Shown here piece after piece: positions 1-64,000 of a stretch of 64,000 nt of DNA. The stretch is taken from assembly GCF_004322855.1 (NCBI RefSeq), contig NZ_CP036402.1, forward strand, positions 3,844,001-3,908,000, given 5' to 3'. Numbering within the stretch: position 1 is the stretch's first letter; every line of letters begins with the position of its first letter. The notes under the pieces were generated by a model that was not told where the DNA came from, ran no database searches, and saw only the letters and a list, made by a program, of their open reading frames with translations. Made by a program: the position numbers and the translations under genes. This stretch comes from Egibacter rhizosphaerae (lineage in GTDB: Bacteria; Actinomycetota; Nitriliruptoria; Euzebyales; Egibacteraceae).

Positions 1-264
1 GACCGCGGCCGTCTCCTCCTCGCTCATGACGTCCCAGGCGACCTCGGCGCTGTCGACCCCCGGGACCGCGGCGGCCGCCTCGACGACCCTTGAGCGCAGG
101 ACCTCTGCTGCCGGGTAGCCGACGACCGGGAGCCGCACGTCGATGATCGCCCGCCCATCGTCGAGGCGGACACCGTCGACCATCGCGAGCTCCCCGAGCG
201 GGCGGTCGAGCAGCGGATCGTGTAGCTCGGCGACGGCGCGGCGCACCTCGTCTTGGTTCGCCAC
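1..264 (-). CDS. Mrp/ApbC-type iron-sulfur carrier, N-terminal part (runs off window)
   Basis: Eighty-eight codons are visible, from a GTG at 264 reading toward the window edge. An AAAGGA Shine-Dalgarno sequence lies about 9 nt upstream. The visible protein (DEVRRAVAELHDPLL, DGRAIIDVRLPVVGYPA) looks like the MIP18/DUF59 domain that precedes the P-loop ATPase in Mrp/NBP35 proteins, which load Fe-S clusters onto apo-proteins in the cytoplasm. The ATPase half would lie outside the window, so a stand-alone MIP18 protein (SufT-like) is possible. It follows the GspE-like gene on the same strand after about 58 nt and could be co-transcribed with it. Confidence 0.72.
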   Translation of the reverse strand, partial: MANQDEVRRAVAELHDPLLDRPLGELAMVDGVRLDDGRAIIDVRLPVVGYPAAEVLRSRVVEAAAAVPGVDSAEVAWDVMSEEETAAV

Positions 265-322
265 CGGGAGATCCTTTCGGCTACGGGCGGAAGCCGGATC
301 GTACCGGTGGGTTTCGTGAGAT

Positions 323-2752
323 TCAGCCGGAGCCGGGGGAGGCGCCGAGTTCGGCCAGCAACCGCTCGGCGGCCTCCACGTGGCGAGCTCTGCGACGCGT
401 CCAGCTCTCGCCGTCGGCCGCCCCGTTGCCTGCCGCGGTCTCGCCGTCGGCCGCCCCGTTGCCTGCCGCGGTCTCGCCGTCGGCGGTCGACCTGTCGTCC
501 GCGCGGTCTGCGTCGTCGTCGGGGTCTGCGGCCGCGTCGGGGTCTGCGTCGTCGTCGGGGTCTGCGGCCTGGTCGGGTCGCTCGTGCGGGAAACCGGGAT
601 CCTGAATCGCCGATTCGCGATCCGCTCGGGCGGTCACGACCGCTGGGGGCGCGGTGGGCTCGTGGTCCATCCGTTCCCCTCGGTCGACTCGTTCCTCCCC
701 GTCGACTCGTTCCTCCCCGTCGGCCCGTTCCTGCGCCACGGCAGCGCCGGCCGGCGCGAGAGAGCTCGCAGCTCGTGAGTTCACGGCGGACAACGAGCTG
801 TCTCCCGGGGCCGCGTGAGGGACCTCGTGGGCGCCACCGCACGACTCGCCACACGAGGGGCACACCTTCCACGCGGGGTGCAGCTCCCGCTCGCACGCGT
901 CGCAGCGCAACGGGCGGAGGTCGGTGCTGCACCACGGGCACCAGGCGAAGTCCGGCTCCACGCGCTGTGCACATCCCGGGCAGGTGCCGTCGCCGTCGCC
1001 CGTACCGCTGGGAGCGACGCGGAGGACCTCCTCCAGGGTCGTGACGCCCGCGGCGGCCAGTTCCACGCCGTGCTCGCGAACGGTTCTCAGGCCGGCGAGC
1101 CGCGCTTGCTCGCGGATGGCGGTCTCGGATCCTTCGTTGGCGATCAACTCCCGCACCGCGGTGGTGACCGGCATCATCTCGAACAGCCCGACGCGCCCGC
1201 GGTAGCCGCTCCAGCCACACTGGCCGCATCCGGCGCCACGCCGCAGGCGCGCGTCGCGCAGCTGTGCCTCGTTGATCCGCAGCGTCTCCAGCAGGCCGGG
1301 ATCGGGCTCGGCGGGACGCGCGCAGTGGGCGCAGACCCGCCGCACCAGCCGTTGGGCGACGACGAGGGTCAGAGCGCTCGATACGAGGAAGCTCGGCACG
1401 CCGAGGTCGCGCAGGCGCGACACGGCACCGGGTGCGTCGTTCGTGTGCAGGGTCGAGAGGACGAGGTGACCGGTGAGCGCGGCCTGCAACGACAGCTCGG
1501 CGGTCTCCCCGTCGCGGATCTCGCCGAGCATCACCACGTCGGGGTCCTGCCGCAGCACGCTGCGCAAGGACTTCGCGAACGTGAGGCCGGCCTTGGGATT
1601 GATCTGGGTCTGGTTCACCCCGCCGAGCCGGTACTCGATCGGGTCCTCGAGCGTGATCACGTTGTGGGTCTCGCGCGCGATCTCACGCAGGAACGCGTAC
1701 AGCGTCGACGTCTTGCCCGACCCCGTGGGGCCGGTGACGAGGACGAGACCCTGGGGCGACTCGATCGCGCTGTCGACGAGCGCCCGGTAGGCGCGATCGA
1801 GGCCGAGGTCGTCGAGCTGGAGCTGCTCGTCGCCCTGACGCAGGAGCCGGAGCACGAGCGTCTCGCCGTGCATCGTGGGCATCGCGGAGGCCCGCACGTC
1901 GATCGGCTCGCGGTCGACGCGGGCCTGCCAGCGCCCGTCCTGGGGGAGTCGGCGCTCGGCGATGTCCATGCCCGCCAGCAACTTGAGCCGGGAGATCAGC
2001 GGCGCCGCCGAGGCCGCGTTCACGTGCGTCACCGGGCGCAGGACCCCGTCGACGCGGATCCGCACGTTCGCGCCGGTGCCGTCGGGCTCGACGTGCACAT
2101 CGCTCGCGCCCGCCCGCACGGCCTCGGAGAGGACCTGGTCGCCGAGGCGCACGATCGGTGCGTCGTGGGCCGACGCGTCGGCGACCTGATCGGCCTCCTC
2201 CTGGGTGGGGGGAGTGGTCTCCTCGAACTCGTCGAAGTCGCTCGCCGTGTCCAGCATCGCGTTGCGGCGGCGGGCTTCCTCGGCGACGGCGGGGGTCGCG
2301 ATGACGGGGCGCACCTCCCGCGCGCCGGTGCTCGTGGCGAGGTCGTCCAGCGCGATCACGTCGGTCGGATCGCTCGTCATGACCACGAGCGTCTCGCCCT
2401 CCCAGCGCAGCGGAAGGACGCTGTGGCGCTGGGTCACCTCCCGGGGGACGCCGTCGACGCCGGTGTGTGCGTCCGCAGGCACTTCCGAGGCGAACTCCAG
2501 GTTGAGCTGCGCTGCGAGCGCGGACGCGATCTCCTCCTCGGTCGCGAGGCCGAGGCGGACGATCACCGTTCCCAGCCGCTCGCGACGGTCGCCGGTGGCA
2601 CGCTCCGCCAGCGCCTGCTCGAGCTCGCCGTCCTCGATGACACCCGCGTGGAGCAGGATCTCGCCGAGGCGTCGACGATCCCGCCCTTGTGACCCGCGTT
2701 CGTTCGGTCGGCTCGAGGGGATGGCTGCGTGGGTGTTCGTGTCATTCGTCAC
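323..2752 (-). CDS. GspE/PilB-family secretion or type IV pilus assembly ATPase with zinc-ribbon tail
   Basis: The protein has 809 aa. It contains an N-terminal GspE/N1E-type domain (about 28-165), then the secretion ATPase with Walker A GPTGSGKTST (341-350), an Asp box, Walker B VVMLGEIRD near 406-413 and the His box STLHTND. The GspE tetracysteine (CAHC near 474, CGQC near 509) is present. Beyond the normal end, near residue 580, come two extra Cys4 zinc ribbons (CPGC/CPWC and CDAC/CPSC, about 591-635) and a long acidic, repeat-rich tail. The family powers pilin or pseudopilin assembly at the inner membrane. No GspF/PilC or pilin gene is nearby. The GTG at 2752 is chosen because the nearby ATG is out of frame; its GGGAGG spacer is only 3 nt, so the exact start is uncertain. 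Confidence 0.88.
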   Translation of the reverse strand: MTNDTNTHAAIPSSRPNERGSQGRDRRRLGEILLHAGVIEDGELEQALAERATGDRRERLGTVIVRLGLATEEEIASALAAQLNLEFASEVPADAHTGVDGVPREVTQRHSVLPLRWEGETLVVMTSDPTDVIALDDLATSTGAREVRPVIATPAVAEEARRRNAMLDTASDFDEFEETTPPTQEEADQVADASAHDAPIVRLGDQVLSEAVRAGASDVHVEPDGTGANVRIRVDGVLRPVTHVNAASAAPLISRLKLLAGMDIAERRLPQDGRWQARVDREPIDVRASAMPTMHGETLVLRLLRQGDEQLQLDDLGLDRAYRALVDSAIESPQGLVLVTGPTGSGKTSTLYAFLREIARETHNVITLEDPIEYRLGGVNQTQINPKAGLTFAKSLRSVLRQDPDVVMLGEIRDGETAELSLQAALTGHLVLSTLHTNDAPGAVSRLRDLGVPSFLVSSALTLVVAQRLVRRVCAHCARPAEPDPGLLETLRINEAQLRDARLRRGAGCGQCGWSGYRGRVGLFEMMPVTTAVRELIANEGSETAIREQARLAGLRTVREHGVELAAAGVTTLEEVLRVAPSGTGDGDGTCPGCAQRVEPDFAWCPWCSTDLRPLRCDACERELHPAWKVCPSCGESCGGAHEVPHAAPGDSSLSAVNSRAASSLAPAGAAVAQERADGEERVDGEERVDRGERMDHEPTAPPAVVTARADRESAIQDPGFPHERPDQAADPDDDADPDAAADPDDDADRADDRSTADGETAAGNGAADGETAAGNGAADGESWTRRRARHVEAAERLLAELGASPGSG
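407..472 (-). repeat. 33-nt tandem repeat in the GspE-like tail
   Basis: Two identical 33-nt units (407-439, 440-472) plus a partial third (473-483) encode an 11-residue acidic motif (ADGETAAGNGA) in frame. The repeat lies in the disordered tail of the ATPase, outside its conserved domains. Confidence 0.85.
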
Positions 2753-2766
2753 GTGCCTCCCGTCGG

Positions 2767-2772
2767 TAGGCT
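2767..2772 (+). promoter_or_regulatory. -10-like TAGGCT before the lipoprotein gene
   Basis: TAGGCT sits 10 nt before the TTG chosen as lipoprotein start and resembles actinobacterial -10 boxes. No convincing -35 is visible. It lies in the short divergent interval next to the GspE-like start. Confidence 0.35.
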
Positions 2773-2782
2773 CGGGCGCGTC

Positions 2783-3550
2783 TTGATCACTTCGCCACCG
2801 ATTGCCCGCGCCCGTCGGATCGGCCTCGCCGCAGTCGTCGGGTGCGTCCTCCTGCTCGCCGGCGGCTGTGCCCTCGATGCCGAGCTGCGCATCGCCGTGG
2901 GTGCGGACGGAGGAGGCGAGCTCGCCCTGGAGCTCGGCACCGACGAGGCGTTGCGTGATCTCGCCGAGGGCGCGGGACTCGACCCGCTCGACGAGGTCGC
3001 CGAGGCCGCGGAGGAGGCCGGTTGGCGGGTGGAGCGGGAGGCCGGCGGCCTCACCGTCCGGACCGAGGGCGACAGCGCCGAGGAACTGACCACCGAGGCG
3101 GCCGCGTTCGTCGACGCGCTGGCAGCTGCCGAGCTGGTCCCGCTGCGCGCCCCGGCGGTCGCGATCACCGAGGAGCAGGTCGAGGTGACGGCGGACGCGT
3201 CGCTCGCGCCGACCGAGCGGGTGGACGAGCTCGGTCTCTCGGTGGACGAGGCCGCGGTGCTGCTGGATGCGCACGTCGACTACGCGGTGGAGGTGGCGCT
3301 GCCCGGCGAGGTCCGCGAGGCGCCCGGGGCCGACGAGGTCGCCGGGGGCACGGCCCGATGGGAGGTCCCCGCCGGGGAGTCGGTCGCGGTCCACGTCACG
3401 GGGGACATGCCGCAGCCGTGGCCGCCGCCCGAGCTGGTCTGGGCGATCGGCGGCAGCGTCGGCGGGCTCGTGCTCGCCGGGCTGGTCGTGTGGTGGTGGC
3501 GCCGTCGACGCTCGGGTCGCCGGGGCTCGGCCAGGCGGGTCGCGTCGTGA
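2783..3550 (+). CDS. LppM-like lipoprotein with C-terminal membrane anchor
   Basis: About 255 aa. A signal peptide ends in the lipobox LAGGC, so the mature N-terminus should be lipidated and outside the membrane. An acidic alpha/beta region follows, then a membrane segment (about residues 215-235) and a basic RRRRSGRRG tail. The combination of lipid anchor and C-terminal helix is known from LppM-type actinobacterial proteins; assignment is by architecture, not close identity. The TTG at 2783 lies 10 nt after TAGGCT and gives a normal signal peptide. Upstream in-frame starts at 2729 and 2753 would run into the divergent ATPase gene. Role unknown; LppM is a cell-envelope protein in mycobacteria. 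Confidence 0.6.
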   Translation: MITSPPIARARRIGLAAVVGCVLLLAGGCALDAELRIAVGADGGGELALELGTDEALRDLAEGAGLDPLDEVAEAAEEAGWRVEREAGGLTVRTEGDSAEELTTEAAAFVDALAAAELVPLRAPAVAITEEQVEVTADASLAPTERVDELGLSVDEAAVLLDAHVDYAVEVALPGEVREAPGADEVAGGTARWEVPAGESVAVHVTGDMPQPWPPPELVWAIGGSVGGLVLAGLVVWWWRRRRSGRRGSARRVAS

Positions 3551-3572
3551 GCAGGTGGGTCGCGCCGTGAGC
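3533..3572 (+). repeat. 20-nt tandem duplication across the lipoprotein stop codon
   Basis: Two adjacent 20-nt copies (3533-3552, 3553-3572) differ at 2 positions. The first holds the real TGA stop; the second repeats it downstream. It looks like a slippage duplication. Confidence 0.8.
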
Positions 3573-3643
3573 GCCGGGGGTCGGCACGTCGTGCGGCGCT
3601 TTCGCCCGAGCGTCGGGTCTCCGCACCGGTCGGGGGCGAGGCG

Positions 3644-4732
3644 ATGAGCACCGGGGACCCACGGCCGGGACCTGATCGCTCCGGGGGGTCGTGCTCCGGA
3701 CCCGAGCACCCCGGTGGCTCACGGCCTGTGGGCGGCGCCCGTCGGCGTCCGCTCGCGGCCTTCCTGCCCGCTGCGGTCGTGCCGATCGGGCTGGTCGTCG
3801 GGATCATCGCGGTGTCGACGAGCGCGATCCTGATCCGCTTGGCCGACGCTCCCGCCTTGGCGGTGGCGTTCTGGCGGGCCGCGCTGGGAGCCGTGGCCTT
3901 GGCGCCGGCGGCGGCGCTGGCGTGGTCGCGGCTGCCCCGACTGGACCGTCGGCAGGTCGCTCAGCTGGCGGCGAGCGGCGTGCTTCTGGCGGTCCACTTC
4001 GCGTTGTTCATCGGGTCGCTCGACCACACGACGGTGGCGAGCGCGACGCTGTTCGCGGTGATGTCGCCGCTGTTCGTCGGGATCGGGCAAGCGGTGTTCC
4101 TGCGGGAGCCGCCGGGCCGACGTGGCTGGCAGGGGATCGCCATCGCGCTCGCGGGGGCGCTGGTCGTCGGGCTGGACGGTCTCCTCGCCGAGCCCGTCGC
4201 GCCGGGAGCGTCGCGGGTGATGGGCGACGTGATGGCGTTCGCCAGCGCGGCCGCCATCGCGGGATACCTGCTCATCGGCCGGTCGGCGCGTGTGCGGCTG
4301 CCCGTCTCCGCCTACGCGAGCGCGGTCTACGGGGTCGCGGCGGTGGTGCTGCTGCCCGCAAGCCTGCTCACCGGCGCGAGCCTCGGCCTCGGGGGGCTGC
4401 GTGTCGGCGGCGTCGAGCCGTTCGCGGGTACGGGCGATCCGTACACGGCGGCCACCTGGTGGGCGATCGTCGCGATCGTTGTGGGCCCGCAGTTGCTCGG
4501 CCATACCGTCTTCAACGCCTTGCTGTCGCGGGTCCCTCCGGTTGTGGTGTCGGTGGCCGTCCTGGCCGAGCCCGTCGGGGCGGGGGTCCTCGCGCTGTTG
4601 ATCTTCGGCGAGGTGCCGGGGTGGCTCGTCGTCGCCGGCGCGCCGTTGCTGCTGGCCGGCGTGTGGCGGGCGACTCGCGCGGAGGCCGAGCCCCCCGAGG
4701 GCCTCGGGTCGGCGGATGTTGGGTCAACGTAG
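3644..4732 (+). CDS. DMT/EamA-family permease
   Basis: 362 aa with about ten hydrophobic helices in two EamA-like halves (about 45-180 and 190-345). The first half shows the STSAILIRLADAPALAVAFWR signature region of drug/metabolite transporters. A GGGGGCGAGG ribosome-binding site precedes the ATG. The first 40 residues are a polar Pro/Gly/Arg extension, so initiation could be later. Its end overlaps the convergent Nudix gene by 9 nt. The substrate cannot be predicted. Confidence 0.85.
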   Translation: MSTGDPRPGPDRSGGSCSGPEHPGGSRPVGGARRRPLAAFLPAAVVPIGLVVGIIAVSTSAILIRLADAPALAVAFWRAALGAVALAPAAALAWSRLPRLDRRQVAQLAASGVLLAVHFALFIGSLDHTTVASATLFAVMSPLFVGIGQAVFLREPPGRRGWQGIAIALAGALVVGLDGLLAEPVAPGASRVMGDVMAFASAAAIAGYLLIGRSARVRLPVSAYASAVYGVAAVVLLPASLLTGASLGLGGLRVGGVEPFAGTGDPYTAATWWAIVAIVVGPQLLGHTVFNALLSRVPPVVVSVAVLAEPVGAGVLALLIFGEVPGWLVVAGAPLLLAGVWRATRAEAEPPEGLGSADVGST

Positions 4733-5152
4733 GCGGTCCAGCACCGCGTGGCTGCGCAAGAACTCCCGCAACCGCGGCACGAGCTCGTAGCGCTCGAGAC
4801 CGGCGCGGTCGACCCACTCCACCGCGTCGGCGTCGTCGCCGGCTGCGGCCGCGTCGGGTTCCTCCGCGACGACCCAGTGGTTCAGGATCACGTAGTGGTA
4901 GCTGGGTCCGCGCCGTTCCGCGAGCCCGCAGAGCCCGAGGACCCGCACCGCGAGGCCGGTCTCCTCGTGCAGCTCTCGAGCGACGCCCTGGGCCAGCGAC
5001 TCGCCGGGGTCGAGCCGCCCGCCGGGCAGCGACCAGCGACCGGTGGCCACTCCACGCCCGCGCTGCACGAGCAAGAGCCGCTGCCGGTCGATCGCGACAC
5101 CTCCGACCGCGACCTCGGGCCGTGGGGGGTCGTTGTGGGTGGGCTCTGGCAC
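4724..5152 (-). CDS. Nudix hydrolase
   Basis: 142 aa with a complete Nudix box, G-x5-E-x7-REL-x-EE-x-GL (GGRLDPGE then RELHEETGL), which binds the metal and hydrolyses nucleoside diphosphates linked to another group. The GTG at 5152 has a good GAGAGG sequence 8 nt upstream, and the protein then starts at the usual distance before the fold (VAVGGVAIDRQRLLLVQR). A longer reading frame upstream has no support. Substrate unknown; size and motif fit MutT-like sanitation enzymes. Confidence 0.85.
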   Translation of the reverse strand: MPEPTHNDPPRPEVAVGGVAIDRQRLLLVQRGRGVATGRWSLPGGRLDPGESLAQGVARELHEETGLAVRVLGLCGLAERRGPSYHYVILNHWVVAEEPDAAAAGDDADAVEWVDRAGLERYELVPRLREFLRSHAVLDRLR

Positions 5153-5294
5153 GAGTCGGGCCTCTCCTCGGTGATAGCGGGTCGAGCATGGCAGGGGGTC
5201 CTGACCGATGGGCCAGGGGGCGTACCCCGTTGGGGCGCTGCCCGGCGGGTCCGATTTTCCCCCGGGGAGGGGCCCCACGACGGGCCCCTTGCGG

Positions 5295-5300
5295 TAACGT
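5295..5300 (+). promoter_or_regulatory. -10 box TAACGT, likely leaderless transcript
   Basis: TAACGT lies 9 nt upstream of the PHP-gene ATG, and no Shine-Dalgarno sequence intervenes. The start codon is probably at or next to the mRNA 5' end. The -35 is not recognisable. Confidence 0.45.
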
Positions 5301-5309
5301 GCCGGGCAC

Positions 5310-6317
5310 ATGTTCGACCTGCACACGCACACGATCCACTCTGACGGGCGGACCCGCCCTTCGGAGAATGCGCGGCTGGCGTGGCAGGCGGGGCTGTCCG
5401 GCGTCGCGGTCACCGATCACGACACGGCTGCCGGCTGGCCGGAGGCCGAACGCGCGTGCCACGAGCTCGGGCTCGAGTTCGTGCCCGGGATCGAGCTGTC
5501 CGCGGAGGATCCGCAGGCCGGCGGTCGCTCGGTGCACATCCTCGGCTACTTCGTGGACGCCGAGGATCCTGCGTTGGCTGGCGAGTGCGCGCGTCTGCGG
5601 GGAGAGCGCGAGGCTCGGGCCGAGCGGATGGTCGAGCTGTTGCACTCCCACGGGATCGAGCTGACCTTCGCGCAGGTGCGGGAGTTCGCCGCCGACGCGC
5701 CCATCGGCCGGCCGCACGTGGCCGAGGCCTTGGTCGCGGTCGGGGCGGTGGCCGATACGCAGCAGGCCTTCGACCGGTGGCTCGCCGAGGGGCAGCCCGC
5801 TTACGTCGACAAGCACGCGGTCACGCCGGAGGACGCCGTGGCGCTGATCCGGGGGGCCGGCGGCGTCGCGGTCCTCGCGCATCCCGGTCTCGACCGCGCT
5901 GAGCCGGTGCCCGAGGATCCCTCGGATGACGACGTCCTCGTTCGGCCCTGGGAGGGCGCTGGTTCGCGGTCGCCCGCCGATGTGGCACCGGTGGGATCCG
6001 AGGGATCGTCCCGAGGGCAGCCGTCGGCTGGTTCGCCGGGATTGTCGCTCGACCTGTTGGATCGACTGACCGTCGCCGGGCTCAGCGGTGTCGAGGCCGA
6101 TCATGTCGCACACGAGGAGGTTGCGCGGCGCCGTTGGCAAGCTGCCGCCGTGGCGAGGGGGCTGCTCGTGACCGGGTCGAGCGACTTCCATGGCAGGTAC
6201 GAGGACGAGAGGATCGGCAGCGCCGCCACGTCGGTGCGGGTCCTGTATGCGTTACGGGATCGGGCCGCCGACCGCCCGGTCGATGCGCTTCGGACGGAGG
6301 GGAGCACGCCGTGGTAG
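5310..6317 (+). CDS. PHP-domain phosphoesterase (TrpH/RNase AM-like)
   Basis: 335 aa. PHP metal-binding motifs are intact: DLHTHTIHSDG at the N-terminus, TDHDT near 38, a GIELS segment, VLAHPG near 195 and SSDFHGR near 292. The family hydrolyses phosphoesters with a trinuclear metal centre; the closest class by architecture is the YciV/RNase AM 5'-3' exoribonuclease or nucleotide phosphatase. A roughly 45-residue polar insertion follows VLAHPGLDRAEP. Its 3' end overlaps the FHA-LuxR start by 7 nt, which suggests translational coupling. Confidence 0.85.
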   Translation: MFDLHTHTIHSDGRTRPSENARLAWQAGLSGVAVTDHDTAAGWPEAERACHELGLEFVPGIELSAEDPQAGGRSVHILGYFVDAEDPALAGECARLRGEREARAERMVELLHSHGIELTFAQVREFAADAPIGRPHVAEALVAVGAVADTQQAFDRWLAEGQPAYVDKHAVTPEDAVALIRGAGGVAVLAHPGLDRAEPVPEDPSDDDVLVRPWEGAGSRSPADVAPVGSEGSSRGQPSAGSPGLSLDLLDRLTVAGLSGVEADHVAHEEVARRRWQAAAVARGLLVTGSSDFHGRYEDERIGSAATSVRVLYALRDRAADRPVDALRTEGSTPW

Positions 6318-6910
6318 GACCTGCGAAGCGACTGACCCCGCAGCCCACGTTCGTCGTGACGAGCGAGGGTGATCTCAAGGGCAAGACGCTGGTGGTTGAC
6401 GATGACGAGAAGGTCATCGGCCGTCGGGATGCGAGCGACATCGTCCTGCCGGAGTCGCACGTGAGCCTCACGCACGCTCGCGTGCAGCGCCAGAAGGGTG
6501 CGGTGTTGCTGGAGGACTTGGGCTCCACGAACGGGACGTTCGTCAACGGGGAGCCGTTGACGACGTCGCGCGCGTTGCGACACGGCGACGTCGTGATCTT
6601 CGGGGGTGTCGAGACCCGGTTCGAGGATCGGGGTTCGCAACTCGCGCGCGAGGACTCCACCGAGGCGATGGAGATGCCTCGGCCCGAGGAGATCGAAGAG
6701 GAGGAGATCCCCGTCCTCTCGCCACGGCAGGCGGAGGTGTTGCGTTATCTTCGCCAGGGCCTCACCAACCCGCAGATCGCCCAGAAGCTCGGGGTGACCG
6801 AACGCACGGTGAAGGCTCACTGCCAGGAGGTCTACGACCGGCTCGGGGTGCCCAACCGCACTGCCGCGGTCGACGCGGCCCATCGCCTGGGACTGCCCGA
6901 CGGGGACTGA
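6311..6910 (+). CDS. FHA domain-LuxR HTH fusion regulator
   Basis: 199 aa. Residues about 10-105 form a forkhead-associated domain with the phosphothreonine-binding signatures GRRDASDIVLPE, SLTHARV and GSTNGTFVNG. An acidic linker follows, and about 135-195 is a LuxR/GerE helix-turn-helix (LSPRQAEVLRYL, NPQIAQKLGVTERTVK). It has no receiver domain. The likely role is DNA binding gated by Ser/Thr kinase phosphorylation; this is inferred from domains only. GTG 6311 is chosen because GGAGGGGAG lies just upstream and an FHA start directly follows; it overlaps the PHP gene. Confidence 0.85.
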   Translation: MVGPAKRLTPQPTFVVTSEGDLKGKTLVVDDDEKVIGRRDASDIVLPESHVSLTHARVQRQKGAVLLEDLGSTNGTFVNGEPLTTSRALRHGDVVIFGGVETRFEDRGSQLAREDSTEAMEMPRPEEIEEEEIPVLSPRQAEVLRYLRQGLTNPQIAQKLGVTERTVKAHCQEVYDRLGVPNRTAAVDAAHRLGLPDGD

Positions 6911-6958
6911 CGGGGTCGACGCGGCCCGTCGCCTGGCACTGCCCGACGGAGATTGACG
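6868..6958 (+). repeat. 45-nt tandem duplication across the FHA-LuxR stop codon
   Basis: Copies at 6868-6912 and 6914-6958 (period 46) match at 41 of 45 positions. The first encodes the last residues and TGA stop of the FHA-LuxR protein. The second lies downstream and has begun to diverge. Confidence 0.88.
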
Positions 6959-7294
6959 CCGTCGGTCACTCCCGCGAATGGGGCTGGAGGCGCTAGGGTG
7001 TGCGCTGCGGGTCGCCGAGGCCCCGCCCTCCATACGACCGCTCGGAGGCTCCTTACCGCAGTAATGGGTCCGCTCAGGTACCTCTCGCCGATCACGGCGA
7101 CGGGTGCCGGGGGCCCAAACCGGAGCCCCTGAGTCCATGTGAGGGCTCACGCTCTGGAGTGGCCGTCTGCTCTGAGACAGGCCGTGACGGAGGGCGGGAC
7201 CTCGGCGGCCCGCACTCTTGTGCCGTGCGTCGGTCGGCCCTTTCTCGGCCGGACGCGCCGGACGCGCCCCTGACCTCGACACGAGCCGAGCCGA
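6959..7294 (+). other. Long leader/intergenic region before the MarC-family gene
   Basis: No convincing gene is present. A -10-like TAGGGT occurs near 6994. Several inverted segments follow, including GGAGGCTCC near 7045 and a CGGCC/GGCCG hairpin near 7236-7252. A structured 5' leader is possible, but the fragments do not match any riboswitch I know well enough to name. Confidence 0.35.
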
Positions 7295-7930
7295 ATGGAC
7301 CTCACCGACCTGCAACTCGACGCGACCCTGTTCGCGCAGGCGTTCGTCACGGTGACGGTGATCATGGATCCGGTCGGCAACGTTCCGGTCTTCTTGGCAC
7401 TGACACGGGGCCTCGACCGGGCGCAGAAGCGCCGGGCGGCTTGGCAGGCGACCGGCGTCGCCGCCGGGGTGATCGCGTTGTTCGCACTGGTCGGCGAGCA
7501 GCTCATCGCACTGCTCGGCATCAGCTTCGAGGCGCTGCAGGTCGCTGGTGGACTGCTCCTCATCCTCGTCGCCCTCGAGTTGCTGCGCCCCGCACCCGAT
7601 GATCCTGGCGCCGAGGTGGCGAAGGGGAGGAACGTGGCGCTGGTGCCGCTCGGCACCCCGTTGCTCGCGGGCCCGGGCGCGATCGCCGCGACCATGTTGT
7701 ACGTCTCGCAGAGTTCCACCGGCGGGCAACTCATCTCGGTGGCGCTGGCGTTGCTGGCGGTTCATGCGATCGTCTTCCTGGGTATGCGGTTCTCCGGCAT
7801 CATCGAGCGCGTCCTCAAGGAGAACGGCATCGAGCTGGTCTCCCGGCTGCTGGGGTTCTTGCTGGCGGCGATCGCGGTGCAGCTCATTGCGTCCGCGGTC
7901 GCCGACTGGATCCGTTTCGGGGTAAGCTGA
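7295..7930 (+). CDS. MarC/UPF0056-family membrane protein
   Basis: 211 aa with about six membrane helices and the typical MarC opening (FAQAFVTVTVIMDPVGNVPVF) and middle (PLGTPLLAGPGAIAATML). MarC proteins are inner-membrane proteins of unresolved transport function; the old link to antibiotic resistance was not upheld. It is preceded by a long leader without a clear Shine-Dalgarno sequence and ends 43 nt from the convergent HNH gene. Confidence 0.88.
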   Translation: MDLTDLQLDATLFAQAFVTVTVIMDPVGNVPVFLALTRGLDRAQKRRAAWQATGVAAGVIALFALVGEQLIALLGISFEALQVAGGLLLILVALELLRPAPDDPGAEVAKGRNVALVPLGTPLLAGPGAIAATMLYVSQSSTGGQLISVALALLAVHAIVFLGMRFSGIIERVLKENGIELVSRLLGFLLAAIAVQLIASAVADWIRFGVS

Positions 7931-7973
7931 GCTTCCCGACCTCGCTCTCACGTCCCCCGGCCAGCAATCGCTC

Positions 7974-10115
7974 CTACGTGGGTGGCGATCGACCGACCGC
8001 GAGGTCCCATGCTTCGGACGGTTCCCGCGGGATGGTCCTGTGTCGTCGTCCGTAACCGTTCGACGGCTGGGAGTGATCCGACGGCTGCCGGCTTTCCGGA
8101 GCGGGAGGGACGGTCGTATAGTCGGTTGGGGTGTGGCTCGGTCTCCGCCGAGCAGTGCCCGACCCTGCATCACTGTCGGCCGTCGGGTCCGCGGGGCGGC
8201 TTCGGAACGGCCGGTGCACCACGAAGCGTCCATCGGGCTTGCGGGCGACGGTCCAACCGTGATGGTGGACGTGCCAGTGGCACTCCCAGCAGAGCAGGCA
8301 CAGATTGTCGACGTCCGTGCGCCCCTGATCGCGCCGCCACCACTGCGCGTGATGGACCTGGCAGAGCGCGACGCGGGTGCCGCAGCCGACGCATGCTCGG
8401 TCGCGCGCGACGACCGCGTCGACTTGACGCTGGCTGGGATCGCGGCGGGACCTCCCTGCGTCGAGGACCTCACCATTGCGCTCCGTCACCGCCGAGAAGC
8501 GCGCGTCGCAGCAGATGAGCCGCGCGGTCTCCGAGGACACGGCCCCCACCCCGTCCAGCCAACTGGGCTCCGCGTCGGCGTGGCCGTGCAAGGCCTCGGG
8601 GTTCGTGACGAGCAGGACGTGCGCGCTCGCCTGGGTCTGGCGCGGCGGCTCGTCGGCTTGCAGCGCGAGCCGGGCGAGCGTGACGAGGGCGTCGTACTGG
8701 CGCTGCTGACGCGAGGCGCGGTCGCGACGGCCCCCGTTGCGCGTTCGCTCCGTCGCGCCGTCGGTTCCCGTCGTGTCCTCGGAGCCCGTCGCCCCCGGCT
8801 CGGACGTCGTGCCGTTCCCGGCCGTCGCGCCCGTCCCGCTCGACGCGTTCCCCGTGTCCGTGGACCCGGGCGACGCGGGTGCCTCACCACCGTCTTCGAT
8901 GCCCCCGGCTGTCTGCCCGGGGCGTGACAGCGCATCGATCGCTGCCCGCAGGTACGCGAGCCCGTGAGGCTCCGCCTTCCCCCCGAAGGCGACGAGGCCG
9001 TCCTCGTCCTGCTCGTTCGCGATCCAGAACCGTCGACGTGCGAAGGCGCGACGTTCCTTGCGGGCGAGGAACTCGGGGTCGTGCTCTCGGCGCCAGTCGT
9101 CCAGTGCACGCCGGAACGCGGCCCGGTCGGTGCCCTCGGCAGCCCGCTGGGCGTGACGATCGAGTGCCTCCCCGAGTCGGCGTTGGGCGTCAAGGCGCCG
9201 GGCGACGTGGTCGGGCAACCCGTCCCGAGCTCTGTCGTCGGCGTCGCGGGACCCGCTGTCGGCGTCCTGCCCGTCCCTCGATCCCCCGGAGCCGTCCGTT
9301 CCGGAGCCGGCGTCGCCATTCCCCGACCGGTCGCCCCCGTCGGGTCCGGTGCCGCCAGGCCCCGGGGCGCCGTCATGGTTCGGGTCGGTGTCCGGCGTTG
9401 CCGGCGCGCTGTCCCCGCCTGAGCCAGTCTCCCCTGAGCCAGCGTCCCGTGAGCCAGCCTCCCCTGAGCCAGCGTCGGCGGACGCGTCCCCGTCTTCCCC
9501 GCCGGCGCGGCCGTCGTCTCCATCCTTCTGGTCGCCGTCCTCGGGTGTGCTGCTCCCGTTGCCTCCCGTGCTGCGGTCCCCGTCTCCCGCTGCGGGCTGC
9601 CCTCCGGAAGGCTCGTCCGACGTGCCGCCTGAACCGAACAGCTCCAGTTCGTCCTCGCCCCGGGCCACGCGCTGGGCCATCTCGTCGTAGGTCCGTGCCG
9701 CGTAGTGCACGTGGTCCTCCGATACCTCCCCGTTCGCGAACGACGCGGCGACGCCCGGGAGGTGTTCGAGTCGGGAGGCCGTGCGCAGCTGCTTCTGGGC
9801 CTCGCTCCTCGTGATGGCCACGCGCTCCGCGAGCCAGCGCGCGGCCGAACTCGTCCCCTCGGTCCGGTGCGCCTGCCGTTCGTCGATGGCCCCGAGGCGG
9901 CGGAGCCGTTCCGCGGCCGCCATCCGCTCGCACCGAACGAGTCGTTCGACCGACCTCAGCAGCGCCTCGTCGGACTCGGCCGCCGAGAGCGGCATGGCCT
10001 GCAGCTGCTGCAGTGCGTCCTCGACCACCGCGAGCAGCTCGGCCGAGGACGCTTCACGCCCCCGATTCGTCCCTCCGCCGGGAGAGCCTGCTCCCGCAGC
10101 CGACTCCGAACTCAT
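7974..10115 (-). CDS. DUF222/13E12-type HNH endonuclease-like protein
   Basis: 713 aa. An alpha-helical DUF222 domain (about 20-160, then about 290-370) is followed by a C-terminal HNH motif: CVGCGTRVALCQVHHAQWW, a conserved DNLC, and CWECHWHVHHHGW. Two long Gly/Asp/Ser/Thr-rich stretches interrupt the protein, one with near-repeats AGSGEAGSRDAGSGE. These proteins are multi-copy in many actinobacteria (mycobacterial 13E12 repeats) and may be nuclease relics or mobile-element cargo; activity is unproven. ATG 10115 lies 7 nt after a good -10, so it is probably leaderless. It sits alone on the minus strand between + genes. Confidence 0.85.
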   Translation of the reverse strand: MSSESAAGAGSPGGGTNRGREASSAELLAVVEDALQQLQAMPLSAAESDEALLRSVERLVRCERMAAAERLRRLGAIDERQAHRTEGTSSAARWLAERVAITRSEAQKQLRTASRLEHLPGVAASFANGEVSEDHVHYAARTYDEMAQRVARGEDELELFGSGGTSDEPSGGQPAAGDGDRSTGGNGSSTPEDGDQKDGDDGRAGGEDGDASADAGSGEAGSRDAGSGETGSGGDSAPATPDTDPNHDGAPGPGGTGPDGGDRSGNGDAGSGTDGSGGSRDGQDADSGSRDADDRARDGLPDHVARRLDAQRRLGEALDRHAQRAAEGTDRAAFRRALDDWRREHDPEFLARKERRAFARRRFWIANEQDEDGLVAFGGKAEPHGLAYLRAAIDALSRPGQTAGGIEDGGEAPASPGSTDTGNASSGTGATAGNGTTSEPGATGSEDTTGTDGATERTRNGGRRDRASRQQRQYDALVTLARLALQADEPPRQTQASAHVLLVTNPEALHGHADAEPSWLDGVGAVSSETARLICCDARFSAVTERNGEVLDAGRSRRDPSQRQVDAVVARDRACVGCGTRVALCQVHHAQWWRRDQGRTDVDNLCLLCWECHWHVHHHGWTVARKPDGRFVVHRPFRSRPADPTADSDAGSGTARRRPSHTPTDYTTVPPAPESRQPSDHSQPSNGYGRRHRTIPREPSEAWDLAVGRSPPT

Positions 10116-10122
10116 GTTCGGA

Positions 10123-10151
10123 ACTATAGCCGACTTAGAGGACCTTCGCAA
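10123..10151 (-). promoter_or_regulatory. Promoter of the HNH gene (TTGCGA-17-TATAGT)
   Basis: Read on the minus strand, TTGCGA (10146-10151) and TATAGT (10123-10128) are 17 nt apart, and the ATG follows 7 nt later. This is the best primary-sigma promoter in the window and implies a leaderless mRNA. The region is noticeably AT-rich for this genome. Confidence 0.65.
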
Positions 10152-10227
10152 CCATTTCAGATATTCTTGTGTACAGAAACCCTGAAACTTATGTTCCGGT
10201 TCTTCGTGAACGCGGCTCGGCGCCGCT

Positions 10228-10509
10228 CAGAAATCCCCGTCCTCGCACCACGTCCCCGAATCCGGGGGTTGCCGACCGGCACACGTGTCGCCGTACTCCT
10301 GGTACGGCGATGAGGACGGGGCATCGAGGTACAGCTGGTCACACGCCGTCCACTCGCCGTCCTCGCAGGCAGCGGCGAAGTCGTTCAACTCCTCGTCGTT
10401 GCCGAGGTGGTCGCTGGACCAGGGGATGTCCGCGTCGCCCTCGTCCTCGTCGTCGTGCCCTCGTTCCCCTCGTCTCCCCGGAAGCAGACATCGAATTCGG
10501 CCGGCTCCT
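10228..10509 (-). pseudogene. C-terminal remnant of a secreted/membrane actinobacterial protein
   Basis: The minus strand reads an open frame ending at 10228 with the protein-like segment NDEELNDFAAACEDGEW followed by TACDQLYLDAP, then YQEYGDTCAGR. This Cys-containing pattern resembles a C-terminal domain I associate with actinobacterial membrane or serine-protease-like proteins. An Asp/Glu-rich linker precedes it. No ATG, GTG or TTG starts the frame, and a stop closes it at 10510-10512, so this appears to be the 3' end of a gene that has lost its front. Confidence 0.5.
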
Positions 10510-10510
10510 T

Positions 10511-10537
10511 AAGGCGTGGCGGCCCCCGGCCGACGGT
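10511..10537 (+). promoter_or_regulatory. Sigma-28/WhiG-like promoter of fliC
   Basis: TAAG (10511-10514), 15 nt, then GCCGACGG (10530-10537). This is close to the flagellar sigma consensus TAAA-N15-GCCGATAA. The flagellin ATG is about 85 nt downstream. Confidence 0.68.
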
Positions 10538-10622
10538 TGTCTTGTCGATACGGAAGTCGACCGGTCCCGGCCAGAACGAGGGCCGGAGCGCCGCCAAGGG
10601 GACAACACGGAGGTAGACCCCG

Positions 10623-11801
10623 ATGCAAATCAATCAGAACATCATGGCGTTCAACGCTCAGCGGAACCTGAGCCAGACGCAGAACGACATGGCCGGCACC
10701 CTCGAGAAGCTCTCGAGCGGGTTCCGGATCAACCGTGCCGCCGACGACGCGGCGGGGCTCTCCATCAGCGAGCAGCTGCGCAGCGAGGTCGGCGGGCTGC
10801 AGCAGGCCCAGCGCAACTCGCAGGACGGCATCAGCGTCGTCCAGACCGCGGAGGGCGCGCTGAGCGAGGTGCACGACATGCTGCAGCGCATGCGTGACCT
10901 GTCGGTCCAGGCTGAGAACACCGCCACGACCGACACCGAGTCCCGCGACGCCATCCAGGCCGAGATCGACCAGCTCGCCGAGGAGATCGACCGGATCTCG
11001 GAGACCACCGCGTTCAGCGGCCAGAATCTGCTGGACGGGACGTTCGGTCTGCAAGACGAGGTGACCGGCACCAGCGACGCGATTGATGCGGACACCAATA
11101 TTGCCGGGGAGGACGGCGAAGTAACCCTCTCCCTGGGGGGCGAAGTGGAGGAGGCCGGCGTGACCTTCGACGTCCCCGAGGATGGGGATGGGAATCTCGA
11201 CACGGACGCCCTGGAAACTCTCGCGGGCAACATCGAAGATCAGTTGAACGGTGTCGGGGATAACGACGTGACCTTCTCGGCTGCCGCGTCAGTCAACAGT
11301 GACGGTGACGTGGTCGTGGACGTGACCGCGGAAGGGCTGGAAAGCGGACAGACCTTCGAGGTGGAGTTCGGCGGCTCGGTGGGGGACTTCGGGACAGTCA
11401 GGGGGGAGCAGGGCGAGGAGGCACTGCTCCAGGTCGGCGCCAACGAGGGTGAGAATCTCACGCTCAGCATCGGCCAGATGGACGCTTCCACGCTCGGCGT
11501 CGACGACCTGGATGTGGCCGAGAACGCCGGTGCGGCAATCGCCGCGCTGGATGACGCTATCGGCGACGTGTCCGCGCAGCGGTCCGAACTCGGTGCGCGC
11601 CAGAACCGTCTGGATCACACCATCGCGAACCTCTCGGTCACCACCGAGAACCTGCAGGCGTCCGAGTCGCGGATCCGCGACGCGGACATGGCCTCGGAGA
11701 TGGTGGACTTCACCCGTCACCAGGTCCTGCAGCAGTCGGGCACCGCGATGCTCGCGCAGGCCAACCAGGTGCCGCAGTCGGTCCTCTCGCTCCTGCAGTA
11801 A
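10623..11801 (+). CDS. fliC: Flagellin
   Basis: 392 aa. The conserved N-terminal D0/D1 region (QINQNIMAFNAQRNLSQ, LSSGFRINRAADDAAGLSIS) and C-terminal D1/D0 region (about 315-392, ending VPQSVLSLLQ) form the filament core. The middle (about 143-280) is a variable, surface-exposed, acidic domain. It is relatively richer in codons such as aat, att and gaa than its surroundings, which may reflect faster exchange or relaxed selection. It has a GGAGG site before the ATG, its own sigma-28-like promoter and a strong terminator, so it is probably monocistronic and highly expressed. Flagellin is exported by the flagellar secretion system, with FliS the usual chaperone. Confidence 0.95.
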   Translation: MQINQNIMAFNAQRNLSQTQNDMAGTLEKLSSGFRINRAADDAAGLSISEQLRSEVGGLQQAQRNSQDGISVVQTAEGALSEVHDMLQRMRDLSVQAENTATTDTESRDAIQAEIDQLAEEIDRISETTAFSGQNLLDGTFGLQDEVTGTSDAIDADTNIAGEDGEVTLSLGGEVEEAGVTFDVPEDGDGNLDTDALETLAGNIEDQLNGVGDNDVTFSAAASVNSDGDVVVDVTAEGLESGQTFEVEFGGSVGDFGTVRGEQGEEALLQVGANEGENLTLSIGQMDASTLGVDDLDVAENAGAAIAALDDAIGDVSAQRSELGARQNRLDHTIANLSVTTENLQASESRIRDADMASEMVDFTRHQVLQQSGTAMLAQANQVPQSVLSLLQ

Positions 11802-11828
11802 GAGGCCGTTCGGTTCATCCGAGTCACC

Positions 11829-11859
11829 GTGGGACCCCCGCCTCGTGCGGGGGTCCCAC
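11829..11859 (+). terminator. Strong hairpin terminator after fliC
   Basis: A perfect 13-bp stem (GTGGGACCCCCGC and its complement) encloses a 5-nt loop. A short CCTTTCGG follows, so the U-tract is poor, as usual in high-GC actinobacteria. Confidence 0.75.
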
Positions 11860-11876
11860 GCCTTTCGGGCGGTCGC

Positions 11877-11903
11877 TTGATCGCTCGCCGTGGCAGCCGA
11901 CGA
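11877..11903 (+). promoter_or_regulatory. Sigma-28-like promoter of fliD
   Basis: TTGA (11877-11880), 15 nt, GCCGACGA (11896-11903). The -35 is weaker than at fliC, but the -10 and spacing agree. fliD starts about 73 nt later. Confidence 0.5.
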
Positions 11904-11976
11904 ATCCTCCAGGGTCAGTGCTCATCGCTGGCCGAGCCGTCCAAGAGATGTCCGCACCGCGACTCAGGGAGCGCAC

Positions 11977-13908
11977 ATGTCACCCGCGTTCAGCATCGGC
12001 GGAGCCGTTTCGGGCTTCGAGACGAACCAGGTCATCGACCAGCTCATGGAGCTCGAGCGCCAGCCGATCCAGCGGCTCCAGGCCGACCGGGCCGAACAGG
12101 AGGAGCAGGACGAGGCGTGGGCGCAGGTCGCCGCGAAGCTCTCCGGGCTCGAGGAGGCGATCGACGCGATCGCCGGGAGCGACTCGCTGGGGGAACAGTT
12201 CGCGGCCAGCTCCAGCGACGAGGGCGTCCTCGAGGCGAGCGTCACCGGGAGCCCCTCGGCGGGCCGGCACCGCGTGAGCGTCGAGCAGCTCGCGACCGAG
12301 AGCCAGATCGCGAGCGCCGGGTTCACCAACCCCGACGAGGGGATCCTCGAGGCCGGCACGTTCGCGGTGAACGTCGGCGGCGAGACCCACGACATCGACG
12401 TGGAGGACGGCACGAGCATGCGGGAGCTCGCCGACCTCATCAACGACGAGGGCATCGGGGTCGACGCCGCGGTCATCCAGACCGCCGGCGACGAGATGCG
12501 GCTGGTCGTCACGAGCCACGAGACCGGCGACGCGGGTGAGATCACCGTCGAGGAGACCCCGGTCGGCATGCCCGAGCCCGACGACCCGTTCGCCGACGAC
12601 GCCGGCGATCCGGGCTTCGAGCGCACCGAGGAGGCGCACAACGCGGTCCTCGAGTACGGCGGGGTGACGATCGAGCGCAGCTCGAACACCATCGACGACC
12701 TGATCGAGGGCGTGGAGCTCGACCTGCACCAGGCGGACCCGGGCCGGACGATCACCATCGACGTCGAGCAGGACCACGATGAGGTCGTCGACCGCGTCGC
12801 CGGCATGGTCGAGGCCATGAACGGCATGCTCGAGATGGCCGGCGAGCTCGGTCGGACCGCCGAGGACGCGGAGGAGCGCGGCGTCCTCTCCGGCGACTCC
12901 ACCCTGCGGTCGATCAGCAACCGCCTGCGCAGCGCGGTGGGCAGCGGGATCCCGGTCCCGGGCGGCGACGGGGTCGTGCCCGCCTCCGATCTCGGGATCG
13001 AACTGACACGCAACGGGGACATCGAGTTCGACGAGGGTGCGCTGCGGGACAGACTCGACGAGGACTTCGAGGGCACGGTCGGGTTGCTCAGCCGCAGCGC
13101 CGCGGCGAGCGAGGACGCGACCGGGCTCGGCAACGCCTACGCGACGTCGTCGGCCGATGCGGGCGACTACGACGTCGAGGTGACCCAGGCGGCGACCCAG
13201 GCCGAGGCCGCCGGCGCCTACGCATCTCCCGACGCGGAGGCCACCTTCACGATCACCCGGGGTTCGGCCTCCGCCGACGTGACCGTCGCCGCGGGGGCGA
13301 GCCTGGAGGAGGCCCGCGAGACGGTCAACGAGGCCCTGCAGGCGGCGGGCATGGACACGCTGCGCGCGCACGACGAGGACGGCGATCTCGTGGTGCGCTC
13401 CGAGCGCTGGGGGTCGGCCGGCGACTTCGAGCTCACCGGCGACGTCGAGGACTTCTTCGACGGCGGCTACGCGTACACGGACGGGCTCGACGTCGAGGGG
13501 ACCATCGGCGGGGAGGAGGCGACCGGCTCCGGCCGCACGCTCCGGGGAAGCGAGGAAGCCCAAGGGGTGCGCGTGACCGTGACGGCCACCCCTGACGAGA
13601 TCGCCGACGCCGGGGGACAGCTGGAGGCGGGCGCGATCCACGTCGAGGACGGACTCGGCGGGCGCCTCAGCCGGACGATCGACGGATACGAGGGGCGGGG
13701 CGGCCAGGTCGAGCGCACCCGCGACCGCATCGAGGGCCAGATCCAGCGCATCGAGGATCGGATCCTGCGGTTCGAGGACCGCCTCGAGATGCGCGAGCGC
13801 ACGCTCATGCGCCAGTTCGGGAGCATGGAGCAGTCGATCGCGCGCCTGCAGCAGCAACAGCAGGGCCTCATGCAGGCGATGAACAGCGGCGGTGGAACGG
13901 GGATGTAG
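11977..13908 (+). CDS. fliD: Flagellar filament cap protein FliD
   Basis: 643 aa. The N-terminal FliD domain (FSIGGAVSGFETNQVIDQLMELERQPIQ) and C-terminal coiled-coil region (RTRDRIEGQIQRIEDRI, RMRQFGSMEQ-like end with poly-Gln QQQQQ) are typical. The protein forms the pentameric or hexameric cap under which flagellin folds. The middle (about 200-560) is acidic and variable. ATG 11977 has GGGAG upstream and starts exactly at the conserved domain; the longer in-frame extension is not conserved-looking. fliS follows. Confidence 0.93.
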   Translation: MSPAFSIGGAVSGFETNQVIDQLMELERQPIQRLQADRAEQEEQDEAWAQVAAKLSGLEEAIDAIAGSDSLGEQFAASSSDEGVLEASVTGSPSAGRHRVSVEQLATESQIASAGFTNPDEGILEAGTFAVNVGGETHDIDVEDGTSMRELADLINDEGIGVDAAVIQTAGDEMRLVVTSHETGDAGEITVEETPVGMPEPDDPFADDAGDPGFERTEEAHNAVLEYGGVTIERSSNTIDDLIEGVELDLHQADPGRTITIDVEQDHDEVVDRVAGMVEAMNGMLEMAGELGRTAEDAEERGVLSGDSTLRSISNRLRSAVGSGIPVPGGDGVVPASDLGIELTRNGDIEFDEGALRDRLDEDFEGTVGLLSRSAAASEDATGLGNAYATSSADAGDYDVEVTQAATQAEAAGAYASPDAEATFTITRGSASADVTVAAGASLEEARETVNEALQAAGMDTLRAHDEDGDLVVRSERWGSAGDFELTGDVEDFFDGGYAYTDGLDVEGTIGGEEATGSGRTLRGSEEAQGVRVTVTATPDEIADAGGQLEAGAIHVEDGLGGRLSRTIDGYEGRGGQVERTRDRIEGQIQRIEDRILRFEDRLEMRERTLMRQFGSMEQSIARLQQQQQGLMQAMNSGGGTGM

Positions 13909-13918
13909 GACGGCTCGC

Positions 13919-13945
13919 TCAGGTCACCGCCCCACCTGCCGACAG
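13919..13945 (+). promoter_or_regulatory. Sigma-28-like promoter of fliS
   Basis: TCAG (13919-13922), 15 nt, GCCGACAG (13938-13945). The fliS ATG lies only about 10 nt after the -10, so a transcript from here would be nearly leaderless. fliS may also be read from the fliD promoter. Confidence 0.42.
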
Positions 13946-13955
13946 GTTGCCAGCG

Positions 13956-14369
13956 ATGTACGGATCCCAGACACCCGGTACCCCGGGCCGCAACGGCGCG
14001 AATCCCTACCAGACTCAGGCGGTCGAGACCTCCAGTCCCCAGGCGCTCGTCACGATGCTCTACGACCGGATCCTCACGGGGATACTTCGGGCTCAGAACG
14101 CCGAGCCGGAGGGCGACCTCGAGACGATCCACCGCGAGCTCGTGCGGACCCAGGACATCCTCATGGAGCTCACGATCACGCTCGACCGCGAGCGGGGCGG
14201 GCAGATCGCGAGCAACCTCGCGTCCCTCTACCAGTGGTGCCGCGACGAGGCGATCAAGGCGAACATCTCGAAGGACCTGTCGAGCCTCGACGACATCGCG
14301 TTCGTGATCGAGGAGCTTCGGGACGCCTGGGAAGCGGCTACGTCACGGCTCACGAGCGCGGCGGGTTAG
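13956..14369 (+). CDS. fliS: Flagellin export chaperone FliS
   Basis: 137 aa. The four-helix FliS fold is recognisable from NPYQTQAVETSSPQALVTMLYDRIL and the later SLYQWCRDEAIKANIS segment. FliS binds the C-terminus of flagellin and delays its polymerisation until export. ATG 13956 is preferred; a TTG at 13947 in the same frame would add three residues. The next gene starts directly after the stop. Confidence 0.9.
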   Translation: MYGSQTPGTPGRNGANPYQTQAVETSSPQALVTMLYDRILTGILRAQNAEPEGDLETIHRELVRTQDILMELTITLDRERGGQIASNLASLYQWCRDEAIKANISKDLSSLDDIAFVIEELRDAWEAATSRLTSAAG

Positions 14370-14768
14370 ATGCGGCTCGAGCAGGTTAGCCGCGACGAGG
14401 CGGACCGGGTCGATCCGGTCGCGCCGATCGACCGCACGCCGCAGAGCGAGCGGCAGCCGGGGTCGTGGGACGAGGCTCTCGCGACGTTCCGCGACGTGCT
14501 CGACGAGGTCGAGACCCGCCTGGCCTCCGAACGGTGGGAGGACGCGGCCGAGGCGCTCGCGGAACTGCCGATGACCGTCCCCGAGGGCGAGCCCGGGCCC
14601 TCGGAGCGCGCGGCCGGGCAAGAACTGATCGACCGCTCCGAGCGGCTCCAGACCCGCCTGCGCCGCTCCATGGAGGCTACGCGCAGCGAGCTCGACGAGC
14701 TCGGTCAGCGGCGGCACGCCGCCAGGCAGTACCTGGCGCAGTCCGCCGACGAGGGCCAGGGAGCCTGA
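14370..14768 (+). CDS. FliT-like flagellar chaperone (probable)
   Basis: 132 aa, mostly charged alpha-helix (SWDEALATFRDVLDEVETRLASERW; then RSMEATRSELDELGQRRHAARQYL). Position directly after fliS, size and helical make-up match FliT-type chaperones, which bind FliD and are poorly conserved in sequence. The start codon abuts the fliS stop, so it is translationally coupled. Sequence similarity alone would not name it. Confidence 0.55.
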   Translation: MRLEQVSRDEADRVDPVAPIDRTPQSERQPGSWDEALATFRDVLDEVETRLASERWEDAAEALAELPMTVPEGEPGPSERAAGQELIDRSERLQTRLRRSMEATRSELDELGQRRHAARQYLAQSADEGQGA

Positions 14769-14865
14769 GGAACCGCTCGGTCTCCTCACGGGGCGTCACC
14801 GCCCGACTCGTGTTCCGACCGGGGCCGCACGGCAAATCGGGCGGAATCCGATCTCGAAGAATCCC

Positions 14866-14892
14866 TTAGCTACTCGCTGTACCCGCCGACGA
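14866..14892 (+). promoter_or_regulatory. Sigma-28-like promoter of the flgB operon
   Basis: TTAG (14866-14869), 15 nt, GCCGACGA (14885-14892). It starts the basal body-rod-switch-export-hook operon. The leader to the flgB ATG would be about 115 nt and contains a terminator-like hairpin. Confidence 0.55.
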
Positions 14893-14934
14893 GCCACCGA
14901 CAACCGCATACAGGGACGAAACTTCAGGGGCCAC

Positions 14935-14982
14935 GGAGGAGCCCGGACGCGCGACGTACGCGCGCCCGACTCCTCCTCTTTT
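14935..14982 (+). terminator. Terminator-like hairpin inside the flgB leader
   Basis: GGAGGAG (14935-14941) pairs with CTCCTCC (14970-14976). An inner CGCGCG/CGCGCG stem encloses ACGTA, and TCTTTT follows. It ends the fliD-fliS-fliT transcript or, because it lies after the proposed flgB promoter, may attenuate the operon. Confidence 0.6.
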
Positions 14983-15013
14983 CGTGTTCCCCGATACCCG
15001 ACCGGAGGCGGCA

Positions 15014-15361
15014 ATGGAGATCCACGACGAAGCGATGAGCGCCGCGCAGTACGCGCTGCAGGGCCTCAGTGAACGCGCGGACGTGCGCTCCCACAACGTG
15101 TCGAACATCAACACGCCGGGCTTTCGCGCGGAGCGCGTCGACTTCGAGTCGAGCCTGCAGTCGGCACTGCAGCGCGGCTCGCCCGAGGCGGCCCCGGACC
15201 CGGTCCGCGAGGCCTCGCCACAGATGCCCGACGGGTCCTGGAACACGGCCAGCCTCGAGGACGAGATGGTCGGAATGATGAAGGACAACCTCCAGCGGGA
15301 CGCGATGGTGAACGCCTACAACTACAAGGCGGGCATCATGCGGACCGCCATCAACGGCTAG
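15014..15361 (+). CDS. flgB: Flagellar proximal rod protein FlgB
   Basis: 115 aa. It shows the rod/hook N-terminal motif (RADVRSHNVSNINTPGFRAERVDFES) and the C-terminal helix (MKDNLQRDAMVNAYNYKAGIMRTAI). FlgB forms the base of the rod next to the MS ring. ATG 15014 has GGAGGCGG just upstream; the longer open frame from 14984 would run through the leader. flgC follows 11 nt later. Confidence 0.92.
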   Translation: MEIHDEAMSAAQYALQGLSERADVRSHNVSNINTPGFRAERVDFESSLQSALQRGSPEAAPDPVREASPQMPDGSWNTASLEDEMVGMMKDNLQRDAMVNAYNYKAGIMRTAING

Positions 15362-15372
15362 AGGAGCCCACG

Positions 15373-15783
15373 ATGGCGACTTTCGGAGCGATGGACGTCG
15401 GCCGCACCGGTCTCGGGTTCAGCCAGCACTGGATGGACCAGATCGGGCACAACCTGGCCAACACGAACACGGTGCGCGGTCCCGAGGAGGAGCCCTTCCG
15501 CCAGCGGTTGGCGGTGGCCGAGAGCCTCACCGACGAGATCGTCGACACCGGCAGCGGGGTGCACCTGGCGGGTGTCATCGAGGACCAGCGTGACCCGGTC
15601 GAGACCTACGAGCCGCAGCACCCCCAGGCCGACGAGGACGGCTTCGTCGCCCAGCCGGTGGTCGATATGGCGGGCCAGATGAGCGACATGATGCAGGCCC
15701 AGCGCGGCTACCAGGCCAGTGCCCGCACGATCGACACCGCCCGCGAGGCCTACGAGTCCGCGTTGCGGATCGGCCAGCAGTAG
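15373..15783 (+). CDS. flgC: Flagellar proximal rod protein FlgC
   Basis: 136 aa with the N-terminal rod motif in slightly diverged form (GHNLANTNTVRGPEEEPFRQ, where most FlgC have ANxxT followed by PYR) and a normal C-terminal segment (MSDMMQAQRGYQASARTIDTAREAYESALRIGQ). It builds the rod with FlgB, FlgF and FlgG. GAGGAG lies 7 nt before the ATG. Sandwiched between flgB and fliE, as in most bacteria. Confidence 0.9.
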   Translation: MATFGAMDVGRTGLGFSQHWMDQIGHNLANTNTVRGPEEEPFRQRLAVAESLTDEIVDTGSGVHLAGVIEDQRDPVETYEPQHPQADEDGFVAQPVVDMAGQMSDMMQAQRGYQASARTIDTAREAYESALRIGQQ

Positions 15784-15816
15784 CCGGCGACTCGCCGAAT
15801 CCCTCAGGAGGAACCC

Positions 15817-16131
15817 GTGTCCGCGATCCCACCCATCCCACCGCCCGGCGAGGCCACCGGCGTCACCGCTGCGGCCGCGGCCCAGCAGCCGGACGCGCCC
15901 GCGGGCGTCGGCAACGACTTCGCCGACATGTTCCAGCAGGGCCTCGAGGAGGTCAGCGCGCTCGAGCAGGGCGCGGACGCCGTCGCGACCGACATCGCGA
16001 CCGGCGGCGACAGCCAGATCCACGACCTGATGATCGCGACGAGCAAGTCCGAGATCGGGACCGAGTTGCTCGTGCAGACGCGCAACAAGGCCCTCGAGGC
16101 CTACCACGAGATCATGCAGCTCCCCGTCTAG
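15817..16131 (+). CDS. fliE: Flagellar hook-basal body complex protein FliE
   Basis: 104 aa, GTG start with CAGGAGG upstream. The C-terminal half (SQIHDLMIATSKSEIGTELLVQTRNKALEAYHEIMQLPV) is the canonical FliE helix pair that joins the MS ring to the rod. The N-terminus is Ala/Pro-rich and disordered. Confidence 0.92.
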   Translation: MSAIPPIPPPGEATGVTAAAAAQQPDAPAGVGNDFADMFQQGLEEVSALEQGADAVATDIATGGDSQIHDLMIATSKSEIGTELLVQTRNKALEAYHEIMQLPV

Positions 16132-16171
16132 CGACGGGCGTCCACCATCCCCACCACGCGAGGTCTGAGCC

Positions 16172-17710
16172 TTGGAACAGCTCCGCGAAGGCATCACCGG
16201 GTTCGTCCGGGCGCTGCCGGTCGCTCACCGCATCGGCATCATCGCCGCGCTCGGCGTGCTCGGAATCGCGATCGCCGCGTTCGGGGTGTGGGTCACGACG
16301 CCCGACTACTCGGTCCTCTACTCGGGACTCGAGGGCGACGAGGTCGGTCAGGTCGTCGACCAGCTCGAGGCCGATGGCGTCCCCTACGAGCTGGAGGGCG
16401 GCGGCACGACGGTGCTCGTGCCCCGGGAGGACCTCTACGACGTGCGGGCGCGCCTCGCGGGCGAGGGCGTCGCCGGGCAGACCTCTCCCGAGGGCTACGA
16501 GGTCCTCGAGGAGCAGGGCCTGTCGGTCAGCGAGTTCCGCCAGCAGGTGGACTACCAGCGGGCGCTCGAGGGCGAGCTGTCGCGGACGTTGTCCGCGATG
16601 GACGGGATCGACGACGCGAACGTGCACCTGGTAACCCCCGAGGACTCGGTGTTCACCGAGCGGGAGGACCCGGTCGAGGCCTCGGTCGTGCTGACGACGA
16701 ACCGGGAGCTGGCCGACGACCGGGTCGACGGGGTCGCCTACGTGGTCGCGAGCGCGGTCGAGGGCCTCGAGCTCGAGCACATCACCGTCGCCGACCAGAC
16801 CGGCGCGGTGCTGCACACTCCCGGCGAGACCGGCGGGGTCGGGTCGGCGGGCAACCGCAACCTCCGCCAGCAGCAGGAGTTCGAGCAAGTGCTCGCCGGC
16901 GAGGTCGAGGGCCTGCTGAGCCAGGCCACCGGCGGGAGCCCGGCCTCCGTCGTCGTGCGCAGCGACATGAACTTCGACGAGCAGGAGACCGAGACCTACA
17001 TCTACGACCCCGAGAGCCAGGTCGAACTGCGCGAACAGCTCTCCGAGGAGGTCTTCACCGGCACCGGGCTGATCCCGGGCGGGCCGGTGGGCGTGGATGG
17101 TGGGCCCGATGCCGAGGGCGGCGAGAGCGACTACGACCGCACCGACGAGTTGCGCGAGTTCGGCGTCGACCGAGAGATCATGCGTACCGAGTCCGCGCCC
17201 GGAGGGATCGAGGGGCTCTCGGTCGCGATCGTGATGGACGACGGGACGCTGACCGGCGCCGAGGTGCCGCCGGTCGCGGAGGTCGAGGAGCTCGTGGGCG
17301 CGGCCCTGGGCCTCGACGCCGAGCGCGGCGACGAGGTGGCGGTGTCCACGGTGCCGATCGAGGAGCCCGAGGAGGAGATCGCCGAAGAGGAGGGTGTCGA
17401 CCTGTTCGGCATCGTCCCCCAGATCCTCGGCGGCCTGGTCCTGCTGATCGTCGCGATCGCCTTGTTCCTCATGACGCGGCGCCGCCAGGTGACCGTGGAG
17501 GAGGTCGAGGCGACCGAGACGCTCGAGCTGCCGGAACCGCAGCCTGCGCCCGAGCCGGCGCTGACCGCGCCCGCCCGGCAGCCCGAGGAACTGGCCCCGC
17601 AGGGCGACCACCTCAAGCAGGAGGTCACCGACCTGGTGTCGAGCCAGCCCGAGGAGATCGCCACGCTGCTGCGCGGTTGGCTGGCCGACAAGAGCGGTGA
17701 TCGGGCGTGA
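16172..17710 (+). CDS. fliF: Flagellar MS-ring protein FliF
   Basis: 512 aa. Membrane helices lie near 20-42 and 410-430, and the periplasmic ring-building motifs include TTPDYSVLYSGLEGDEVGQV. The C-terminal cytoplasmic tail (about 480-512) should contact FliG. FliF assembles the MS ring in the membrane and houses the export gate. The start is TTG at 16172; no better start gives the short N-terminal helix. The following fliG begins inside its stop codon (GTGA). Confidence 0.92.
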   Translation: MEQLREGITGFVRALPVAHRIGIIAALGVLGIAIAAFGVWVTTPDYSVLYSGLEGDEVGQVVDQLEADGVPYELEGGGTTVLVPREDLYDVRARLAGEGVAGQTSPEGYEVLEEQGLSVSEFRQQVDYQRALEGELSRTLSAMDGIDDANVHLVTPEDSVFTEREDPVEASVVLTTNRELADDRVDGVAYVVASAVEGLELEHITVADQTGAVLHTPGETGGVGSAGNRNLRQQQEFEQVLAGEVEGLLSQATGGSPASVVVRSDMNFDEQETETYIYDPESQVELREQLSEEVFTGTGLIPGGPVGVDGGPDAEGGESDYDRTDELREFGVDREIMRTESAPGGIEGLSVAIVMDDGTLTGAEVPPVAEVEELVGAALGLDAERGDEVAVSTVPIEEPEEEIAEEEGVDLFGIVPQILGGLVLLIVAIALFLMTRRRQVTVEEVEATETLELPEPQPAPEPALTAPARQPEELAPQGDHLKQEVTDLVSSQPEEIATLLRGWLADKSGDRA

Positions 17711-18768
17711 CCGCCGACGTGCTCCAGCGCAGCCAGTCCACGGCGCTCGCCCGCCGGTCGGACGACGTGTCCGTGCGCGAGTTCAGCCGGAGCCAGAAGG
17801 CCGCGGCGGTCCTGCTGTCGGTCGGGCCCGAGGTGTCGGCCCAGGTGCTGCAGCACATGACCGAGGAGGAGGTCGAGCAGGTGGCCTACGAGGTCGCGAC
17901 GCTCGGCGACCTGAGCCCCGCGGAGCTGCGCCCGATCCTCGAGGAGTTCCAGTCGGAGGCGCTCGCGCACGGGCACCTGGTGTCCGGTGGGGAGGCGCAC
18001 GCTCGCGAAATGCTGCGGAAGTTCCGTGGCGAGCGAGGCGACGAGATCGTCGACCGGGTACTCGCGACCGTGCAGACCTCCCCGTTCTACTTCCTGCGTC
18101 AGCACGCACCGGACGAGATCCTGCAGCAGCTGCGCGACGAGCACCCGCAGACGATCGCGCTCGTCACCAGCCACCTCCCCCCGAAGTTCAGCGCGCGCAT
18201 CCTCGCCGAGTTGGACAGCGAGACCCAGCGTGAGGTCGCGCTGCGGGTCGCGTTGATCGACCGGACCAGCCCCGAGGTGATCAAGCGGGTCGAGGCGACC
18301 CTCAAGCAACGGCTCGGCGACTTCGCGCGGCGCCAGGACAGCGAGCGGGGCGGCGTGCAGGAACTCGCGGGGATGCTCAACCAGTCCGACCGCGGGACCG
18401 AGCAGTCGATCCTCACCGGCCTCGAGGAGCGCGACCCCGAGCTCGCCGAGCAGGTCCGCCAGCTCATGTTCGTCTTCGAGGACGTCACGACCCTCGACGA
18501 CCGCGCGGTGCAGGAGGTCCTGCGCCAGGTCGACATGCAGAAGGTCGCGGTGGCGATGAAGGGCGTCGCGGACGAGGTCAAGGACGTGATCCTGCGCAAC
18601 CTCTCGGAGCGCGCCCGCGCCACCCTCGAGGAGGAGCTGGAGCTGCTCGGCCCCGTCCGGGTCAAGGAGGTCGAGGAGGCGCAGACCGAGATCGTGCAGA
18701 AGATCCGCCAGCTCGAGGAAGAGGGCCAGATCGTGATCCAGCGTGGGGAGGGGGAGTTCGTTGAGTAG
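17707..18768 (+). CDS. fliG: Flagellar motor switch protein FliG
   Basis: 353 aa, all three domains present: N-terminal (FSRSQKAAAVLLSVGPE), middle, and C-terminal torque domain with FEDVTTLDDRAVQEVLRQVDMQKVAVAMKG and charged residues near LSERARATLEEELELLGPVRVKEVEEAQ. FliG couples the MS ring to FliM and to MotA. GTG start overlaps fliF by 4 nt. Confidence 0.95.
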   Translation: MTADVLQRSQSTALARRSDDVSVREFSRSQKAAAVLLSVGPEVSAQVLQHMTEEEVEQVAYEVATLGDLSPAELRPILEEFQSEALAHGHLVSGGEAHAREMLRKFRGERGDEIVDRVLATVQTSPFYFLRQHAPDEILQQLRDEHPQTIALVTSHLPPKFSARILAELDSETQREVALRVALIDRTSPEVIKRVEATLKQRLGDFARRQDSERGGVQELAGMLNQSDRGTEQSILTGLEERDPELAEQVRQLMFVFEDVTTLDDRAVQEVLRQVDMQKVAVAMKGVADEVKDVILRNLSERARATLEEELELLGPVRVKEVEEAQTEIVQKIRQLEEEGQIVIQRGEGEFVE

Positions 18769-19609
18769 GCGCCTCGCCGATCCCACGTTCGGCCACGCGC
18801 CGCGGTCGCTCGCGGCTCCCGACCCCTCACTGGACGCGCTCACGCGCGAACTGATCGAGGAGGCGGTCGACGACGCGTACGCGCGTGGCGAGGCCGCCGG
18901 GCGGCGCGCCGCGGTCGAGGAGGCCACCGAGGCCGCGCAGAAGGCCACCGGTCGGGCCGCCCGGGCCGTCGAGGCGGCGGTGGAGGGCGCGCTCGCCGAG
19001 GTCGGCGAACTGCGCCGGCAGCAGGCTGCCGCTGACGCCGAGCTCGCCGCGCGGATCGCCGCGCTCGTGCTCGGTCACGAACCGCACGACGGTGGGCAGG
19101 GCCTGTTGGTCCGCTGCCGGCAGGCGCTGGAGCGGCTGGACGATCGGCCGATCAGTCTGCGGGCGCACCCCGACGACGCGGCAACGCTGCGCGACGGGCT
19201 CGTGGGCGAGTCCGTCGAGGTGGTGGAGGACCGGTCGCTCGGGCTGGGCGAGGCCGTGTTCGCGGGCCGCTGGGCCCGGGCCGAGCTGACCCGTGAGGCG
19301 GGGTGGGCGCTGGTGTGCGAGGCCCTCGGGCTCGACGGGCCCCCGGACGTGGCGGAGCTCGCCGGAGAGACGGTGCAGGCGTCCCCGGAACGCCCATCGG
19401 ATCCCGCGTCACCGCCGGTGTGGACACAACCGCAGGACTCAGCCGCCGCAGATGGCCACACCCTCGCGGCTGCTTCCGCGGTGCGGACGGAACCGCAGGC
19501 TGCGGGCAGCCAAGATGCCCACACCGCCGCCGACGAGGCCTCGCCAGCTCCGGTGGAGGCCCCGACCGGGACCGACCAGGCCTCGCCAGAACCGGAGGAG
19601 GCCCCGTGA
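18761..19609 (+). CDS. fliH: Flagellar export stator-like protein FliH
   Basis: About 282 aa. A long Ala/Glu-rich helix (about 20-85, EEAVDDAYARGEAAGRRAAVEEAT) precedes the FliH C-terminal domain (RPISLRAHPDD-type segment). FliH dimers hold the FliI ATPase at the export gate. The last 90 residues are an unusual low-complexity Ala/Pro/Glu/Thr tail not needed by the family. TTG 18761 is preferred because GGAGGGGGAG lies just upstream; GTG 18743 is the alternative. It overlaps fliG. Confidence 0.82.
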   Translation: MSRRLADPTFGHAPRSLAAPDPSLDALTRELIEEAVDDAYARGEAAGRRAAVEEATEAAQKATGRAARAVEAAVEGALAEVGELRRQQAAADAELAARIAALVLGHEPHDGGQGLLVRCRQALERLDDRPISLRAHPDDAATLRDGLVGESVEVVEDRSLGLGEAVFAGRWARAELTREAGWALVCEALGLDGPPDVAELAGETVQASPERPSDPASPPVWTQPQDSAAADGHTLAAASAVRTEPQAAGSQDAHTAADEASPAPVEAPTGTDQASPEPEEAP

Positions 19610-20997
19610 GCTCGCTGCTGACCCCGGCCGAGCCCGGCTACCACGTCAGCGGGGCGGTCGCACGCGTCGCCGGCCACGAGGTCGAGCTGCGCGGCCTGCG
19701 CCTGGCCGTCGGTGACGCCGTCACCGTGCACTCGGCGGGCGGTGACCGCGAGGCCGAGGTGGTCGCGCTGGCGAGCGAGGGCGCGCGGGCGCTCGTGCTC
19801 GGCGACCCCGAGGGCCTCGCGCGCGGGGACCGCGTGAGCGCCGGCAACGCCGCAGCGACCGCGCCGGTCGGCGACGCGCTGCTCGGACGGGTCATCGACG
19901 GTCTCGGCCGTCCGATCGACGGCAAGGGCCCACTGACGCAGGGGGGTTCGCTGGCGCGGGAGGGTTCGCTGGCGCGGGAGGGTTCGCTGGCGCAGGGGGG
20001 TTCGCTGGCGCAGGTGCCGCTGCAGGCGTCGCCCCCGTCGCCGCTGGAGCGGCAGCGCATCGACGAGCCGCTCCCGACCGGGGTGCGGGTGCTCGACGCG
20101 CTCTGCACCGTCGGCCGCGGGCAACGGGTCGGCGTGTTCGCGGGCTCGGGTGTCGGGAAGTCGACCCTGCTCTCGATGATGGTCCGCGGCACGTCCGCCG
20201 ACCGCAACGTCGTCGCGCTCGTGGGGGAGCGCGGGCGTGAGGTCCGCGAGTTTGTCGAGGACGAGCTCGGCCCGGACGGGCTCGCCCGCTCGGTGGTCGT
20301 CGTGTCGACCAGCGACGAGGCACCCCTGTTGCGGCTGCGTGCGAGCCAGATCGCGACGCGCATCGCCGAGTCGTTCGCCGACGATGGTGCGGACGTGCTC
20401 CTCTGCCTCGACAGCCTCACCCGGTTGGCGACCGCCCAGCGCGAGGTGGGACTGGCCGCCGGCGAGCCGCCGACCGCCCGCGGTTACACGCCGTCGGTCT
20501 TCACGATGCTGCCGCGGCTGCTGGAACGCGCCGGGCCGCGCCGCCACGGCACCGTGACCGGCTTCTACACGGTGCTGGTCGACGGCGACGACCACAACGA
20601 CCCGATCGCCGACGCCGCCCGCTCGATCCTGGACGGCCACGTCGTCCTGGACCGCGCGCTGGCCCAGCGGGGCCGCTATCCGGCGGTCGACCCGCTCGCG
20701 AGCCTCTCGCGCCTCGCGGACGCCGTGCGCACCGCCGAGCAGCACGAGGCGGCGACGAACGCGCGCGCCGCGCTCGCGGCCGCCGCCGAGGTCCGCGACC
20801 TCGTCGAGGTCGGTGCGTACCAGCCCGGCAGCAACCCGCGTGCCGACCGCGGGCTCGCCATCGAGCCGGACCTCGTGGACTTCCTGCGCCAGGGGATCCA
20901 CGAGCCCGCCCCGTACGACGACACGTGGGCGCTGCTGGCGGAGCTCGCCGCCCGCTTCACGGCACCCGCCGAGCCTGAGCAAGGACGGACGGCATGA
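19606..20997 (+). CDS. fliI: Flagellar type III export ATPase FliI
   Basis: 463 aa. An N-terminal beta-barrel leads into the F1-like ATPase with Walker A GSGVGKST, the VALVGERGREVREF segment, Walker B VLLCLDSLTR and a C-terminal helical domain. It energises unfolding and chaperone release during flagellar export. A 4 x 6-residue repeat (GSLARE/GSLAQ) sits at about 114-137, between beta-barrel and catalytic core. GTG overlaps fliH by 4 nt; GGAGGAGG lies upstream. Confidence 0.93.
   Translation: MSSLLTPAEPGYHVSGAVARVAGHEVELRGLRLAVGDAVTVHSAGGDREAEVVALASEGARALVLGDPEGLARGDRVSAGNAAATAPVGDALLGRVIDGLGRPIDGKGPLTQGGSLAREGSLAREGSLAQGGSLAQVPLQASPPSPLERQRIDEPLPTGVRVLDALCTVGRGQRVGVFAGSGVGKSTLLSMMVRGTSADRNVVALVGERGREVREFVEDELGPDGLARSVVVVSTSDEAPLLRLRASQIATRIAESFADDGADVLLCLDSLTRLATAQREVGLAAGEPPTARGYTPSVFTMLPRLLERAGPRRHGTVTGFYTVLVDGDDHNDPIADAARSILDGHVVLDRALAQRGRYPAVDPLASLSRLADAVRTAEQHEAATNARAALAAAAEVRDLVEVGAYQPGSNPRADRGLAIEPDLVDFLRQGIHEPAPYDDTWALLAELAARFTAPAEPEQGRTA
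19945..20016 (+). repeat. 18-nt x 4 in-frame minisatellite inside fliI
   Basis: Four 18-nt units (19945, 19963, 19981, 19999) encode GSLARE, GSLARE, GSLAQG and GSLAQV. Units 1 and 2 are identical. It extends a surface linker in FliI and could vary by slippage without breaking the frame. Confidence 0.85.
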
Positions 20998-21425
20998 GCC
21001 GGCTACGTACCGTCGAGCGGGTCCGAGCGCTGCTGGAGCGCCGGGCGCTGGCACGCCTGGTCCAGGAGCAGTCCGAGGTCGAGCGCCAGGCGGAGGCCCG
21101 TCGCCGCGCCGAGGCGATCTACCGGGACCGCCCCCTGCCCCCGCCCGAGCTGACTGCCGACCGGCTGCGCGCGCTGCAGCTACAGGGGCTCGGCGCGCAC
21201 GAGCTCGTGCGGGACGCGCTCGCGAGCGAGGAGCTCGCGGAGCAGCGACGCATCGAGGTCGCCCGCGCATGGTCGTACGCGTCGACGGCGCACAAGAGCG
21301 TCGAACGCGCCGCCGAGCGCAAGGAAGAGGAAGCCGCGCAGGAGGCCGCCCGAGCGGCGGCCCGGGCGCTCGACGAACTCGCGCTCGCTCGCCGCGTGCG
21401 TGACGAGCAGGAGGGACGCCGGTGA
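20994..21425 (+). CDS. fliJ: Flagellar export chaperone FliJ (probable)
   Basis: 143 aa, nearly all charged alpha-helix (RTVERVRALLERRALARLV; later AERKEEEAAQEAARAAARAL), forming an antiparallel coiled coil as expected for FliJ. FliJ connects FliI with FlhA. Identification rests on position after fliI, length and helical make-up, because FliJ sequences diverge strongly. ATGA overlap with fliI and GTGA overlap with the next gene. Confidence 0.75.
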   Translation: MSRLRTVERVRALLERRALARLVQEQSEVERQAEARRRAEAIYRDRPLPPPELTADRLRALQLQGLGAHELVRDALASEELAEQRRIEVARAWSYASTAHKSVERAAERKEEEAAQEAARAAARALDELALARRVRDEQEGRR

Positions 21426-22453
21426 TCTCGGGAATCGGTCTGGCCGGGGGCATGCCCACGCCCCCCGGGGGGATGCCGGGCATGTCGTCGGGTGGGGTCT
21501 CCGACGTCAACGCTCGGATGAGCGCCATCAAGGAGCGCTTCGTGGCGCCCGCCGCGTTCGGGGCGGCGTTCGAGGCCGCGCTCGAGGCCGAGCGGGCCGG
21601 TGAGGTCGAGCGCGCCGAGGCCGCCGAAGCCGGCGCCGAGGGTGATGTCGCGGGCGATGGCGCGGATGCTGGCGGGGACGGCCAGCGGGGCGACGACGAG
21701 CTGACGGTGGCGGGGCGCTCGGGCGACGGTGACGTGGCGATGGCCGGGCGCTCGGGCGACGGTGACGTGGCGGTGGCCGGGCGCTCGGGCGACGGTGACG
21801 TGGCGGTGGCCGGGCGCTCGGTCGACGGCGCCGGGTCGAGCAACCGCAACGGCCCACGCGGGGTCACGCTGGCGGACGCCGGCCCGGGAGCCCAGATGGT
21901 GCACAGTGCGGGCCTGCCCGCGTGGCTCGATCCCGACGCCCCCATCCTGGGTCAGGGACCGACGGCCCCGTCCCTGGGCGGGTCCGGCGCGGCCGATGTC
22001 CTGCTCGAGCGCGTCCGTTCAGGCCTCGCCGGTGCCGAGGGGGGCCAGCCGACCTGGGTCTCGGCCTTCGGGGAGAGCGCGCGGGAGTGGGCTCCGGAGA
22101 TCTCGGCGGCCGCGGCGGAGGCCGGTATCGACGACCGTCTGCTCGCAGCGCTGGTCGAGGCCGAATCCGGATTCCGGGCGGATGCCGTCAGCCACGCCGG
22201 CGCGATCGGGCTCGCCCAACTCATGCCCGGGACGGCCGACGCGCTCGGCGTCGATCCGCGCGACCCGGTCGACAACCTGCGCGGAGGTGCTCAGTACCTG
22301 CGCGAACAGCTCGACCGCTTCGGCTCGGTCGAGGAGGCGCTCGCCGCCTACAACGCCGGCCCTCACCGCGTCCAGCAGGCCGGTGGGATCCCCAACATCA
22401 CCGAGACCCAGAACTACGTCCGCACGGTGACCGACCGCTATGCGCAGCTATAG
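21422..22453 (+). CDS. Flagellar-operon lytic transglycosylase (SLT domain)
   Basis: 343 aa. The C-terminal goose-type SLT domain (about 225-343) has the catalytic Glu in LVEAESGFRADAVS, then GAIGLAQLMPGTA and YNAGPHRV. It cuts peptidoglycan, presumably to let the rod through; the enzyme of this position may replace the FlgJ muramidase. The first 220 residues are disordered, with a 33-nt repeat, and no signal peptide is visible, so export through the flagellar apparatus is likely. GTG overlaps fliJ by 4 nt; fliK follows directly. Confidence 0.85.
   Translation: MISGIGLAGGMPTPPGGMPGMSSGGVSDVNARMSAIKERFVAPAAFGAAFEAALEAERAGEVERAEAAEAGAEGDVAGDGADAGGDGQRGDDELTVAGRSGDGDVAMAGRSGDGDVAVAGRSGDGDVAVAGRSVDGAGSSNRNGPRGVTLADAGPGAQMVHSAGLPAWLDPDAPILGQGPTAPSLGGSGAADVLLERVRSGLAGAEGGQPTWVSAFGESAREWAPEISAAAAEAGIDDRLLAALVEAESGFRADAVSHAGAIGLAQLMPGTADALGVDPRDPVDNLRGGAQYLREQLDRFGSVEEALAAYNAGPHRVQQAGGIPNITETQNYVRTVTDRYAQL
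21713..21811 (+). repeat. 33-nt x 3 repeat inside the lytic transglycosylase gene
   Basis: Three in-frame 33-nt units (21713, 21746, 21779) encode the 11-residue GRSGDGDVA(M/V)A; a partial fourth (GRSVDG) follows. It lies in the disordered N-terminal region. Confidence 0.85.
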
Positions 22454-23983
22454 GTGATGTCGATGATGCCGATCCCCGCAGCAAGCGTGCCATCGGGTCC
22501 CCGGACCTCCGTGCCGGCCGCTGACCGGTCGAGCGACGACTTCGAGTCGCTCCTCGACGACGTGCTTGGCGACGCGCGCGACGAGCGCGAGGACGAGTCG
22601 GGCGAGGGCGAGACGGGTGGAGAGGGTCTCGGGCTCGTCGCCCTGGGCCTGCGGCCGCTCGCGTTGTCGATCGCCGGTGCTCAGGAGGAGGCCGATGCTG
22701 ATGGCGACGCCGACCTCGACGCGCTGATCGAGGCGCTGGGCGACGCCGTCGACGTCGACGACTTGCGCGCGGCGCTCGACGCGCTCGGCGAGGCGTTGGA
22801 CCCCGAGGAGGCCGCCGCGCTGCTCGCTGCGCTCGAGGCCTCGCACGGCGGGTCGGCCGCCGAGCTGCTCGAGCCCGAGGATCTCGCGGCGCTCGCGGAC
22901 GCCCTGGCCGAGCAGCAGGAGCTCCGCGACGTACTGGCGGAGCTCGGCGTCGATGTCGACGCGCTGCGCCGAGCCCTGGCCGACGGGGAGCGCGACGAGG
23001 TCGTGGCCCTGCTGCGGGACGGCGACGCGTCATCGGTGCAGGACCTGCTCGCCCGGGCCTCGGCCCTGGCGACACGGAACGGCGAGCGCGGCGGCGATGA
23101 GGCCGACGGCGAGCGCGGCGCCGCCGACGGTGCCCGCCGAGGTGCCGGGTCGGAGCGCAGTGGCGGGGCCGACAACCAGACCGACAACGCTGACGCCGAG
23201 GACGAGGACGGCGAGCAACTGTCGCGTCCGGGCCGAGGCGAGGAATCGCGACGTGGCGGCGGCGACCGCAGTGAGGCCGAAAGTGACCGTGCACGCGGCG
23301 ACACCGACGCACGCGAGGGACGCGCGGCCGACGCTGCGAGGGGCGGCGCCTCGGCCCAGTCAGACGCCGAGGGTGAGGGCGAGCAGGCCGAGGAGCGGGC
23401 AGCACGCCTGTCGACCGCCCGCCGGGCGTCGGGGTCGCGGGCCGAGGGCGGCCAGGTCGACGGCAATCGCGGAGCGACCGAGCGGGTCGAGGGCAACCGC
23501 GGCGACACGTCCCGCGCCGGACAGTTCGCGACGGACCTGCGCGCGGCCGGGGGCGGAACGGAGTCGGCGACCCGGGCGAGCTCCGCCGCACGGGCCGAAC
23601 CCAGCAGCCTCGCGGCCAGGGTCGCGGAGATCGCCGAGCAGCTCGAGGATCGCGGCCCCCCTCGTCGGATGACCGTCGAGGTCGGCGACATGCGCCTGAC
23701 CGTCTCGATGCGGGGCGAGAACGCCGTCCGGGTTGCCGTGATCGGCGAAGGCCAGACGGCCAGTGACCTCTGGTGGCGGCAGCTGCAGGAGGCGTTGGCG
23801 GCGCGAGGGCTCGACCTCGACAGCGGTGACCTCGACGGCTCCGGGGGCCGGGCCGGCGCGCGGGACGGCGACGGGGCCGATCCCCGTGATCCCGAGGACG
23901 CCCGGGACGACCGCCGGCCGGCGAACAGGCCGGCACGGACCGCTGGGCAATGGCGCACCCAACCGACCGGCGTGCGCCTCTAA
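22454..23983 (+). CDS. fliK: FliK-like hook-length control protein
   Basis: About 509 aa from GTG 22454 (ATG 22457 also possible), immediately after the transglycosylase stop. A long acidic, low-complexity region is followed near 395-460 by a small globular segment (MTVEVGDMRLTVSMRGENAVRVAV, WWRQLQEALAARGL) that fits the FliK C-terminal domain read by FlhB during the switch from hook to filament export. The rest serves as ruler or linker. Naming depends on this segment and on flgD following. Confidence 0.72.
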   Translation: MMSMMPIPAASVPSGPRTSVPAADRSSDDFESLLDDVLGDARDEREDESGEGETGGEGLGLVALGLRPLALSIAGAQEEADADGDADLDALIEALGDAVDVDDLRAALDALGEALDPEEAAALLAALEASHGGSAAELLEPEDLAALADALAEQQELRDVLAELGVDVDALRRALADGERDEVVALLRDGDASSVQDLLARASALATRNGERGGDEADGERGAADGARRGAGSERSGGADNQTDNADAEDEDGEQLSRPGRGEESRRGGGDRSEAESDRARGDTDAREGRAADAARGGASAQSDAEGEGEQAEERAARLSTARRASGSRAEGGQVDGNRGATERVEGNRGDTSRAGQFATDLRAAGGGTESATRASSAARAEPSSLAARVAEIAEQLEDRGPPRRMTVEVGDMRLTVSMRGENAVRVAVIGEGQTASDLWWRQLQEALAARGLDLDSGDLDGSGGRAGARDGDGADPRDPEDARDDRRPANRPARTAGQWRTQPTGVRL

Positions 23984-24040
23984 CGCGCTTCACCGACCCG
24001 AATCAACCAGACCGACCACACGAACACGAGGAGCATGCTC

Positions 24041-24610
24041 ATGCCAATCGACCCCACCGGAGGCGCGGCCGCCGGAATCACCGCGGGAGGTGCCGCCGGG
24101 CCGGGTGGAGCGGGCCAGAACGCCTCCTCCAACTCGCTGGGCGATCTCGACGACGAGGCATTCCTGCAGCTCCTCGTCGCGCAGATGCGCTACCAGGACC
24201 CGATGGAGCCCGCCGACCACACCCAGATGCTCCAGCAGACCGCGATGTTCACGCAGGTCGAGGCGCTGCAGAAGGTGACCGAGTCCCAGCAGCAGTTGCT
24301 GGGCATGGGCCAGACGCAGATGGCCAACGACATGATCGGCCACGACGTGACCGCCGAGATCCCGGGCGAGGGGACGGTCACCGGGATGGTCGAAGCCGTC
24401 CGTTACACCGATCAGGGACCGATGCTGCGGATGGCCGACGGCGAAGTGCCGTTGCAGTACGTGATGGAGGTCCGAGCGGTCGACGCGACGCCGCCGCCGG
24501 CGGAGCCGCCCGAGGAGCCCGAGGAGGGCGATGACGTCGCGGACCCCGAGGGCGATGACGTCGTCGAGTCCGACGAGTCCGACGAGGCCGACGAGCCGCT
24601 CGACGCGTGA
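24041..24610 (+). CDS. flgD: Flagellar hook cap/assembly protein FlgD
   Basis: About 189 aa. The FlgD N-terminal signature is clear (FLQLLVAQMRYQDPMEP, MLQQTAMFTQVEALQKV). The scaffold domain (about 100-150) is short and the C-terminus is an acidic tail of EEPEEGDD and DESDEADE type. FlgD caps the growing hook and is discarded. ATG 24041 is 7 nt after GAGGAG; ATG 24035 is too close. Confidence 0.92.
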   Translation: MPIDPTGGAAAGITAGGAAGPGGAGQNASSNSLGDLDDEAFLQLLVAQMRYQDPMEPADHTQMLQQTAMFTQVEALQKVTESQQQLLGMGQTQMANDMIGHDVTAEIPGEGTVTGMVEAVRYTDQGPMLRMADGEVPLQYVMEVRAVDATPPPAEPPEEPEEGDDVADPEGDDVVESDESDEADEPLDA

Positions 24611-24712
24611 GCCGCCCCACCCACGACCCGCTCGACCCGACCGACCTGCACGACCTGACCCACCGGATCCACCCGACCACCTGCCCAGAAGGCTCAAAGG
24701 AAAGGGAGCACC

Positions 24713-25555
24713 ATGCTTCGCTCGATGTTCGCCGGCGTCAGCGGCCTGCGCAGTCACCAGGAGATGATGGACGTCGTCGGCAACAACATCTCGAACGTCA
24801 ACACGCACGGGTTCAAGTCCGAGCGCGCGACGTTCCAGGATGCCCTGTACCAGACCCAGCGCGGCGCGACCACGGGCGAGGAGCTCGACGGCGGCGGAGA
24901 GGGCGGGGTGAACCCGCTGCAGATCGGCCTCGGGGCGAACCTGGCGTCGGTCGACACGAACTTCGGGCAGGGCTCGTTCGAGATGACCGGCCGGGCCACC
25001 GACGTCGCGATCGACGGCGAGGGCTTCTTCGTCGTCGACACCGACGAGGGCGAGGCGTACACCCGCGCCGGCATCTTCGACTTCGACGGGGCCGGCAACC
25101 TCGTCGACCGCAACGGCAACACCGTCATGGGGGCCAGCGGCGAGGGCGACATCGACGGCGAAGACCTGGAAGCCATCACGATCGACCCGGATACCCTCAG
25201 TGAGCTGCGGGACGTCTCCGTGCAGCGCAACGGGGTCATCTCGGGTCGCGACGGCGACGGGGACGAGGAGATCATCGGCACCATCGCCACCGCGGACTTC
25301 ACCAACCCCGGGGGGCTCGAGCGCGACGGGGGCTCGCTGTTCCGCCCGACCGGCGCCGAGGGCGACATGGCGGTCGGCGCTCCGGGCGAGGACGGCCGCG
25401 GAGCGCTCGAGGGCGGGGTGCTCGAGATGGGCAACGTCGACCTCGCCGACGAGTTCACCAAGCTCATCACCGCCCAGCGCGGGTTCCAGGCGAACTCGCG
25501 GACCATCACCACCAGCGACGAGCTGCTCCAGGAGCTCGTGAACCTCAAGCGCTGA
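24713..25555 (+). CDS. flgE: Flagellar hook protein FlgE (short form)
   Basis: 280 aa with the rod/hook N-terminal motif (MMDVVGNNISNVNTHGFKSERATF) and C-terminal motif (VDLADEFTKLITAQRGFQANSRTITTSDELLQELVNLKR). At this length it has only the D0-D1 core and a small central domain, close in size to FlgG. Order after flgD argues for the hook protein; a FlgG-type distal rod protein is the alternative, and no other flgE or flgG is in the window. AAAGGAAAGGGAG precedes the ATG. A terminator follows. Confidence 0.85.
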   Translation: MLRSMFAGVSGLRSHQEMMDVVGNNISNVNTHGFKSERATFQDALYQTQRGATTGEELDGGGEGGVNPLQIGLGANLASVDTNFGQGSFEMTGRATDVAIDGEGFFVVDTDEGEAYTRAGIFDFDGAGNLVDRNGNTVMGASGEGDIDGEDLEAITIDPDTLSELRDVSVQRNGVISGRDGDGDEEIIGTIATADFTNPGGLERDGGSLFRPTGAEGDMAVGAPGEDGRGALEGGVLEMGNVDLADEFTKLITAQRGFQANSRTITTSDELLQELVNLKR

Positions 25556-25586
25556 CTCCGGGCGGAGCCCGACCGCGGTCCGGCGC

Positions 25587-25619
25587 GCGCGTCCCCCGTC
25601 CTCCGGGCGGGGGACGCGC
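25587..25619 (+). terminator. Terminator after flgE
   Basis: GCGCGTCCCCC (25587-25597) pairs perfectly with GGGGGACGCGC (25609-25619) around an 11-nt loop. It probably ends the flgB-flgE operon. Confidence 0.7.
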
Positions 25620-25661
25620 TCATGCGAGCGCCGCTGGCAAGGCCCGTGAGACCTCCGATCG

Positions 25662-25688
25662 TTAACTCACAGTCGCCATCGCCGACAC
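25662..25688 (+). promoter_or_regulatory. Sigma-28-like promoter of flbD-motAB
   Basis: TTAA (25662-25665), 15 nt, GCCGACAC (25681-25688). flbD starts about 45 nt later. Confidence 0.6.
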
Positions 25689-25732
25689 GGACCGTGACAG
25701 GGAATGTCCCAGCGCGCACAGGGAGGTGCCGC

Positions 25733-25990
25733 GTGATCGTCGTGCATCGCCTGAAGGGCGAGCCCTTCGTCATCAACGCGGATCTGATCGCAATGGTCGA
25801 GTCCGCGCCGGACACGATCGTCCGGCTCGTCGACGGCCGCTCGGCACACGTCCGCGAGACCCCCGATGAGGTCGTCGAGGCCGTCATCGCGTTCCGCGCC
25901 GCCGTGCTGCGGGCCGCTGACGAGCACCGCGGGACCCCTGCTGCTCGCACGACCCGCAATCTGACCGTGCTTACGGGCGACGAGGCGTAG
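25733..25990 (+). CDS. flbD: FlbD-family protein
   Basis: 85 aa. It matches the small FlbD family (VIVVHRLKGEPFVINADLIAMVESAPDTIVRLVDGR), common beside motAB in Gram-positive flagellar clusters and of unknown function. GTG 25733 with GGGAGG upstream begins exactly at the conserved start. This gram-positive FlbD is unrelated to the Caulobacter regulator of that name. motA follows 4 nt after the stop. Confidence 0.82.
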   Translation: MIVVHRLKGEPFVINADLIAMVESAPDTIVRLVDGRSAHVRETPDEVVEAVIAFRAAVLRAADEHRGTPAARTTRNLTVLTGDEA

Positions 25991-25994
25991 CGCA

Positions 25995-26804
25995 ATGGCT
26001 CTCTTCATCGGCGGTATCGCGCTGATCTTCGTCGCGATCGGGATCGCCATGGTGATCGACGGCAACGCGCTGTCGGTGCTGCTGTCGATGTCGAGCTTCG
26101 TGCTGGTGTTCTTCGCCACGCTGGGCGCTGGCGTGATGGCCTACCGTCCGACCGAGCTCCGCAAGATCCCGACGATCATGAAGTCGGGACTCAAGCAGCA
26201 GCCCTCCGACCTCGACGCGACCGTCACACAGCTGGCGGCGATGGCCGACGTCGCGCGGCGCGAGGGGATGCTCGCCCTGGAGGCCCGCCTCGACGAGGTC
26301 GAGGACCCCAGCATCCGGCAAGCGCTGCAGCTGGTCGTGGACGGGCTCGACGCCGAGGCCGTCCGCGAGATGGTGGAGATCGACATCTCGGCGGTCGAGC
26401 AACGGCACACGGCGAACATCGGCTTCTTCCAGGCGCTCGGTGGCTACGCGCCGACGTTCGGGATGGTCGGCACGGTCATCGGCCTGATCAACATGCTCCA
26501 GAACCTCACGAACCCCGAGCAGCTCGGGGTGGGCATGGCCCTCGCGCTGCTCACCACCCTCTACGGCGTGATGCTCGCCAACGTCGTGTTCATCCCGTTC
26601 GCGACCCGGCTGCAGCGGCTCAGCGAAGCGGAGATCCGCACCCGCGAGGCCGCCCTGGACGGCATCATCGCGCTGCAAGGGGGCATCAGTCCGCGGTTGC
26701 TCGTCGAGCGCCTCGAGACCTACCTGCCGCCCGAGCGGCGGATCGGCTACCAGGAGCGCGCGAACCGGCCGGCGCGCACTGCCGCGGCGGAGGAGGCCGC
26801 CTGA
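25995..26804 (+). CDS. motA: Flagellar stator protein MotA
   Basis: 269 aa with four membrane helices, the cytoplasmic charged region (ARREGMLALEARLDEVEDPSIR) that drives FliG, and the conserved Pro-containing segment GYAPTFGMVGTVIGLINML near the third helix. It forms the ion channel with MotB. Ion choice (H+ or Na+) cannot be decided from this sequence. Its stop overlaps the motB ATG. Confidence 0.92.
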   Translation: MALFIGGIALIFVAIGIAMVIDGNALSVLLSMSSFVLVFFATLGAGVMAYRPTELRKIPTIMKSGLKQQPSDLDATVTQLAAMADVARREGMLALEARLDEVEDPSIRQALQLVVDGLDAEAVREMVEIDISAVEQRHTANIGFFQALGGYAPTFGMVGTVIGLINMLQNLTNPEQLGVGMALALLTTLYGVMLANVVFIPFATRLQRLSEAEIRTREAALDGIIALQGGISPRLLVERLETYLPPERRIGYQERANRPARTAAAEEAA

Positions 26805-27691
26805 TGTCTCCTCGGACGACCCCGAGGCAGCGGCGCCAGCGGGTCGGGGACGGCAACCGCTGGCTGCAGACCTACGCGGACGCGATGACGCTGCTGCTCG
26901 CCTTCTTCGTGATCCTCTACGCGATGAGCGAGATCGACGTCATCGAGTTCGAAGCGTTCATCCGCGGCCTGGAGGTGCCCTTCGGCAATCCCGCCACCAG
27001 CGAGGGGGTCCTCGACGCGGGCGACTCGATCGTCGGCGACGTCGATGCGCCCAGCGACCCGCTGGAGGAGGCGATCCGCATCACCGAGAACCTCCCGGTC
27101 GACCCCTCCGAGGGGGACGCCGACGAGGACGAGGAGGAGGACCTCGAGGGCGGCGAGGAGAACGAGGACGAGGGCGTCGACGAGATCGACGCCGAACAGG
27201 CCGCCAGCCAGGCCGAGGTGGACCGCGATCTCGATCAGCTGCGCGAGGTCCGGCAGATCGTCGAGGAGTCGCTCGCCGAGGCCGGGTACCCGGACGTCGC
27301 GGACTTCCGGCTCACCGAACGGGGGCTCGTCATGTCCATCTCGGCCGACGACGTGCTCTTCGACGTCCTGTCCACCGACATCAAGGACGAGGGTCTCGAG
27401 GTGATCGACGCGATCGCCACGCCGCTGGAGGGCGCCCCGAACGACGTGCTCGTCGAAGGACACACCGACGATCAGCTGATCGCGCGCACGGACTACTCGA
27501 ACTGGAACCTCTCGACCGACCGTGCGGTCGCGGTGCTCTCGGTCCTCTTCGAGGACTACGAGATCGGCGAGGAGCGACTCGGGGCCGCCGGTTACGGCGA
27601 GCACCGGCCGCGCGTGCCGAACGACAGCGAGGAGAACCAGGCACTGAACCGCCGCGTCGACATTCTCGTCGTCGCGCAGAGCGCGGACTAA
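26804..27691 (+). CDS. motB: Flagellar stator protein MotB
   Basis: 295 aa. The single membrane helix carries the essential ion-binding Asp (TYADAMTLLLAFFVILYAMS), followed by a plug/linker rich in Asp/Glu (about 75-150) and an OmpA-like peptidoglycan-binding domain (about 175-290; VEGHTDDQLIARTDYSNWNLSTDRA). It anchors the stator to the wall. The acidic linker is longer than usual. Confidence 0.93.
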   Translation: MSPRTTPRQRRQRVGDGNRWLQTYADAMTLLLAFFVILYAMSEIDVIEFEAFIRGLEVPFGNPATSEGVLDAGDSIVGDVDAPSDPLEEAIRITENLPVDPSEGDADEDEEEDLEGGEENEDEGVDEIDAEQAASQAEVDRDLDQLREVRQIVEESLAEAGYPDVADFRLTERGLVMSISADDVLFDVLSTDIKDEGLEVIDAIATPLEGAPNDVLVEGHTDDQLIARTDYSNWNLSTDRAVAVLSVLFEDYEIGEERLGAAGYGEHRPRVPNDSEENQALNRRVDILVVAQSAD

Positions 27692-27761
27692 CGGGCCCGA
27701 GGGCCCGGGCCGCTGCCAGGGTCGGCGGCGGTGGGACGACACCAAGGAGGGGGAGACGACA

Positions 27762-28280
27762 ATGGCCAGGACGGTCCAGGAGATGCGCCAACAGCAGGCG
27801 CAGGAGCCCGACGAGGGGCCGGAGCAGGGTGGACCGAGCCGAGCGAGACGGATCCTGCGGATCGTGCTCGTCGTGTTGCTGGTGCTCGCGGTGACCGGCG
27901 CTGCGGCCTACTGGACCGTGCTGCGTTCGGGCGATGACGAGGCCGCGGCGGAGGAGTCCGAGGAGTCCGAGGAGCCCGAGGAGGGCGAGGTCGTCGAGGT
28001 CGCCGAGATGACCGCGAACCTCGCCGGCGGGGACCTGCGGTTCGCGCGGGTGGGCATCGCCCTCGTGCTCGAGGAGGGGCGCGAGGCGGCCGAGGTCGAG
28101 GGACGGTTCCCGCTGATGCAGGACGCCGCGCTCGACGAGCTCGCCGCGATGACCCCCGAGGAGCTGACCAGCGAGGAGGGGGTCGCGCAGCTGCGGGACC
28201 GTCTCACCGACCGGGCCCACGAGATCTACGACGAGGGGGAGGTCGTTCGGGTCGCGTTGACCGAGCTGATCATTCAGTAG
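27762..28280 (+). CDS. fliL: Flagellar basal body-associated protein FliL
   Basis: 172 aa: a cytoplasmic tail, one membrane helix (about 31-53, ILRIVLVVLLVLAVTGAAAYW), a Glu-rich linker and a FliL periplasmic domain (TANLAGGDLRFARVGIALVLEE). FliL surrounds and stabilises the stator. The start ATG has AAGGAGGGGG about 13 nt upstream. fliM follows after an 88-nt structured gap. Confidence 0.88.
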   Translation: MARTVQEMRQQQAQEPDEGPEQGGPSRARRILRIVLVVLLVLAVTGAAAYWTVLRSGDDEAAAEESEESEEPEEGEVVEVAEMTANLAGGDLRFARVGIALVLEEGREAAEVEGRFPLMQDAALDELAAMTPEELTSEEGVAQLRDRLTDRAHEIYDEGEVVRVALTELIIQ

Positions 28281-28301
28281 GTCCGAGTTGCTATAGCTCG
28301 G

Positions 28302-28360
28302 CGACCTCCGGTCGAGAAGGAGGTGTGGAACGCACGCTTTCATCTAACCGACCGGAGGTC
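28302..28360 (+). promoter_or_regulatory. Inverted repeat covering the fliM ribosome-binding site
   Basis: GACCTCCGGTCG (28303-28314) and CGACCGGAGGTC (28349-28360) form a perfect 12-bp stem in RNA. The second arm contains the GGAGG that precedes fliM. A second perfect AAGGAGGTG lies inside the loop. The arrangement could hide or expose the fliM start. Confidence 0.55.
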
Positions 28361-28368
28361 CGCAGGTC

Positions 28369-29691
28369 GTGCTGGCAGATCTCGGGGACGCCTCCCGCGC
28401 GTCCGAGCAGGCCGAGCCCGAAGGGGTCGCCCCCTACGATTTTCGGCGGCCGAGCCTCATCAGCCGTGAGGACGCCCGCAGCCTCGAGGTGGCTCACGAG
28501 CTGTTCACGCGACGGCTCGCCACCGCGTGGGGCAGCGCGCTGCGCGCGATCGTGTCGGTCGACCCGCTGGCCGTGGACCAGGTGCCCTACGACGACTACA
28601 TCCGCTCGATGCCGTACCCGAACGTGCTGGGGGCGGTGGGCCTGCCGCCGCTGCCGGGCGGGGCGCTCCTGGAGGTCAACACCCAGCTCGCGCTGATGAT
28701 GGTCGACCGGCTCCTCGGTGGCCAGGGTGCATTGTCCGACGGGCGCACGGAGTTGCAGCGTCGGCCGACCGACCTCGAGGGCGCGCTCGTGCGCGACCTG
28801 CTCGACGGAGCGACGTCCGCGTTGACGGTCGCCCTGTCGGAGGTGACCGACTCGGCCGAGCTGTTCTCGCTGGACTACAACCCCCAGCACGTGCAGATCG
28901 CCGCGCCCAGCGACATGGTGTTCGTCCTCTCGTTCCGCGTGTCCATCTCCCAGGGGATCGACACCGAGGGCCTGCTCTCGGTGTGCTATCCGGCGCTCAC
29001 GCTGAAGCCGATCCTCGAGGAGCTCTCACGCCAGACGATGGGGGGACCGGGCGCGTTCGAGTCCGATCCCGCCGCGAGCCGTGCGTTGCTGCTCGGGCGG
29101 CTCGACGACGTCGATGTCGACCTGTCGGTGCGCCTCACCGACTCGATGGTGCCCGCGGGCGACCTCGAACGGCTCGCCGTGGGGGACGTCCTGCGCCTCG
29201 ACCATCGGTTGGGGCAGCCGGCGCGAGGCCTCGCCGGTGATGCCGAGGTCCTGCTCGGCCACCTCGGCAAGCGCGGGCGTCGGCTCGCGTTTCAGGTCAG
29301 CGAATGGACCCCGCCGCGCATGCCCTTGTCCGGCGAGCAGCTGGCGCTGAATGCCGGCGCCTCCGACCCGGCGATGGGTGCCGCTGCCGATCGTGACGCG
29401 GCTGGTGCCAAGCCAGGGATGCGCGAGACCCACGGACAGGGCACGGACGAGACCGCGTCGACCGGATCGGGGCCCGACGGCGCGCCGCTGGAGGCGGCGC
29501 GGCGCAACGGGGATGGCTCGACCGAGACCGGCGAGCGCCCCGCGCGCCGCCGTGGATCGGCGGGCACGGAACGGGACGAGGCCGCCGACGGGTCCGGGAG
29601 CGATGAGGACCGCGAGGCCGCGCGTGCCCGCCGGCGCGCTCGCCGCGAGCGACGCACCGACCGCAGCGACGACGAGCAGGAGCAAGCATGA
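28369..29691 (+). CDS. fliM: Flagellar motor switch protein FliM
   Basis: 440 aa. The middle domain (about 30-230; RRLATAWGSALRAIVSVDPLAV, MPYPNVLGAVGLPPLPG) and SpoA C-terminal domain (about 235-325) are present. The N-terminal CheY-P docking motif (usually LSQxEIDALL) is not seen, and a charged, low-complexity tail of about 110 residues is added at the C-terminus. FliM forms the C ring with FliG and FliN. GTG 28369 is the only start that keeps the domain and has GGAGG upstream; fliN overlaps the end. Confidence 0.9.
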   Translation: MLADLGDASRASEQAEPEGVAPYDFRRPSLISREDARSLEVAHELFTRRLATAWGSALRAIVSVDPLAVDQVPYDDYIRSMPYPNVLGAVGLPPLPGGALLEVNTQLALMMVDRLLGGQGALSDGRTELQRRPTDLEGALVRDLLDGATSALTVALSEVTDSAELFSLDYNPQHVQIAAPSDMVFVLSFRVSISQGIDTEGLLSVCYPALTLKPILEELSRQTMGGPGAFESDPAASRALLLGRLDDVDVDLSVRLTDSMVPAGDLERLAVGDVLRLDHRLGQPARGLAGDAEVLLGHLGKRGRRLAFQVSEWTPPRMPLSGEQLALNAGASDPAMGAAADRDAAGAKPGMRETHGQGTDETASTGSGPDGAPLEAARRNGDGSTETGERPARRRGSAGTERDEAADGSGSDEDREAARARRRARRERRTDRSDDEQEQA

Positions 29692-30005
29692 GTGCGGAGC
29701 AGACGGACGTGGCCCCGGCCGAGTATCCCGACCTCGGGGCTGGCACGAATGCCGGTCAGCGTCGCGACACCGCCATGCTCGCGGACGTGAACCTCGAGGT
29801 GACCGTGGAGCTCGGTCGTGTTCGCATGCGCGTGCGCGATCTGCTGCAGCTCAGCGAGGGCAGCGTCCTCGAGCTGGACCGTGCCGCGGGAGCGCCCGTG
29901 GACGTGCTCGTCAACGGCAGCGTCGTCGCGCGTGGAGACGTCGTCGTCGTCGACGACGAGCTCGGCGTGCGCATCACCGAGCTGGTCGGGGGCGGCCCTC
30001 AATGA
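29688..30005 (+). CDS. fliN: Flagellar motor switch protein FliN
   Basis: 105 aa; a single SpoA domain (about 30-100; LADVNLEVTVELGRVRMRVRDLLQLSEGSVLELDRAAG) that completes the C ring. No CheC-like domain precedes it, so this is FliN and not the FliY type. ATG overlaps fliM; fliO overlaps its stop. Confidence 0.93.
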   Translation: MSAEQTDVAPAEYPDLGAGTNAGQRRDTAMLADVNLEVTVELGRVRMRVRDLLQLSEGSVLELDRAAGAPVDVLVNGSVVARGDVVVVDDELGVRITELVGGGPQ

Positions 30006-30646
30006 CCGAGGCGGTCGAGGTCGCGAGCCGACTGCTGCCGTCGCTCGCGTTGATCGTCGGTGCGCTGCTGCTGCTGCGTCGGTGGGCGCGACGGGGAGCC
30101 GTGCAGGCGGGCGCGGGCATCAAGGTGCTCGCGCGCACTGGGCTCACGCGGGGTGCGAGCGTCGCCGTGGTCGAGCTCGGCTCTCGTCGGTTCCTCGTCG
30201 GCGCCAGCGAGCACGGGGTGTCGCTGCTCGCCGAGCTGGAGGGCCAGGAGACCGTTGATGCAGCGGCGCAGGAGGCGCCGAAGGCACCGGACTCCCCGGC
30301 GGTGCTCGCAGCACCCGGAGCGACCGCCGACGACCTCTCGACACTGCTCGGTGCGCACGGTTCCCCGATGTCGACCTCGGGCGCCCCGGACTCCCGGGTG
30401 GCCGGAAGCCACCCCCCTCTTGACCCGACCCTCGACCCGCAGGACGCGGGTCGCCCCGACGGCGCGACGCGCCGCCAACCCCTTGGTGACCTGCTCGCGG
30501 GTCACCTCGGATCGGATCGCCCACGGATGGGCGCTGGAACGCCGATCTCCCGCACGGACGGTGAGCCGCAAGGGCTCGTCGACCGGTTGCGGGCGATGAC
30601 GGTCCGCACCCACGTGGAGAGGCCGATCCGTGCGAGTCGTCCCTGA
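30002..30646 (+). CDS. fliO: Flagellar export protein FliO
   Basis: 214 aa. One N-terminal membrane helix (LLPSLALIVGALLLLRRWARR) and a short FliO domain (IKVLARTGLTRGASVAVVELGSRRFLVGAS) are followed by a long disordered tail. FliO helps assemble FliP in the membrane. Position between fliN and fliP supports the call. ATGA overlap with fliN; fliP starts inside it. Confidence 0.8.
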   Translation: MTEAVEVASRLLPSLALIVGALLLLRRWARRGAVQAGAGIKVLARTGLTRGASVAVVELGSRRFLVGASEHGVSLLAELEGQETVDAAAQEAPKAPDSPAVLAAPGATADDLSTLLGAHGSPMSTSGAPDSRVAGSHPPLDPTLDPQDAGRPDGATRRQPLGDLLAGHLGSDRPRMGAGTPISRTDGEPQGLVDRLRAMTVRTHVERPIRASRP

Positions 30647-31538
30647 GCCCGTAGCTGCGCGCACCCCCCCGGGTGCCGGCCGGGCCCTGTGGCGCCTGGC
30701 CCTCGTCGTGCTGATCGCGGCCGGCCTGGTCGCGGTGCTGGCCGCCCCCGGTTTCGCGCAGCCGCAGCCCGAGCAACCGGAGCCGTCCGAGCCGCCGATC
30801 CCGACCACCCCGGACGAGGAGCCGCCGGACACCGACCTGGACGAAGCCGTCGTGCCCGACGTTCCCGACATCATCTTCGGGGTCGAGTCCGAGGATCCCG
30901 CGCTGAGCCGCACGGTCGTCATCATCCTGCTGCTGACTCTCGGGTCGGTCGCGCCGGGGCTGCTGCTCCTCATGACGACGTTTACGCGCTTCATCATCGT
31001 GTTGGGGCTGACGAAGCAGGCGCTCGCCGTGCAGACGGTGCCGCCCGCGCAGGTGCTGGTCGGGCTCGCCCTGTTCCTGTCGTTGTTCGTGATGGGGCCG
31101 ATCTTCACCGAGATCAACGAGGAGGCGATCCAGCCGCTCCTCGAGGGTGAGATGGGACAGCAGGAGGCCTTCGAGGCGGGTTTCGAGCCGTTGCGCGGCT
31201 TCATGCTCGACCAGGTCGAGGAGTCCGATCTGGAGCTGTTCGTCGAGCTCTCCGGTGAGGAGCCGCCGGACTCGCCCGAGGAACTCGGCCCGACGACGAT
31301 CGTGCCGGCCTTCGTGGTCAGCGAGCTGCGCACCGCCTTCATCATCGGGTTCGTGATCTTCGTGCCGTTCCTGATCATCGACCTGGTGGTCGCCGCGACC
31401 CTGATGTCCCTCGGCATGGTCATGCTGCCGCCGGTGTTCATCTCGCTGCCCATCAAGCTGCTGCTCTTCATCCTCGTCGACGGCTGGGTGCTGTTGGTCG
31501 GGTCGCTCGTCAACTCCGTCAACGGGGTCGTGACATGA
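30630..31538 (+). CDS. fliP: Flagellar export gate protein FliP
   Basis: 302 aa with a cleavable signal peptide (ALVVLIAAGLVAVLAAPGFAQ), a Pro/Glu-rich spacer, and four membrane helices carrying the FliP signatures TTFTRFIIVLGLTKQAL and LMSLGMVMLPPVFISLPIK. FliP5-FliQ4-FliR1 form the export gate. GTG start overlaps fliO by 17 nt. Confidence 0.93.
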   Translation: MRVVPEPVAARTPPGAGRALWRLALVVLIAAGLVAVLAAPGFAQPQPEQPEPSEPPIPTTPDEEPPDTDLDEAVVPDVPDIIFGVESEDPALSRTVVIILLLTLGSVAPGLLLLMTTFTRFIIVLGLTKQALAVQTVPPAQVLVGLALFLSLFVMGPIFTEINEEAIQPLLEGEMGQQEAFEAGFEPLRGFMLDQVEESDLELFVELSGEEPPDSPEELGPTTIVPAFVVSELRTAFIIGFVIFVPFLIIDLVVAATLMSLGMVMLPPVFISLPIKLLLFILVDGWVLLVGSLVNSVNGVVT

Positions 31539-31602
31539 GCGTTTGGCGACCCACCGGGGACGTGTGTCCGATGTTCGACGAAGCCGTGGGGGGAGATGCC
31601 CG

Positions 31603-31869
31603 ATGACCGACGCGCAGGTGCTCGAGATCGTGACCGGTGCGCTGCGCATCGGGCTGGTGCTGGCCGGGCCGCTGCTGGCGGTCGCGCTCGGCGTGGGCGT
31701 GGTCGTCTCGCTCATCCAGACGGTCACACAGATCCAGGAGATGACGCTCACCTTCGTGCCCAAGCTCATCGGCGTGGCGCTGGTGATCGTGCTGTTGGGC
31801 TCGTGGATGATCCGCGAATTGGTCAACTGGGTGACCCAGCTCTGGACCGACATCCCGTCGTTGACTTAG
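31603..31869 (+). CDS. fliQ: Flagellar export gate protein FliQ
   Basis: 88 aa with two membrane helices and the FliQ pattern LIQTVTQIQEMTLTFVPKLIGVALV. GGGGAGATG precedes ATG 31603. A longer open frame upstream is not conserved-looking. Confidence 0.92.
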   Translation: MTDAQVLEIVTGALRIGLVLAGPLLAVALGVGVVVSLIQTVTQIQEMTLTFVPKLIGVALVIVLLGSWMIRELVNWVTQLWTDIPSLT

Positions 31870-31887
31870 TCGCGGACAGCGTCCTCG

Positions 31888-32664
31888 ATGGAGACCCTGC
31901 AGATCGCGCTCGACCCCGCCCAGTCGGCGGGTCTCGTACTCGCGATGACGCGGGTCACCGCATTCGCGCTGGTCTCGATGCCCATGGGCATGCTCATGCC
32001 GATCTCCGGCCGCATGGCCATGGGACTCGCGGTGGGCCTGTTGCTGGCCGAGCCCTACGAGGGGGCGCTCAGCCTCGTCGGGCTCTTCGGTGCGGCGGTC
32101 GTCAACGCCGGCATCGGGGTCGCGCTGGGATGGCTCACGAGCATCATCTTCCAGATCTTCTTCACGAGCGCCGCGTTCCTCGACGTCCTGTCCGGCCTGT
32201 TCGCCGCCGTGCTCTTCGACCAGGCGATGGAGGAGCGCGCCGGCATGTACACGCGGTTGTTCAACATGACGGCGATCGCGCTGTTCGCGGTGGCGGGCGG
32301 TCTCGAACTCCTGGTGCGCGGTCTCGGCTTCACGTTCGAAGTGATCCCGGTGCACGGCGAGATCTCGCTGAATGCGGGCCTCATCACCGAGACCGCGGTG
32401 CAGACGCTGGAAGCGATGATGCTCGGTGCGGCTGAGCTCATCCTGCCGGTGGCGGCCGCGCTGTTCCTGGTCGAGATCACGATGGGGCTCGCCTCGCGCT
32501 TCAGCCCGCAGACCAATGTCTTCCTGCTCGGCCTCCCCGCCAAGCTGCTGGTCGCGTTGGTGCTGGTGTCGACCTCGATCATGCTGTTCCCCGAGGTGAT
32601 GGGCGGCGTCATGGACCGGATGGAGGAGCTCTTCGAGGTCGGCATCCGCGCCTTCATGCCGTGA
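31888..32664 (+). CDS. fliR: Flagellar export gate protein FliR
   Basis: 258 aa with about six membrane helices and typical FliR features (TRVTAFALVSMPMG; the SRFSPQTNVFLLGLPAKLL segment near 195-220). It seals the FliPQR gate. A three-copy 45-nt repeat begins 15 nt after its stop. Confidence 0.92.
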   Translation: METLQIALDPAQSAGLVLAMTRVTAFALVSMPMGMLMPISGRMAMGLAVGLLLAEPYEGALSLVGLFGAAVVNAGIGVALGWLTSIIFQIFFTSAAFLDVLSGLFAAVLFDQAMEERAGMYTRLFNMTAIALFAVAGGLELLVRGLGFTFEVIPVHGEISLNAGLITETAVQTLEAMMLGAAELILPVAAALFLVEITMGLASRFSPQTNVFLLGLPAKLLVALVLVSTSIMLFPEVMGGVMDRMEELFEVGIRAFMP

Positions 32665-32678
32665 ATGGGCCGCTTCAA

Positions 32679-32813
32679 GGCGGCCGTGTTGCGCCGATCG
32701 CCGAAGGCGATCGCCTCTAGCAGGGCGGCCGTGTTGCGCCGATCGCCGAAGGCGATCGCCTCTAGCAGGGCGGCCGTGTTGCGCGGATCGCCGAAGGCGA
32801 TCGCCTCTAGCAG
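32679..32813 (+). repeat. Three tandem 45-nt hairpin repeats between fliR and flhB
   Basis: Units at 32679-32723, 32724-32768 and 32769-32813; the first two are identical and the third differs by one base (32785). Each holds the palindrome CGATCGCC-GAA-GGCGATCG (7-bp stem in unit 3) and ends with CTCTAGCAG. It resembles a REP-type element and lies just before the flhB promoter. The unit length of 45 keeps a frame open, but the resulting peptide looks accidental. Confidence 0.88.
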
Positions 32814-32818
32814 TCCAC

Positions 32819-32845
32819 TCAAGCGTGTCCCTCTGCGGCCGACAC
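32819..32845 (+). promoter_or_regulatory. Sigma-28-like promoter of flhB-flhA
   Basis: TCAA (32819-32822), 15 nt, GCCGACAC (32838-32845). flhB starts about 98 nt downstream. The box begins 5 nt after the triple repeat. Confidence 0.5.
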
Positions 32846-32942
32846 CCAACAAGACGCCCCATGGATCGGGGCGGTAGCGGCCACGGACCGGCCGTGCATC
32901 GTCGGCGACCCCGACGCTGCCTCCGGACCGGTGGAGTGATCC

Positions 32943-34010
32943 GTGGCCAAGCAGGAGCAGGGCGAGAAGACCGAGAAGCCCACTCCGCGCCGACGCAACA
33001 AGGCGCGCGAGGAGGGGCAGGTCGCGCGCAGCCAGGAGGTCGGCGCCGCCACCAGCCTGCTCGCGGCCGTGCTGGCCGTGGTCATGATCGTGCCCGGCGC
33101 GTTCGAGACGCTGCGTGAGACGTCCGCGGCCCTCTGGATCTCCACCGACGGCACCGAGCTCCCGAGCGGTCAGATCCTCGACTTCTTCTGGCGCATCGCG
33201 ACCACCGCGATCCTGCCGATCGCGGGGATCGCGGCGTTCTTCGGCGTCCTCGCGGGTGCGAGCCAGGTCGGGTTCCGCATCACCCCGAAGGCCGCGAAAC
33301 CGAAGCTCGACAAGCTCGACCCGCGCAAGGGGCTCGAGAAGCTCAAGCCCAAGCGCGCGGGTTGGGAACTGATCCGGGCGACCACGAAGCTCGGCTTGCT
33401 GTTCGCGCTCGCCGCCGGGCCGCTGACGGCCTGGACCGAGTCCATGGGGCAGGGCCGCGGCCTCGGCAGCGGCCTCAGCGCCCTGTCGGACGAGGCGTGG
33501 ACGCTGCTGATGCGCGCGTTCGCGCTCGCGGTGGTCGTGGCGCTCGCCGACTACCTCTGGCAGCGCCACACGACCGAGAAGAAGCTCAAGATGTCGAAGC
33601 ACGAGATCAAGCAGGAGCACAAGCAGACCGAGGGTGACCCGCAGATCAAGCAGTCGCGTCGCCAGCGCATGCGCGAGCTGTCGCGCAACCGGATGCTCGC
33701 TGACGTGCCGAAGGCCGACGTCGTCGTCACCAACCCCACGCACCTCGCCGTCGCCCTGCGCTACTCGCCCGACGAGGCGGCGCCGCGGGTCGTCGCGAAG
33801 GGTGCCGACCACCTCGCCGAGAAGATCCGAACCATCGCCTACCGCCACGGGGTGACCGTGACCGAGGACAAACCGCTCGCGCAGACGCTGTACCGCAAGT
33901 GCAAGGTGGGTCAGCTCGTCCCCGCCGCGCTCTACGAAGCGGTCGCGGTCGTGCTGGCACTCGCCTACCGGCGCACGGGGCGTCGCGCGACCGCGGGGGC
34001 CGGCCGATGA
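32943..34010 (+). CDS. flhB: Flagellar export specificity switch protein FlhB
   Basis: 355 aa: a basic N-terminus (EKTEKPTPRRRNKAREEGQVARSQ), four membrane helices and a cytoplasmic domain with the self-cleaving NPTH (VVVTNPTHLAVALRY). Cleavage there with FliK switches export from hook to filament proteins. GTG start; flhA overlaps the stop. Confidence 0.95.
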   Translation: MAKQEQGEKTEKPTPRRRNKAREEGQVARSQEVGAATSLLAAVLAVVMIVPGAFETLRETSAALWISTDGTELPSGQILDFFWRIATTAILPIAGIAAFFGVLAGASQVGFRITPKAAKPKLDKLDPRKGLEKLKPKRAGWELIRATTKLGLLFALAAGPLTAWTESMGQGRGLGSGLSALSDEAWTLLMRAFALAVVVALADYLWQRHTTEKKLKMSKHEIKQEHKQTEGDPQIKQSRRQRMRELSRNRMLADVPKADVVVTNPTHLAVALRYSPDEAAPRVVAKGADHLAEKIRTIAYRHGVTVTEDKPLAQTLYRKCKVGQLVPAALYEAVAVVLALAYRRTGRRATAGAGR

Positions 34011-36124
34011 GCAACTCCGTGAAGGATCCGGCGGGAGGCCTCTCGGCCGGCCCGAAGCTCGCCCGGGCGCTGGTGCCGCTCGTCGTCATCGCCGCCGTGC
34101 TGATGATGGTGGTGCCGATCCCCGCGGTCGGCATCGACGTGCTGCTCGCGGCCAACCTGACGTTGGGGATCCTCGTGATCCTCGCGGTCATCACGCTGCG
34201 CGACAGCCTCGACTTCAGCGTCTTCCCGTCGCTCTTGCTCATGGCGACGCTGATCAGGCTCGCGTTGAACGTCTCGACGACGCGGCTGATCCTGCTGGAC
34301 GGGTACGCGGGTCAGGTCGTGGACACGTTCGGCTCGTTCGTGGTGGGCGGCTCGGTGATCGTCGGGCTCGTGGTGTTCCTGATCATCGTCATCGTGCAGT
34401 TCGTCGTGATCACGTCGGGTGCCGGCCGCGTGGCCGAGGTGGCGGCGCGGTTCACCCTCGACGCGATGCCCGGGAAGCAGATGGCGATCGACGCCGACCT
34501 GTCGGCCGGCCTGATCGACGAGAAGGAGGCGCAATCCCGCCGCGAGCGCATCAGCCAGGAGGCCGACTTCTTCGGCGCGATGGACGGTGCGAGCAAGTTC
34601 GTCAAGGGCGACGCGATCGCGGGCATCGTGATCGTCGCGATCAACCTGGTCGGTGGCTTCGCGATCGGCATGGCCCAGATGGGCATGGGCTTCGAGGAGG
34701 CGATCAGCACCTACAGCCTGCTCACCGTGGGTGACGGCCTCGTCAGCCAGATCCCGGCGCTGCTCATGTCGCTGGCCACCGGGCTGCTCGTCACCCGCAT
34801 CCGCCGGGGCGACGACCTGGGGCCGGCGCTCGGCATCCAGGTGTTCGGCAACCGCCGCGCGCTGCGTATCGGCGCGGCCGCCGTCGCCCTCATCGGGATG
34901 CTGCCCGGTCTCCCGCTGGTCCCGTTCTTCGCGATCGCGGGTGGGCTCTACCTGTTGTCCACGCGGGCACGAGACGGTTCGGCGGAGGGCGCCGACGACG
35001 CGTCGTCCGGGGAGTCGAAGGGCTCCTCGGGTCAAGCCAAGGTCGAGGGGGACTCCGACGACCCCGAGGCGTTGATCGGGCGGATGCGCGTCGAGCCGCT
35101 CGAGTTGCACCTGTCCTACGACATCCTCGACCTCATCGACGCAGACCGAGGCGGCGACCTGCTCGAGCGCGTGCGCAGCCTCCGGCAGCAGATCGCGATG
35201 GAGCTCGGTGTGGTGATGCCGTTCGTGCGCACCCGCGACGACGTGTCGCTGCCCCAATCCACCTACTCGATCCACCTGCACGGCGTGGAGGTCGCACGCG
35301 GCACCGCCCCGCAGGACCGGGCGCTGGCGCTGCCGGCGGGCGACGGCACCGAGCTGCGCAGCCTCTCGGGGGAGGAGACCACCGAGCCCGTCTTCGGTCT
35401 GCAGGCCTACTGGATCCCCTCGGGGGCTCGGTCCTCGGCGTCGGCGACCGGCGCGACCGTCGTCGACCGGTCGGCGGTGCTCGTCACCCACTTGGCCGAG
35501 GTGGTGCGCGCCAGCGCCGCGGACCTGCTGAGCCGCCAGCAGGTGCAGATGCTCATCGAGAGCCTGCGCAGCGACGAGCCCCTCCTGGCCGGCGAGGTCG
35601 GGACCGACCAACTCACCTACGCCCAGCTGCACGCGGTGCTGCGTGGCCTGCTCGCCGAGCGGATCCCGGTTCGGGACATCGCTCGGATCGTCGAGGCCGT
35701 CAGCACGAAGGGTCGGGAGACCCAGTCGGTCGAGCAGCTCGTCGGCGCGGCGCGGACCGCCATCGGGGCGCAGGTGGCCGCGCGCGTCGCGCCCGACCGG
35801 CGGCTCGCGGTCGCGACCCTGGATCCCGGATTCGAGGCGGCGCTGCACGAGCAGGTCCGGGAGGTCGACGGCACCGCCCATCTGGCGGTCGACCCGCAGC
35901 GCCAGCAGGCGCTGCTCGAGGGCGCCCGGCACGCCCAGGGCGCCGCGGAGCACGAGGACCGCCCCGTCGCGATCGTCTGCTCCCAGGGGATCCGGGGTCC
36001 GCTCCGTCGCACGCTCGCCGCCGGCGGCGTCGATCTGCCCGTCCTCGCGTACCCCGAGCTGCCCTCGTCGTTCGAGCTCACTCAAATCGGTGTGATCGGA
36101 GATGCCCATGTCCCGTCGTCGTGA
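34007..36124 (+). CDS. flhA: Flagellar export gate protein FlhA
   Basis: 705 aa. The N-terminal half has about eight membrane helices and the FHIPEP-type conserved loop (MPGKQMAIDADLSAGLIDEKEAQSRR). The C-terminal cytoplasmic domain (about 345-705) docks chaperone-substrate complexes. A roughly 35-residue acidic linker joins the two. ATGA overlap with flhB. The longer open frame from 33899 is not used. Confidence 0.94.
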   Translation: MSNSVKDPAGGLSAGPKLARALVPLVVIAAVLMMVVPIPAVGIDVLLAANLTLGILVILAVITLRDSLDFSVFPSLLLMATLIRLALNVSTTRLILLDGYAGQVVDTFGSFVVGGSVIVGLVVFLIIVIVQFVVITSGAGRVAEVAARFTLDAMPGKQMAIDADLSAGLIDEKEAQSRRERISQEADFFGAMDGASKFVKGDAIAGIVIVAINLVGGFAIGMAQMGMGFEEAISTYSLLTVGDGLVSQIPALLMSLATGLLVTRIRRGDDLGPALGIQVFGNRRALRIGAAAVALIGMLPGLPLVPFFAIAGGLYLLSTRARDGSAEGADDASSGESKGSSGQAKVEGDSDDPEALIGRMRVEPLELHLSYDILDLIDADRGGDLLERVRSLRQQIAMELGVVMPFVRTRDDVSLPQSTYSIHLHGVEVARGTAPQDRALALPAGDGTELRSLSGEETTEPVFGLQAYWIPSGARSSASATGATVVDRSAVLVTHLAEVVRASAADLLSRQQVQMLIESLRSDEPLLAGEVGTDQLTYAQLHAVLRGLLAERIPVRDIARIVEAVSTKGRETQSVEQLVGAARTAIGAQVAARVAPDRRLAVATLDPGFEAALHEQVREVDGTAHLAVDPQRQQALLEGARHAQGAAEHEDRPVAIVCSQGIRGPLRRTLAAGGVDLPVLAYPELPSSFELTQIGVIGDAHVPSS

Positions 36125-37934
36125 GCCCAATCCCGTCCCCGACCTGGTCACGGTCGAGGGACGGACCCCTCAGGAGGCGCTCGAGGCGGTGGCCCAGCGC
36201 TTCGGTCCCGACGCCGACATCGTGGGTGCGAGCAAGGTGCTCCGCGGGGGCATCGCCGGCTTCTTCGCACGGGAGCTCGTGCAGTTGCGCGTGCAGCGGC
36301 AGCAGCCTTCGGGGACGCCGCACGACGGTGCGCCGACGCCCGCCGAGGGGGAGGCGACCGGCGCTGGACAGCCCGACGCGTCGGCCGCCGCTGCGCCCAC
36401 ATCGCCGCGCGAGGAGTCGGGAGATTGGTCGCCCAGCGACGGCGCCCGACACAACCCGGCGGTCCAGCGCCTGCTGTCCGAGTTGAGCGAGCACGAGGGC
36501 GAGCGCGAGCGCTTCTTCGCGAGCGCGCTGCAGCGGGAGCTCGATGGCGCACCCGAGGAGGAGGTGGCGTCGGACGAGGAGGTGGCGTCGGAGGGGACCA
36601 GCGAGTCGCCCCTTGCCGCGGCGTCGCCGGCGGAGGCTCCCGACACCGGTGGAGACGAGACCGATGGCCCCGCCGAGGCCGCTTCCGACGGAGGGGCCGC
36701 GGGCAGTCTGCGCTCGCAGCACGGTCGCGCGGCCTATGCGGCCTCCTACGCGGCCGCCGGGACACCGGACTCGCCACCGGAGCACGTTGCGAGCGTGGCG
36801 TCCGAGACGACCCTCGCCGAGGCTCTCCAGCCGGAGGCGGCGGACCCAGCATCCGTACAGGCGCCCCTTGGTGTCGAGGCGGCCGATCCGGTACCCGCGC
36901 AGGCGCTCCGCGGCGCCGAGGCCTTGACGACCGGGTCGCACAGCGAACGCGGGGCTGGCCCGCGGTTGCGGTCGGAACCGATGCAGGCGCCGACGTGCGG
37001 GCTCCGCGAGGCTCTCGAGCCTGCTGCGCAGCACCCGACCGATACCGGGCAAGGCGGGCCCGAGGAGCTCTCGGACACCGAGCAGGTGCGCAGCCCCGCC
37101 GAGCCGGTCGAGCCGGCCAAGCCCGCCGAGCCCGCCGAGCCCGCCGAGCCCGCCGAGCCTGCCGAGCCGGTCGAGCCGGCCAAGCCCACCGCCACGAGCG
37201 GTGGAGCCTTGCAGACCGAGGGAGTCGCGCCGAGCCGCCCGGCTCGCGCCGCACGGCGCGGCACCGAGGTGCCGCCCCCATCGTGGGAGCCTCCGGCGGT
37301 TGCTGGCCCGGAGCGGCGGGTCCGCTGGGACGCCGAGCACCTGGCCGGGCTCGGGTTGCCGACGCGCCTTCTCGAGCCGCTCGTGGACCCCACCGACGAT
37401 CTGGGCAACTTCCAGGCCGTCGCCGCGGCGGTCTCGACGTTGTGCCGCCCGCTGCCCCGTGGTGAGGTCGCGCTCGTGGGGCCCCGCGCCGGCGACCTCG
37501 CCCCCGCCCTGGGATTGCCGCTCGTGAAGTCGCCCGGACCGGCCCCCGACGGCTCGTTCGCCACGGCCGGTGGCGCGCGGGAGCGGGGATGGCTGGCCTG
37601 GTACCGCGGCCGGCGCTGGCTGCATCTCGTGGTGGGAGGGCGTCCCGACCAGTGGGAGCCCCTCCTCCTCGACGAACCGCTCGCCGTCAGCTGGTCGCGC
37701 CCGGAGGACCTGCCGATCGCCCTGGAGCTCGCTGCCGAGCACGGGCTCGTCCTGGGCTACTGCCGGGATCGGACGAAGGCGCCACGCCGCGCGTCGGCCA
37801 TCGACGTCGCGTTCACGATCCGTGAGCTCGCCGAGACCGGGACCGGCGAGACCGCCGATGCCGGCCCGGCCGCCGCCGAGCCGATCGACCAGCCCACGGT
37901 CGCGGCGGTCGAGGCGACCGGTGAGGGTCGCTGA
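36108..37934 (+). CDS. FlhF-like protein lacking the SRP GTPase domain
   Basis: 608 aa. The N-terminus (about 8-65) resembles the FlhF B domain (RTPQEALEAVAQRFGPDADIVGASKVLRGGIAGFFARE). It is followed by a disordered stretch of about 310 residues with PAEPAEPAEP repeats, and then a globular C-terminal part (about 395-585). No GPTGVGKTTT-type P-loop, DTAG or TKxD motif is visible; the nearest segment is VALVGPRAGDLAPALG. FlhF normally positions flagella, and its GTPase acts with FlhG. Place after flhA fits flhF. ATG 36108 has GGAG 6 nt upstream; 36102 is possible. Confidence 0.6.
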   Translation: MSRRREPNPVPDLVTVEGRTPQEALEAVAQRFGPDADIVGASKVLRGGIAGFFARELVQLRVQRQQPSGTPHDGAPTPAEGEATGAGQPDASAAAAPTSPREESGDWSPSDGARHNPAVQRLLSELSEHEGERERFFASALQRELDGAPEEEVASDEEVASEGTSESPLAAASPAEAPDTGGDETDGPAEAASDGGAAGSLRSQHGRAAYAASYAAAGTPDSPPEHVASVASETTLAEALQPEAADPASVQAPLGVEAADPVPAQALRGAEALTTGSHSERGAGPRLRSEPMQAPTCGLREALEPAAQHPTDTGQGGPEELSDTEQVRSPAEPVEPAKPAEPAEPAEPAEPAEPVEPAKPTATSGGALQTEGVAPSRPARAARRGTEVPPPSWEPPAVAGPERRVRWDAEHLAGLGLPTRLLEPLVDPTDDLGNFQAVAAAVSTLCRPLPRGEVALVGPRAGDLAPALGLPLVKSPGPAPDGSFATAGGARERGWLAWYRGRRWLHLVVGGRPDQWEPLLLDEPLAVSWSRPEDLPIALELAAEHGLVLGYCRDRTKAPRRASAIDVAFTIRELAETGTGETADAGPAAAEPIDQPTVAAVEATGEGR

Positions 37935-38329
37935 TGGACGTGGGTCCCCTCCGCCGAATGATCGGGGCGCTCGGGCTCATCGGGCTCGCGCCCACCGCGT
38001 GGCTGCTGATCACGGGTGGCATCTCGCCGCCCACGGCCGCGATTCGGGGGCTGGCCACGCTCGTCGCGGTGGTCCTGGTGGGGCGGCTCGTCGGGGCCGT
38101 CGTTCGCGGCCTCGCCGGGCGGGTCGAGGCGAACGGCCACACCACCACTGCCCCCGCCCGCGGCCCGTCCGCCCAGGACGGTCGGCCCGCCGACCCGTCG
38201 CGTCGGGCCGGGAGGGCCGCGCGTCGAAGCCGGGGCGACCGCGAGGGGGCAGGGTCGACCGAGGAGGGGTCAGCCGCCCGTGGCGGGGACGCGGATGCCG
38301 AGACCGCCGTGTCCGGCCGCGGCCGCTGA
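37934..38329 (+). CDS. Small membrane protein of unknown function
   Basis: 131 aa. Two hydrophobic segments (about 10-32 and 36-60; MIGALGLIGLAPTAWLL, GLATLVAVVLVGRLVGAVV) precede a basic, disordered tail. It overlaps the FlhF-like gene by 1 nt and closes that operon. No known flagellar family is recognised. The cheA promoter lies just behind it. Confidence 0.55.
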   Translation: MDVGPLRRMIGALGLIGLAPTAWLLITGGISPPTAAIRGLATLVAVVLVGRLVGAVVRGLAGRVEANGHTTTAPARGPSAQDGRPADPSRRAGRAARRSRGDREGAGSTEEGSAARGGDADAETAVSGRGR

Positions 38330-38354
38330 TCCGCATCGGTTCCGTCCGACCACT

Positions 38355-38381
38355 GAACCGGCGGGCCGTTCCGCCGACGGA
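38355..38381 (+). promoter_or_regulatory. Sigma-28-like promoter of the cheA operon
   Basis: TGAA (38355-38358), 15 nt, GCCGACGG (38374-38381). cheA starts about 70 nt later. Confidence 0.55.
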
Positions 38382-38450
38382 GCACTCCGAGGCGGGGGAT
38401 CGAAATCGAACCCGTCAGACCTGAGCGCCCCTCGTTGACGGAGCGATGTG

Positions 38451-40670
38451 ATGAGCGAGATCGACGAAGTCGTCGGTGAGTTCCTCGTGGAGAGCCACGA
38501 GAGCCTCGACCGGCTGGACCGGGACCTTCTGGCGCTCGAGAACGACCCCGCCGACGCCCAGGCACTGGAACGGATCTTCCGGGACCTGCACACGATCAAG
38601 GGCACGTGCGGGTTCCTCGGGTTCGCGATCCTCGAGTCGGTCGCTCACTCGGGTGAGAACCTTCTCGGCAAGCTCCGCGACGGCGAGATGGCCGTCGACG
38701 AGGAGATCGCCACGGCGCTCCTGCGCACCGTCGATGCGATCCGGGAGCTGCTGGGGGAGATCGAACGCAGCGGCGCCGAAGGCAACGACGACTACGTCGA
38801 GCTCGTCAATGTCCTCGTCGCGCTGCAGGCCGGCGACCGGGGGGTCGTCGAGGGCCTCGAGCCCGCACCGGCAGCCCCCGTCGCCGACCGGTCCGCGGAG
38901 GCCCACGACGAGGCCTCCGTTGACCTCGCACCCTCGGCCACCGAGACCAGCGAGACGTCCGAGGCGCCGGAGGTGCTCGAACAGCGCGGCGGCTCGGTGG
39001 CCGACAGCTCGATCCGCGTCGACGTGAGCCTGCTCGACGACCTCATGAACCTCGTCGGGGAGCTGGTGCTCGCGCGCAACCAGATCGTGCAGCTCGCCGG
39101 CGACGGCCAGGAGGGTGACCTCACCGGGGCGAGCCAGCGGCTGAACCTCGTGACGACCGAGTTGCAGGAAGGGGTCATGAAGACCCGGATGCAGCCGATC
39201 GGCAACGTCTGGAACCGCTTCCCCCGAGTCGTCCGCGACCTCGCCCTCGAGTGCGGCAAGCAGGTGCGTGTCGAGATGGAGGGCAAGGAGACCGAGCTCG
39301 ACAAGACGATCATCGAGGCGATCAAGGACCCGCTCACCCACCTGGTCCGCAACTCGGTCGACCACGGCATCGAGACGCCGGAGGATCGTGAGCGGGCCGG
39401 CAAGCCCGCCGAGGGTCGTTTGCACCTGCGCGCCTTCCACGAGGGCGGGCAGGTCAACATCGAGATCTCCGACGACGGCGGGGGCATCGATCCCGAGAAG
39501 ATCGCGAACAAGGCCGTCGACAAGGGCATCATCACGCGTGACCAGGCCTCGGGGATGAGCGAGCGTGAGGCCGTCGCGCTCGTCTTCCACCCCGGCTTCT
39601 CGACCGCCGAGCAGGTCACGAACGTCTCCGGCCGCGGCGTCGGGATGGACGTCGTGAAGAGCAACATCGAGAAGATCGGCGGGACCGTCGACATCGCGAG
39701 CGAGCTGGGGGAGGGCACGACCTTCAAGGTCAAGATCCCCCTGACCCTCGCGATCATCCCCGCGCTGGTGATCGGCGCGGCGGGCGACCGGTTCGCGATC
39801 CCGCAGATCAGCCTGCTCGAGCTCGTGCGGCTCGAAGGGGAGGCGGCTCGCCAGGGCATCGAGTACATCCACGGCGCCCCGGTCCACCGGCTGCGCGGCC
39901 GACTCCTGCCGATCGTGCACCTCGACGAGCAACTCGGCGACAAGGACCCCAGCGCCCACCGCGACGACGAGGTGCTGAACATCGTCGTGCTGCAGGCCGA
40001 CGACACGGAGTTCGGGCTGGTCGTCGACGAGATCAGCGACACCGAGGAGATCGTCGTCAAGCCCCTCGGCCAGCAGCTCAAGCAGATCCCGCTCTTCGCC
40101 GGCGCGACGATCATGGGCGACGGCAAGGTCGCGCTGATCCTCGACGTGCTCGGCCTCGCTCATCGCAGCCAGGTCGTGAGCGAGGCGCGCGAGCGTGGGT
40201 TGCTGCGGGACCTCGACGATGTCGCGGCCGTCGAAGCCGGGAGCCAGACCCTGCTGCTCGTCGCCCTCGGCGACGACCGTCGGGCGGCGGTGCCGTTGTC
40301 CGAGGTCAATCGGCTCGAGGAGTTCACCGCCGACGCGATCGAACGCAGCGGCCACCAGGAGGTCGTGCAGTACCGCGGCGAGATCATGCCGCTGCTCCGC
40401 CTCGGCGAGCTGCTCGGCTACGGCTTCGAATCCGCCGGTGACGGCCCGCTCAACGTCGTGGTGCACACGCGCGGTGGCCGCAGCGTGGGACTGCTCGTCG
40501 GGCAGATCCTCGACATCGCCGACCAGCGCGTCGACATCGACGGCGGGCGCGAGCACGGCGCGCTCCTGGGCACGACCGTCATCCACGACCGAGTCACCGA
40601 TGTCGTCGACATCGGCTCCCTCGTCGCGAGCTCGGGGGCGCTCGACGACCGATCCCCCGTGGCGGTCTGA
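38451..40670 (+). CDS. cheA: Chemotaxis histidine kinase CheA
   Basis: 739 aa. P1 Hpt domain with phosphorylated His in HTIKGTCGFLG (about residue 46); no clear P2 domain in the short Ala/Glu-rich linker; P3 dimerisation (LLDDLMNLVGELVLARNQI); P4 ATPase with HLVRNSVDHGIE, DDGGGID and GRGVGMDVV; then two CheW-like P5 domains (about 440-575 and 595-725). It phosphorylates CheY and CheB on receptor signals. ATG 38451 has GGAG 8 nt upstream; GTG 38448 is adjacent. Confidence 0.95.
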   Translation: MSEIDEVVGEFLVESHESLDRLDRDLLALENDPADAQALERIFRDLHTIKGTCGFLGFAILESVAHSGENLLGKLRDGEMAVDEEIATALLRTVDAIRELLGEIERSGAEGNDDYVELVNVLVALQAGDRGVVEGLEPAPAAPVADRSAEAHDEASVDLAPSATETSETSEAPEVLEQRGGSVADSSIRVDVSLLDDLMNLVGELVLARNQIVQLAGDGQEGDLTGASQRLNLVTTELQEGVMKTRMQPIGNVWNRFPRVVRDLALECGKQVRVEMEGKETELDKTIIEAIKDPLTHLVRNSVDHGIETPEDRERAGKPAEGRLHLRAFHEGGQVNIEISDDGGGIDPEKIANKAVDKGIITRDQASGMSEREAVALVFHPGFSTAEQVTNVSGRGVGMDVVKSNIEKIGGTVDIASELGEGTTFKVKIPLTLAIIPALVIGAAGDRFAIPQISLLELVRLEGEAARQGIEYIHGAPVHRLRGRLLPIVHLDEQLGDKDPSAHRDDEVLNIVVLQADDTEFGLVVDEISDTEEIVVKPLGQQLKQIPLFAGATIMGDGKVALILDVLGLAHRSQVVSEARERGLLRDLDDVAAVEAGSQTLLLVALGDDRRAAVPLSEVNRLEEFTADAIERSGHQEVVQYRGEIMPLLRLGELLGYGFESAGDGPLNVVVHTRGGRSVGLLVGQILDIADQRVDIDGGREHGALLGTTVIHDRVTDVVDIGSLVASSGALDDRSPVAV

Positions 40671-40719
40671 GATGGCCGCGGCGGCCCCGGGAATCGACCT
40701 GAAGAAGGGACAGGAGGCG

Positions 40720-41157
40720 ATGGTGACCCAGTACTGCACGTTTCGGTTGGACGGTTTCACCTTCGGGATAGAGGTCGAGCGCGTCCAGGAGGTGATCCGC
40801 TACCAGGACATGAGCCGGGTCCCGCTCTCCTCGGAGGTGGTGCGGGGGCTCATCAACCTTCGGGGGCAGATCGTCACCGCACTGGACCTGCGCGCACGGC
40901 TGCAGCTGCCGCCACGTCCCGAGGGCCAGTGGCCGATGAACGTCGTCGTGATGACCGACGACGGGCCACTGTCGCTGCTGGTCGACTCCATCGGCGAGGT
41001 GGTCGACGTGGAGGCGGACAGCTTCGAGACGCCGCCCGAGACGCTCGACGGCGTCGCGAGGGACCTGATCCAGGGTTGTCACAAGCTGGACGGGCATCTG
41101 CTACTCGTGCTCGCCACCGATCGGGCGGTGTCGCTGCCGGAGCCCGCGCGCTCATGA
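40720..41157 (+). CDS. cheW: Chemotaxis coupling protein CheW
   Basis: 145 aa from ATG 40720 (VTQYCTFRLDGFTFGIEVERVQEV), the usual CheW start, with AGGAGG close upstream; GTG 40723 would have better spacing. ATG 40672 in frame would add 16 residues but has no ribosome-binding site. The SH3-like CheW fold includes GLINLRGQIVTALDLRARL. It links receptors to CheA. The next gene starts in its stop codon. Confidence 0.9.
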   Translation: MVTQYCTFRLDGFTFGIEVERVQEVIRYQDMSRVPLSSEVVRGLINLRGQIVTALDLRARLQLPPRPEGQWPMNVVVMTDDGPLSLLVDSIGEVVDVEADSFETPPETLDGVARDLIQGCHKLDGHLLLVLATDRAVSLPEPARS

Positions 41158-41549
41158 GCGCGCACGGCAGCCGGCGCGCGTTGGTGGTCGACGACTCGCG
41201 CACCACCCGTCGGATCCTCGCGAGGATGCTCGACGATCTCGGGTTCACGGTGCGCGAGGCGAGCGACGGGGTGGAGGCGATGGAGGACGTCGCCCGCGAC
41301 GGGGCGCCCGAGGTCGCGCTCGTCGATTGGAACATGCCGCGGATGGACGGTCTCGAACTCGTGCGCGAGCTCCGCGCCGACACCGCCCATGAGCACTGTC
41401 GGATCCTGATGGTGACCACCGAGGCCGAGGTCGAGCGTCTGGTCGAGGCGCTCGACGCGGGGGCGGACGAGTACGCGATGAAACCGTTCACGAAGGACGT
41501 GATCGCCGACAAGCTCGCGCTGCTCGGCGTCGTGGGGGAGGCTTCTTGA
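41154..41549 (+). CDS. cheY: CheY-like response regulator
   Basis: 131 aa, a lone receiver domain. Acidic pair in VVDDSRTTRR, phosphorylated Asp in VDWNMPRMDG, conserved Thr in MVTTEAEVE and Lys in AMKPFTKD. It should carry the signal from CheA to the motor switch. ATGA overlap with cheW. Two such CheY proteins exist in this cluster. Confidence 0.9.
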   Translation: MSAHGSRRALVVDDSRTTRRILARMLDDLGFTVREASDGVEAMEDVARDGAPEVALVDWNMPRMDGLELVRELRADTAHEHCRILMVTTEAEVERLVEALDAGADEYAMKPFTKDVIADKLALLGVVGEAS

Positions 41550-42643
41550 TGGCGCGGAAACGGGTCCTGGTCGTCGACGACTCGGTCGTCGTACGCAAGC
41601 TGGTCACCGAAGTGATCGCCGCTGACGACGGCCTGGAGGTGTGCGGCACGGCACCGAACGGTCGCATCGCGCTGGCGAAGGTCGACCAGCTCGCGCCCGA
41701 CCTGGTGACCCTCGACGTCGAGATGCCCGACATGAACGGCCTGGAGGCGCTCTCGGCGTTGCGTGAGTCGCATCCCGAGCTTCCGGTGGTGATGTTCTCG
41801 ACGCTCACGGATCGGGGCGCGCGGGTGACGCTCGACGCGCTCATGCGGGGAGCGAACGACTACGTCACCAAGCCCGCGAACGTCGGCGGGGTCAGCCAGG
41901 CGATCGCGGCGGTCAAGGCCGAGTTGATCCCCAAGGTCCGGGCCCTCACCGGGGCGGACGACGTCCGCCCCGCGCCACCGACACGTCTGAGCCCGGCGGC
42001 GCGGGCACGGCCGGCCGCGTCCCGGAGCGGCAGCGGACGGATCGACCTGATCGTCGTCGGTGTGTCGACGGGGGGTCCGAACGTGCTGGCCGAGTTCGTG
42101 CCCCACCTGCCCGGCGACCTGGGCGTCCCGATGGTGATCGTCCAGCACATGCCGCCGGTGTTCACCCAACTGCTCGCGCAGCGCCTCGACGCCCGCTCGC
42201 CCCTCACGGTGGCGGAGGGGAGCGACGGCGCGCCCGTGCAAGGCGGCCAGGTGTGGATCGCCCCGGGCGACCGTCACCTGCTCGTGCGCCGGGACGCCGG
42301 TGGGCTGCGGCTCGGCATCAACATCGGGCCGCCGGAGAACTCCTGCCGCCCGTCGGCAGACGTCCTGTTCCGCAGCGCCGTGGAGGCCTGTGACGGCCGG
42401 GTCCTCGGGCTCGTCCTGACGGGCATGGGACAGGACGGCCTGCGCGGATCGGAACGCATCGTCGAGGCCGGCGGCAGCGTCCTCGCGCAGGACAAGGCGT
42501 CGAGCGTGGTGTGGGGGATGCCGGGGGCGGTCACCCAGGCCGGGCTCGCCGAGGAGCAACTGCCAGTGACCGGACTCGTCGACTCCGTCGTGCGTCGGGT
42601 TCGCGCCGGTGCCGGTCGCGCGGCCGCCGAGGCGGCACGATGA
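41549..42643 (+). CDS. cheB: Chemotaxis methylesterase/deamidase CheB
   Basis: 364 aa. Receiver domain (VVDDSVVVRKL, LDVEMPDMNGLEAL, TKPAN) then a linker and the CheB methylesterase with catalytic Ser (GVSTGGPNVL), His (VQHMPPVF) and Asp (TGMGQDG). It demethylates receptors for adaptation. GGGGGAGG lies 6 nt before ATG 41549. Confidence 0.95.
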   Translation: MARKRVLVVDDSVVVRKLVTEVIAADDGLEVCGTAPNGRIALAKVDQLAPDLVTLDVEMPDMNGLEALSALRESHPELPVVMFSTLTDRGARVTLDALMRGANDYVTKPANVGGVSQAIAAVKAELIPKVRALTGADDVRPAPPTRLSPAARARPAASRSGSGRIDLIVVGVSTGGPNVLAEFVPHLPGDLGVPMVIVQHMPPVFTQLLAQRLDARSPLTVAEGSDGAPVQGGQVWIAPGDRHLLVRRDAGGLRLGINIGPPENSCRPSADVLFRSAVEACDGRVLGLVLTGMGQDGLRGSERIVEAGGSVLAQDKASSVVWGMPGAVTQAGLAEEQLPVTGLVDSVVRRVRAGAGRAAAEAAR

Positions 42644-43488
42644 GCCTCGCACCGGCTGACTTCGACTACGTACGCACACTGGTCCGCGACGAGGCCGCCA
42701 TCGTCGTCGAACCCGGCAAGAGCTACCTCGTGGAGTCCCGCCTCGCCCCGGTGGCCCGTCGACACGGCCTGCAGACGATCGACCGCCTCGTCCAGCAGCT
42801 GCGCCGCGGCTCTCCGCGCCTGCGCGACGAGGTCGTCGAGGCGATGACCACCAACGAGACGTCGTTCTTCCGCGACGTGCATCCGTTCACGAGCCTCGAG
42901 GAGCGCGTCATCCCCGAGCTCATGCAGCGTCGCGCGGCGCGCCGGCAGCTCGTGTTCTGGTCCGCGGCGTGCTCCAGCGGCCAGGAGCCCTACAGCGTGG
43001 CGATGCTGCTGCGCGAGAAGTTCCCGCAGCTCGCCAGCTGGAACGTGCGGATCGTGGCGAGCGACATCAGCGCGGAGATGCTCGGCCGCGCTGCCGCCGG
43101 GCGGTTCTCGCAGCTCGAGGTGAACCGGGGCCTGCCGGCGCGCTACCTGGCGAAGTACTTCCAGCGCGAGGGCGCGGAATGGCAGATCTCCGACGAGATC
43201 CGTCGCATGGTGGAGTTCCGCGCCGTCAACCTCATCCAACCCTGGCCGAGGATGCCGCCGGTGGACGTGCTGCTCCTTCGCAACGTCCTCATCTACTTCG
43301 ACCACGGGACCAAGCGGGAGATCCTCGCGCGTTGCCGGCAGACCCTGCAGCCCGACGGGTTCCTGTTCCTGGGCGCGCCCGAGACGACCCTCAACGTCGA
43401 CCCCGCCTTCGACCGGGTCCAGCACGGCCAGACGATCTGCTACCAGCTGAAGAGCGCCACCGGAACCGGACAGGGGTGCACGAAGTGA
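42640..43488 (+). CDS. cheR: Chemotaxis receptor methyltransferase CheR
   Basis: 282 aa. N-terminal helical domain (MTTNETSFFRD) and SAM-binding domain with SAACSSGQEPYSVAM, ASDIS and LLRNVLIYFD. It methylates receptor glutamates, opposing CheB. ATGA overlap with cheB; the cheX start overlaps its stop. Confidence 0.95.
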   Translation: MSLAPADFDYVRTLVRDEAAIVVEPGKSYLVESRLAPVARRHGLQTIDRLVQQLRRGSPRLRDEVVEAMTTNETSFFRDVHPFTSLEERVIPELMQRRAARRQLVFWSAACSSGQEPYSVAMLLREKFPQLASWNVRIVASDISAEMLGRAAAGRFSQLEVNRGLPARYLAKYFQREGAEWQISDEIRRMVEFRAVNLIQPWPRMPPVDVLLLRNVLIYFDHGTKREILARCRQTLQPDGFLFLGAPETTLNVDPAFDRVQHGQTICYQLKSATGTGQGCTK

Positions 43489-43933
43489 CAGTGACGGTAC
43501 TCGATCTACGCGAGATCATGCACGAGGTGTTCCAAGGGTCGCTGGGCCTCGGTCTCGAGGTCGCCCCTGACGCGAGCGAGCACTCCGCCTCGGCCCCTGT
43601 CGTGGCCGGTGGTGTCCACATCACCGGGGCCTGGCAGGCCGCGGTCGTCATCACGCTCGACCGCGCTCTCGCGCTGCAGGCCACGGGCCTCATGCTGCAG
43701 GAGCTGCCCGAGGACGTCACCGATGAGGACCTGCACGACGGGATCGGCGAGCTCACGAACGTGGTGGGGGGAACGTGAAGAGCCTGCTCGGCCCGGGGTG
43801 CGACCTGTCGCTGCCCACGGTCACCGAGGGGATCGGCTACCGGGTCACGCAGCCGGGCACCCACGAGCTCGAGCGCGTGTGCCTGACGGGAAGCGCCGGG
43901 CTGTGCGTCGTGAACGTCGCCGTCGCGGACTAG
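43485..43933 (+). CDS. cheX: CheX-like CheY-P phosphatase, interrupted by an apparent -1 frameshift
   Basis: From GTG 43485 the first frame gives 97 codons with the CheC/CheX active-site pattern E-x-x-N (GELTNVVGG), then stops at 43776-43778. The -1 frame from AAC 43772 continues NVKSLLGPGCDLSLPTVTEG and ends normally at 43931-43933. Joined, the protein is 149 aa, the expected CheX length. The junction is a run of six G (43766-43771) read as G GGG GGA, a possible slippery heptamer. Either the ribosome slips back one base, or one G is missing through mutation or sequencing error. Confidence 0.72.
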
Positions 43934-44045
43934 CGGTGGACCGGGTCAGGGGTCATGCCCACGCAGCTTCAGCAGCGTGTCCGACGGTCGACTGGCGACG
44001 AAACGTCGTCAGGGCCACGTCGAAGAGTGCTCACGGAGGAACGCG

Positions 44046-44408
44046 ATGAAGATTCTGATCGTCGACGACAGCAAGGCGATGCGCAAGATCGTGCAGCGCG
44101 CGCTGCAGTCGACCCAGGCTTACGGGGGCGCGGCCCTCGTCGAGGCCACGAACGGCCGCGAGGCGCTCGACGTCGTGGAGTCCGAGCAGCCGGACATCGT
44201 GCTCTCGGACTGGAACATGCCGGAGATGACCGGGATCGAACTGCTCGAGGTCCTCAAGGAGCGGGGCGCCGCCCCCAAGACGTTCGGGTTCGTCACGAGC
44301 GAGTCGACGCCGGAGATGTACGACCGGGCGATCAGCGCGGGAGCCGGCTTCCTCGTGAGCAAGCCCTTCACCGCCGAGGCGCTCGAGAGCGCACTCGCCG
44401 CCGCGTAG
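44046..44408 (+). CDS. CheY-like response regulator (second copy)
   Basis: 120 aa, single receiver: IVDDSKAMRK, phospho-Asp in LSDWNMPEMTG, Thr in FVTSEST and Lys in VSKPFT. GGAGG lies before ATG 44046. It differs from the cheA-linked CheY and is followed by a second CheC/CheX-like protein; the pair may be a phosphate sink or a separate output branch. Confidence 0.88.
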   Translation: MKILIVDDSKAMRKIVQRALQSTQAYGGAALVEATNGREALDVVESEQPDIVLSDWNMPEMTGIELLEVLKERGAAPKTFGFVTSESTPEMYDRAISAGAGFLVSKPFTAEALESALAAA

Positions 44409-44437
44409 CGTCGGGGATCGGATCCCCGGTGTCGGCG

Positions 44438-44947
44438 ATGGCCATGCTCGCTCAGCGGGGCACCACGGTGCCCCTGCCACCGCGCGCCTCGGTGCGCGAT
44501 CTTCTAGGTGATCTGCTCGGCCAGCCCGTGCGGGTCGACGAGGGCGCGGCCTTCGAGCTGTCCGAGGTGCCGTCGTTGCTGGCGGCGTACCGGTTCGACC
44601 AGGGCGGGGCGGCGGCCGTCGCCGTGGCTTCGTTGCCCTTCGCGGCCGGCGCCGGCGCCGCGATCGGCATGGTGCCGGTCGCCGAGGCGCGTGAGGCCGC
44701 GCGGATCGCCTCCGCCGCCGAACTCGACGAGGAGTTGCACGAGTTCTTCCACGAGGTGGTCAACGTCCTCGCGAAGCTGCTCAACAGCCCCTCCACCCCG
44801 CACGTCGTGCTGCGCGAGCTGCTGCCCGTGCCCGGTGAGGTGCCCGGTGACATCGCTCAGGTCGTGCTGCACCCCGCCGGTCGGGTCGACTACCGCGTGA
44901 CCGTCGGCGACTACGGCACCGGGGCGTTGACCCTCGTCGCGCGCTGA
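44438..44947 (+). CDS. CheC/CheX-like protein (probable CheY-P phosphatase)
   Basis: About 169 aa from ATG 44438 (GTG 44429 and ATG 44444 are alternatives; none has a strong ribosome-binding site). The C-terminal half (ELHEFFHEVVNVLAKLLNSP) carries E-x-x-N followed by a Pro about 21 residues later, as in CheC/CheX active sites. The N-terminal half has no recognised domain. Coming after a second cheY, it probably dephosphorylates that regulator. This is pattern-based. Confidence 0.5.
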   Translation: MAMLAQRGTTVPLPPRASVRDLLGDLLGQPVRVDEGAAFELSEVPSLLAAYRFDQGGAAAVAVASLPFAAGAGAAIGMVPVAEAREAARIASAAELDEELHEFFHEVVNVLAKLLNSPSTPHVVLRELLPVPGEVPGDIAQVVLHPAGRVDYRVTVGDYGTGALTLVAR

Positions 44948-44998
44948 CGCGGGAGCGGACGGGCGCCAGCGCCAGGGCGACGTGAGCGCGATCGCGCG

Positions 44999-46566
44999 TC
45001 ACCTCGCGCGCGGCGACCCGGGGGGAGCAGCCGCGCCCCGCACGGGGCCGGCCGTCCGCACCGCCCGCGCGAGCAGCGCCAGGGAGACCGCGAGCCATCG
45101 GTTCGGTTCGTCGAGGCTGCCGCCGAGCAGTTGCTCGATGCGCTCGAGGCGCTGGTACACGGTCTGGCGTCGGACCCCCAGCCGCTGCGCGGTGGCCGTC
45201 TTGGAGCCGCGCGTCTCGACGTAGGCCTCCAGCGTCTCGAGGTCCCTCGAGCCACGCGCGGCGTCGTGGTCCAGCAGCGCGCCGATGCGCGCGTCGACGA
45301 AGTCCTCGAGGGCCGGGTCCTCGGCGAAGCGAACCAGCAACCGGACGAGCGCGGCGTCCTCGGCGAGCACGATCCGCTCGCCCAGCGACAGGTGGGCGGC
45401 CAAGCCGGCGATCTCCACGGCCTCGCCGAGGGTGGTGTCCGCGGCATCGAGATCACCCACGCCCGGGCCCACCGAGAGCGCGCGCATCAGGGGGTCCCCG
45501 TGCCGTCCCGTCGGGTCCGCACGCTCGGGCAACGCGGCGAGGAGGTCCTCGAGGCGTTTGCGCAATCGGTCCGGTGTCGGGTCGGTCACCCCGACGACTC
45601 CGCAGAGCAACTGGTCCACCGTGCCGGTCACGCTCCAGGGGAACGCCTCGCGAGCGAGGTCGCGGAGCGCTCGCTCGGCGGCCTCGGCGCGCTCGGGCGC
45701 GGTCACCACGAGCGCGATTCCAAAGTAGGCGCGCACCGGCCGGGTGGGTGCGCCGAGGAGCGAGAGCCGGGCGGCGGTCTCGCCCGCCCCACTCGCGAAG
45801 CCGCGGACGAGGTCGGCGAGTGCGGCGCGCGCCGCGTCGTTCCCGCCCATCGGTGCCTCGCCCGTGCGGGTCAGCGCGATGCCGAGCGCTGTCGCGCCAC
45901 GCTCCAGCAGGTCGGTCACCTCCGGAGTCGGCGGGCTGGCCACGGTCAGGCTGCCGACCGGTGTGCCCTGTACGAGCACCGCGCGCTCCGCACGGCCTCC
46001 CTGTGGTGCGTCGCTCGTGCCGGTCACGACGCGCCCGTCGACGCCGATGAACCACGCGTTCGTCTCCGCGAGGGCGGCCACTTCGCGCACGACCGCCGCG
46101 GGCCCCCGTCCGTTGAGGAGGACGTCGTCGAGTCGGGCCGCGTAGTGCTCGCGGCGGTGCAGCGAGGCGACGCGCCGGTCCACGATCCGCGCGTGCACGT
46201 CGCGGGTCACGTCGACGAACGGCACGACCCGGTGCAGCGCGACGACCACGAGCCCCCGGGCGTCGGCGACCTCGATCAGCTCGTCGGGGATGCGACGGAA
46301 CGTGCGTCCGAGCTCGATGCACAGCGCCACCCCGCCGTGGTCGACGATCTCGTGCGCGTAGCGGCGTAGGCCGGCCGCGTCCGACCCGCGCAGGCCGAGA
46401 CCCGTGGTGAGCAGGACCTCGCCCCCTGCAGCAGCGGACCGATGTCGGCGATCTCCGAGGTGTGGATCCATTCGACCGGCCCGGCGTCGGCCACGCGGCC
46501 CGCGACGACCTCGGGGGCGGAGCGGCGGATCGGGGGGCGAGCGAGGAACTCCTCGAGCGTGAGCAC
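44999..46566 (-). CDS. PucR-family transcriptional regulator, interrupted by an apparent -1 frameshift
   Basis: GTG 46566 starts a PucR N-terminal domain (MLTLEEFLARPPIRRSAPEV, then WIHTSEIADIGPLLQG). The -1 frame from 46423 carries the rest (GEVLLTTGLGLRG through a CdaR-type region to the C-terminal helix-turn-helix TATAQRLGVRRQTVYQRLERIEQLLG). The join restores 522 aa, normal for PucR. The shift falls in a run of five G on the minus strand (46422-46426). PucR proteins regulate purine, pyrimidine or nitrogen catabolism; here the divergent cytosine genes are the likely target. Confidence 0.75.
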
Positions 46567-46572
46567 GCGCCG

Positions 46573-46601
46573 AGCACACCCGAGACCGTTCGAACTGTCA
46601 A
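46573..46601 (-). promoter_or_regulatory. Promoter of the PucR-family gene (TTGACA-17-TGTGCT)
   Basis: On the minus strand TTGACA (46596-46601) and TGTGCT (46573-46578) are 17 nt apart. The GTG start follows 6 nt later, implying a leaderless mRNA. ACCGTT and AACGGT flank a GTTCGAAC palindrome over the spacer, a possible operator. Confidence 0.55.
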
Positions 46602-46684
46602 CGGTTAACGCCTATGAAACGACGATTTGCCCCTTTCCTCGAGGGGTCGCGACATTGACGCTGACGGGGCACTGCGACGACGGT

Positions 46685-46731
46685 CCCCACGGCCGATCGC
46701 GGTCGGGACCCCCACGGCCGATCGCGATCGG
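46685..46731 (+). repeat. 22-nt direct repeats with palindromes upstream of codB
   Basis: 46685-46706 and 46710-46731 match at 21 of 22 positions. The second contains the perfect palindrome CCGATCGCGATCGG. They lie between PucR and the CodB-like gene, 43 nt before its ATG, and are good operator candidates. Confidence 0.55.
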
Positions 46732-46773
46732 TGCCGTCGTCGTGGTCCACGACACTCGACGGGAGGATGGGGG

Positions 46774-48105
46774 ATGGCGGACGAAGCCCACCAGGACATC
46801 CGAAGCAAAGGGGTCGTCGACCCCGACTATCCGTTGACCGAGGTGCCCGGTAGCGCCCGCCGGGGTTTCCTGTCGCTGCTCGTCGTGCTGCTCGGGTTCA
46901 CGTTCTTCACCCCGACCATGCTGGCCGGGGCGCAGGTCGGGGCCGCGTTCACGCTGGGCGATTTCCTCGGCGTCGTGTTGCTCGGGAGCGTCATCCTCGG
47001 CGGCTACGTCGCGGTGCTGGCCTGGATCGGCGCGAAGTCCGGTCTGACTGCCGTGCTGCTGTGTCGTCATGCCCTCGGAAGGGTCGGAGCCAAGTGGGGC
47101 GACCTAATGCTCGGCGGCACGCAGGTCGGATGGTTCGCCATCACGGTCGCCTTCTTCGGCCTGATCACCGCCGAGGCGTTCGGGATCCCCGAGCTCGACT
47201 GGCTGATGATGATCATCGGTGCGGCGTTGATGGGGCTCTCCGCTTACTTCGGCTACAAGGGCATCCAGCTCATCTCGGCGATCAGCGTGCCGTTGATGTT
47301 CATCCTCGCGTTCTGGGTGCTCGCCGAGGCCCTCGGCGAGGCCGGTGGCTGGGAGGGGCTCGCCGCCGTCGAACCCGTCGAGACCATGACGCTCGGCACC
47401 GCGCTGACGATCGTCGTGGGCACGTTCGCTTCGGGGGGCACGAACACGCCGAACTGGAGCCGCTTCGCGCGGGCGCCGTGGCACGGCTTCACCGCCGCGG
47501 TGGCCGCGTTCTTCGCGGCGAACCTGCTCATGCTGTTCTTCGGGGCGGTCGGGGCGATCGCGTTCGGGGAGCCCGACTTCGTCGACGTCCTGCTGCAACT
47601 CGGCCTCGTCGGGGCCGCGGTGGCCCTGCTCGCGATGAATCTGTGGACCACGAACGACAACGCGGCGTACGCGTTCGGGGTGGCCGGTGCGGAAGCGTTC
47701 GGGGTGCGCTCGAAACGGCCCTTCGTGATCATCGGGGTCGCGATCGCGCTCGTTCTCGCGCTCACCGGTATCTGGGACCGCCTCGAGGACTTCCTCATCC
47801 TGCTCGGGGTGTTCATCCCTCCGCTGGGTGGCGTCATCATCGGCGACTTCCTGTTCAACGCGCGGGGCAGGCTGCCCGACATCGCCGACACGGCCTTCCG
47901 CATGATCCGGTGGGACGGCCTGATCGCCTATCTCGCGGGCACCGGCGCGGCGTGGCTCGGCAACACGCTCGATGTCGGCATTCCGCCGCTGTTCGGCATC
48001 GTCGTCGCCGCGGTCGGTGTACCGGTCGCGTCCGCGGCGTTCCGGGCACTTGGGGCACCGCAGACCCATCAGGTGACGGGCTCGTCGGAGGAGGGTGAGT
48101 CGTGA
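46774..48105 (+). CDS. codB: NCS1-family cytosine permease
   Basis: 443 aa with about twelve membrane helices and the CodB/NCS1 pattern (GFTFFTPTMLAGAQVG; WNLWTTNDNAAYAFG-like LWTTNDNAAYAFGVAG; FLILLGVFIPPLGGVI). It probably imports cytosine, and the adjacent deaminase supports this. GGGAGG is upstream of ATG 46774; the longer open frame is in the regulatory region. Confidence 0.88.
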   Translation: MADEAHQDIRSKGVVDPDYPLTEVPGSARRGFLSLLVVLLGFTFFTPTMLAGAQVGAAFTLGDFLGVVLLGSVILGGYVAVLAWIGAKSGLTAVLLCRHALGRVGAKWGDLMLGGTQVGWFAITVAFFGLITAEAFGIPELDWLMMIIGAALMGLSAYFGYKGIQLISAISVPLMFILAFWVLAEALGEAGGWEGLAAVEPVETMTLGTALTIVVGTFASGGTNTPNWSRFARAPWHGFTAAVAAFFAANLLMLFFGAVGAIAFGEPDFVDVLLQLGLVGAAVALLAMNLWTTNDNAAYAFGVAGAEAFGVRSKRPFVIIGVAIALVLALTGIWDRLEDFLILLGVFIPPLGGVIIGDFLFNARGRLPDIADTAFRMIRWDGLIAYLAGTGAAWLGNTLDVGIPPLFGIVVAAVGVPVASAAFRALGAPQTHQVTGSSEEGES

Positions 48106-48581
48106 CGGGGACGCACGACCGGGGCGAGGCCACCGAAGCCGACCACTCGCTGCTCGCCGTCGCACTCGCCGAGGCGCGCAAGGGCCACGACGAGGGTGGC
48201 GTGCCGATCGGGGCGGTGCTCGCCGTCGACGGGCGAGTCGCCGGCTCCGGCCGGAACCGGCGGGTGCAGGAGGGCAGCGTGATCCGCCACGGCGAGACCG
48301 ATGCGCTCGAGCGAGCCGGGCGGCTGCGCGCGGACGCGTATCGTCGGGCGACGATGTACACGACCCTCTCGCCGTGTGATATGTGCGCGGGCGCGATGTT
48401 GTTGTACGGCATCCCGCGGGTCGTGGTGGGCGAGCACCGCACGTTCCTCGGCGCCGAGGACCTGCTGCGCGCACGGGGGGTCGAGGTCGTCGTCGTCGAT
48501 GACGAGGAGTGCCGGGCGTTGATGGCTCGGTTCATCGACGAACGGCCCGACGTCTGGCACGAGGACATCGGCGAGCCCTGA
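48102..48581 (+). CDS. Fungal-type cytosine deaminase
   Basis: 159 aa of the CMP/dCMP deaminase fold. Zinc site HGETDAL and PCDMCAGAMLLYGI are intact. The C-terminal segments VVVVDDEECRALMARFIDERPDVW and EDIGE closely resemble yeast cytosine deaminase (Fcy1), not the larger E. coli CodA. It converts cytosine to uracil and ammonia. GTG overlaps codB by 4 nt. Confidence 0.88.
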   Translation: MTGTHDRGEATEADHSLLAVALAEARKGHDEGGVPIGAVLAVDGRVAGSGRNRRVQEGSVIRHGETDALERAGRLRADAYRRATMYTTLSPCDMCAGAMLLYGIPRVVVGEHRTFLGAEDLLRARGVEVVVVDDEECRALMARFIDERPDVWHEDIGEP

Positions 48582-48595
48582 CGTCCCCGTGGGGG

Positions 48596-49477
48596 TCAGC
48601 GCGGGTTCGTGGCGGCGATCCAGAGCGCCTCGTTGGGCAGGTGGATGCGGCCGTCGGCGGCGACGAACGGCTCCCAGGCCTCCTCGGTCACCCGCCGCCA
48701 CACCTGCTCCTGCACGTCGGACGGCTGATCGTCGACGAGCGCGGTGACCGGTGGTGCCACGTCGCGGATGAACCGCGTGCACGCCTCCCGGGTGGCGAAC
48801 TCCCACACGGCGACGACGGTCCCGGTCTCGATCTCGGCGAAGCCGGCGTCGGCGGCCACTGACGCCAGTCGCTGCGGGTCGCCGAGCGCGAAGGGCCCGG
48901 GGCGGCCCCGTGGCGGCGGCTCGAGGTCGAGCACGTCGAGGATCACCGGCAGGCAGGCGGCAAAGCCGACGCGATCCGGCGGCCCCCACACACTGGCCGA
49001 CAGCCGCGCTCCCGGCGTGCAGTAGCGACGCAGCCTTGCCAGCGTCCCGGCCGGCTCGACGAGGTATTGGATCGCCGAGCGGCTGAGGATCGCGTCGACG
49101 CTGGCGGCGCCGAGCTCGAGCTCCTCGGCGTCACCCTGGAAGAACTGGACGGCGACGTCGCCGAGGTCGGCCTGCGCGGCCCGCTCCCGCGCGGTGGCCA
49201 GCATGTCGCCGGCGATGTCCTGCAGCAGGATCCGGCCACCGGGGGCCACCGCAGGTGCCGCGGTCAGTCCGGGCTCGCCGTAGCCCGCGCCGAGGTCGAG
49301 CACCGTCGCGCCGGGCTCGAGGCGGGCGTGGTCCACGAGCAGGCGGCTGAGCGCGCCGCTGCCGTCGTCGGTCTCCATCGTCCCGAGCCAGTCGCGCCAG
49401 CCGGGTGCCGCGTCGCGCCACTCCTGTCGGATGCCGTCCTTGAAGCTCACTGGATCGAACGTCGGTGCCTCGCCCAT
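48596..49477 (-). CDS. SAM-dependent methyltransferase (class I)
   Basis: 293 aa. SAM-binding motif I VLDLGAGYGEPG, acidic loop LQDIAGDM, FFQGDAEELEL and post-motif IL SRSAIQYLVEP. It resembles UbiE/class I small-molecule methyltransferases; substrate unknown. GAGGAG is upstream of ATG 49477. It converges on the cytosine deaminase gene with a 14-nt gap and is divergent from the TPR-LuxR gene. Confidence 0.82.
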   Translation of the reverse strand: MGEAPTFDPVSFKDGIRQEWRDAAPGWRDWLGTMETDDGSGALSRLLVDHARLEPGATVLDLGAGYGEPGLTAAPAVAPGGRILLQDIAGDMLATARERAAQADLGDVAVQFFQGDAEELELGAASVDAILSRSAIQYLVEPAGTLARLRRYCTPGARLSASVWGPPDRVGFAACLPVILDVLDLEPPPRGRPGPFALGDPQRLASVAADAGFAEIETGTVVAVWEFATREACTRFIRDVAPPVTALVDDQPSDVQEQVWRRVTEEAWEPFVAADGRIHLPNEALWIAATNPR

Positions 49478-49607
49478 GGCGGATCGCTCCTCTCCGGGTC
49501 GGTCCGTCGCGGTCAGCGACCGAACGCATGGTGCGCGAGGTCCGCGCTCGGAGACGTCCGTGAGGTCACGGATCCCGGTACGCAATCTCCATGCCGGCGG
49601 TTCCTCG

Positions 49608-49613
49608 TAGAAT
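49608..49613 (+). promoter_or_regulatory. -10 box TAGAAT of the TPR-LuxR gene
   Basis: TAGAAT is 6 nt upstream of the ATG without a Shine-Dalgarno sequence, consistent with a leaderless mRNA. A good -35 is not seen. Confidence 0.5.
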
Positions 49614-49619
49614 CAAGCC

Positions 49620-51281
49620 ATGTCGGGGGAGGCGGACACCGCGGTCGCCCGGGGCGAGCGTGCGCTCGCGGCGGGGGACTGGACTGCGGCCGTTGACGCG
49701 TTCGGGGCTGCGCTGGAGCGGGCCGAGACCCCGGAGGCGCTGGCGGGCTACGGCGAGGCGCTGTGGTGGTTGGGCGAGAACCACGAGGGGATGGCCTATC
49801 GAGAGCGAGGCTACGTGGCCTTCCGCCACGAGGGGAACCCGGAGCGGGCGGTGGACGTCGCGCTGTGGCTGTGCAAGAACCACCTCGCCACCCTCGGCAA
49901 CCCCGCGGCGGCTCGGGGCTGGCTGGCGCGGGCGCGCCGCTTGGTCGACGAGCACGGCCTCGAGGAGTGGCACGGCTGGGTGCGGCTGATGGAGGCCTAC
50001 GACGCCGACGCGGCCGAGGGCGAGGCGCTCGCTCGCGAGGCCCACGAGCTCGCACGGGCACGGGCCGACGCCGACATGGAGCTGTGCGCGCTGGCGGGGG
50101 TCGGCGGAGCCCTCGTCGGCCAGGGGCGCGTGACCGAGGGGGTGGGCTACCTCGACGAGGCCATGGCCGGGGCGCTCGCCGGCGAGGGCCGTCACCGCGA
50201 CACGGTCGTGTTCACCAGTTGCACGACGATCATCGCGTGCACGACCTGCGCCGAGTTCGAACGCGCGGTGCAGTGGGTCCGGGCCACCGACCGTTTCACT
50301 CGCCGGTACGGGTGCCCGTTCCTCTACGTCCAGTGCCGTGTCCTCTACGCGGCGGTGCTCTTCGCCACCGGCGACTGGGATCGGGCCGAGGAGGAGTTGC
50401 ACACTGTCCTGCGCGCGTCCGAGGGCGCCCTGCCGGCGCTGCGGGCGGAGGGGCTCGCGACCCTCGCCGAGCTGCGGCTGGCGCAGGGCCGTCTCGAGGA
50501 GGCCGGGCGGCTCGTCGAGGGCCTCGAGGACCAGTCCGCCGCCGTCCCGGTGCTCGCCGGCCTTCACCTCGCCCACGGGCGGGCCAGCACCGCCGAGGCG
50601 CTCCTGCGCCGCTGCGTGGGCGAGGTCGGCGACTCCCTCGAGGCGCTGGGGTTCCTCGAGTTGTTGGGCGAGGCCGCCCGGGTCGGGGGGAGGGTCGACG
50701 AGGCGCAGGACCGTGGCCGCGCCCTCGCCGAGCGCGGTGCCTCCCTCGGCTGCGATCTCGCCGTCGCCCGCGGCGCGAGGCTGCAAGGGCAGGCGCTCGC
50801 GGAGGTCTCGCCGGAAGAGGCCCGTCGCCACCTCGAGGAGGCGCTCGCGACCTTCGGCCGGCTCGGCATGCCCGTGGAGGCTGCCCGTACCCGTCTGCGG
50901 TTGGCCTCACTGCTGCGCTCGCACTTGCCCGAGTTGGCCGCCGACGAGGCCCGCACCGCGCTCGATGTCCTCGAGGGCGTCGGCGCAAGCCGCGACGCCG
51001 CCGCCGCTTCCGACCTGCTGCGGGAGCTGGGCGTCGCGGTCGCGCGCCGCGGGCCGCGGAGCCTCGAGATCCTCACCCACCGCGAGCAGGAGGTGTTCAC
51101 GCTGCTCGGCGAGGGGCTGTCCAACCCTGACATTGCTGAACGGCTCTACATCAGCCGGCGGACCGCTGAACAGCACGTTGCCCGCGTCCTGCGGAAGCTC
51201 GGGTTGCGCAGCCGCGCCGAGGCCGCCGCCGAAGCGACGCGCCAAAGCCACCGAGCCCCGCCTCGGTTCGGCGCCCGTTAG
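49620..51281 (+). CDS. TPR-repeat LuxR-family regulator
   Basis: 553 aa. Helical TPR-like repeats occupy about 1-465 (AARGWLARARRLVDEHG; WDRAEEELHTVLRASEGALP). The C-terminus (about 480-545) is a LuxR/GerE helix-turn-helix: LTHREQEVFTLLGEGLSN, DIAERLYISRRTAEQHVARVL. It lacks the AAA domain of MalT-type proteins. Target genes are unknown. An atypical kinase follows after about 160 nt. Confidence 0.85.
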   Translation: MSGEADTAVARGERALAAGDWTAAVDAFGAALERAETPEALAGYGEALWWLGENHEGMAYRERGYVAFRHEGNPERAVDVALWLCKNHLATLGNPAAARGWLARARRLVDEHGLEEWHGWVRLMEAYDADAAEGEALAREAHELARARADADMELCALAGVGGALVGQGRVTEGVGYLDEAMAGALAGEGRHRDTVVFTSCTTIIACTTCAEFERAVQWVRATDRFTRRYGCPFLYVQCRVLYAAVLFATGDWDRAEEELHTVLRASEGALPALRAEGLATLAELRLAQGRLEEAGRLVEGLEDQSAAVPVLAGLHLAHGRASTAEALLRRCVGEVGDSLEALGFLELLGEAARVGGRVDEAQDRGRALAERGASLGCDLAVARGARLQGQALAEVSPEEARRHLEEALATFGRLGMPVEAARTRLRLASLLRSHLPELAADEARTALDVLEGVGASRDAAAASDLLRELGVAVARRGPRSLEILTHREQEVFTLLGEGLSNPDIAERLYISRRTAEQHVARVLRKLGLRSRAEAAAEATRQSHRAPPRFGAR

Positions 51282-51442
51282 CCCGCCGGGTGGGCCGGAC
51301 CCGGCGTCTTCTCCCCGTGGCTCGGCGGATCGGTCGCCACAGGGCCGGGCGGGGGTCATCGCGTGGTCCCGCCGGCGCACGGTTACCATCACCACAGCGG
51401 CTCACGGACGGGCCGCGGCCGTGCGAGCGAGCGAGGATGCGA

Positions 51443-52816
51443 ATGGCCGCGACGTCGGGCTGGGCGGCCCGGCCGACCGACTGGCGCCTGCGGGCGCCCG
51501 ACGACGTGCTGCTGCGCCGCTTCGGGTACGTGCGTGCCGTCGGCGGCGCGGCCTGGATCGTCGCGGTCGCGGTGTTGTGGACGCTCTACGGCACGGCGGT
51601 GTGGCCGTTGGCGCTGGGGGTCCCGATCCTCGCGATCGTCACGGCCGTGTACTTCGCGCGTTCGCTGCGGTATCCACGCTCGCTGCTCGCCACCTCGCTC
51701 GTCGCCGACGCGCTCGTGTTGGCCGGGGCGGTCGCGTTCTTCGGGGGCACGGGCTCCGGACTCGTGATGCTCCAGGCGATCGTGATCGTGAGCGCCGGGC
51801 TGCTGCTGGGCCCCCTGTCGGCGGTGGGGTTCACCACGCTGGCAGTGGCCCTGGGGTTCGGCCTGCTGGGCCTCGAGCAGGTCGGCGTGACCCCGGCGTT
51901 CTTCCACCGCCCCGACCTCGGGGCGCGCTGGCCGATCCTCGTCGCGAGCTGCGCCGGGCTCGTGAGCGTCGGCTACCTCGCCGCCACGTACGGCGGGCGG
52001 TTGCACGAGCTGATCGTGATCGCGGGCGCCGAGGCCGACGACTGGCGGGCGCAGGGACGCCGCCGTCGCCGCTACGTCGGGATGGCCGCCGAGGACGTGT
52101 ACGCACGCGTCGGTCGCCTGGAGCAGCTCGCGGATCAGCTCACCGCCCCGGTCGACGAGGACGAGCGCACCCAGCTAGCCGCACGACTGCGGGTCGGGCT
52201 CGCCGAGGTGGGGGCGGGCGTCGAGGAGGTCGCCGATGCGGCGGAGCTCGACCGCCTGCGGGACTCGCGTCCCGAGCCGATCGCGCTCGATCGCGTCGTC
52301 GCGGACTGTCTCGACGCGCTGGCGGAGCGGCTCCACGAGCACCGCGTCACCGTGGACGTGCCCCCGACGAAGGTCATCGGTGACGCGCGAGGCGCCCGGC
52401 GGATCGTCTTCAACCTCCTCGAGAACGTCGCCGACCACACGTCGGCCGGCACGCGAGTGCACGTCGCCGCACGCGTCCGGACCTGGCGCTGCGTGCTCGC
52501 GGTCACCGACGACGGCCCCGGGGTGGGGGACGACGTCGACCCGTTCGCGGCCGCGGGGGACGGCAAGATCGGCCTCTCGCTGGTGCGCGAGCTGTGCGAG
52601 GAGCTGGGCGCCGAGGTCCGTCACCAACGCCCCAAGGACGGGGGTGCGCGCTTCCTCGTGGCCTTTCGTCTGGCTCCGCAGGCCGCGCAGAGCCGTGAGG
52701 AGGCCGGGAGCCGCGCGGAGACCGACGGGGCGGTGCGAGCGCCCACGGTTTCGGGCCCGCCTGACCGGCCTGCTGCTCGCGGGTCGGTAGACTCGGATGG
52801 CGATGTCCTCACTTGA
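51443..52816 (+). CDS. Membrane sensor kinase-like ATPase
   Basis: About 457 aa. About six membrane helices (about 30-185), a linker and a GHKL ATPase domain with N box NLLENVADHTS and G box DDGPGVG. The dimerisation region (RYVGMAAEDVYARVGRLEQLADQLT) has no clear phospho-accepting His, so autophosphorylation is uncertain. Domain layout fits NarL/DesK-type kinases. ATG 51443 follows GCGAGG. The dapA promoter lies inside its 3' end. Confidence 0.7.
   Translation: MAATSGWAARPTDWRLRAPDDVLLRRFGYVRAVGGAAWIVAVAVLWTLYGTAVWPLALGVPILAIVTAVYFARSLRYPRSLLATSLVADALVLAGAVAFFGGTGSGLVMLQAIVIVSAGLLLGPLSAVGFTTLAVALGFGLLGLEQVGVTPAFFHRPDLGARWPILVASCAGLVSVGYLAATYGGRLHELIVIAGAEADDWRAQGRRRRRYVGMAAEDVYARVGRLEQLADQLTAPVDEDERTQLAARLRVGLAEVGAGVEEVADAAELDRLRDSRPEPIALDRVVADCLDALAERLHEHRVTVDVPPTKVIGDARGARRIVFNLLENVADHTSAGTRVHVAARVRTWRCVLAVTDDGPGVGDDVDPFAAAGDGKIGLSLVRELCEELGAEVRHQRPKDGGARFLVAFRLAPQAAQSREEAGSRAETDGAVRAPTVSGPPDRPAARGSVDSDGDVLT
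52788..52793 (+). promoter_or_regulatory. -10 box TAGACT of dapA
   Basis: TAGACT is 9 nt before ATG 52803, with no Shine-Dalgarno sequence, suggesting a leaderless dapA mRNA starting within the kinase gene. The earlier ATG at 52797 is only 3 nt from the box. Confidence 0.5.
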
Positions 52817-53720
52817 CTCCAGCTCCGATCCTCCGCTGGGTCGCCTCATCACCGCGATGGCGACCCCGTTCGCGGCCGATGGCGCCCTCGACCTCGATGG
52901 CGCACGACGACTCGCGGCCTACCTGGTCGACGAACAGGGTGCCGACGGGCTCGTCGTCGCCGGCACCACGGGCGAGTCACCCACCCTCACCCACAGCGAG
53001 ACGCTCGACCTCTTCCGCGCCGTGATCGACGTGGTGGGCGACCGGGCGCAGGTCATCGCCGGCTGCGGCAAGAACGACAGTGCGGCGACCGAGACGCTCG
53101 TTCGCGAGGCCACCGAGCTCGGCGTGGACGGCGTGCTGCTCGTGAGCCCGTACTACAACAAGCCCTCGCAGCGCGGGCTCGCCGAACACTTCGACCGTGC
53201 CGCGTGCGCGACCGACCTGCCGGTGCTGCTCTACGACATCCCGGGACGGACCGCCGTCGAGCTGTCCGTCGACACCATCCGCGCGGTCGCCGAACGGTGC
53301 CCGAACGTGGTCGGGGTGAAGGACGCGGTCGGCAATCCCGTGAAGACCGCCCGGCTGGTCCGCGACACCCCCGAGCGCTTCGTCGTCTACGCCGGCGACG
53401 ATCACAGCCTGCTCACGGTGCTCGCCGCGGGCGGCGTCGGCGTCGTCTCGGTGGCCGGCCACGTGGTCGGACGCGATCTCGCGGCGATGATCGAGCACTT
53501 CCCGACCGATCCCGCGGCGGCCCGGGCGGTCCATCACCGGCTGCTCGAGCTGTACACGGCCTTGTTCGCGGACTCGAACCCGGTGCCGCTGAAGGCGGCC
53601 CTGCGACATCTCGGCCTGCCGAGCGGACCCGTGCGCGGCCCGCTCGCCGACGCGGACGCTACGGTCGCGGCGCAGGTCGCCACGGCGCTCGACGCTCTCG
53701 ACGTACAGGTGCACCACTGA
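52803..53720 (+). CDS. dapA: 4-hydroxy-tetrahydrodipicolinate synthase
   Basis: About 305 aa, (beta/alpha)8 barrel. TTGESPTLTHSE, the Tyr in SPYYNKPSQRGL, YDIPGRT and the Schiff-base Lys in VVGVKDAVGN are in place. It condenses pyruvate with aspartate semialdehyde in the lysine/DAP pathway, feeding peptidoglycan synthesis. ATG 52803 chosen from the -10 distance. Followed by rnj with 1-nt overlap, as in many actinobacteria. Confidence 0.95.
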   Translation: MSSLDSSSDPPLGRLITAMATPFAADGALDLDGARRLAAYLVDEQGADGLVVAGTTGESPTLTHSETLDLFRAVIDVVGDRAQVIAGCGKNDSAATETLVREATELGVDGVLLVSPYYNKPSQRGLAEHFDRAACATDLPVLLYDIPGRTAVELSVDTIRAVAERCPNVVGVKDAVGNPVKTARLVRDTPERFVVYAGDDHSLLTVLAAGGVGVVSVAGHVVGRDLAAMIEHFPTDPAAARAVHHRLLELYTALFADSNPVPLKAALRHLGLPSGPVRGPLADADATVAAQVATALDALDVQVHH

Positions 53721-55378
53721 TGGCTACCGAGTCACCGCCCGTCACCGTCAGCTTCTACGGGGGTCTCGGCGAGATCGGCGCGAACATGGCCGCCGTCGAG
53801 GTCGACGGCAAGATCCTGCTGATCGACGTCGGGTTGATCTTCCCCGATGCGGAGCACTTCGGGGTCGATCTCATCCTCCCGGACTGGTCGGAGCTCATCA
53901 AACGGTCCGACGACGTCCACGCGGCCGTGATCACCCACGGCCACGAGGACCACATGGGCGCGCTGCCGTTCTTCCTGCGCGACTTCCCCGACCTGCCGGT
54001 CTACGGGACGCGCCTCACCCTGGGGCTGATCGAGGCGAAACTGACCGAGCACCCCGACGTGCGTGCGGATCTGCGAGAGGTCGAGCCGGGCGACCGCATC
54101 GACTCCGGCCCGTTCGACCTCGAGTTCGTCGGTGTGAGCCACTCGATCCCCGACGGGCTCGCGACCGCGGTGCACACGCCACACGGGACGATCCTGCACT
54201 CGGGGGACTTCAAGCTCGACCAGACGCCGATCGACGGGCGCACCACCGACATCCCGCATCTGGCCGCGATCGGCGACGAGGGGGTCTCCCTGCTGCTCGC
54301 CGACTCCACGAACGCGGACAGCCCGGGTTTCGTGCCGAGCGAGCGCAGCGTCGGCGCGACCATGCACCAGGTCTTCGCCCAGGCCACCGGCCGGATCATC
54401 TGCACGACGTTCGCGAGCCACGTGCATCGGGTGCAGCAGGCGATCGACGCAGCCACCGACGCCGGCCGCAAGGTCTGCTTCGTCGGCCGCTCGATGGTGC
54501 GCAACATGCCGATCGCCCGGGAGCTCGGCTACCTGAACTACGACGACGACCAGATCATCGACATGGCGGCCGTTCCCGAGCGCCCGCGTGACGAGGTCGC
54601 GATCATCTGCACCGGCAGCCAGGGGGAGCCGTTCGCGGCGCTGTCGCTCATGGCCGCCGGACGCCACAAGCAGGTGCAACTCGAGGTCGGCGACACGGTC
54701 GTGATGGCGTCGAGCGTGATCCCCGGCAACGAGAGCGCGATCTACAAGTCCATCAACGGCCTGTTCCGGCAGGGCGCCCAGGTCGTGCACAAGGGCATCG
54801 CCCCGGTGCACGTCTCCGGGCACGCGGCGGGGGACGAGCTGAAGTTCTTCCACAACGTCGTTCGCGCCGACGGCTTCGTGCCGGTCCACGGGGAGTACCG
54901 CCACCTCGTGCGCCACGCCGAGATCGCGCGGGAGTGCGGGACCCCGGACGACCAGGTCTTCGTCGTGAGCGACGGCGAGCGGATCGTGCTCGAGGACGGT
55001 CGGTTGCGGCGCGGCGAACCGTTCCGCGCCGGACGAGTGTTCGTGGACGGTCTCGGTGTCGGCGACGTCGGCAACGCCGTGCTCCGCCACCGCGAGCAGC
55101 TGTCGAGCGAGGGCGTGTGCGTCGCGGTCGTCGTCGTCGACGAGCAGTCGCAGATCGTCGGCGAGCCCGCCGTCACGCAGACGGGCATCATCTACGAGCC
55201 CGAGCAGTCCACCCTGCTCGAGAAGGCCTCGCGCCAGGTCGGCGAGGAACTCGAGCGAGCCGACCACGCGGGTGACCCGGCCCAGCTCCGGCGCTTGGCG
55301 GTCCAGACGTTGGCGCGCTTCTGGCGCGACGAGGTCGGGCGGCGCCCGGTCATCCACGCCGAGATCGTCGAGGTCTGA
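53720..55378 (+). CDS. rnj: Ribonuclease J
   Basis: 552 aa. Metallo-beta-lactamase fold with metal site THGHEDHMGALPFF, beta-CASP domain (SRS-type GRSMVRNMPIARELGYL, CTGSQGEPFAALSLMA) and C-terminal RNase J region (PVHVSGHAAGDELKFFHNVVRADGFVPVHGEYRHL). It is a 5'-3' exo- and endoribonuclease involved in mRNA decay and rRNA maturation. Its place between dapA and ftsK is conserved in actinobacteria. Confidence 0.95.
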   Translation: MATESPPVTVSFYGGLGEIGANMAAVEVDGKILLIDVGLIFPDAEHFGVDLILPDWSELIKRSDDVHAAVITHGHEDHMGALPFFLRDFPDLPVYGTRLTLGLIEAKLTEHPDVRADLREVEPGDRIDSGPFDLEFVGVSHSIPDGLATAVHTPHGTILHSGDFKLDQTPIDGRTTDIPHLAAIGDEGVSLLLADSTNADSPGFVPSERSVGATMHQVFAQATGRIICTTFASHVHRVQQAIDAATDAGRKVCFVGRSMVRNMPIARELGYLNYDDDQIIDMAAVPERPRDEVAIICTGSQGEPFAALSLMAAGRHKQVQLEVGDTVVMASSVIPGNESAIYKSINGLFRQGAQVVHKGIAPVHVSGHAAGDELKFFHNVVRADGFVPVHGEYRHLVRHAEIARECGTPDDQVFVVSDGERIVLEDGRLRRGEPFRAGRVFVDGLGVGDVGNAVLRHREQLSSEGVCVAVVVVDEQSQIVGEPAVTQTGIIYEPEQSTLLEKASRQVGEELERADHAGDPAQLRRLAVQTLARFWRDEVGRRPVIHAEIVEV

Positions 55379-55466
55379 CGCCCGAGCCATGTGCCGGCCC
55401 CGCGCCGGTCCTGTCCGTCCCGGTCCCCGTCCTCCCCGACCCCGGTCCTGCCGGTTAGGAGACGAG

Positions 55467-58421
55467 ATGGCCACCACGAGCGAGCGCAAGCGCCGCCAGG
55501 AGGCCCGCACGCGCGACCGCGCGGGTGCGGGCGGGCGTGCGCGCTCGGCTGGGGACGGGAGCACCACCGGCAAGCGCTCCACCGACAAGCGGTCGACCGG
55601 CAAGCAGGGCACCGGTGGCCCCGCGGCCGGCGCCAAGGGCGGCAGCAAGAAGCAGGCGAAGGGGCGGGGCGACGCCTCGGACGCGCAGACCGCCGCCCGT
55701 CGGCCCGAGGCTCCCGATGAGGGGCAGGAGCCCGCACGGGCTCGTGACTACCTGCGTGACGCGTGGGCGATCGCGCTGCTCGTGCTCGCGGCCCTGAGCG
55801 CGCTGGGGATCTACGCCCAGGCCGCGGGCGTGGTGGGGGACTTCCTCGACCTGCTGTTCCGCGGTCTGTTCGGTGTGCTCGGCTTCGCCGCGCCCGTCGC
55901 GCTCGCCGCGGGGGGCCTCGCGCTGCTGCGCGACCCGCGGCCGGGAACCCCGCGGATCGTGATCGGGCTCTCGCTGGTCACCCTGGGCGTGAGTGGCCTG
56001 TGGCACCTGGCGCAGGGCGCTCCCGTCTGGGACGCCCCGACCCGCGAGCTGCACGCCGCGGCGGGTTGGCTCGGGGCGACCGTTGCGGTCCCCCTCTCAC
56101 GTGTCGCCGCGACCGGAGGCACGGTCGTGCTGCTGCTGCCGATCACGGTGCTCGGGCTGCTCATCACGACCGCCACGCCCCCCCGCCGGCTGGTCCGCAA
56201 CGCCGGCGCGTGGATCGCCGAGCGCCGCGCCCGCCGCGCGGAGCGCCGCGAGCGGGAGGCGTTGCACGCCGATGGCGCCGACGTGCCCGAGGGCGACGGG
56301 AGCGAGACAGGGGACGAGGCCGCCACGACACGGGTCGATGCCGATCCCGCTCGAGGCAGGACGTGGCGTGACCGGCTGCGTCGGCGCTCCGGGCCGCCGC
56401 TGCTGGACGCGCAGGCGGAGGTGGACGATCCCGACGAGGAGACCGCCACTCCCGAGGTCGCCGAGGCCGCTGAGGCCGAGACCGCCCCGCGCGAGGCCGG
56501 TCGGCCGACCTCCGCCGACCCGGAGGACGAACCCGCCTCCGACACGAAGCTGCTGCAGAGCGAGTTGGCTCTCCACGAACCCGATAAGAAGCCCGACGGG
56601 GCCGCGGCGAGTGGAGAGGCCGATTCCGGGCTCGCGACGCGGATCGGGCCCCCACCGGAAGCCGCGGACTATCGTCTGCCGGACCTCGCCCGGTTGCGCA
56701 CCGGTCGGGCCGCGAGCGGCGGCAAGCGTGAGCGTGACGAGATGACGGCCGCCCTCGAGAACACCCTCGCGCAGTTCAAGGTCACCGCCCACGTCGCGCG
56801 CATCTCGAGCGGCCCGACGATCACCCGGTTCGAGCTCGAGCTCGGCGAGGGCGTGCGCGTGGGCGCGGTGACCAAGCTCGCCGACGACATCGCCTACGCA
56901 CTGGCGACCCCCGAGATCCGCATCGTCGCGCCCATCCCCGGCAAGAGCGCGATCGGGATCGAGGTGCCCAACCGCGAGCGGGGCCTGATCACCCTGGGCG
57001 ACGTGTTGCGTAGTCCCGAGGCCGAGGCCCAGCACCACCCGCTGTCGGTCGGGTTCGGCGTCGACATCGCCGGCAACCCGGTGCTCGTCAACCTCGCGCA
57101 GATGCCCCACATCCTGATCGCCGGGGCCACCGGCTCGGGGAAGTCGGTGACGATGAACGGGATCGTCACGAGCGTGCTCATGCGCGCCGCCCCCACCGAG
57201 GCGCGCATGATCCTCGTGGACCCCAAGCAGGTCGAGCTCAACCACTACGAGGGCGCACCGCACCTGCTCACCCCCGTGGTCACCGACCCCAAGCGCGCGA
57301 CCGAGGCGCTCGGCTGGACCGTGGACGAGATGGAGCGCCGCTACGAGCGGCTCGCGCTCCTCGGCTACCGCAACATCGACCAGTACAACCGCGCGGTGCG
57401 CGACGGCACGGTGCGCGAGCCGTCGGGTCGGGCCCGCGAGCGCGACCGCGCCGACGGTGGGGTGTGGGGCGCCGGCACCCCCGATCCGGAGGGCGCGGCG
57501 GAAGCCGGCAATCCCGACGCGGCCGCCGGCGCCTCGGCGGCCGCCGGCGAGGGCAGCGCCTGGGAGCCGATGCCCTACCTGCTGTTCGTGATCGACGAGC
57601 TCGCCGACCTCATGATGGTCGCGCCCCGAGACGTCGAGAGCCACATCGTGCGCCTCGCCCAGAAGGCGCGCGCGGTGGGCATCCACCTCGTGATCGCGAC
57701 GCAGCGCCCGTCGGTCGACGTCATCACTGGGCTCATCAAGGCGAACGTCCCGTCCCGCGCGGCGCTCGCGATGGCGACGCAGGCCGACAGCCGCACGATC
57801 CTCGACCAGGCGGGGGCCGAGAAGCTGGTCGGGCACGGCGACATGCTCTTCAAGCCCGCGAACGCGTCGAAGCCGCACCGCATCCAGGGCGCGTTCGTGA
57901 GCGAGCCCGAGATCGAGGAGGTCGTGCACGCCTGCGCCGACCAGCACCGTCCCCAGCACGTCGAGGGCATCATCCGCACCGGCGAGGACGCCGAGATGGC
58001 CGACCTCACCGAGGGGGAGGCCAGCGACAACGACCTCACCCGCAAGGCGATGGAGCTCGTCGTGCGCTCGGGGCTCGGCTCGACGTCGATGCTGCAGCGC
58101 AAGCTCAAGGTTGGGTTCGCGCGGGCCGGCCGGATCATGGACGAGCTCGAGGAGCTCGGGGTCGTGGGCCCCTCCAAGGGCTCGAAGGCCCGCGAGGTGC
58201 TCATGACCGTCGACGAGCTCGAGGGGCGCGGCTCCGAGTCCCGCGACGCCGGGAGCGCGGCCTCCACCTCCGAGCCGGTCGATGGCGCCGGCGACGCCGA
58301 CCAGACGGGTGCGGAATCGGCGGACGGAGCCCACGAGGGCCGCCATCCGACCGACCCGCCCGATGCGCAGGACGAGCCGGGCGGTGCCTCCTCGCGTGGA
58401 TGGACGGGGGGCGACGCGTGA
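55467..58421 (+). CDS. ftsK: DNA translocase FtsK
   Basis: 984 aa. A basic N-terminus, four membrane helices (about 95-235), a low-complexity linker, the RecA-like motor with Walker A GATGSGKSVTMNG and Walker B FVIDELADLMM, and a C-terminal gamma winged helix (LVVRSGLGSTSMLQRKLKVGFARAGRIMDELE) that reads KOPS sites. It segregates chromosome termini at division. A roughly 50-residue Gly/Ala-rich insertion splits the motor before Walker B. AGGAGA precedes the ATG. Confidence 0.93.
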   Translation: MATTSERKRRQEARTRDRAGAGGRARSAGDGSTTGKRSTDKRSTGKQGTGGPAAGAKGGSKKQAKGRGDASDAQTAARRPEAPDEGQEPARARDYLRDAWAIALLVLAALSALGIYAQAAGVVGDFLDLLFRGLFGVLGFAAPVALAAGGLALLRDPRPGTPRIVIGLSLVTLGVSGLWHLAQGAPVWDAPTRELHAAAGWLGATVAVPLSRVAATGGTVVLLLPITVLGLLITTATPPRRLVRNAGAWIAERRARRAERREREALHADGADVPEGDGSETGDEAATTRVDADPARGRTWRDRLRRRSGPPLLDAQAEVDDPDEETATPEVAEAAEAETAPREAGRPTSADPEDEPASDTKLLQSELALHEPDKKPDGAAASGEADSGLATRIGPPPEAADYRLPDLARLRTGRAASGGKRERDEMTAALENTLAQFKVTAHVARISSGPTITRFELELGEGVRVGAVTKLADDIAYALATPEIRIVAPIPGKSAIGIEVPNRERGLITLGDVLRSPEAEAQHHPLSVGFGVDIAGNPVLVNLAQMPHILIAGATGSGKSVTMNGIVTSVLMRAAPTEARMILVDPKQVELNHYEGAPHLLTPVVTDPKRATEALGWTVDEMERRYERLALLGYRNIDQYNRAVRDGTVREPSGRARERDRADGGVWGAGTPDPEGAAEAGNPDAAAGASAAAGEGSAWEPMPYLLFVIDELADLMMVAPRDVESHIVRLAQKARAVGIHLVIATQRPSVDVITGLIKANVPSRAALAMATQADSRTILDQAGAEKLVGHGDMLFKPANASKPHRIQGAFVSEPEIEEVVHACADQHRPQHVEGIIRTGEDAEMADLTEGEASDNDLTRKAMELVVRSGLGSTSMLQRKLKVGFARAGRIMDELEELGVVGPSKGSKAREVLMTVDELEGRGSESRDAGSAASTSEPVDGAGDADQTGAESADGAHEGRHPTDPPDAQDEPGGASSRGWTGGDA

Positions 58422-58453
58422 GGCGGAGGCGTCGGCCACGATCCGAGGGGCCG

Positions 58454-59557
58454 ATGAAGCTGCTCGTGTCCGGCGGCGGCACCGCCGGGCACGTCTATCC
58501 CGCGCTCGCGATGCTGTCGGCGTGGGAGGAGGCGGACGAGGCGAGCGCTGGTCCGTTACCGGATGTGGTGTGGGTCGGGACGCCCGGTGGCATGGAGCGC
58601 GACATCATCGCGGGTCGTGGGCTGCCCTACCGCGCGGTGCCCGCCGGCGCGCTGCGGGGGAAGTCGCCGCTGGTCACCGCGGCAGGCATCGCGAAGCTGC
58701 TCGTCGGGGTGGTGGTCGCCCTGGCCGTGGTGGTGCGGCAGCGGCCCGACGCGGTGCTCACCACCGGCGGGTACGCGAGCGTGCCGGTCGCGATCGCCGG
58801 TCGGCTGCTCTTCCGGCCCGTCGTCGTCTTCCTCCCGGACGTGGTGCCCGGGGTCGCGGTGCGCCTGCAGAGTCGGTTCGCGACCCGTATCGCCGCCTCG
58901 TTCGAGGACGCCACCCGGTTCCTGCCCGCGCGCAAGGCGACGGTGACGGGGTACCCGGTCCGGCCGGCGTTGCTCGGAACGAGCCGTGAGGAGGCCCGCG
59001 CCCGTCTGGGGCTGCACGGGGACCTGCCGGTTCTGCTGCTGTACGGGGGGAGCCTCGGGGCGCGCACCCTCAACTACGGGGTCACCGGGGTGCTGCCCGA
59101 CATCCTCGAGCGGTGCCAGTTCATCCACGTGGCCGGCCAACTCGACCACGAGGAGCTCGCCAAGCGCAGCGCGGAGCTCCCCGAGGAACTGGGGCAGCGG
59201 TACCACCTGCACGCGTTCCTCGGGGATCAGCTCGTCGATGCCCTGGTGGCCGCCGACCTGTGCGTGTCCCGCGCCGGCGCGTCCACCCTGGCCGAGCTGC
59301 CCGCGGTCGGACTGCCGGCCATCGTCGTCCCCGGGCCCTTCAGCGACCAGGAGGCGAACGCGGACTTCCTCGTCGAGCACGGTGCGGCGGTGAAGGTCGG
59401 CAACGACGCGGCTCAGGCGGGCATGCTCGGGGGGGTCATCCTCGACCTCCTCGGGGACGAGGAGACCCGGACCCAGATGGCGGCCTGCAGCGCCGCGCTG
59501 GCCCGACCGGATGCCGCGCACCGGCTCATCGCGCTGCTGCGCGACGTCGCACGCTAG
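58454..59557 (+). CDS. murG: MurG-family glycosyltransferase
   Basis: 367 aa, GT28 fold. N-terminal GGGTAGHVYPALA, GGSLGARTLN at the interdomain loop, and SRAGASTLAELPAVGLPAIVVPGPFSDQEANA for UDP-GlcNAc binding. MurG adds GlcNAc to lipid I to make lipid II. It lies apart from a dcw cluster, so it may be the only murG moved here or a second copy. It starts 32 nt after ftsK and ends convergent with the transglycosylase gene. Confidence 0.85.
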   Translation: MKLLVSGGGTAGHVYPALAMLSAWEEADEASAGPLPDVVWVGTPGGMERDIIAGRGLPYRAVPAGALRGKSPLVTAAGIAKLLVGVVVALAVVVRQRPDAVLTTGGYASVPVAIAGRLLFRPVVVFLPDVVPGVAVRLQSRFATRIAASFEDATRFLPARKATVTGYPVRPALLGTSREEARARLGLHGDLPVLLLYGGSLGARTLNYGVTGVLPDILERCQFIHVAGQLDHEELAKRSAELPEELGQRYHLHAFLGDQLVDALVAADLCVSRAGASTLAELPAVGLPAIVVPGPFSDQEANADFLVEHGAAVKVGNDAAQAGMLGGVILDLLGDEETRTQMAACSAALARPDAAHRLIALLRDVAR

Positions 59558-59581
59558 CGCCGGTCGGTCGGGCCGGGTCCG

Positions 59582-60475
59582 TCACCAGTCGACCTCCCGC
59601 AGCTGATCGCGGCTCGCCCGGACGTCGGTGGAGAACTGCTCCGCCTGCGGGTAGGCGCCGTGCTCGCGCAGCGCCGCCGGTCCCTGGTTGTAGGCGACGA
59701 GGGCGTCGGCCAGACCGCCCTTGTCGTCGATCATCTTCTGCAGGAACGCCAGCCCCGCGTGGGCGTTGTCGATCGGGACCGTGGGATCGAGCGGCTCGTC
59801 GAGGTGCTCCGCCATCGCCTGCGCTGTCCGGGGCTTGACCTGCAGGACGCCGACCGCCCCCGCGTGCGAGACGGCGCGCGGATCGAAGCGTGACTCGTGC
59901 CAGGCCAGCGCGAGCGCGAGCTCGGGCTCGGTCGACTGGGCCTCCGCGGCGGTCTCGATCGCGTCGACCACCCGACCCCGCTCGGCGAGCGCTGCCTCGA
60001 GCGGATCGTCCTCGTCGGGCTCGCGGCGCTCCGCGGCCTGAGCGGCGGCCTCCCGTACGAGCTCGTCGGGATCGAGGTTGTCGATCGGCGGGCTGGAGAC
60101 GGGGGTACCGGGGTCCTCGGCGGGCTCCGGTTCCTCCTCCTCCTCCTCCTCCTCTCGCACCTCCGGGTCGTTCGCCGCGGTGATGTGGGCATCGGCTGTC
60201 GTGGGGGACCGTGCCGGGAGGTCGCGCATCGTCGACGAGGGTGGCTCCAGCGCGGCCTCGACGTTGGAGCGCGCCTCCCCGTGGGCGAAGCCCGACTCCT
60301 CGTGTGCATCGGCGGCGGTCGTGTGCCACTGCGCGGCCGAGGCCAGCAGCCCGACTGCCAGGACGGCGACCGCCAAGGGGACGACAGGGGCCCGGGCACG
60401 CCAGGGGGTTGGTCGCCCGTCGGGGCGGTCGTGCTGCGAACGCGCGCAGCGATTTACACGGGGGTGGTGTCTCAC
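59582..60475 (-). CDS. Secreted lytic transglycosylase (SLT domain)
   Basis: 297 aa. Basic N-terminus and a signal/anchor helix (APVVPLAVAVLAVGLLASAA), a disordered region with eight consecutive Glu coded by a GAG run, and a C-terminal SLT domain with catalytic Glu in WHESRFDPRAVSHAGAVGVLQVKP and YNQGPAAL. It cleaves peptidoglycan glycan strands outside the membrane. GTG 60475 is chosen with GGGAG 7 nt upstream; that sequence is inside a hairpin. Confidence 0.85.
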   Translation of the reverse strand: MRHHPRVNRCARSQHDRPDGRPTPWRARAPVVPLAVAVLAVGLLASAAQWHTTAADAHEESGFAHGEARSNVEAALEPPSSTMRDLPARSPTTADAHITAANDPEVREEEEEEEEPEPAEDPGTPVSSPPIDNLDPDELVREAAAQAAERREPDEDDPLEAALAERGRVVDAIETAAEAQSTEPELALALAWHESRFDPRAVSHAGAVGVLQVKPRTAQAMAEHLDEPLDPTVPIDNAHAGLAFLQKMIDDKGGLADALVAYNQGPAALREHGAYPQAEQFSTDVRASRDQLREVDW

Positions 60476-60476
60476 G

Positions 60477-60499
60477 AAAAGGCTCCCGCTCGGGGAGCC
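60477..60499 (-). promoter_or_regulatory. Terminator-like hairpin over the transglycosylase ribosome-binding site
   Basis: Read on the minus strand, GGCTCCC and GGGAGCC form a 7-bp stem (60481-60499), with TTTT (60477-60480) next and the GTG 2 nt later. The 3' arm holds the GGGAG ribosome-binding site. It could terminate transcripts from the CaiB-type gene or regulate the transglycosylase. The 111-nt leader upstream also contains a GGTCG/CGACC hairpin. Confidence 0.55.
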
Positions 60500-60586
60500 A
60501 CTCGATTGCCCGCTGGGGTCGCTCGAAACGACCTCTGGGGTCAGCCGCCCCTGTACCTCCGGGCAGGAGCGTGGTGACGCGCGCGG

Positions 60587-61780
60587 TCACCCCTCGTCCG
60601 GCGTCCAGACGACCCCCGCGTGGTGAAGCCGGGTGAGCTCGACGGTCCCGAGACCGGCATCGGCCAGCACCTCGAAGGTGTCGGCACCGGGCACCTTCGG
60701 CGGTACCGGGATCGCCTCGCCCGCGCCCGCGAACCGCGGGGCGGGCGCGGGCTGGGTGACGCCGCCCACGTCGACGAAGGTCCGCCGTTCCCGGTGGTGG
60801 GGGTGCTCGGGAGCCTCGCCCGGAGCGAGCACCGGGGCGACGCAGGCGTCCCGGTCCGCGAACACGGCTTCCCAGTGGGCGCGCGTGCGGCTGCCGAAGA
60901 TCTCCGCGAGTTCGCGTCGCTGCCCGGGCCAGTGGGCGAGGTCGTGCTGGGGCCAACGCTCCGGGTCCAGATCGAGGGCCTCGAGCAGCTCCGCGTAGAA
61001 CGGTGGCTCCAGGGCGCCCACGGCGATGTACTCCCCGTCCGCGGTCTCGTAGGTCCGGTAGAAGGGGGCGGCACCGTCCAGGAGGTTGGCCTCCCGCTGG
61101 TCGCTCCACAGTCCGGCGGCGCGCATGCCGTGCAGCATCGCCGTCTGCGCGGCCGCCCCGTCGATCATCGCCGCGTCGACGACCTCGCCCTCCCCGCTCG
61201 CCCGGGCGCGGAGGATCGCGGCGAGCACGCCGAAGGCCAGCAGGAACCCGCCCCCGCCGAAGTCCCCGACGTAGTTCAGCGGCGGGGGAGGGGGGTGGTC
61301 CGGCGGTCCGATGGGGTGCAGGGCACCGGCCAGCGCGATGTAGTCGAGATCGTGACCCGCCCGGGACGCGCGTGGGCCTGTCTGTCCCCATCCCGTGATC
61401 CGTCCGTAGACGAGCGCCGGGTTCGCCGGATGCAGGTCGCGGGGCCCGACGCCCAGCCGTTCGGCGACACCCGGTCGGAACCCCTCGATAAGGGCGTCGG
61501 CGCGGGTGGCGAGGCGCGCGACCAGCTCGGCGGCCCCCGGCGCCTTGAGGTCGATCGCGATCGACCTCCGGCTGCGCAGGAGCGGGTCGCTGTTCGCCCC
61601 GGGCCGGGGTTCCCCGGGACGATCGATGCGGATCACCTCCGCCCCGGCGTCCGCGAGCACCATCGCGGCGAACGGCCCGGGTCCGATGCCCGCGAGCTCG
61701 AGGATCCGCAGCCCGGCAAGAGGTCCGGTGGCGGTCGGGGGACGGGTCTGGGGGTCGGCCTGAGGGTCGGGGGTGCTCAC
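60587..61780 (-). CDS. CaiB/BaiF CoA-transferase family, AMACR-like
   Basis: 397 aa. It has the family III fold: LAGLRILELAGIGPGPFAAMVLADAGAEVIRID, GYGRITGWGQTGP, GHDLDYIALAGAL and YVGDFGGGGFLLAFG. GHDLDYIALAG with the following Asp in VGDFGGG fits alpha-methylacyl-CoA racemases more than transferases. It likely epimerises branched or methyl-substituted acyl-CoA. GTG 61780 has GGAGG upstream. Confidence 0.82.
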   Translation of the reverse strand: MSTPDPQADPQTRPPTATGPLAGLRILELAGIGPGPFAAMVLADAGAEVIRIDRPGEPRPGANSDPLLRSRRSIAIDLKAPGAAELVARLATRADALIEGFRPGVAERLGVGPRDLHPANPALVYGRITGWGQTGPRASRAGHDLDYIALAGALHPIGPPDHPPPPPLNYVGDFGGGGFLLAFGVLAAILRARASGEGEVVDAAMIDGAAAQTAMLHGMRAAGLWSDQREANLLDGAAPFYRTYETADGEYIAVGALEPPFYAELLEALDLDPERWPQHDLAHWPGQRRELAEIFGSRTRAHWEAVFADRDACVAPVLAPGEAPEHPHHRERRTFVDVGGVTQPAPAPRFAGAGEAIPVPPKVPGADTFEVLADAGLGTVELTRLHHAGVVWTPDEG

Positions 61781-61865
61781 GCGTGTCCTCCGGACGATGG
61801 CGACGTCACGCGGTACGCCGCGTCGCTCGCGCGGCGCAGCGGGGACGCCAGCCTCGCACGTCGTC

Positions 61866-64000
61866 TCAGCGTCGGTCGTGTTGCTCGCTGCGTCGAGCGA
61901 TGCGCGGGGGCGGCTCCACGACGACCGGTCCGGTGGTGACCCCGAGGAGGGGGAGCTGCACGGTCGCGGCCGTGCCTGCGGTGGGGCCGTCATCGATCGT
62001 GACCTCGCCGCCCAGCGCTCGCACCAGCGCGCGCACGATGAAGAGGCCGAGACCGGCACCGCTGGTGCGCATCCGCAGCGGGTCCTCGAGGCGCTCGAAC
62101 CGCTCGAACACGCGATCGCGGTCCTCGAGCGGCACTCCCGGGCCCTCGTCGATCACGCGGATCTCCACGTGCTCGTCGCGTTCGATCACGTGCACGGAGA
62201 TCGTCCCCCCGGTGGGGCTGAACTTGCCCGCGTTGTCGAGCAGGTTGGCGAGGACCTGCTGCAGTCGGAGCGCGTCGGTCGTGCCGAGGAGGGACTCCGG
62301 TCCCTCGTACGCGACGACGTGCTCGGGGAGCGACTCCTGGGCCCGGTCGACCTCCCCGCGCACGACCTGCACGAGGTCGGCCGTCGCCGGCACGACCCGC
62401 GGTGGGTCGCTGCCCTGCGAGGAGAGTTGCGCAACGAGGATGAGGTCCTCGACGAGGCGCCCCAGGTGATCGGCGCGGTTCTCGATCTGGTCGAGCAGCC
62501 GCTGCCGCTGGTGCTGGTCCAGGCGGTCGGCGCGTTGGGAGAGGAGCTGCGCGCTCGCCTTGATGGGCGTCAGCGGGGTGCGCAGCTCGTGGCTGACGAT
62601 CGCGAGCATGTCGTCCTTGGCCTGAGCGACGCGGCGCTCCTCGGTCACGTCGTGCACGACCGCGACCGACAATCGGCCGAGCCCGGCGTCGTCGACGCTC
62701 GCGATCGCGACACGCCAGATCCGCCCGTCGTCGGTGTTGGTGTTGGGGCGGATGACGTCGTGCACTCCCGGATCCTGCCAGGGGCCGGGCCCCAGGACGT
62801 CGTGGACCTGTTGGTGCCGGCCGTCGGTGGTCCCCGTGAGGCTCGCCATCGCGTCGTTCCACAGCCGGACGATCCCGTCGTCGTCGAGCACGAGGATCCC
62901 GTCGGCGGTCCCGCCAACGACCGCCTCGAGGGTCGCGCGTTCCTGCTCGAGCGCCATCGAGGCCGCGGCGCGGTCCAGGTGCACGCGTGCCGAGCGGGCG
63001 AACCGCTCCAGCCAGGGCAGCAGCTCGTCAGCGGTGGCCGCGCCTTCGCCCCACGCGACGAGCACGCCGGGACCGAAGGGCACCGCGAGGGCGCGCTCCT
63101 CGCCGAGGAGGCCGAAGTCCGCCAGCGTGCCCCGCTGGGGATCGGCCTCCCCGTCGACAGGGCACGAGCCACTGCCCTCCGGTGCGCCGGCCCGCCAGCG
63201 ACCGTCGTGCCACAGCGCCGCCGACAGGCCGAGCGTCGTGCGCACCCCCTCGCTGATGAGGCGGCTCACCTCGACCGGGTCGCGAGCCTCGGCGAGATTG
63301 CGTTCCACCTCGACGAGGAGATCAGATCGGTTCCGCAGCCGTTGCTCGGAGGTCTGCGCTCGGCTGGCCAGGTGGAGGAGGATGAGCGGCGCGGCCATCG
63401 CGGCGAGCGCGAACGGCGCGTTGACCCAGAGCACCAGGACGAGGACGGCGAACGCCCCGTTGCAGGCCGGGACGAGCGCGCTGGTGGGTGCGAGCTGCTG
63501 CGCGAGACGGAGCGGGTTGCGCTGGGTCACGAACCCCGTGATCAGCGCGATGAGGACGCTGTTCGCGACGATGAACAGGGCCACCGCCAGCGCGAAGCCG
63601 AGGACCGTTCGCGAGTCGAGCCGCAGCGGGTCGTCGGCGATCGAGAACAGCGTGATCGCGGCCAGGCTCGCGCAGACGGTGTACTGCGCGCAGTTGAACA
63701 GGACCTTGATCGGCTCCGTCCGCTCGAGGAGCTGGGCGATGAGGATGCCGAGGAGCGCGCCCAGCGCCACGTTGCCCGGGGCGGTGAACGCGAGTGCCGC
63801 GAACACCGCGGTGTCCGCGAGCGCGAAGCGGATCGTGTTGTCGTTGCGACTGTCGATGTCGAGACCGAACCGCTCGCCCAGGACCATCGAGGCCGCGATG
63901 GCCACGACCGGTACCGGCGACATCGCGGCCGGGGCCAGGGCGATCGCGGCCGCGCAGAGCGCGACCGCGGCGGCGGTGACCAGCCAGATGAGGCGCTGCG
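61866..64000 (-). CDS. Sensor histidine kinase with PAS domain (5' end outside window)
   Basis: At least 711 aa remain open to the window edge. The frame before the ATG at 63923 is another membrane helix (LIWLVTAAAVALCAAAIALAP), so the true start is probably outside. About six helices, a GAF-like region, a PAS domain (VVGGTADGILVLDDDGIVRLWNDAM), HisKA with phospho-His in SHELRTPLTPIKA and a GHKL ATPase (NLLDNAGKFSP, DEGPGVP, GAGLGLFIV). The N-terminal sensor resembles MASE-type membrane domains. No response regulator is adjacent in the window. Confidence 0.88.
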   Translation of the reverse strand, partial: QRLIWLVTAAAVALCAAAIALAPAAMSPVPVVAIAASMVLGERFGLDIDSRNDNTIRFALADTAVFAALAFTAPGNVALGALLGILIAQLLERTEPIKVLFNCAQYTVCASLAAITLFSIADDPLRLDSRTVLGFALAVALFIVANSVLIALITGFVTQRNPLRLAQQLAPTSALVPACNGAFAVLVLVLWVNAPFALAAMAAPLILLHLASRAQTSEQRLRNRSDLLVEVERNLAEARDPVEVSRLISEGVRTTLGLSAALWHDGRWRAGAPEGSGSCPVDGEADPQRGTLADFGLLGEERALAVPFGPGVLVAWGEGAATADELLPWLERFARSARVHLDRAAASMALEQERATLEAVVGGTADGILVLDDDGIVRLWNDAMASLTGTTDGRHQQVHDVLGPGPWQDPGVHDVIRPNTNTDDGRIWRVAIASVDDAGLGRLSVAVVHDVTEERRVAQAKDDMLAIVSHELRTPLTPIKASAQLLSQRADRLDQHQRQRLLDQIENRADHLGRLVEDLILVAQLSSQGSDPPRVVPATADLVQVVRGEVDRAQESLPEHVVAYEGPESLLGTTDALRLQQVLANLLDNAGKFSPTGGTISVHVIERDEHVEIRVIDEGPGVPLEDRDRVFERFERLEDPLRMRTSGAGLGLFIVRALVRALGGEVTIDDGPTAGTAATVQLPLLGVTTGPVVVEPPPRIARRSEQHDRR

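Follow-up and report, generated by a model that had tools for sequence, protein, structure and literature searches.

In a survey of frame transitions across 1106 prokaryotic genomes, assignment to the programmed class needs a conserved site, and singleton transitions with homology support are treated as errors or indels (PMC3711429). A systematic study of slippery motifs in E. coli found no G_GG.G_GG.N motif among the efficient ones, and reported that initiation in the -1 frame is probably directed, at a low level, by G_GG.G when another G follows, which could serve as a Shine-Dalgarno sequence (PMC4066793). Homopolymer indel errors are described for long-read assemblies (e.g. PMC8812927). A literature search that combined CheX with programmed ribosomal frameshifting returned nothing relevant; a programmed slip in cheX would be, as far as we know, the first instance of recoding that controls a CheY-P phosphatase.

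The cheX gene considered here lies in a stretch of 64,000 nucleotides (the window, by which we mean the whole of the DNA analysed) from a genome of 71% GC. On the + strand, it stands between cheR (42640-43488, start approximate) and a gene for a cheY-type single-domain response regulator (44046-44408), in a cheB-cheR-cheX-cheY order that, together with a subsequent small conserved gene, is common to most relatives; the remaining che cluster genes in the window are intact. The 5' part of cheX (43485-43778, + strand) starts at a GTG (43485) directly behind cheR and, after 97 amino acids that end in GELTNVVGGT, meets a TGA (43776-43778) beginning four bases past a run of six Gs (43766-43771, + strand). 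In the 0 frame this run is read as G GGG GGA (heptamer 43766-43772). The 3' part (43772-43933, + strand) lies in the -1 frame, where AAC (43772) is followed by GTG, AAG, AGC and an open reading as far as a TAG (43931-43933); its translation, NVKSLLGPG at the outset, is NVKSLLGPGCDLSLPTVTEGIGYRVT..., and the reading after a one-base step back, again to the TAG, is NVKSLLGPGCDLSLPTV... A GTGA (43775-43778, + strand) provides a possible GTG start for 52 amino acids of the -1 frame and overlaps the 0-frame TGA stop. The break had been described earlier from the letters alone, and the sequence and coordinates given in that sequence-only reading for the 97-aa form, the six-G run and the TGA four bases on proved accurate.

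Both parts belong to a single CheX. The 97-aa form matches the Pfam CheX profile (PF13690) with 39.7 bits over positions 2-55 of 94, and the joined 149-aa form raises the score to 65.3 bits over positions 2-86 (curated cut-off 27), which bears out the earlier proposal that the -1 frame supplies the missing C-terminus; the 52-aa remainder alone gave no match in the Pfam search. The ExxN active-site motif is present in the 0 frame (E-L-T-N in GELTN) and aligns with GELAN or GEIAN of the orthologues, and the solved CheX chains 6vpw, 3iic, 3h2d, 1xko and 1squ match the joined protein across the junction. In the 3' part, GC content by codon position is 0.70/0.49/0.98 in the -1 frame, as in real genes of this genome, against 0.51/0.98/0.71 in the continued 0 frame. 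The frame relation of the two parts is thus beyond chance, given the third-position GC of 0.98 in the -1 segment and the collinear alignment of the proteins of six relatives with both parts. Mean identity to 20 orthologues is 37.8% for the 3' part and 33.9% for the 5' part, so that the 3' part is no more diverged than the 5' part. From its third-position GC and the lack of excess divergence it follows that the break is very recent, is absent from the real genome or is bridged in the cell. By homology, the gene is an ordinary cheX that encodes a CheX-family CheY-P phosphatase.

Orthologues were sought in three overlapping genome sets, none with a genome of the same genus: 199 relatives, 396 genomes of the phylum and 66 of the class. 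Besides the source genome, 22, 18 and 19 of these, respectively, contained a CheX match, corresponding to up to 25 distinct genomes. All the orthologues found have a single open frame with 0 internal stops, and the two-frame arrangement occurs in none of the up to 25 genomes with a match in these sets without same-genus genomes. At the site of the break, 20 orthologues typically read AAC ATG ACC GGN GGN AAC GTN AAG in one frame with no shift. At this codon-level reading the six-G tract is generally absent from them; one orthologue (L007) has ACC GGG GGG AAC, hence six Gs at the site, yet keeps a single frame. Among contigs of named species, a scan for CheX orthologues returned only one distant betaproteobacterial match, and a scan of plasmids returned none. 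The small gene that follows cheY (44438-44947, + strand), found in the same place in most relatives, has no Pfam match; an ExxN-like stretch within it (HEVVNVLAKLLN) shows weak alignment to the active-site helix of CheX, and the gene may possibly encode an undescribed, degenerate CheX/CheC-like protein.

Our results strongly suggest, with a probability that we put at roughly 0.93, that this is an ordinary cheX with one base missing from a G homopolymer, through assembly error or recent mutation and with no programmed mechanism. The frame would break in the middle of the signature helix of the CheX family through a one-base deficit in the G run. We read the break as an ordinary deletion because all orthologues have a single frame and because a similar break, also one G short, lies nearby. 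Specifically, 2.6 kb downstream in the same window, a gene for a PucR-type regulator (45032-46566, - strand) has its own -1 frame break near 46421, within the Pfam PucR match (residues 8-127, junction at 48), where a G is missing at a stretch of five Gs on the - strand (CTGCAGGGGGCGAG).

Such breaks are not confined to the window. A frame-aware HMM was trained on this genome and applied to a sample of 2.06 Mb, with candidates checked by blastp and Pfam; it replaced an audit of tblastn split hits with uncorrected composition, which was too noisy. Pfam domains are interrupted by 12 breaks in the first 1.26 Mb, that of cheX not counted, or about ten per Mb; they affect a Schlafen AlbA_2 protein, an MFS protein, two ABC ATPases (one with two breaks), a periplasmic binding protein, an alpha/beta hydrolase, the PucR-type regulator, an M16 peptidase, a sulfate permease, a zinc dehydrogenase and an alpha-mannosidase. 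Runs of five G or C are the sites of the -1 breaks in the M16 peptidase, an ABC ATPase and a hydrolase. Among -1 breaks with no start codon close by, 6 of 28 are at runs of at least five, against 8.7% expected (P = 0.03), a weak enrichment. Breaks of this kind being common in the genome, that of cheX needs no special cause. Two further genes carry apparent single-base breaks, a serpin-like gene by eye (L139:2555-3834, +1) and a FIST-domain-like gene by eye (L146:13815-15008, -1). In a comparison genome, a cation/proton antiporter-like gene (L082 of G032, 10444-11607) has two frame switches; such breaks are therefore not peculiar to the genome of the window.

The notion of an exceptionally error-rich assembly was dropped: under a strict penalty this genome shows 25 breaks in 2.06 Mb, a density not above that of two comparison genomes, which have 3 and 4 breaks in 0.28 Mb apiece. 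Counts of G/C run lengths, used as a test of homopolymer compression, were not decisive, for the comparison genomes likewise show a depletion of coding runs of at least seven. A frame break in a known essential gene, sought among the verified breaks as proof of sequencing error, was not found: a groEL-like fragment in L099 (G000:C1:880001-900000) is apparently a second, degraded copy in a genome that also has an intact groEL. The apparently degraded fragments lie at about 895589-896060 of C1 and the intact gene at C1:3018066-3019571; the same 20 kb stretch as the fragments contains an ABC ATPase gene whose frame breaks twice, in opposite directions.

As to the cause of the deficit in cheX, a consensus or assembly error in the G run is the explanation that we tentatively favour and consider probable, with some way to go to confidence. 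Less likely but still a serious possibility is a real mutation: the sequenced strain would have undergone a recent frameshift, or its cheX would be an early pseudogene, with CheX lost, for example, while the strain was passaged in the laboratory with no selection for chemotaxis. G homopolymers do mutate by replication slippage, cheX is otherwise intact and other genes of the genome, such as the groEL remnant, look degraded; against this, the other che genes in the window are intact, and without reads the pattern is indistinguishable from that of consensus errors. Unlike the break itself, the intact coding character of both parts and the single frame of the orthologues, the cause is something we infer, a consensus error being somewhat likelier than a real mutation. 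The sequence-only reading had named a G missing from the homopolymer, by mutation or sequencing, as the simpler alternative to a programmed slip: the single-frame orthologues and intact coding favour that alternative. Should the base be truly absent, the cell would make a 97-aa CheX fragment without the C-terminal third and would probably be a cheX mutant; if the sequence is in error, it would make the normal enzyme of about 149 amino acids.

All readings in which the break is functional fare far worse. One of them, itself improbable, is a lineage-specific CheX, made as a slipped full-length chain or as two chains with re-initiation from the GTGA, that would be confined to the genus and so invisible in the more distant relatives searched.

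Of the two explanations that the sequence-only reading put forward, one was a programmed -1 slip of the ribosome at G GGG GGA, which would yield a short and a full CheX and so set the lifetime of CheY-P. It has in its favour that the heptamer does conform to X XXY YYZ in the right frame, as claimed, with a stop immediately after, and that the 3' part has kept its full coding character. In-frame copies of the motif are, however, common in this genome, with 9 in 129,038 sampled codons, which extrapolates to several dozen or more genome-wide. The motif also belongs to a weak class, the related G_GG.G_GG.U having given the lowest value measured in E. coli, 0.018% without a stimulator (PMC4066793). 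A downstream stem-loop stimulator was not apparent, pseudoknot-free RNA folding giving z values of -0.35, -1.16 and -0.96 relative to shuffles, within the range of the shuffles. Upstream, a reading by eye showed, as a possible Shine-Dalgarno-like stimulator, no more than a GAG near 43750. Comparison with orthologues, which had been suggested as a check together with the proposal, gave one uninterrupted frame in all those found and the two-frame arrangement in none, an outcome that tells against a programmed slip on the proposal's own terms, and under the published rules for frame transitions the cheX case is a singleton (PMC3711429). We therefore regard a programmed slip as very unlikely.

Equally hard to credit is a split CheX, in which the TGA would end a first chain, the G run would act like a Shine-Dalgarno sequence for re-initiation at the GTG of the GTGA, and the two chains would form one enzyme. 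The GTGA overlap is exact, and the low-level -1-frame initiation probably directed by G_GG.G with a following G (PMC4066793) would suit such a scheme. No orthologue is split, however, and the overlap is probably a coincidence, since its GTG is the Val codon of an NVKS motif conserved in the orthologues. A functional split is unlikely, moreover, because the break comes right after the ExxN motif, inside the stretch in which the orthologues are most alike. Phase variation, with reversible changes in the length of the G tract switching cheX on and off, would account for a G homopolymer at the break but can practically be dismissed, as six Gs make a short tract for a contingency locus, G/C runs of exactly that length turn up about 532 times per Mb in this genome, and the tract is generally absent from the orthologues.

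An ordinary cheX lacking one G thus remains our reading of the locus, and it carries a caution: slippery-looking G runs are common at 71% GC, and little can be read into a frame that breaks at such a run unless conserved orthologues or reads back it up. Set beside the described systems, the joined product resembles the CheX family of CheY-P phosphatases (PF13690) over the CheX core, in its ExxN motif and in the adjoining cheY and cheR, but its frame is broken after GELTNVVGG, as is that of no other member found in this analysis. With programmed -1 frameshifting of the dnaX and IS types, the site shares an X XXY YYZ heptamer in the correct frame; unlike those systems, it comes without orthologue conservation or a significant stimulatory structure, and with a motif of a weak class. 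It also resembles the homopolymer indel errors of long-read assemblies (e.g. PMC8812927): here, likewise, an otherwise intact gene lacks one base at a G run, with a similar break nearby.
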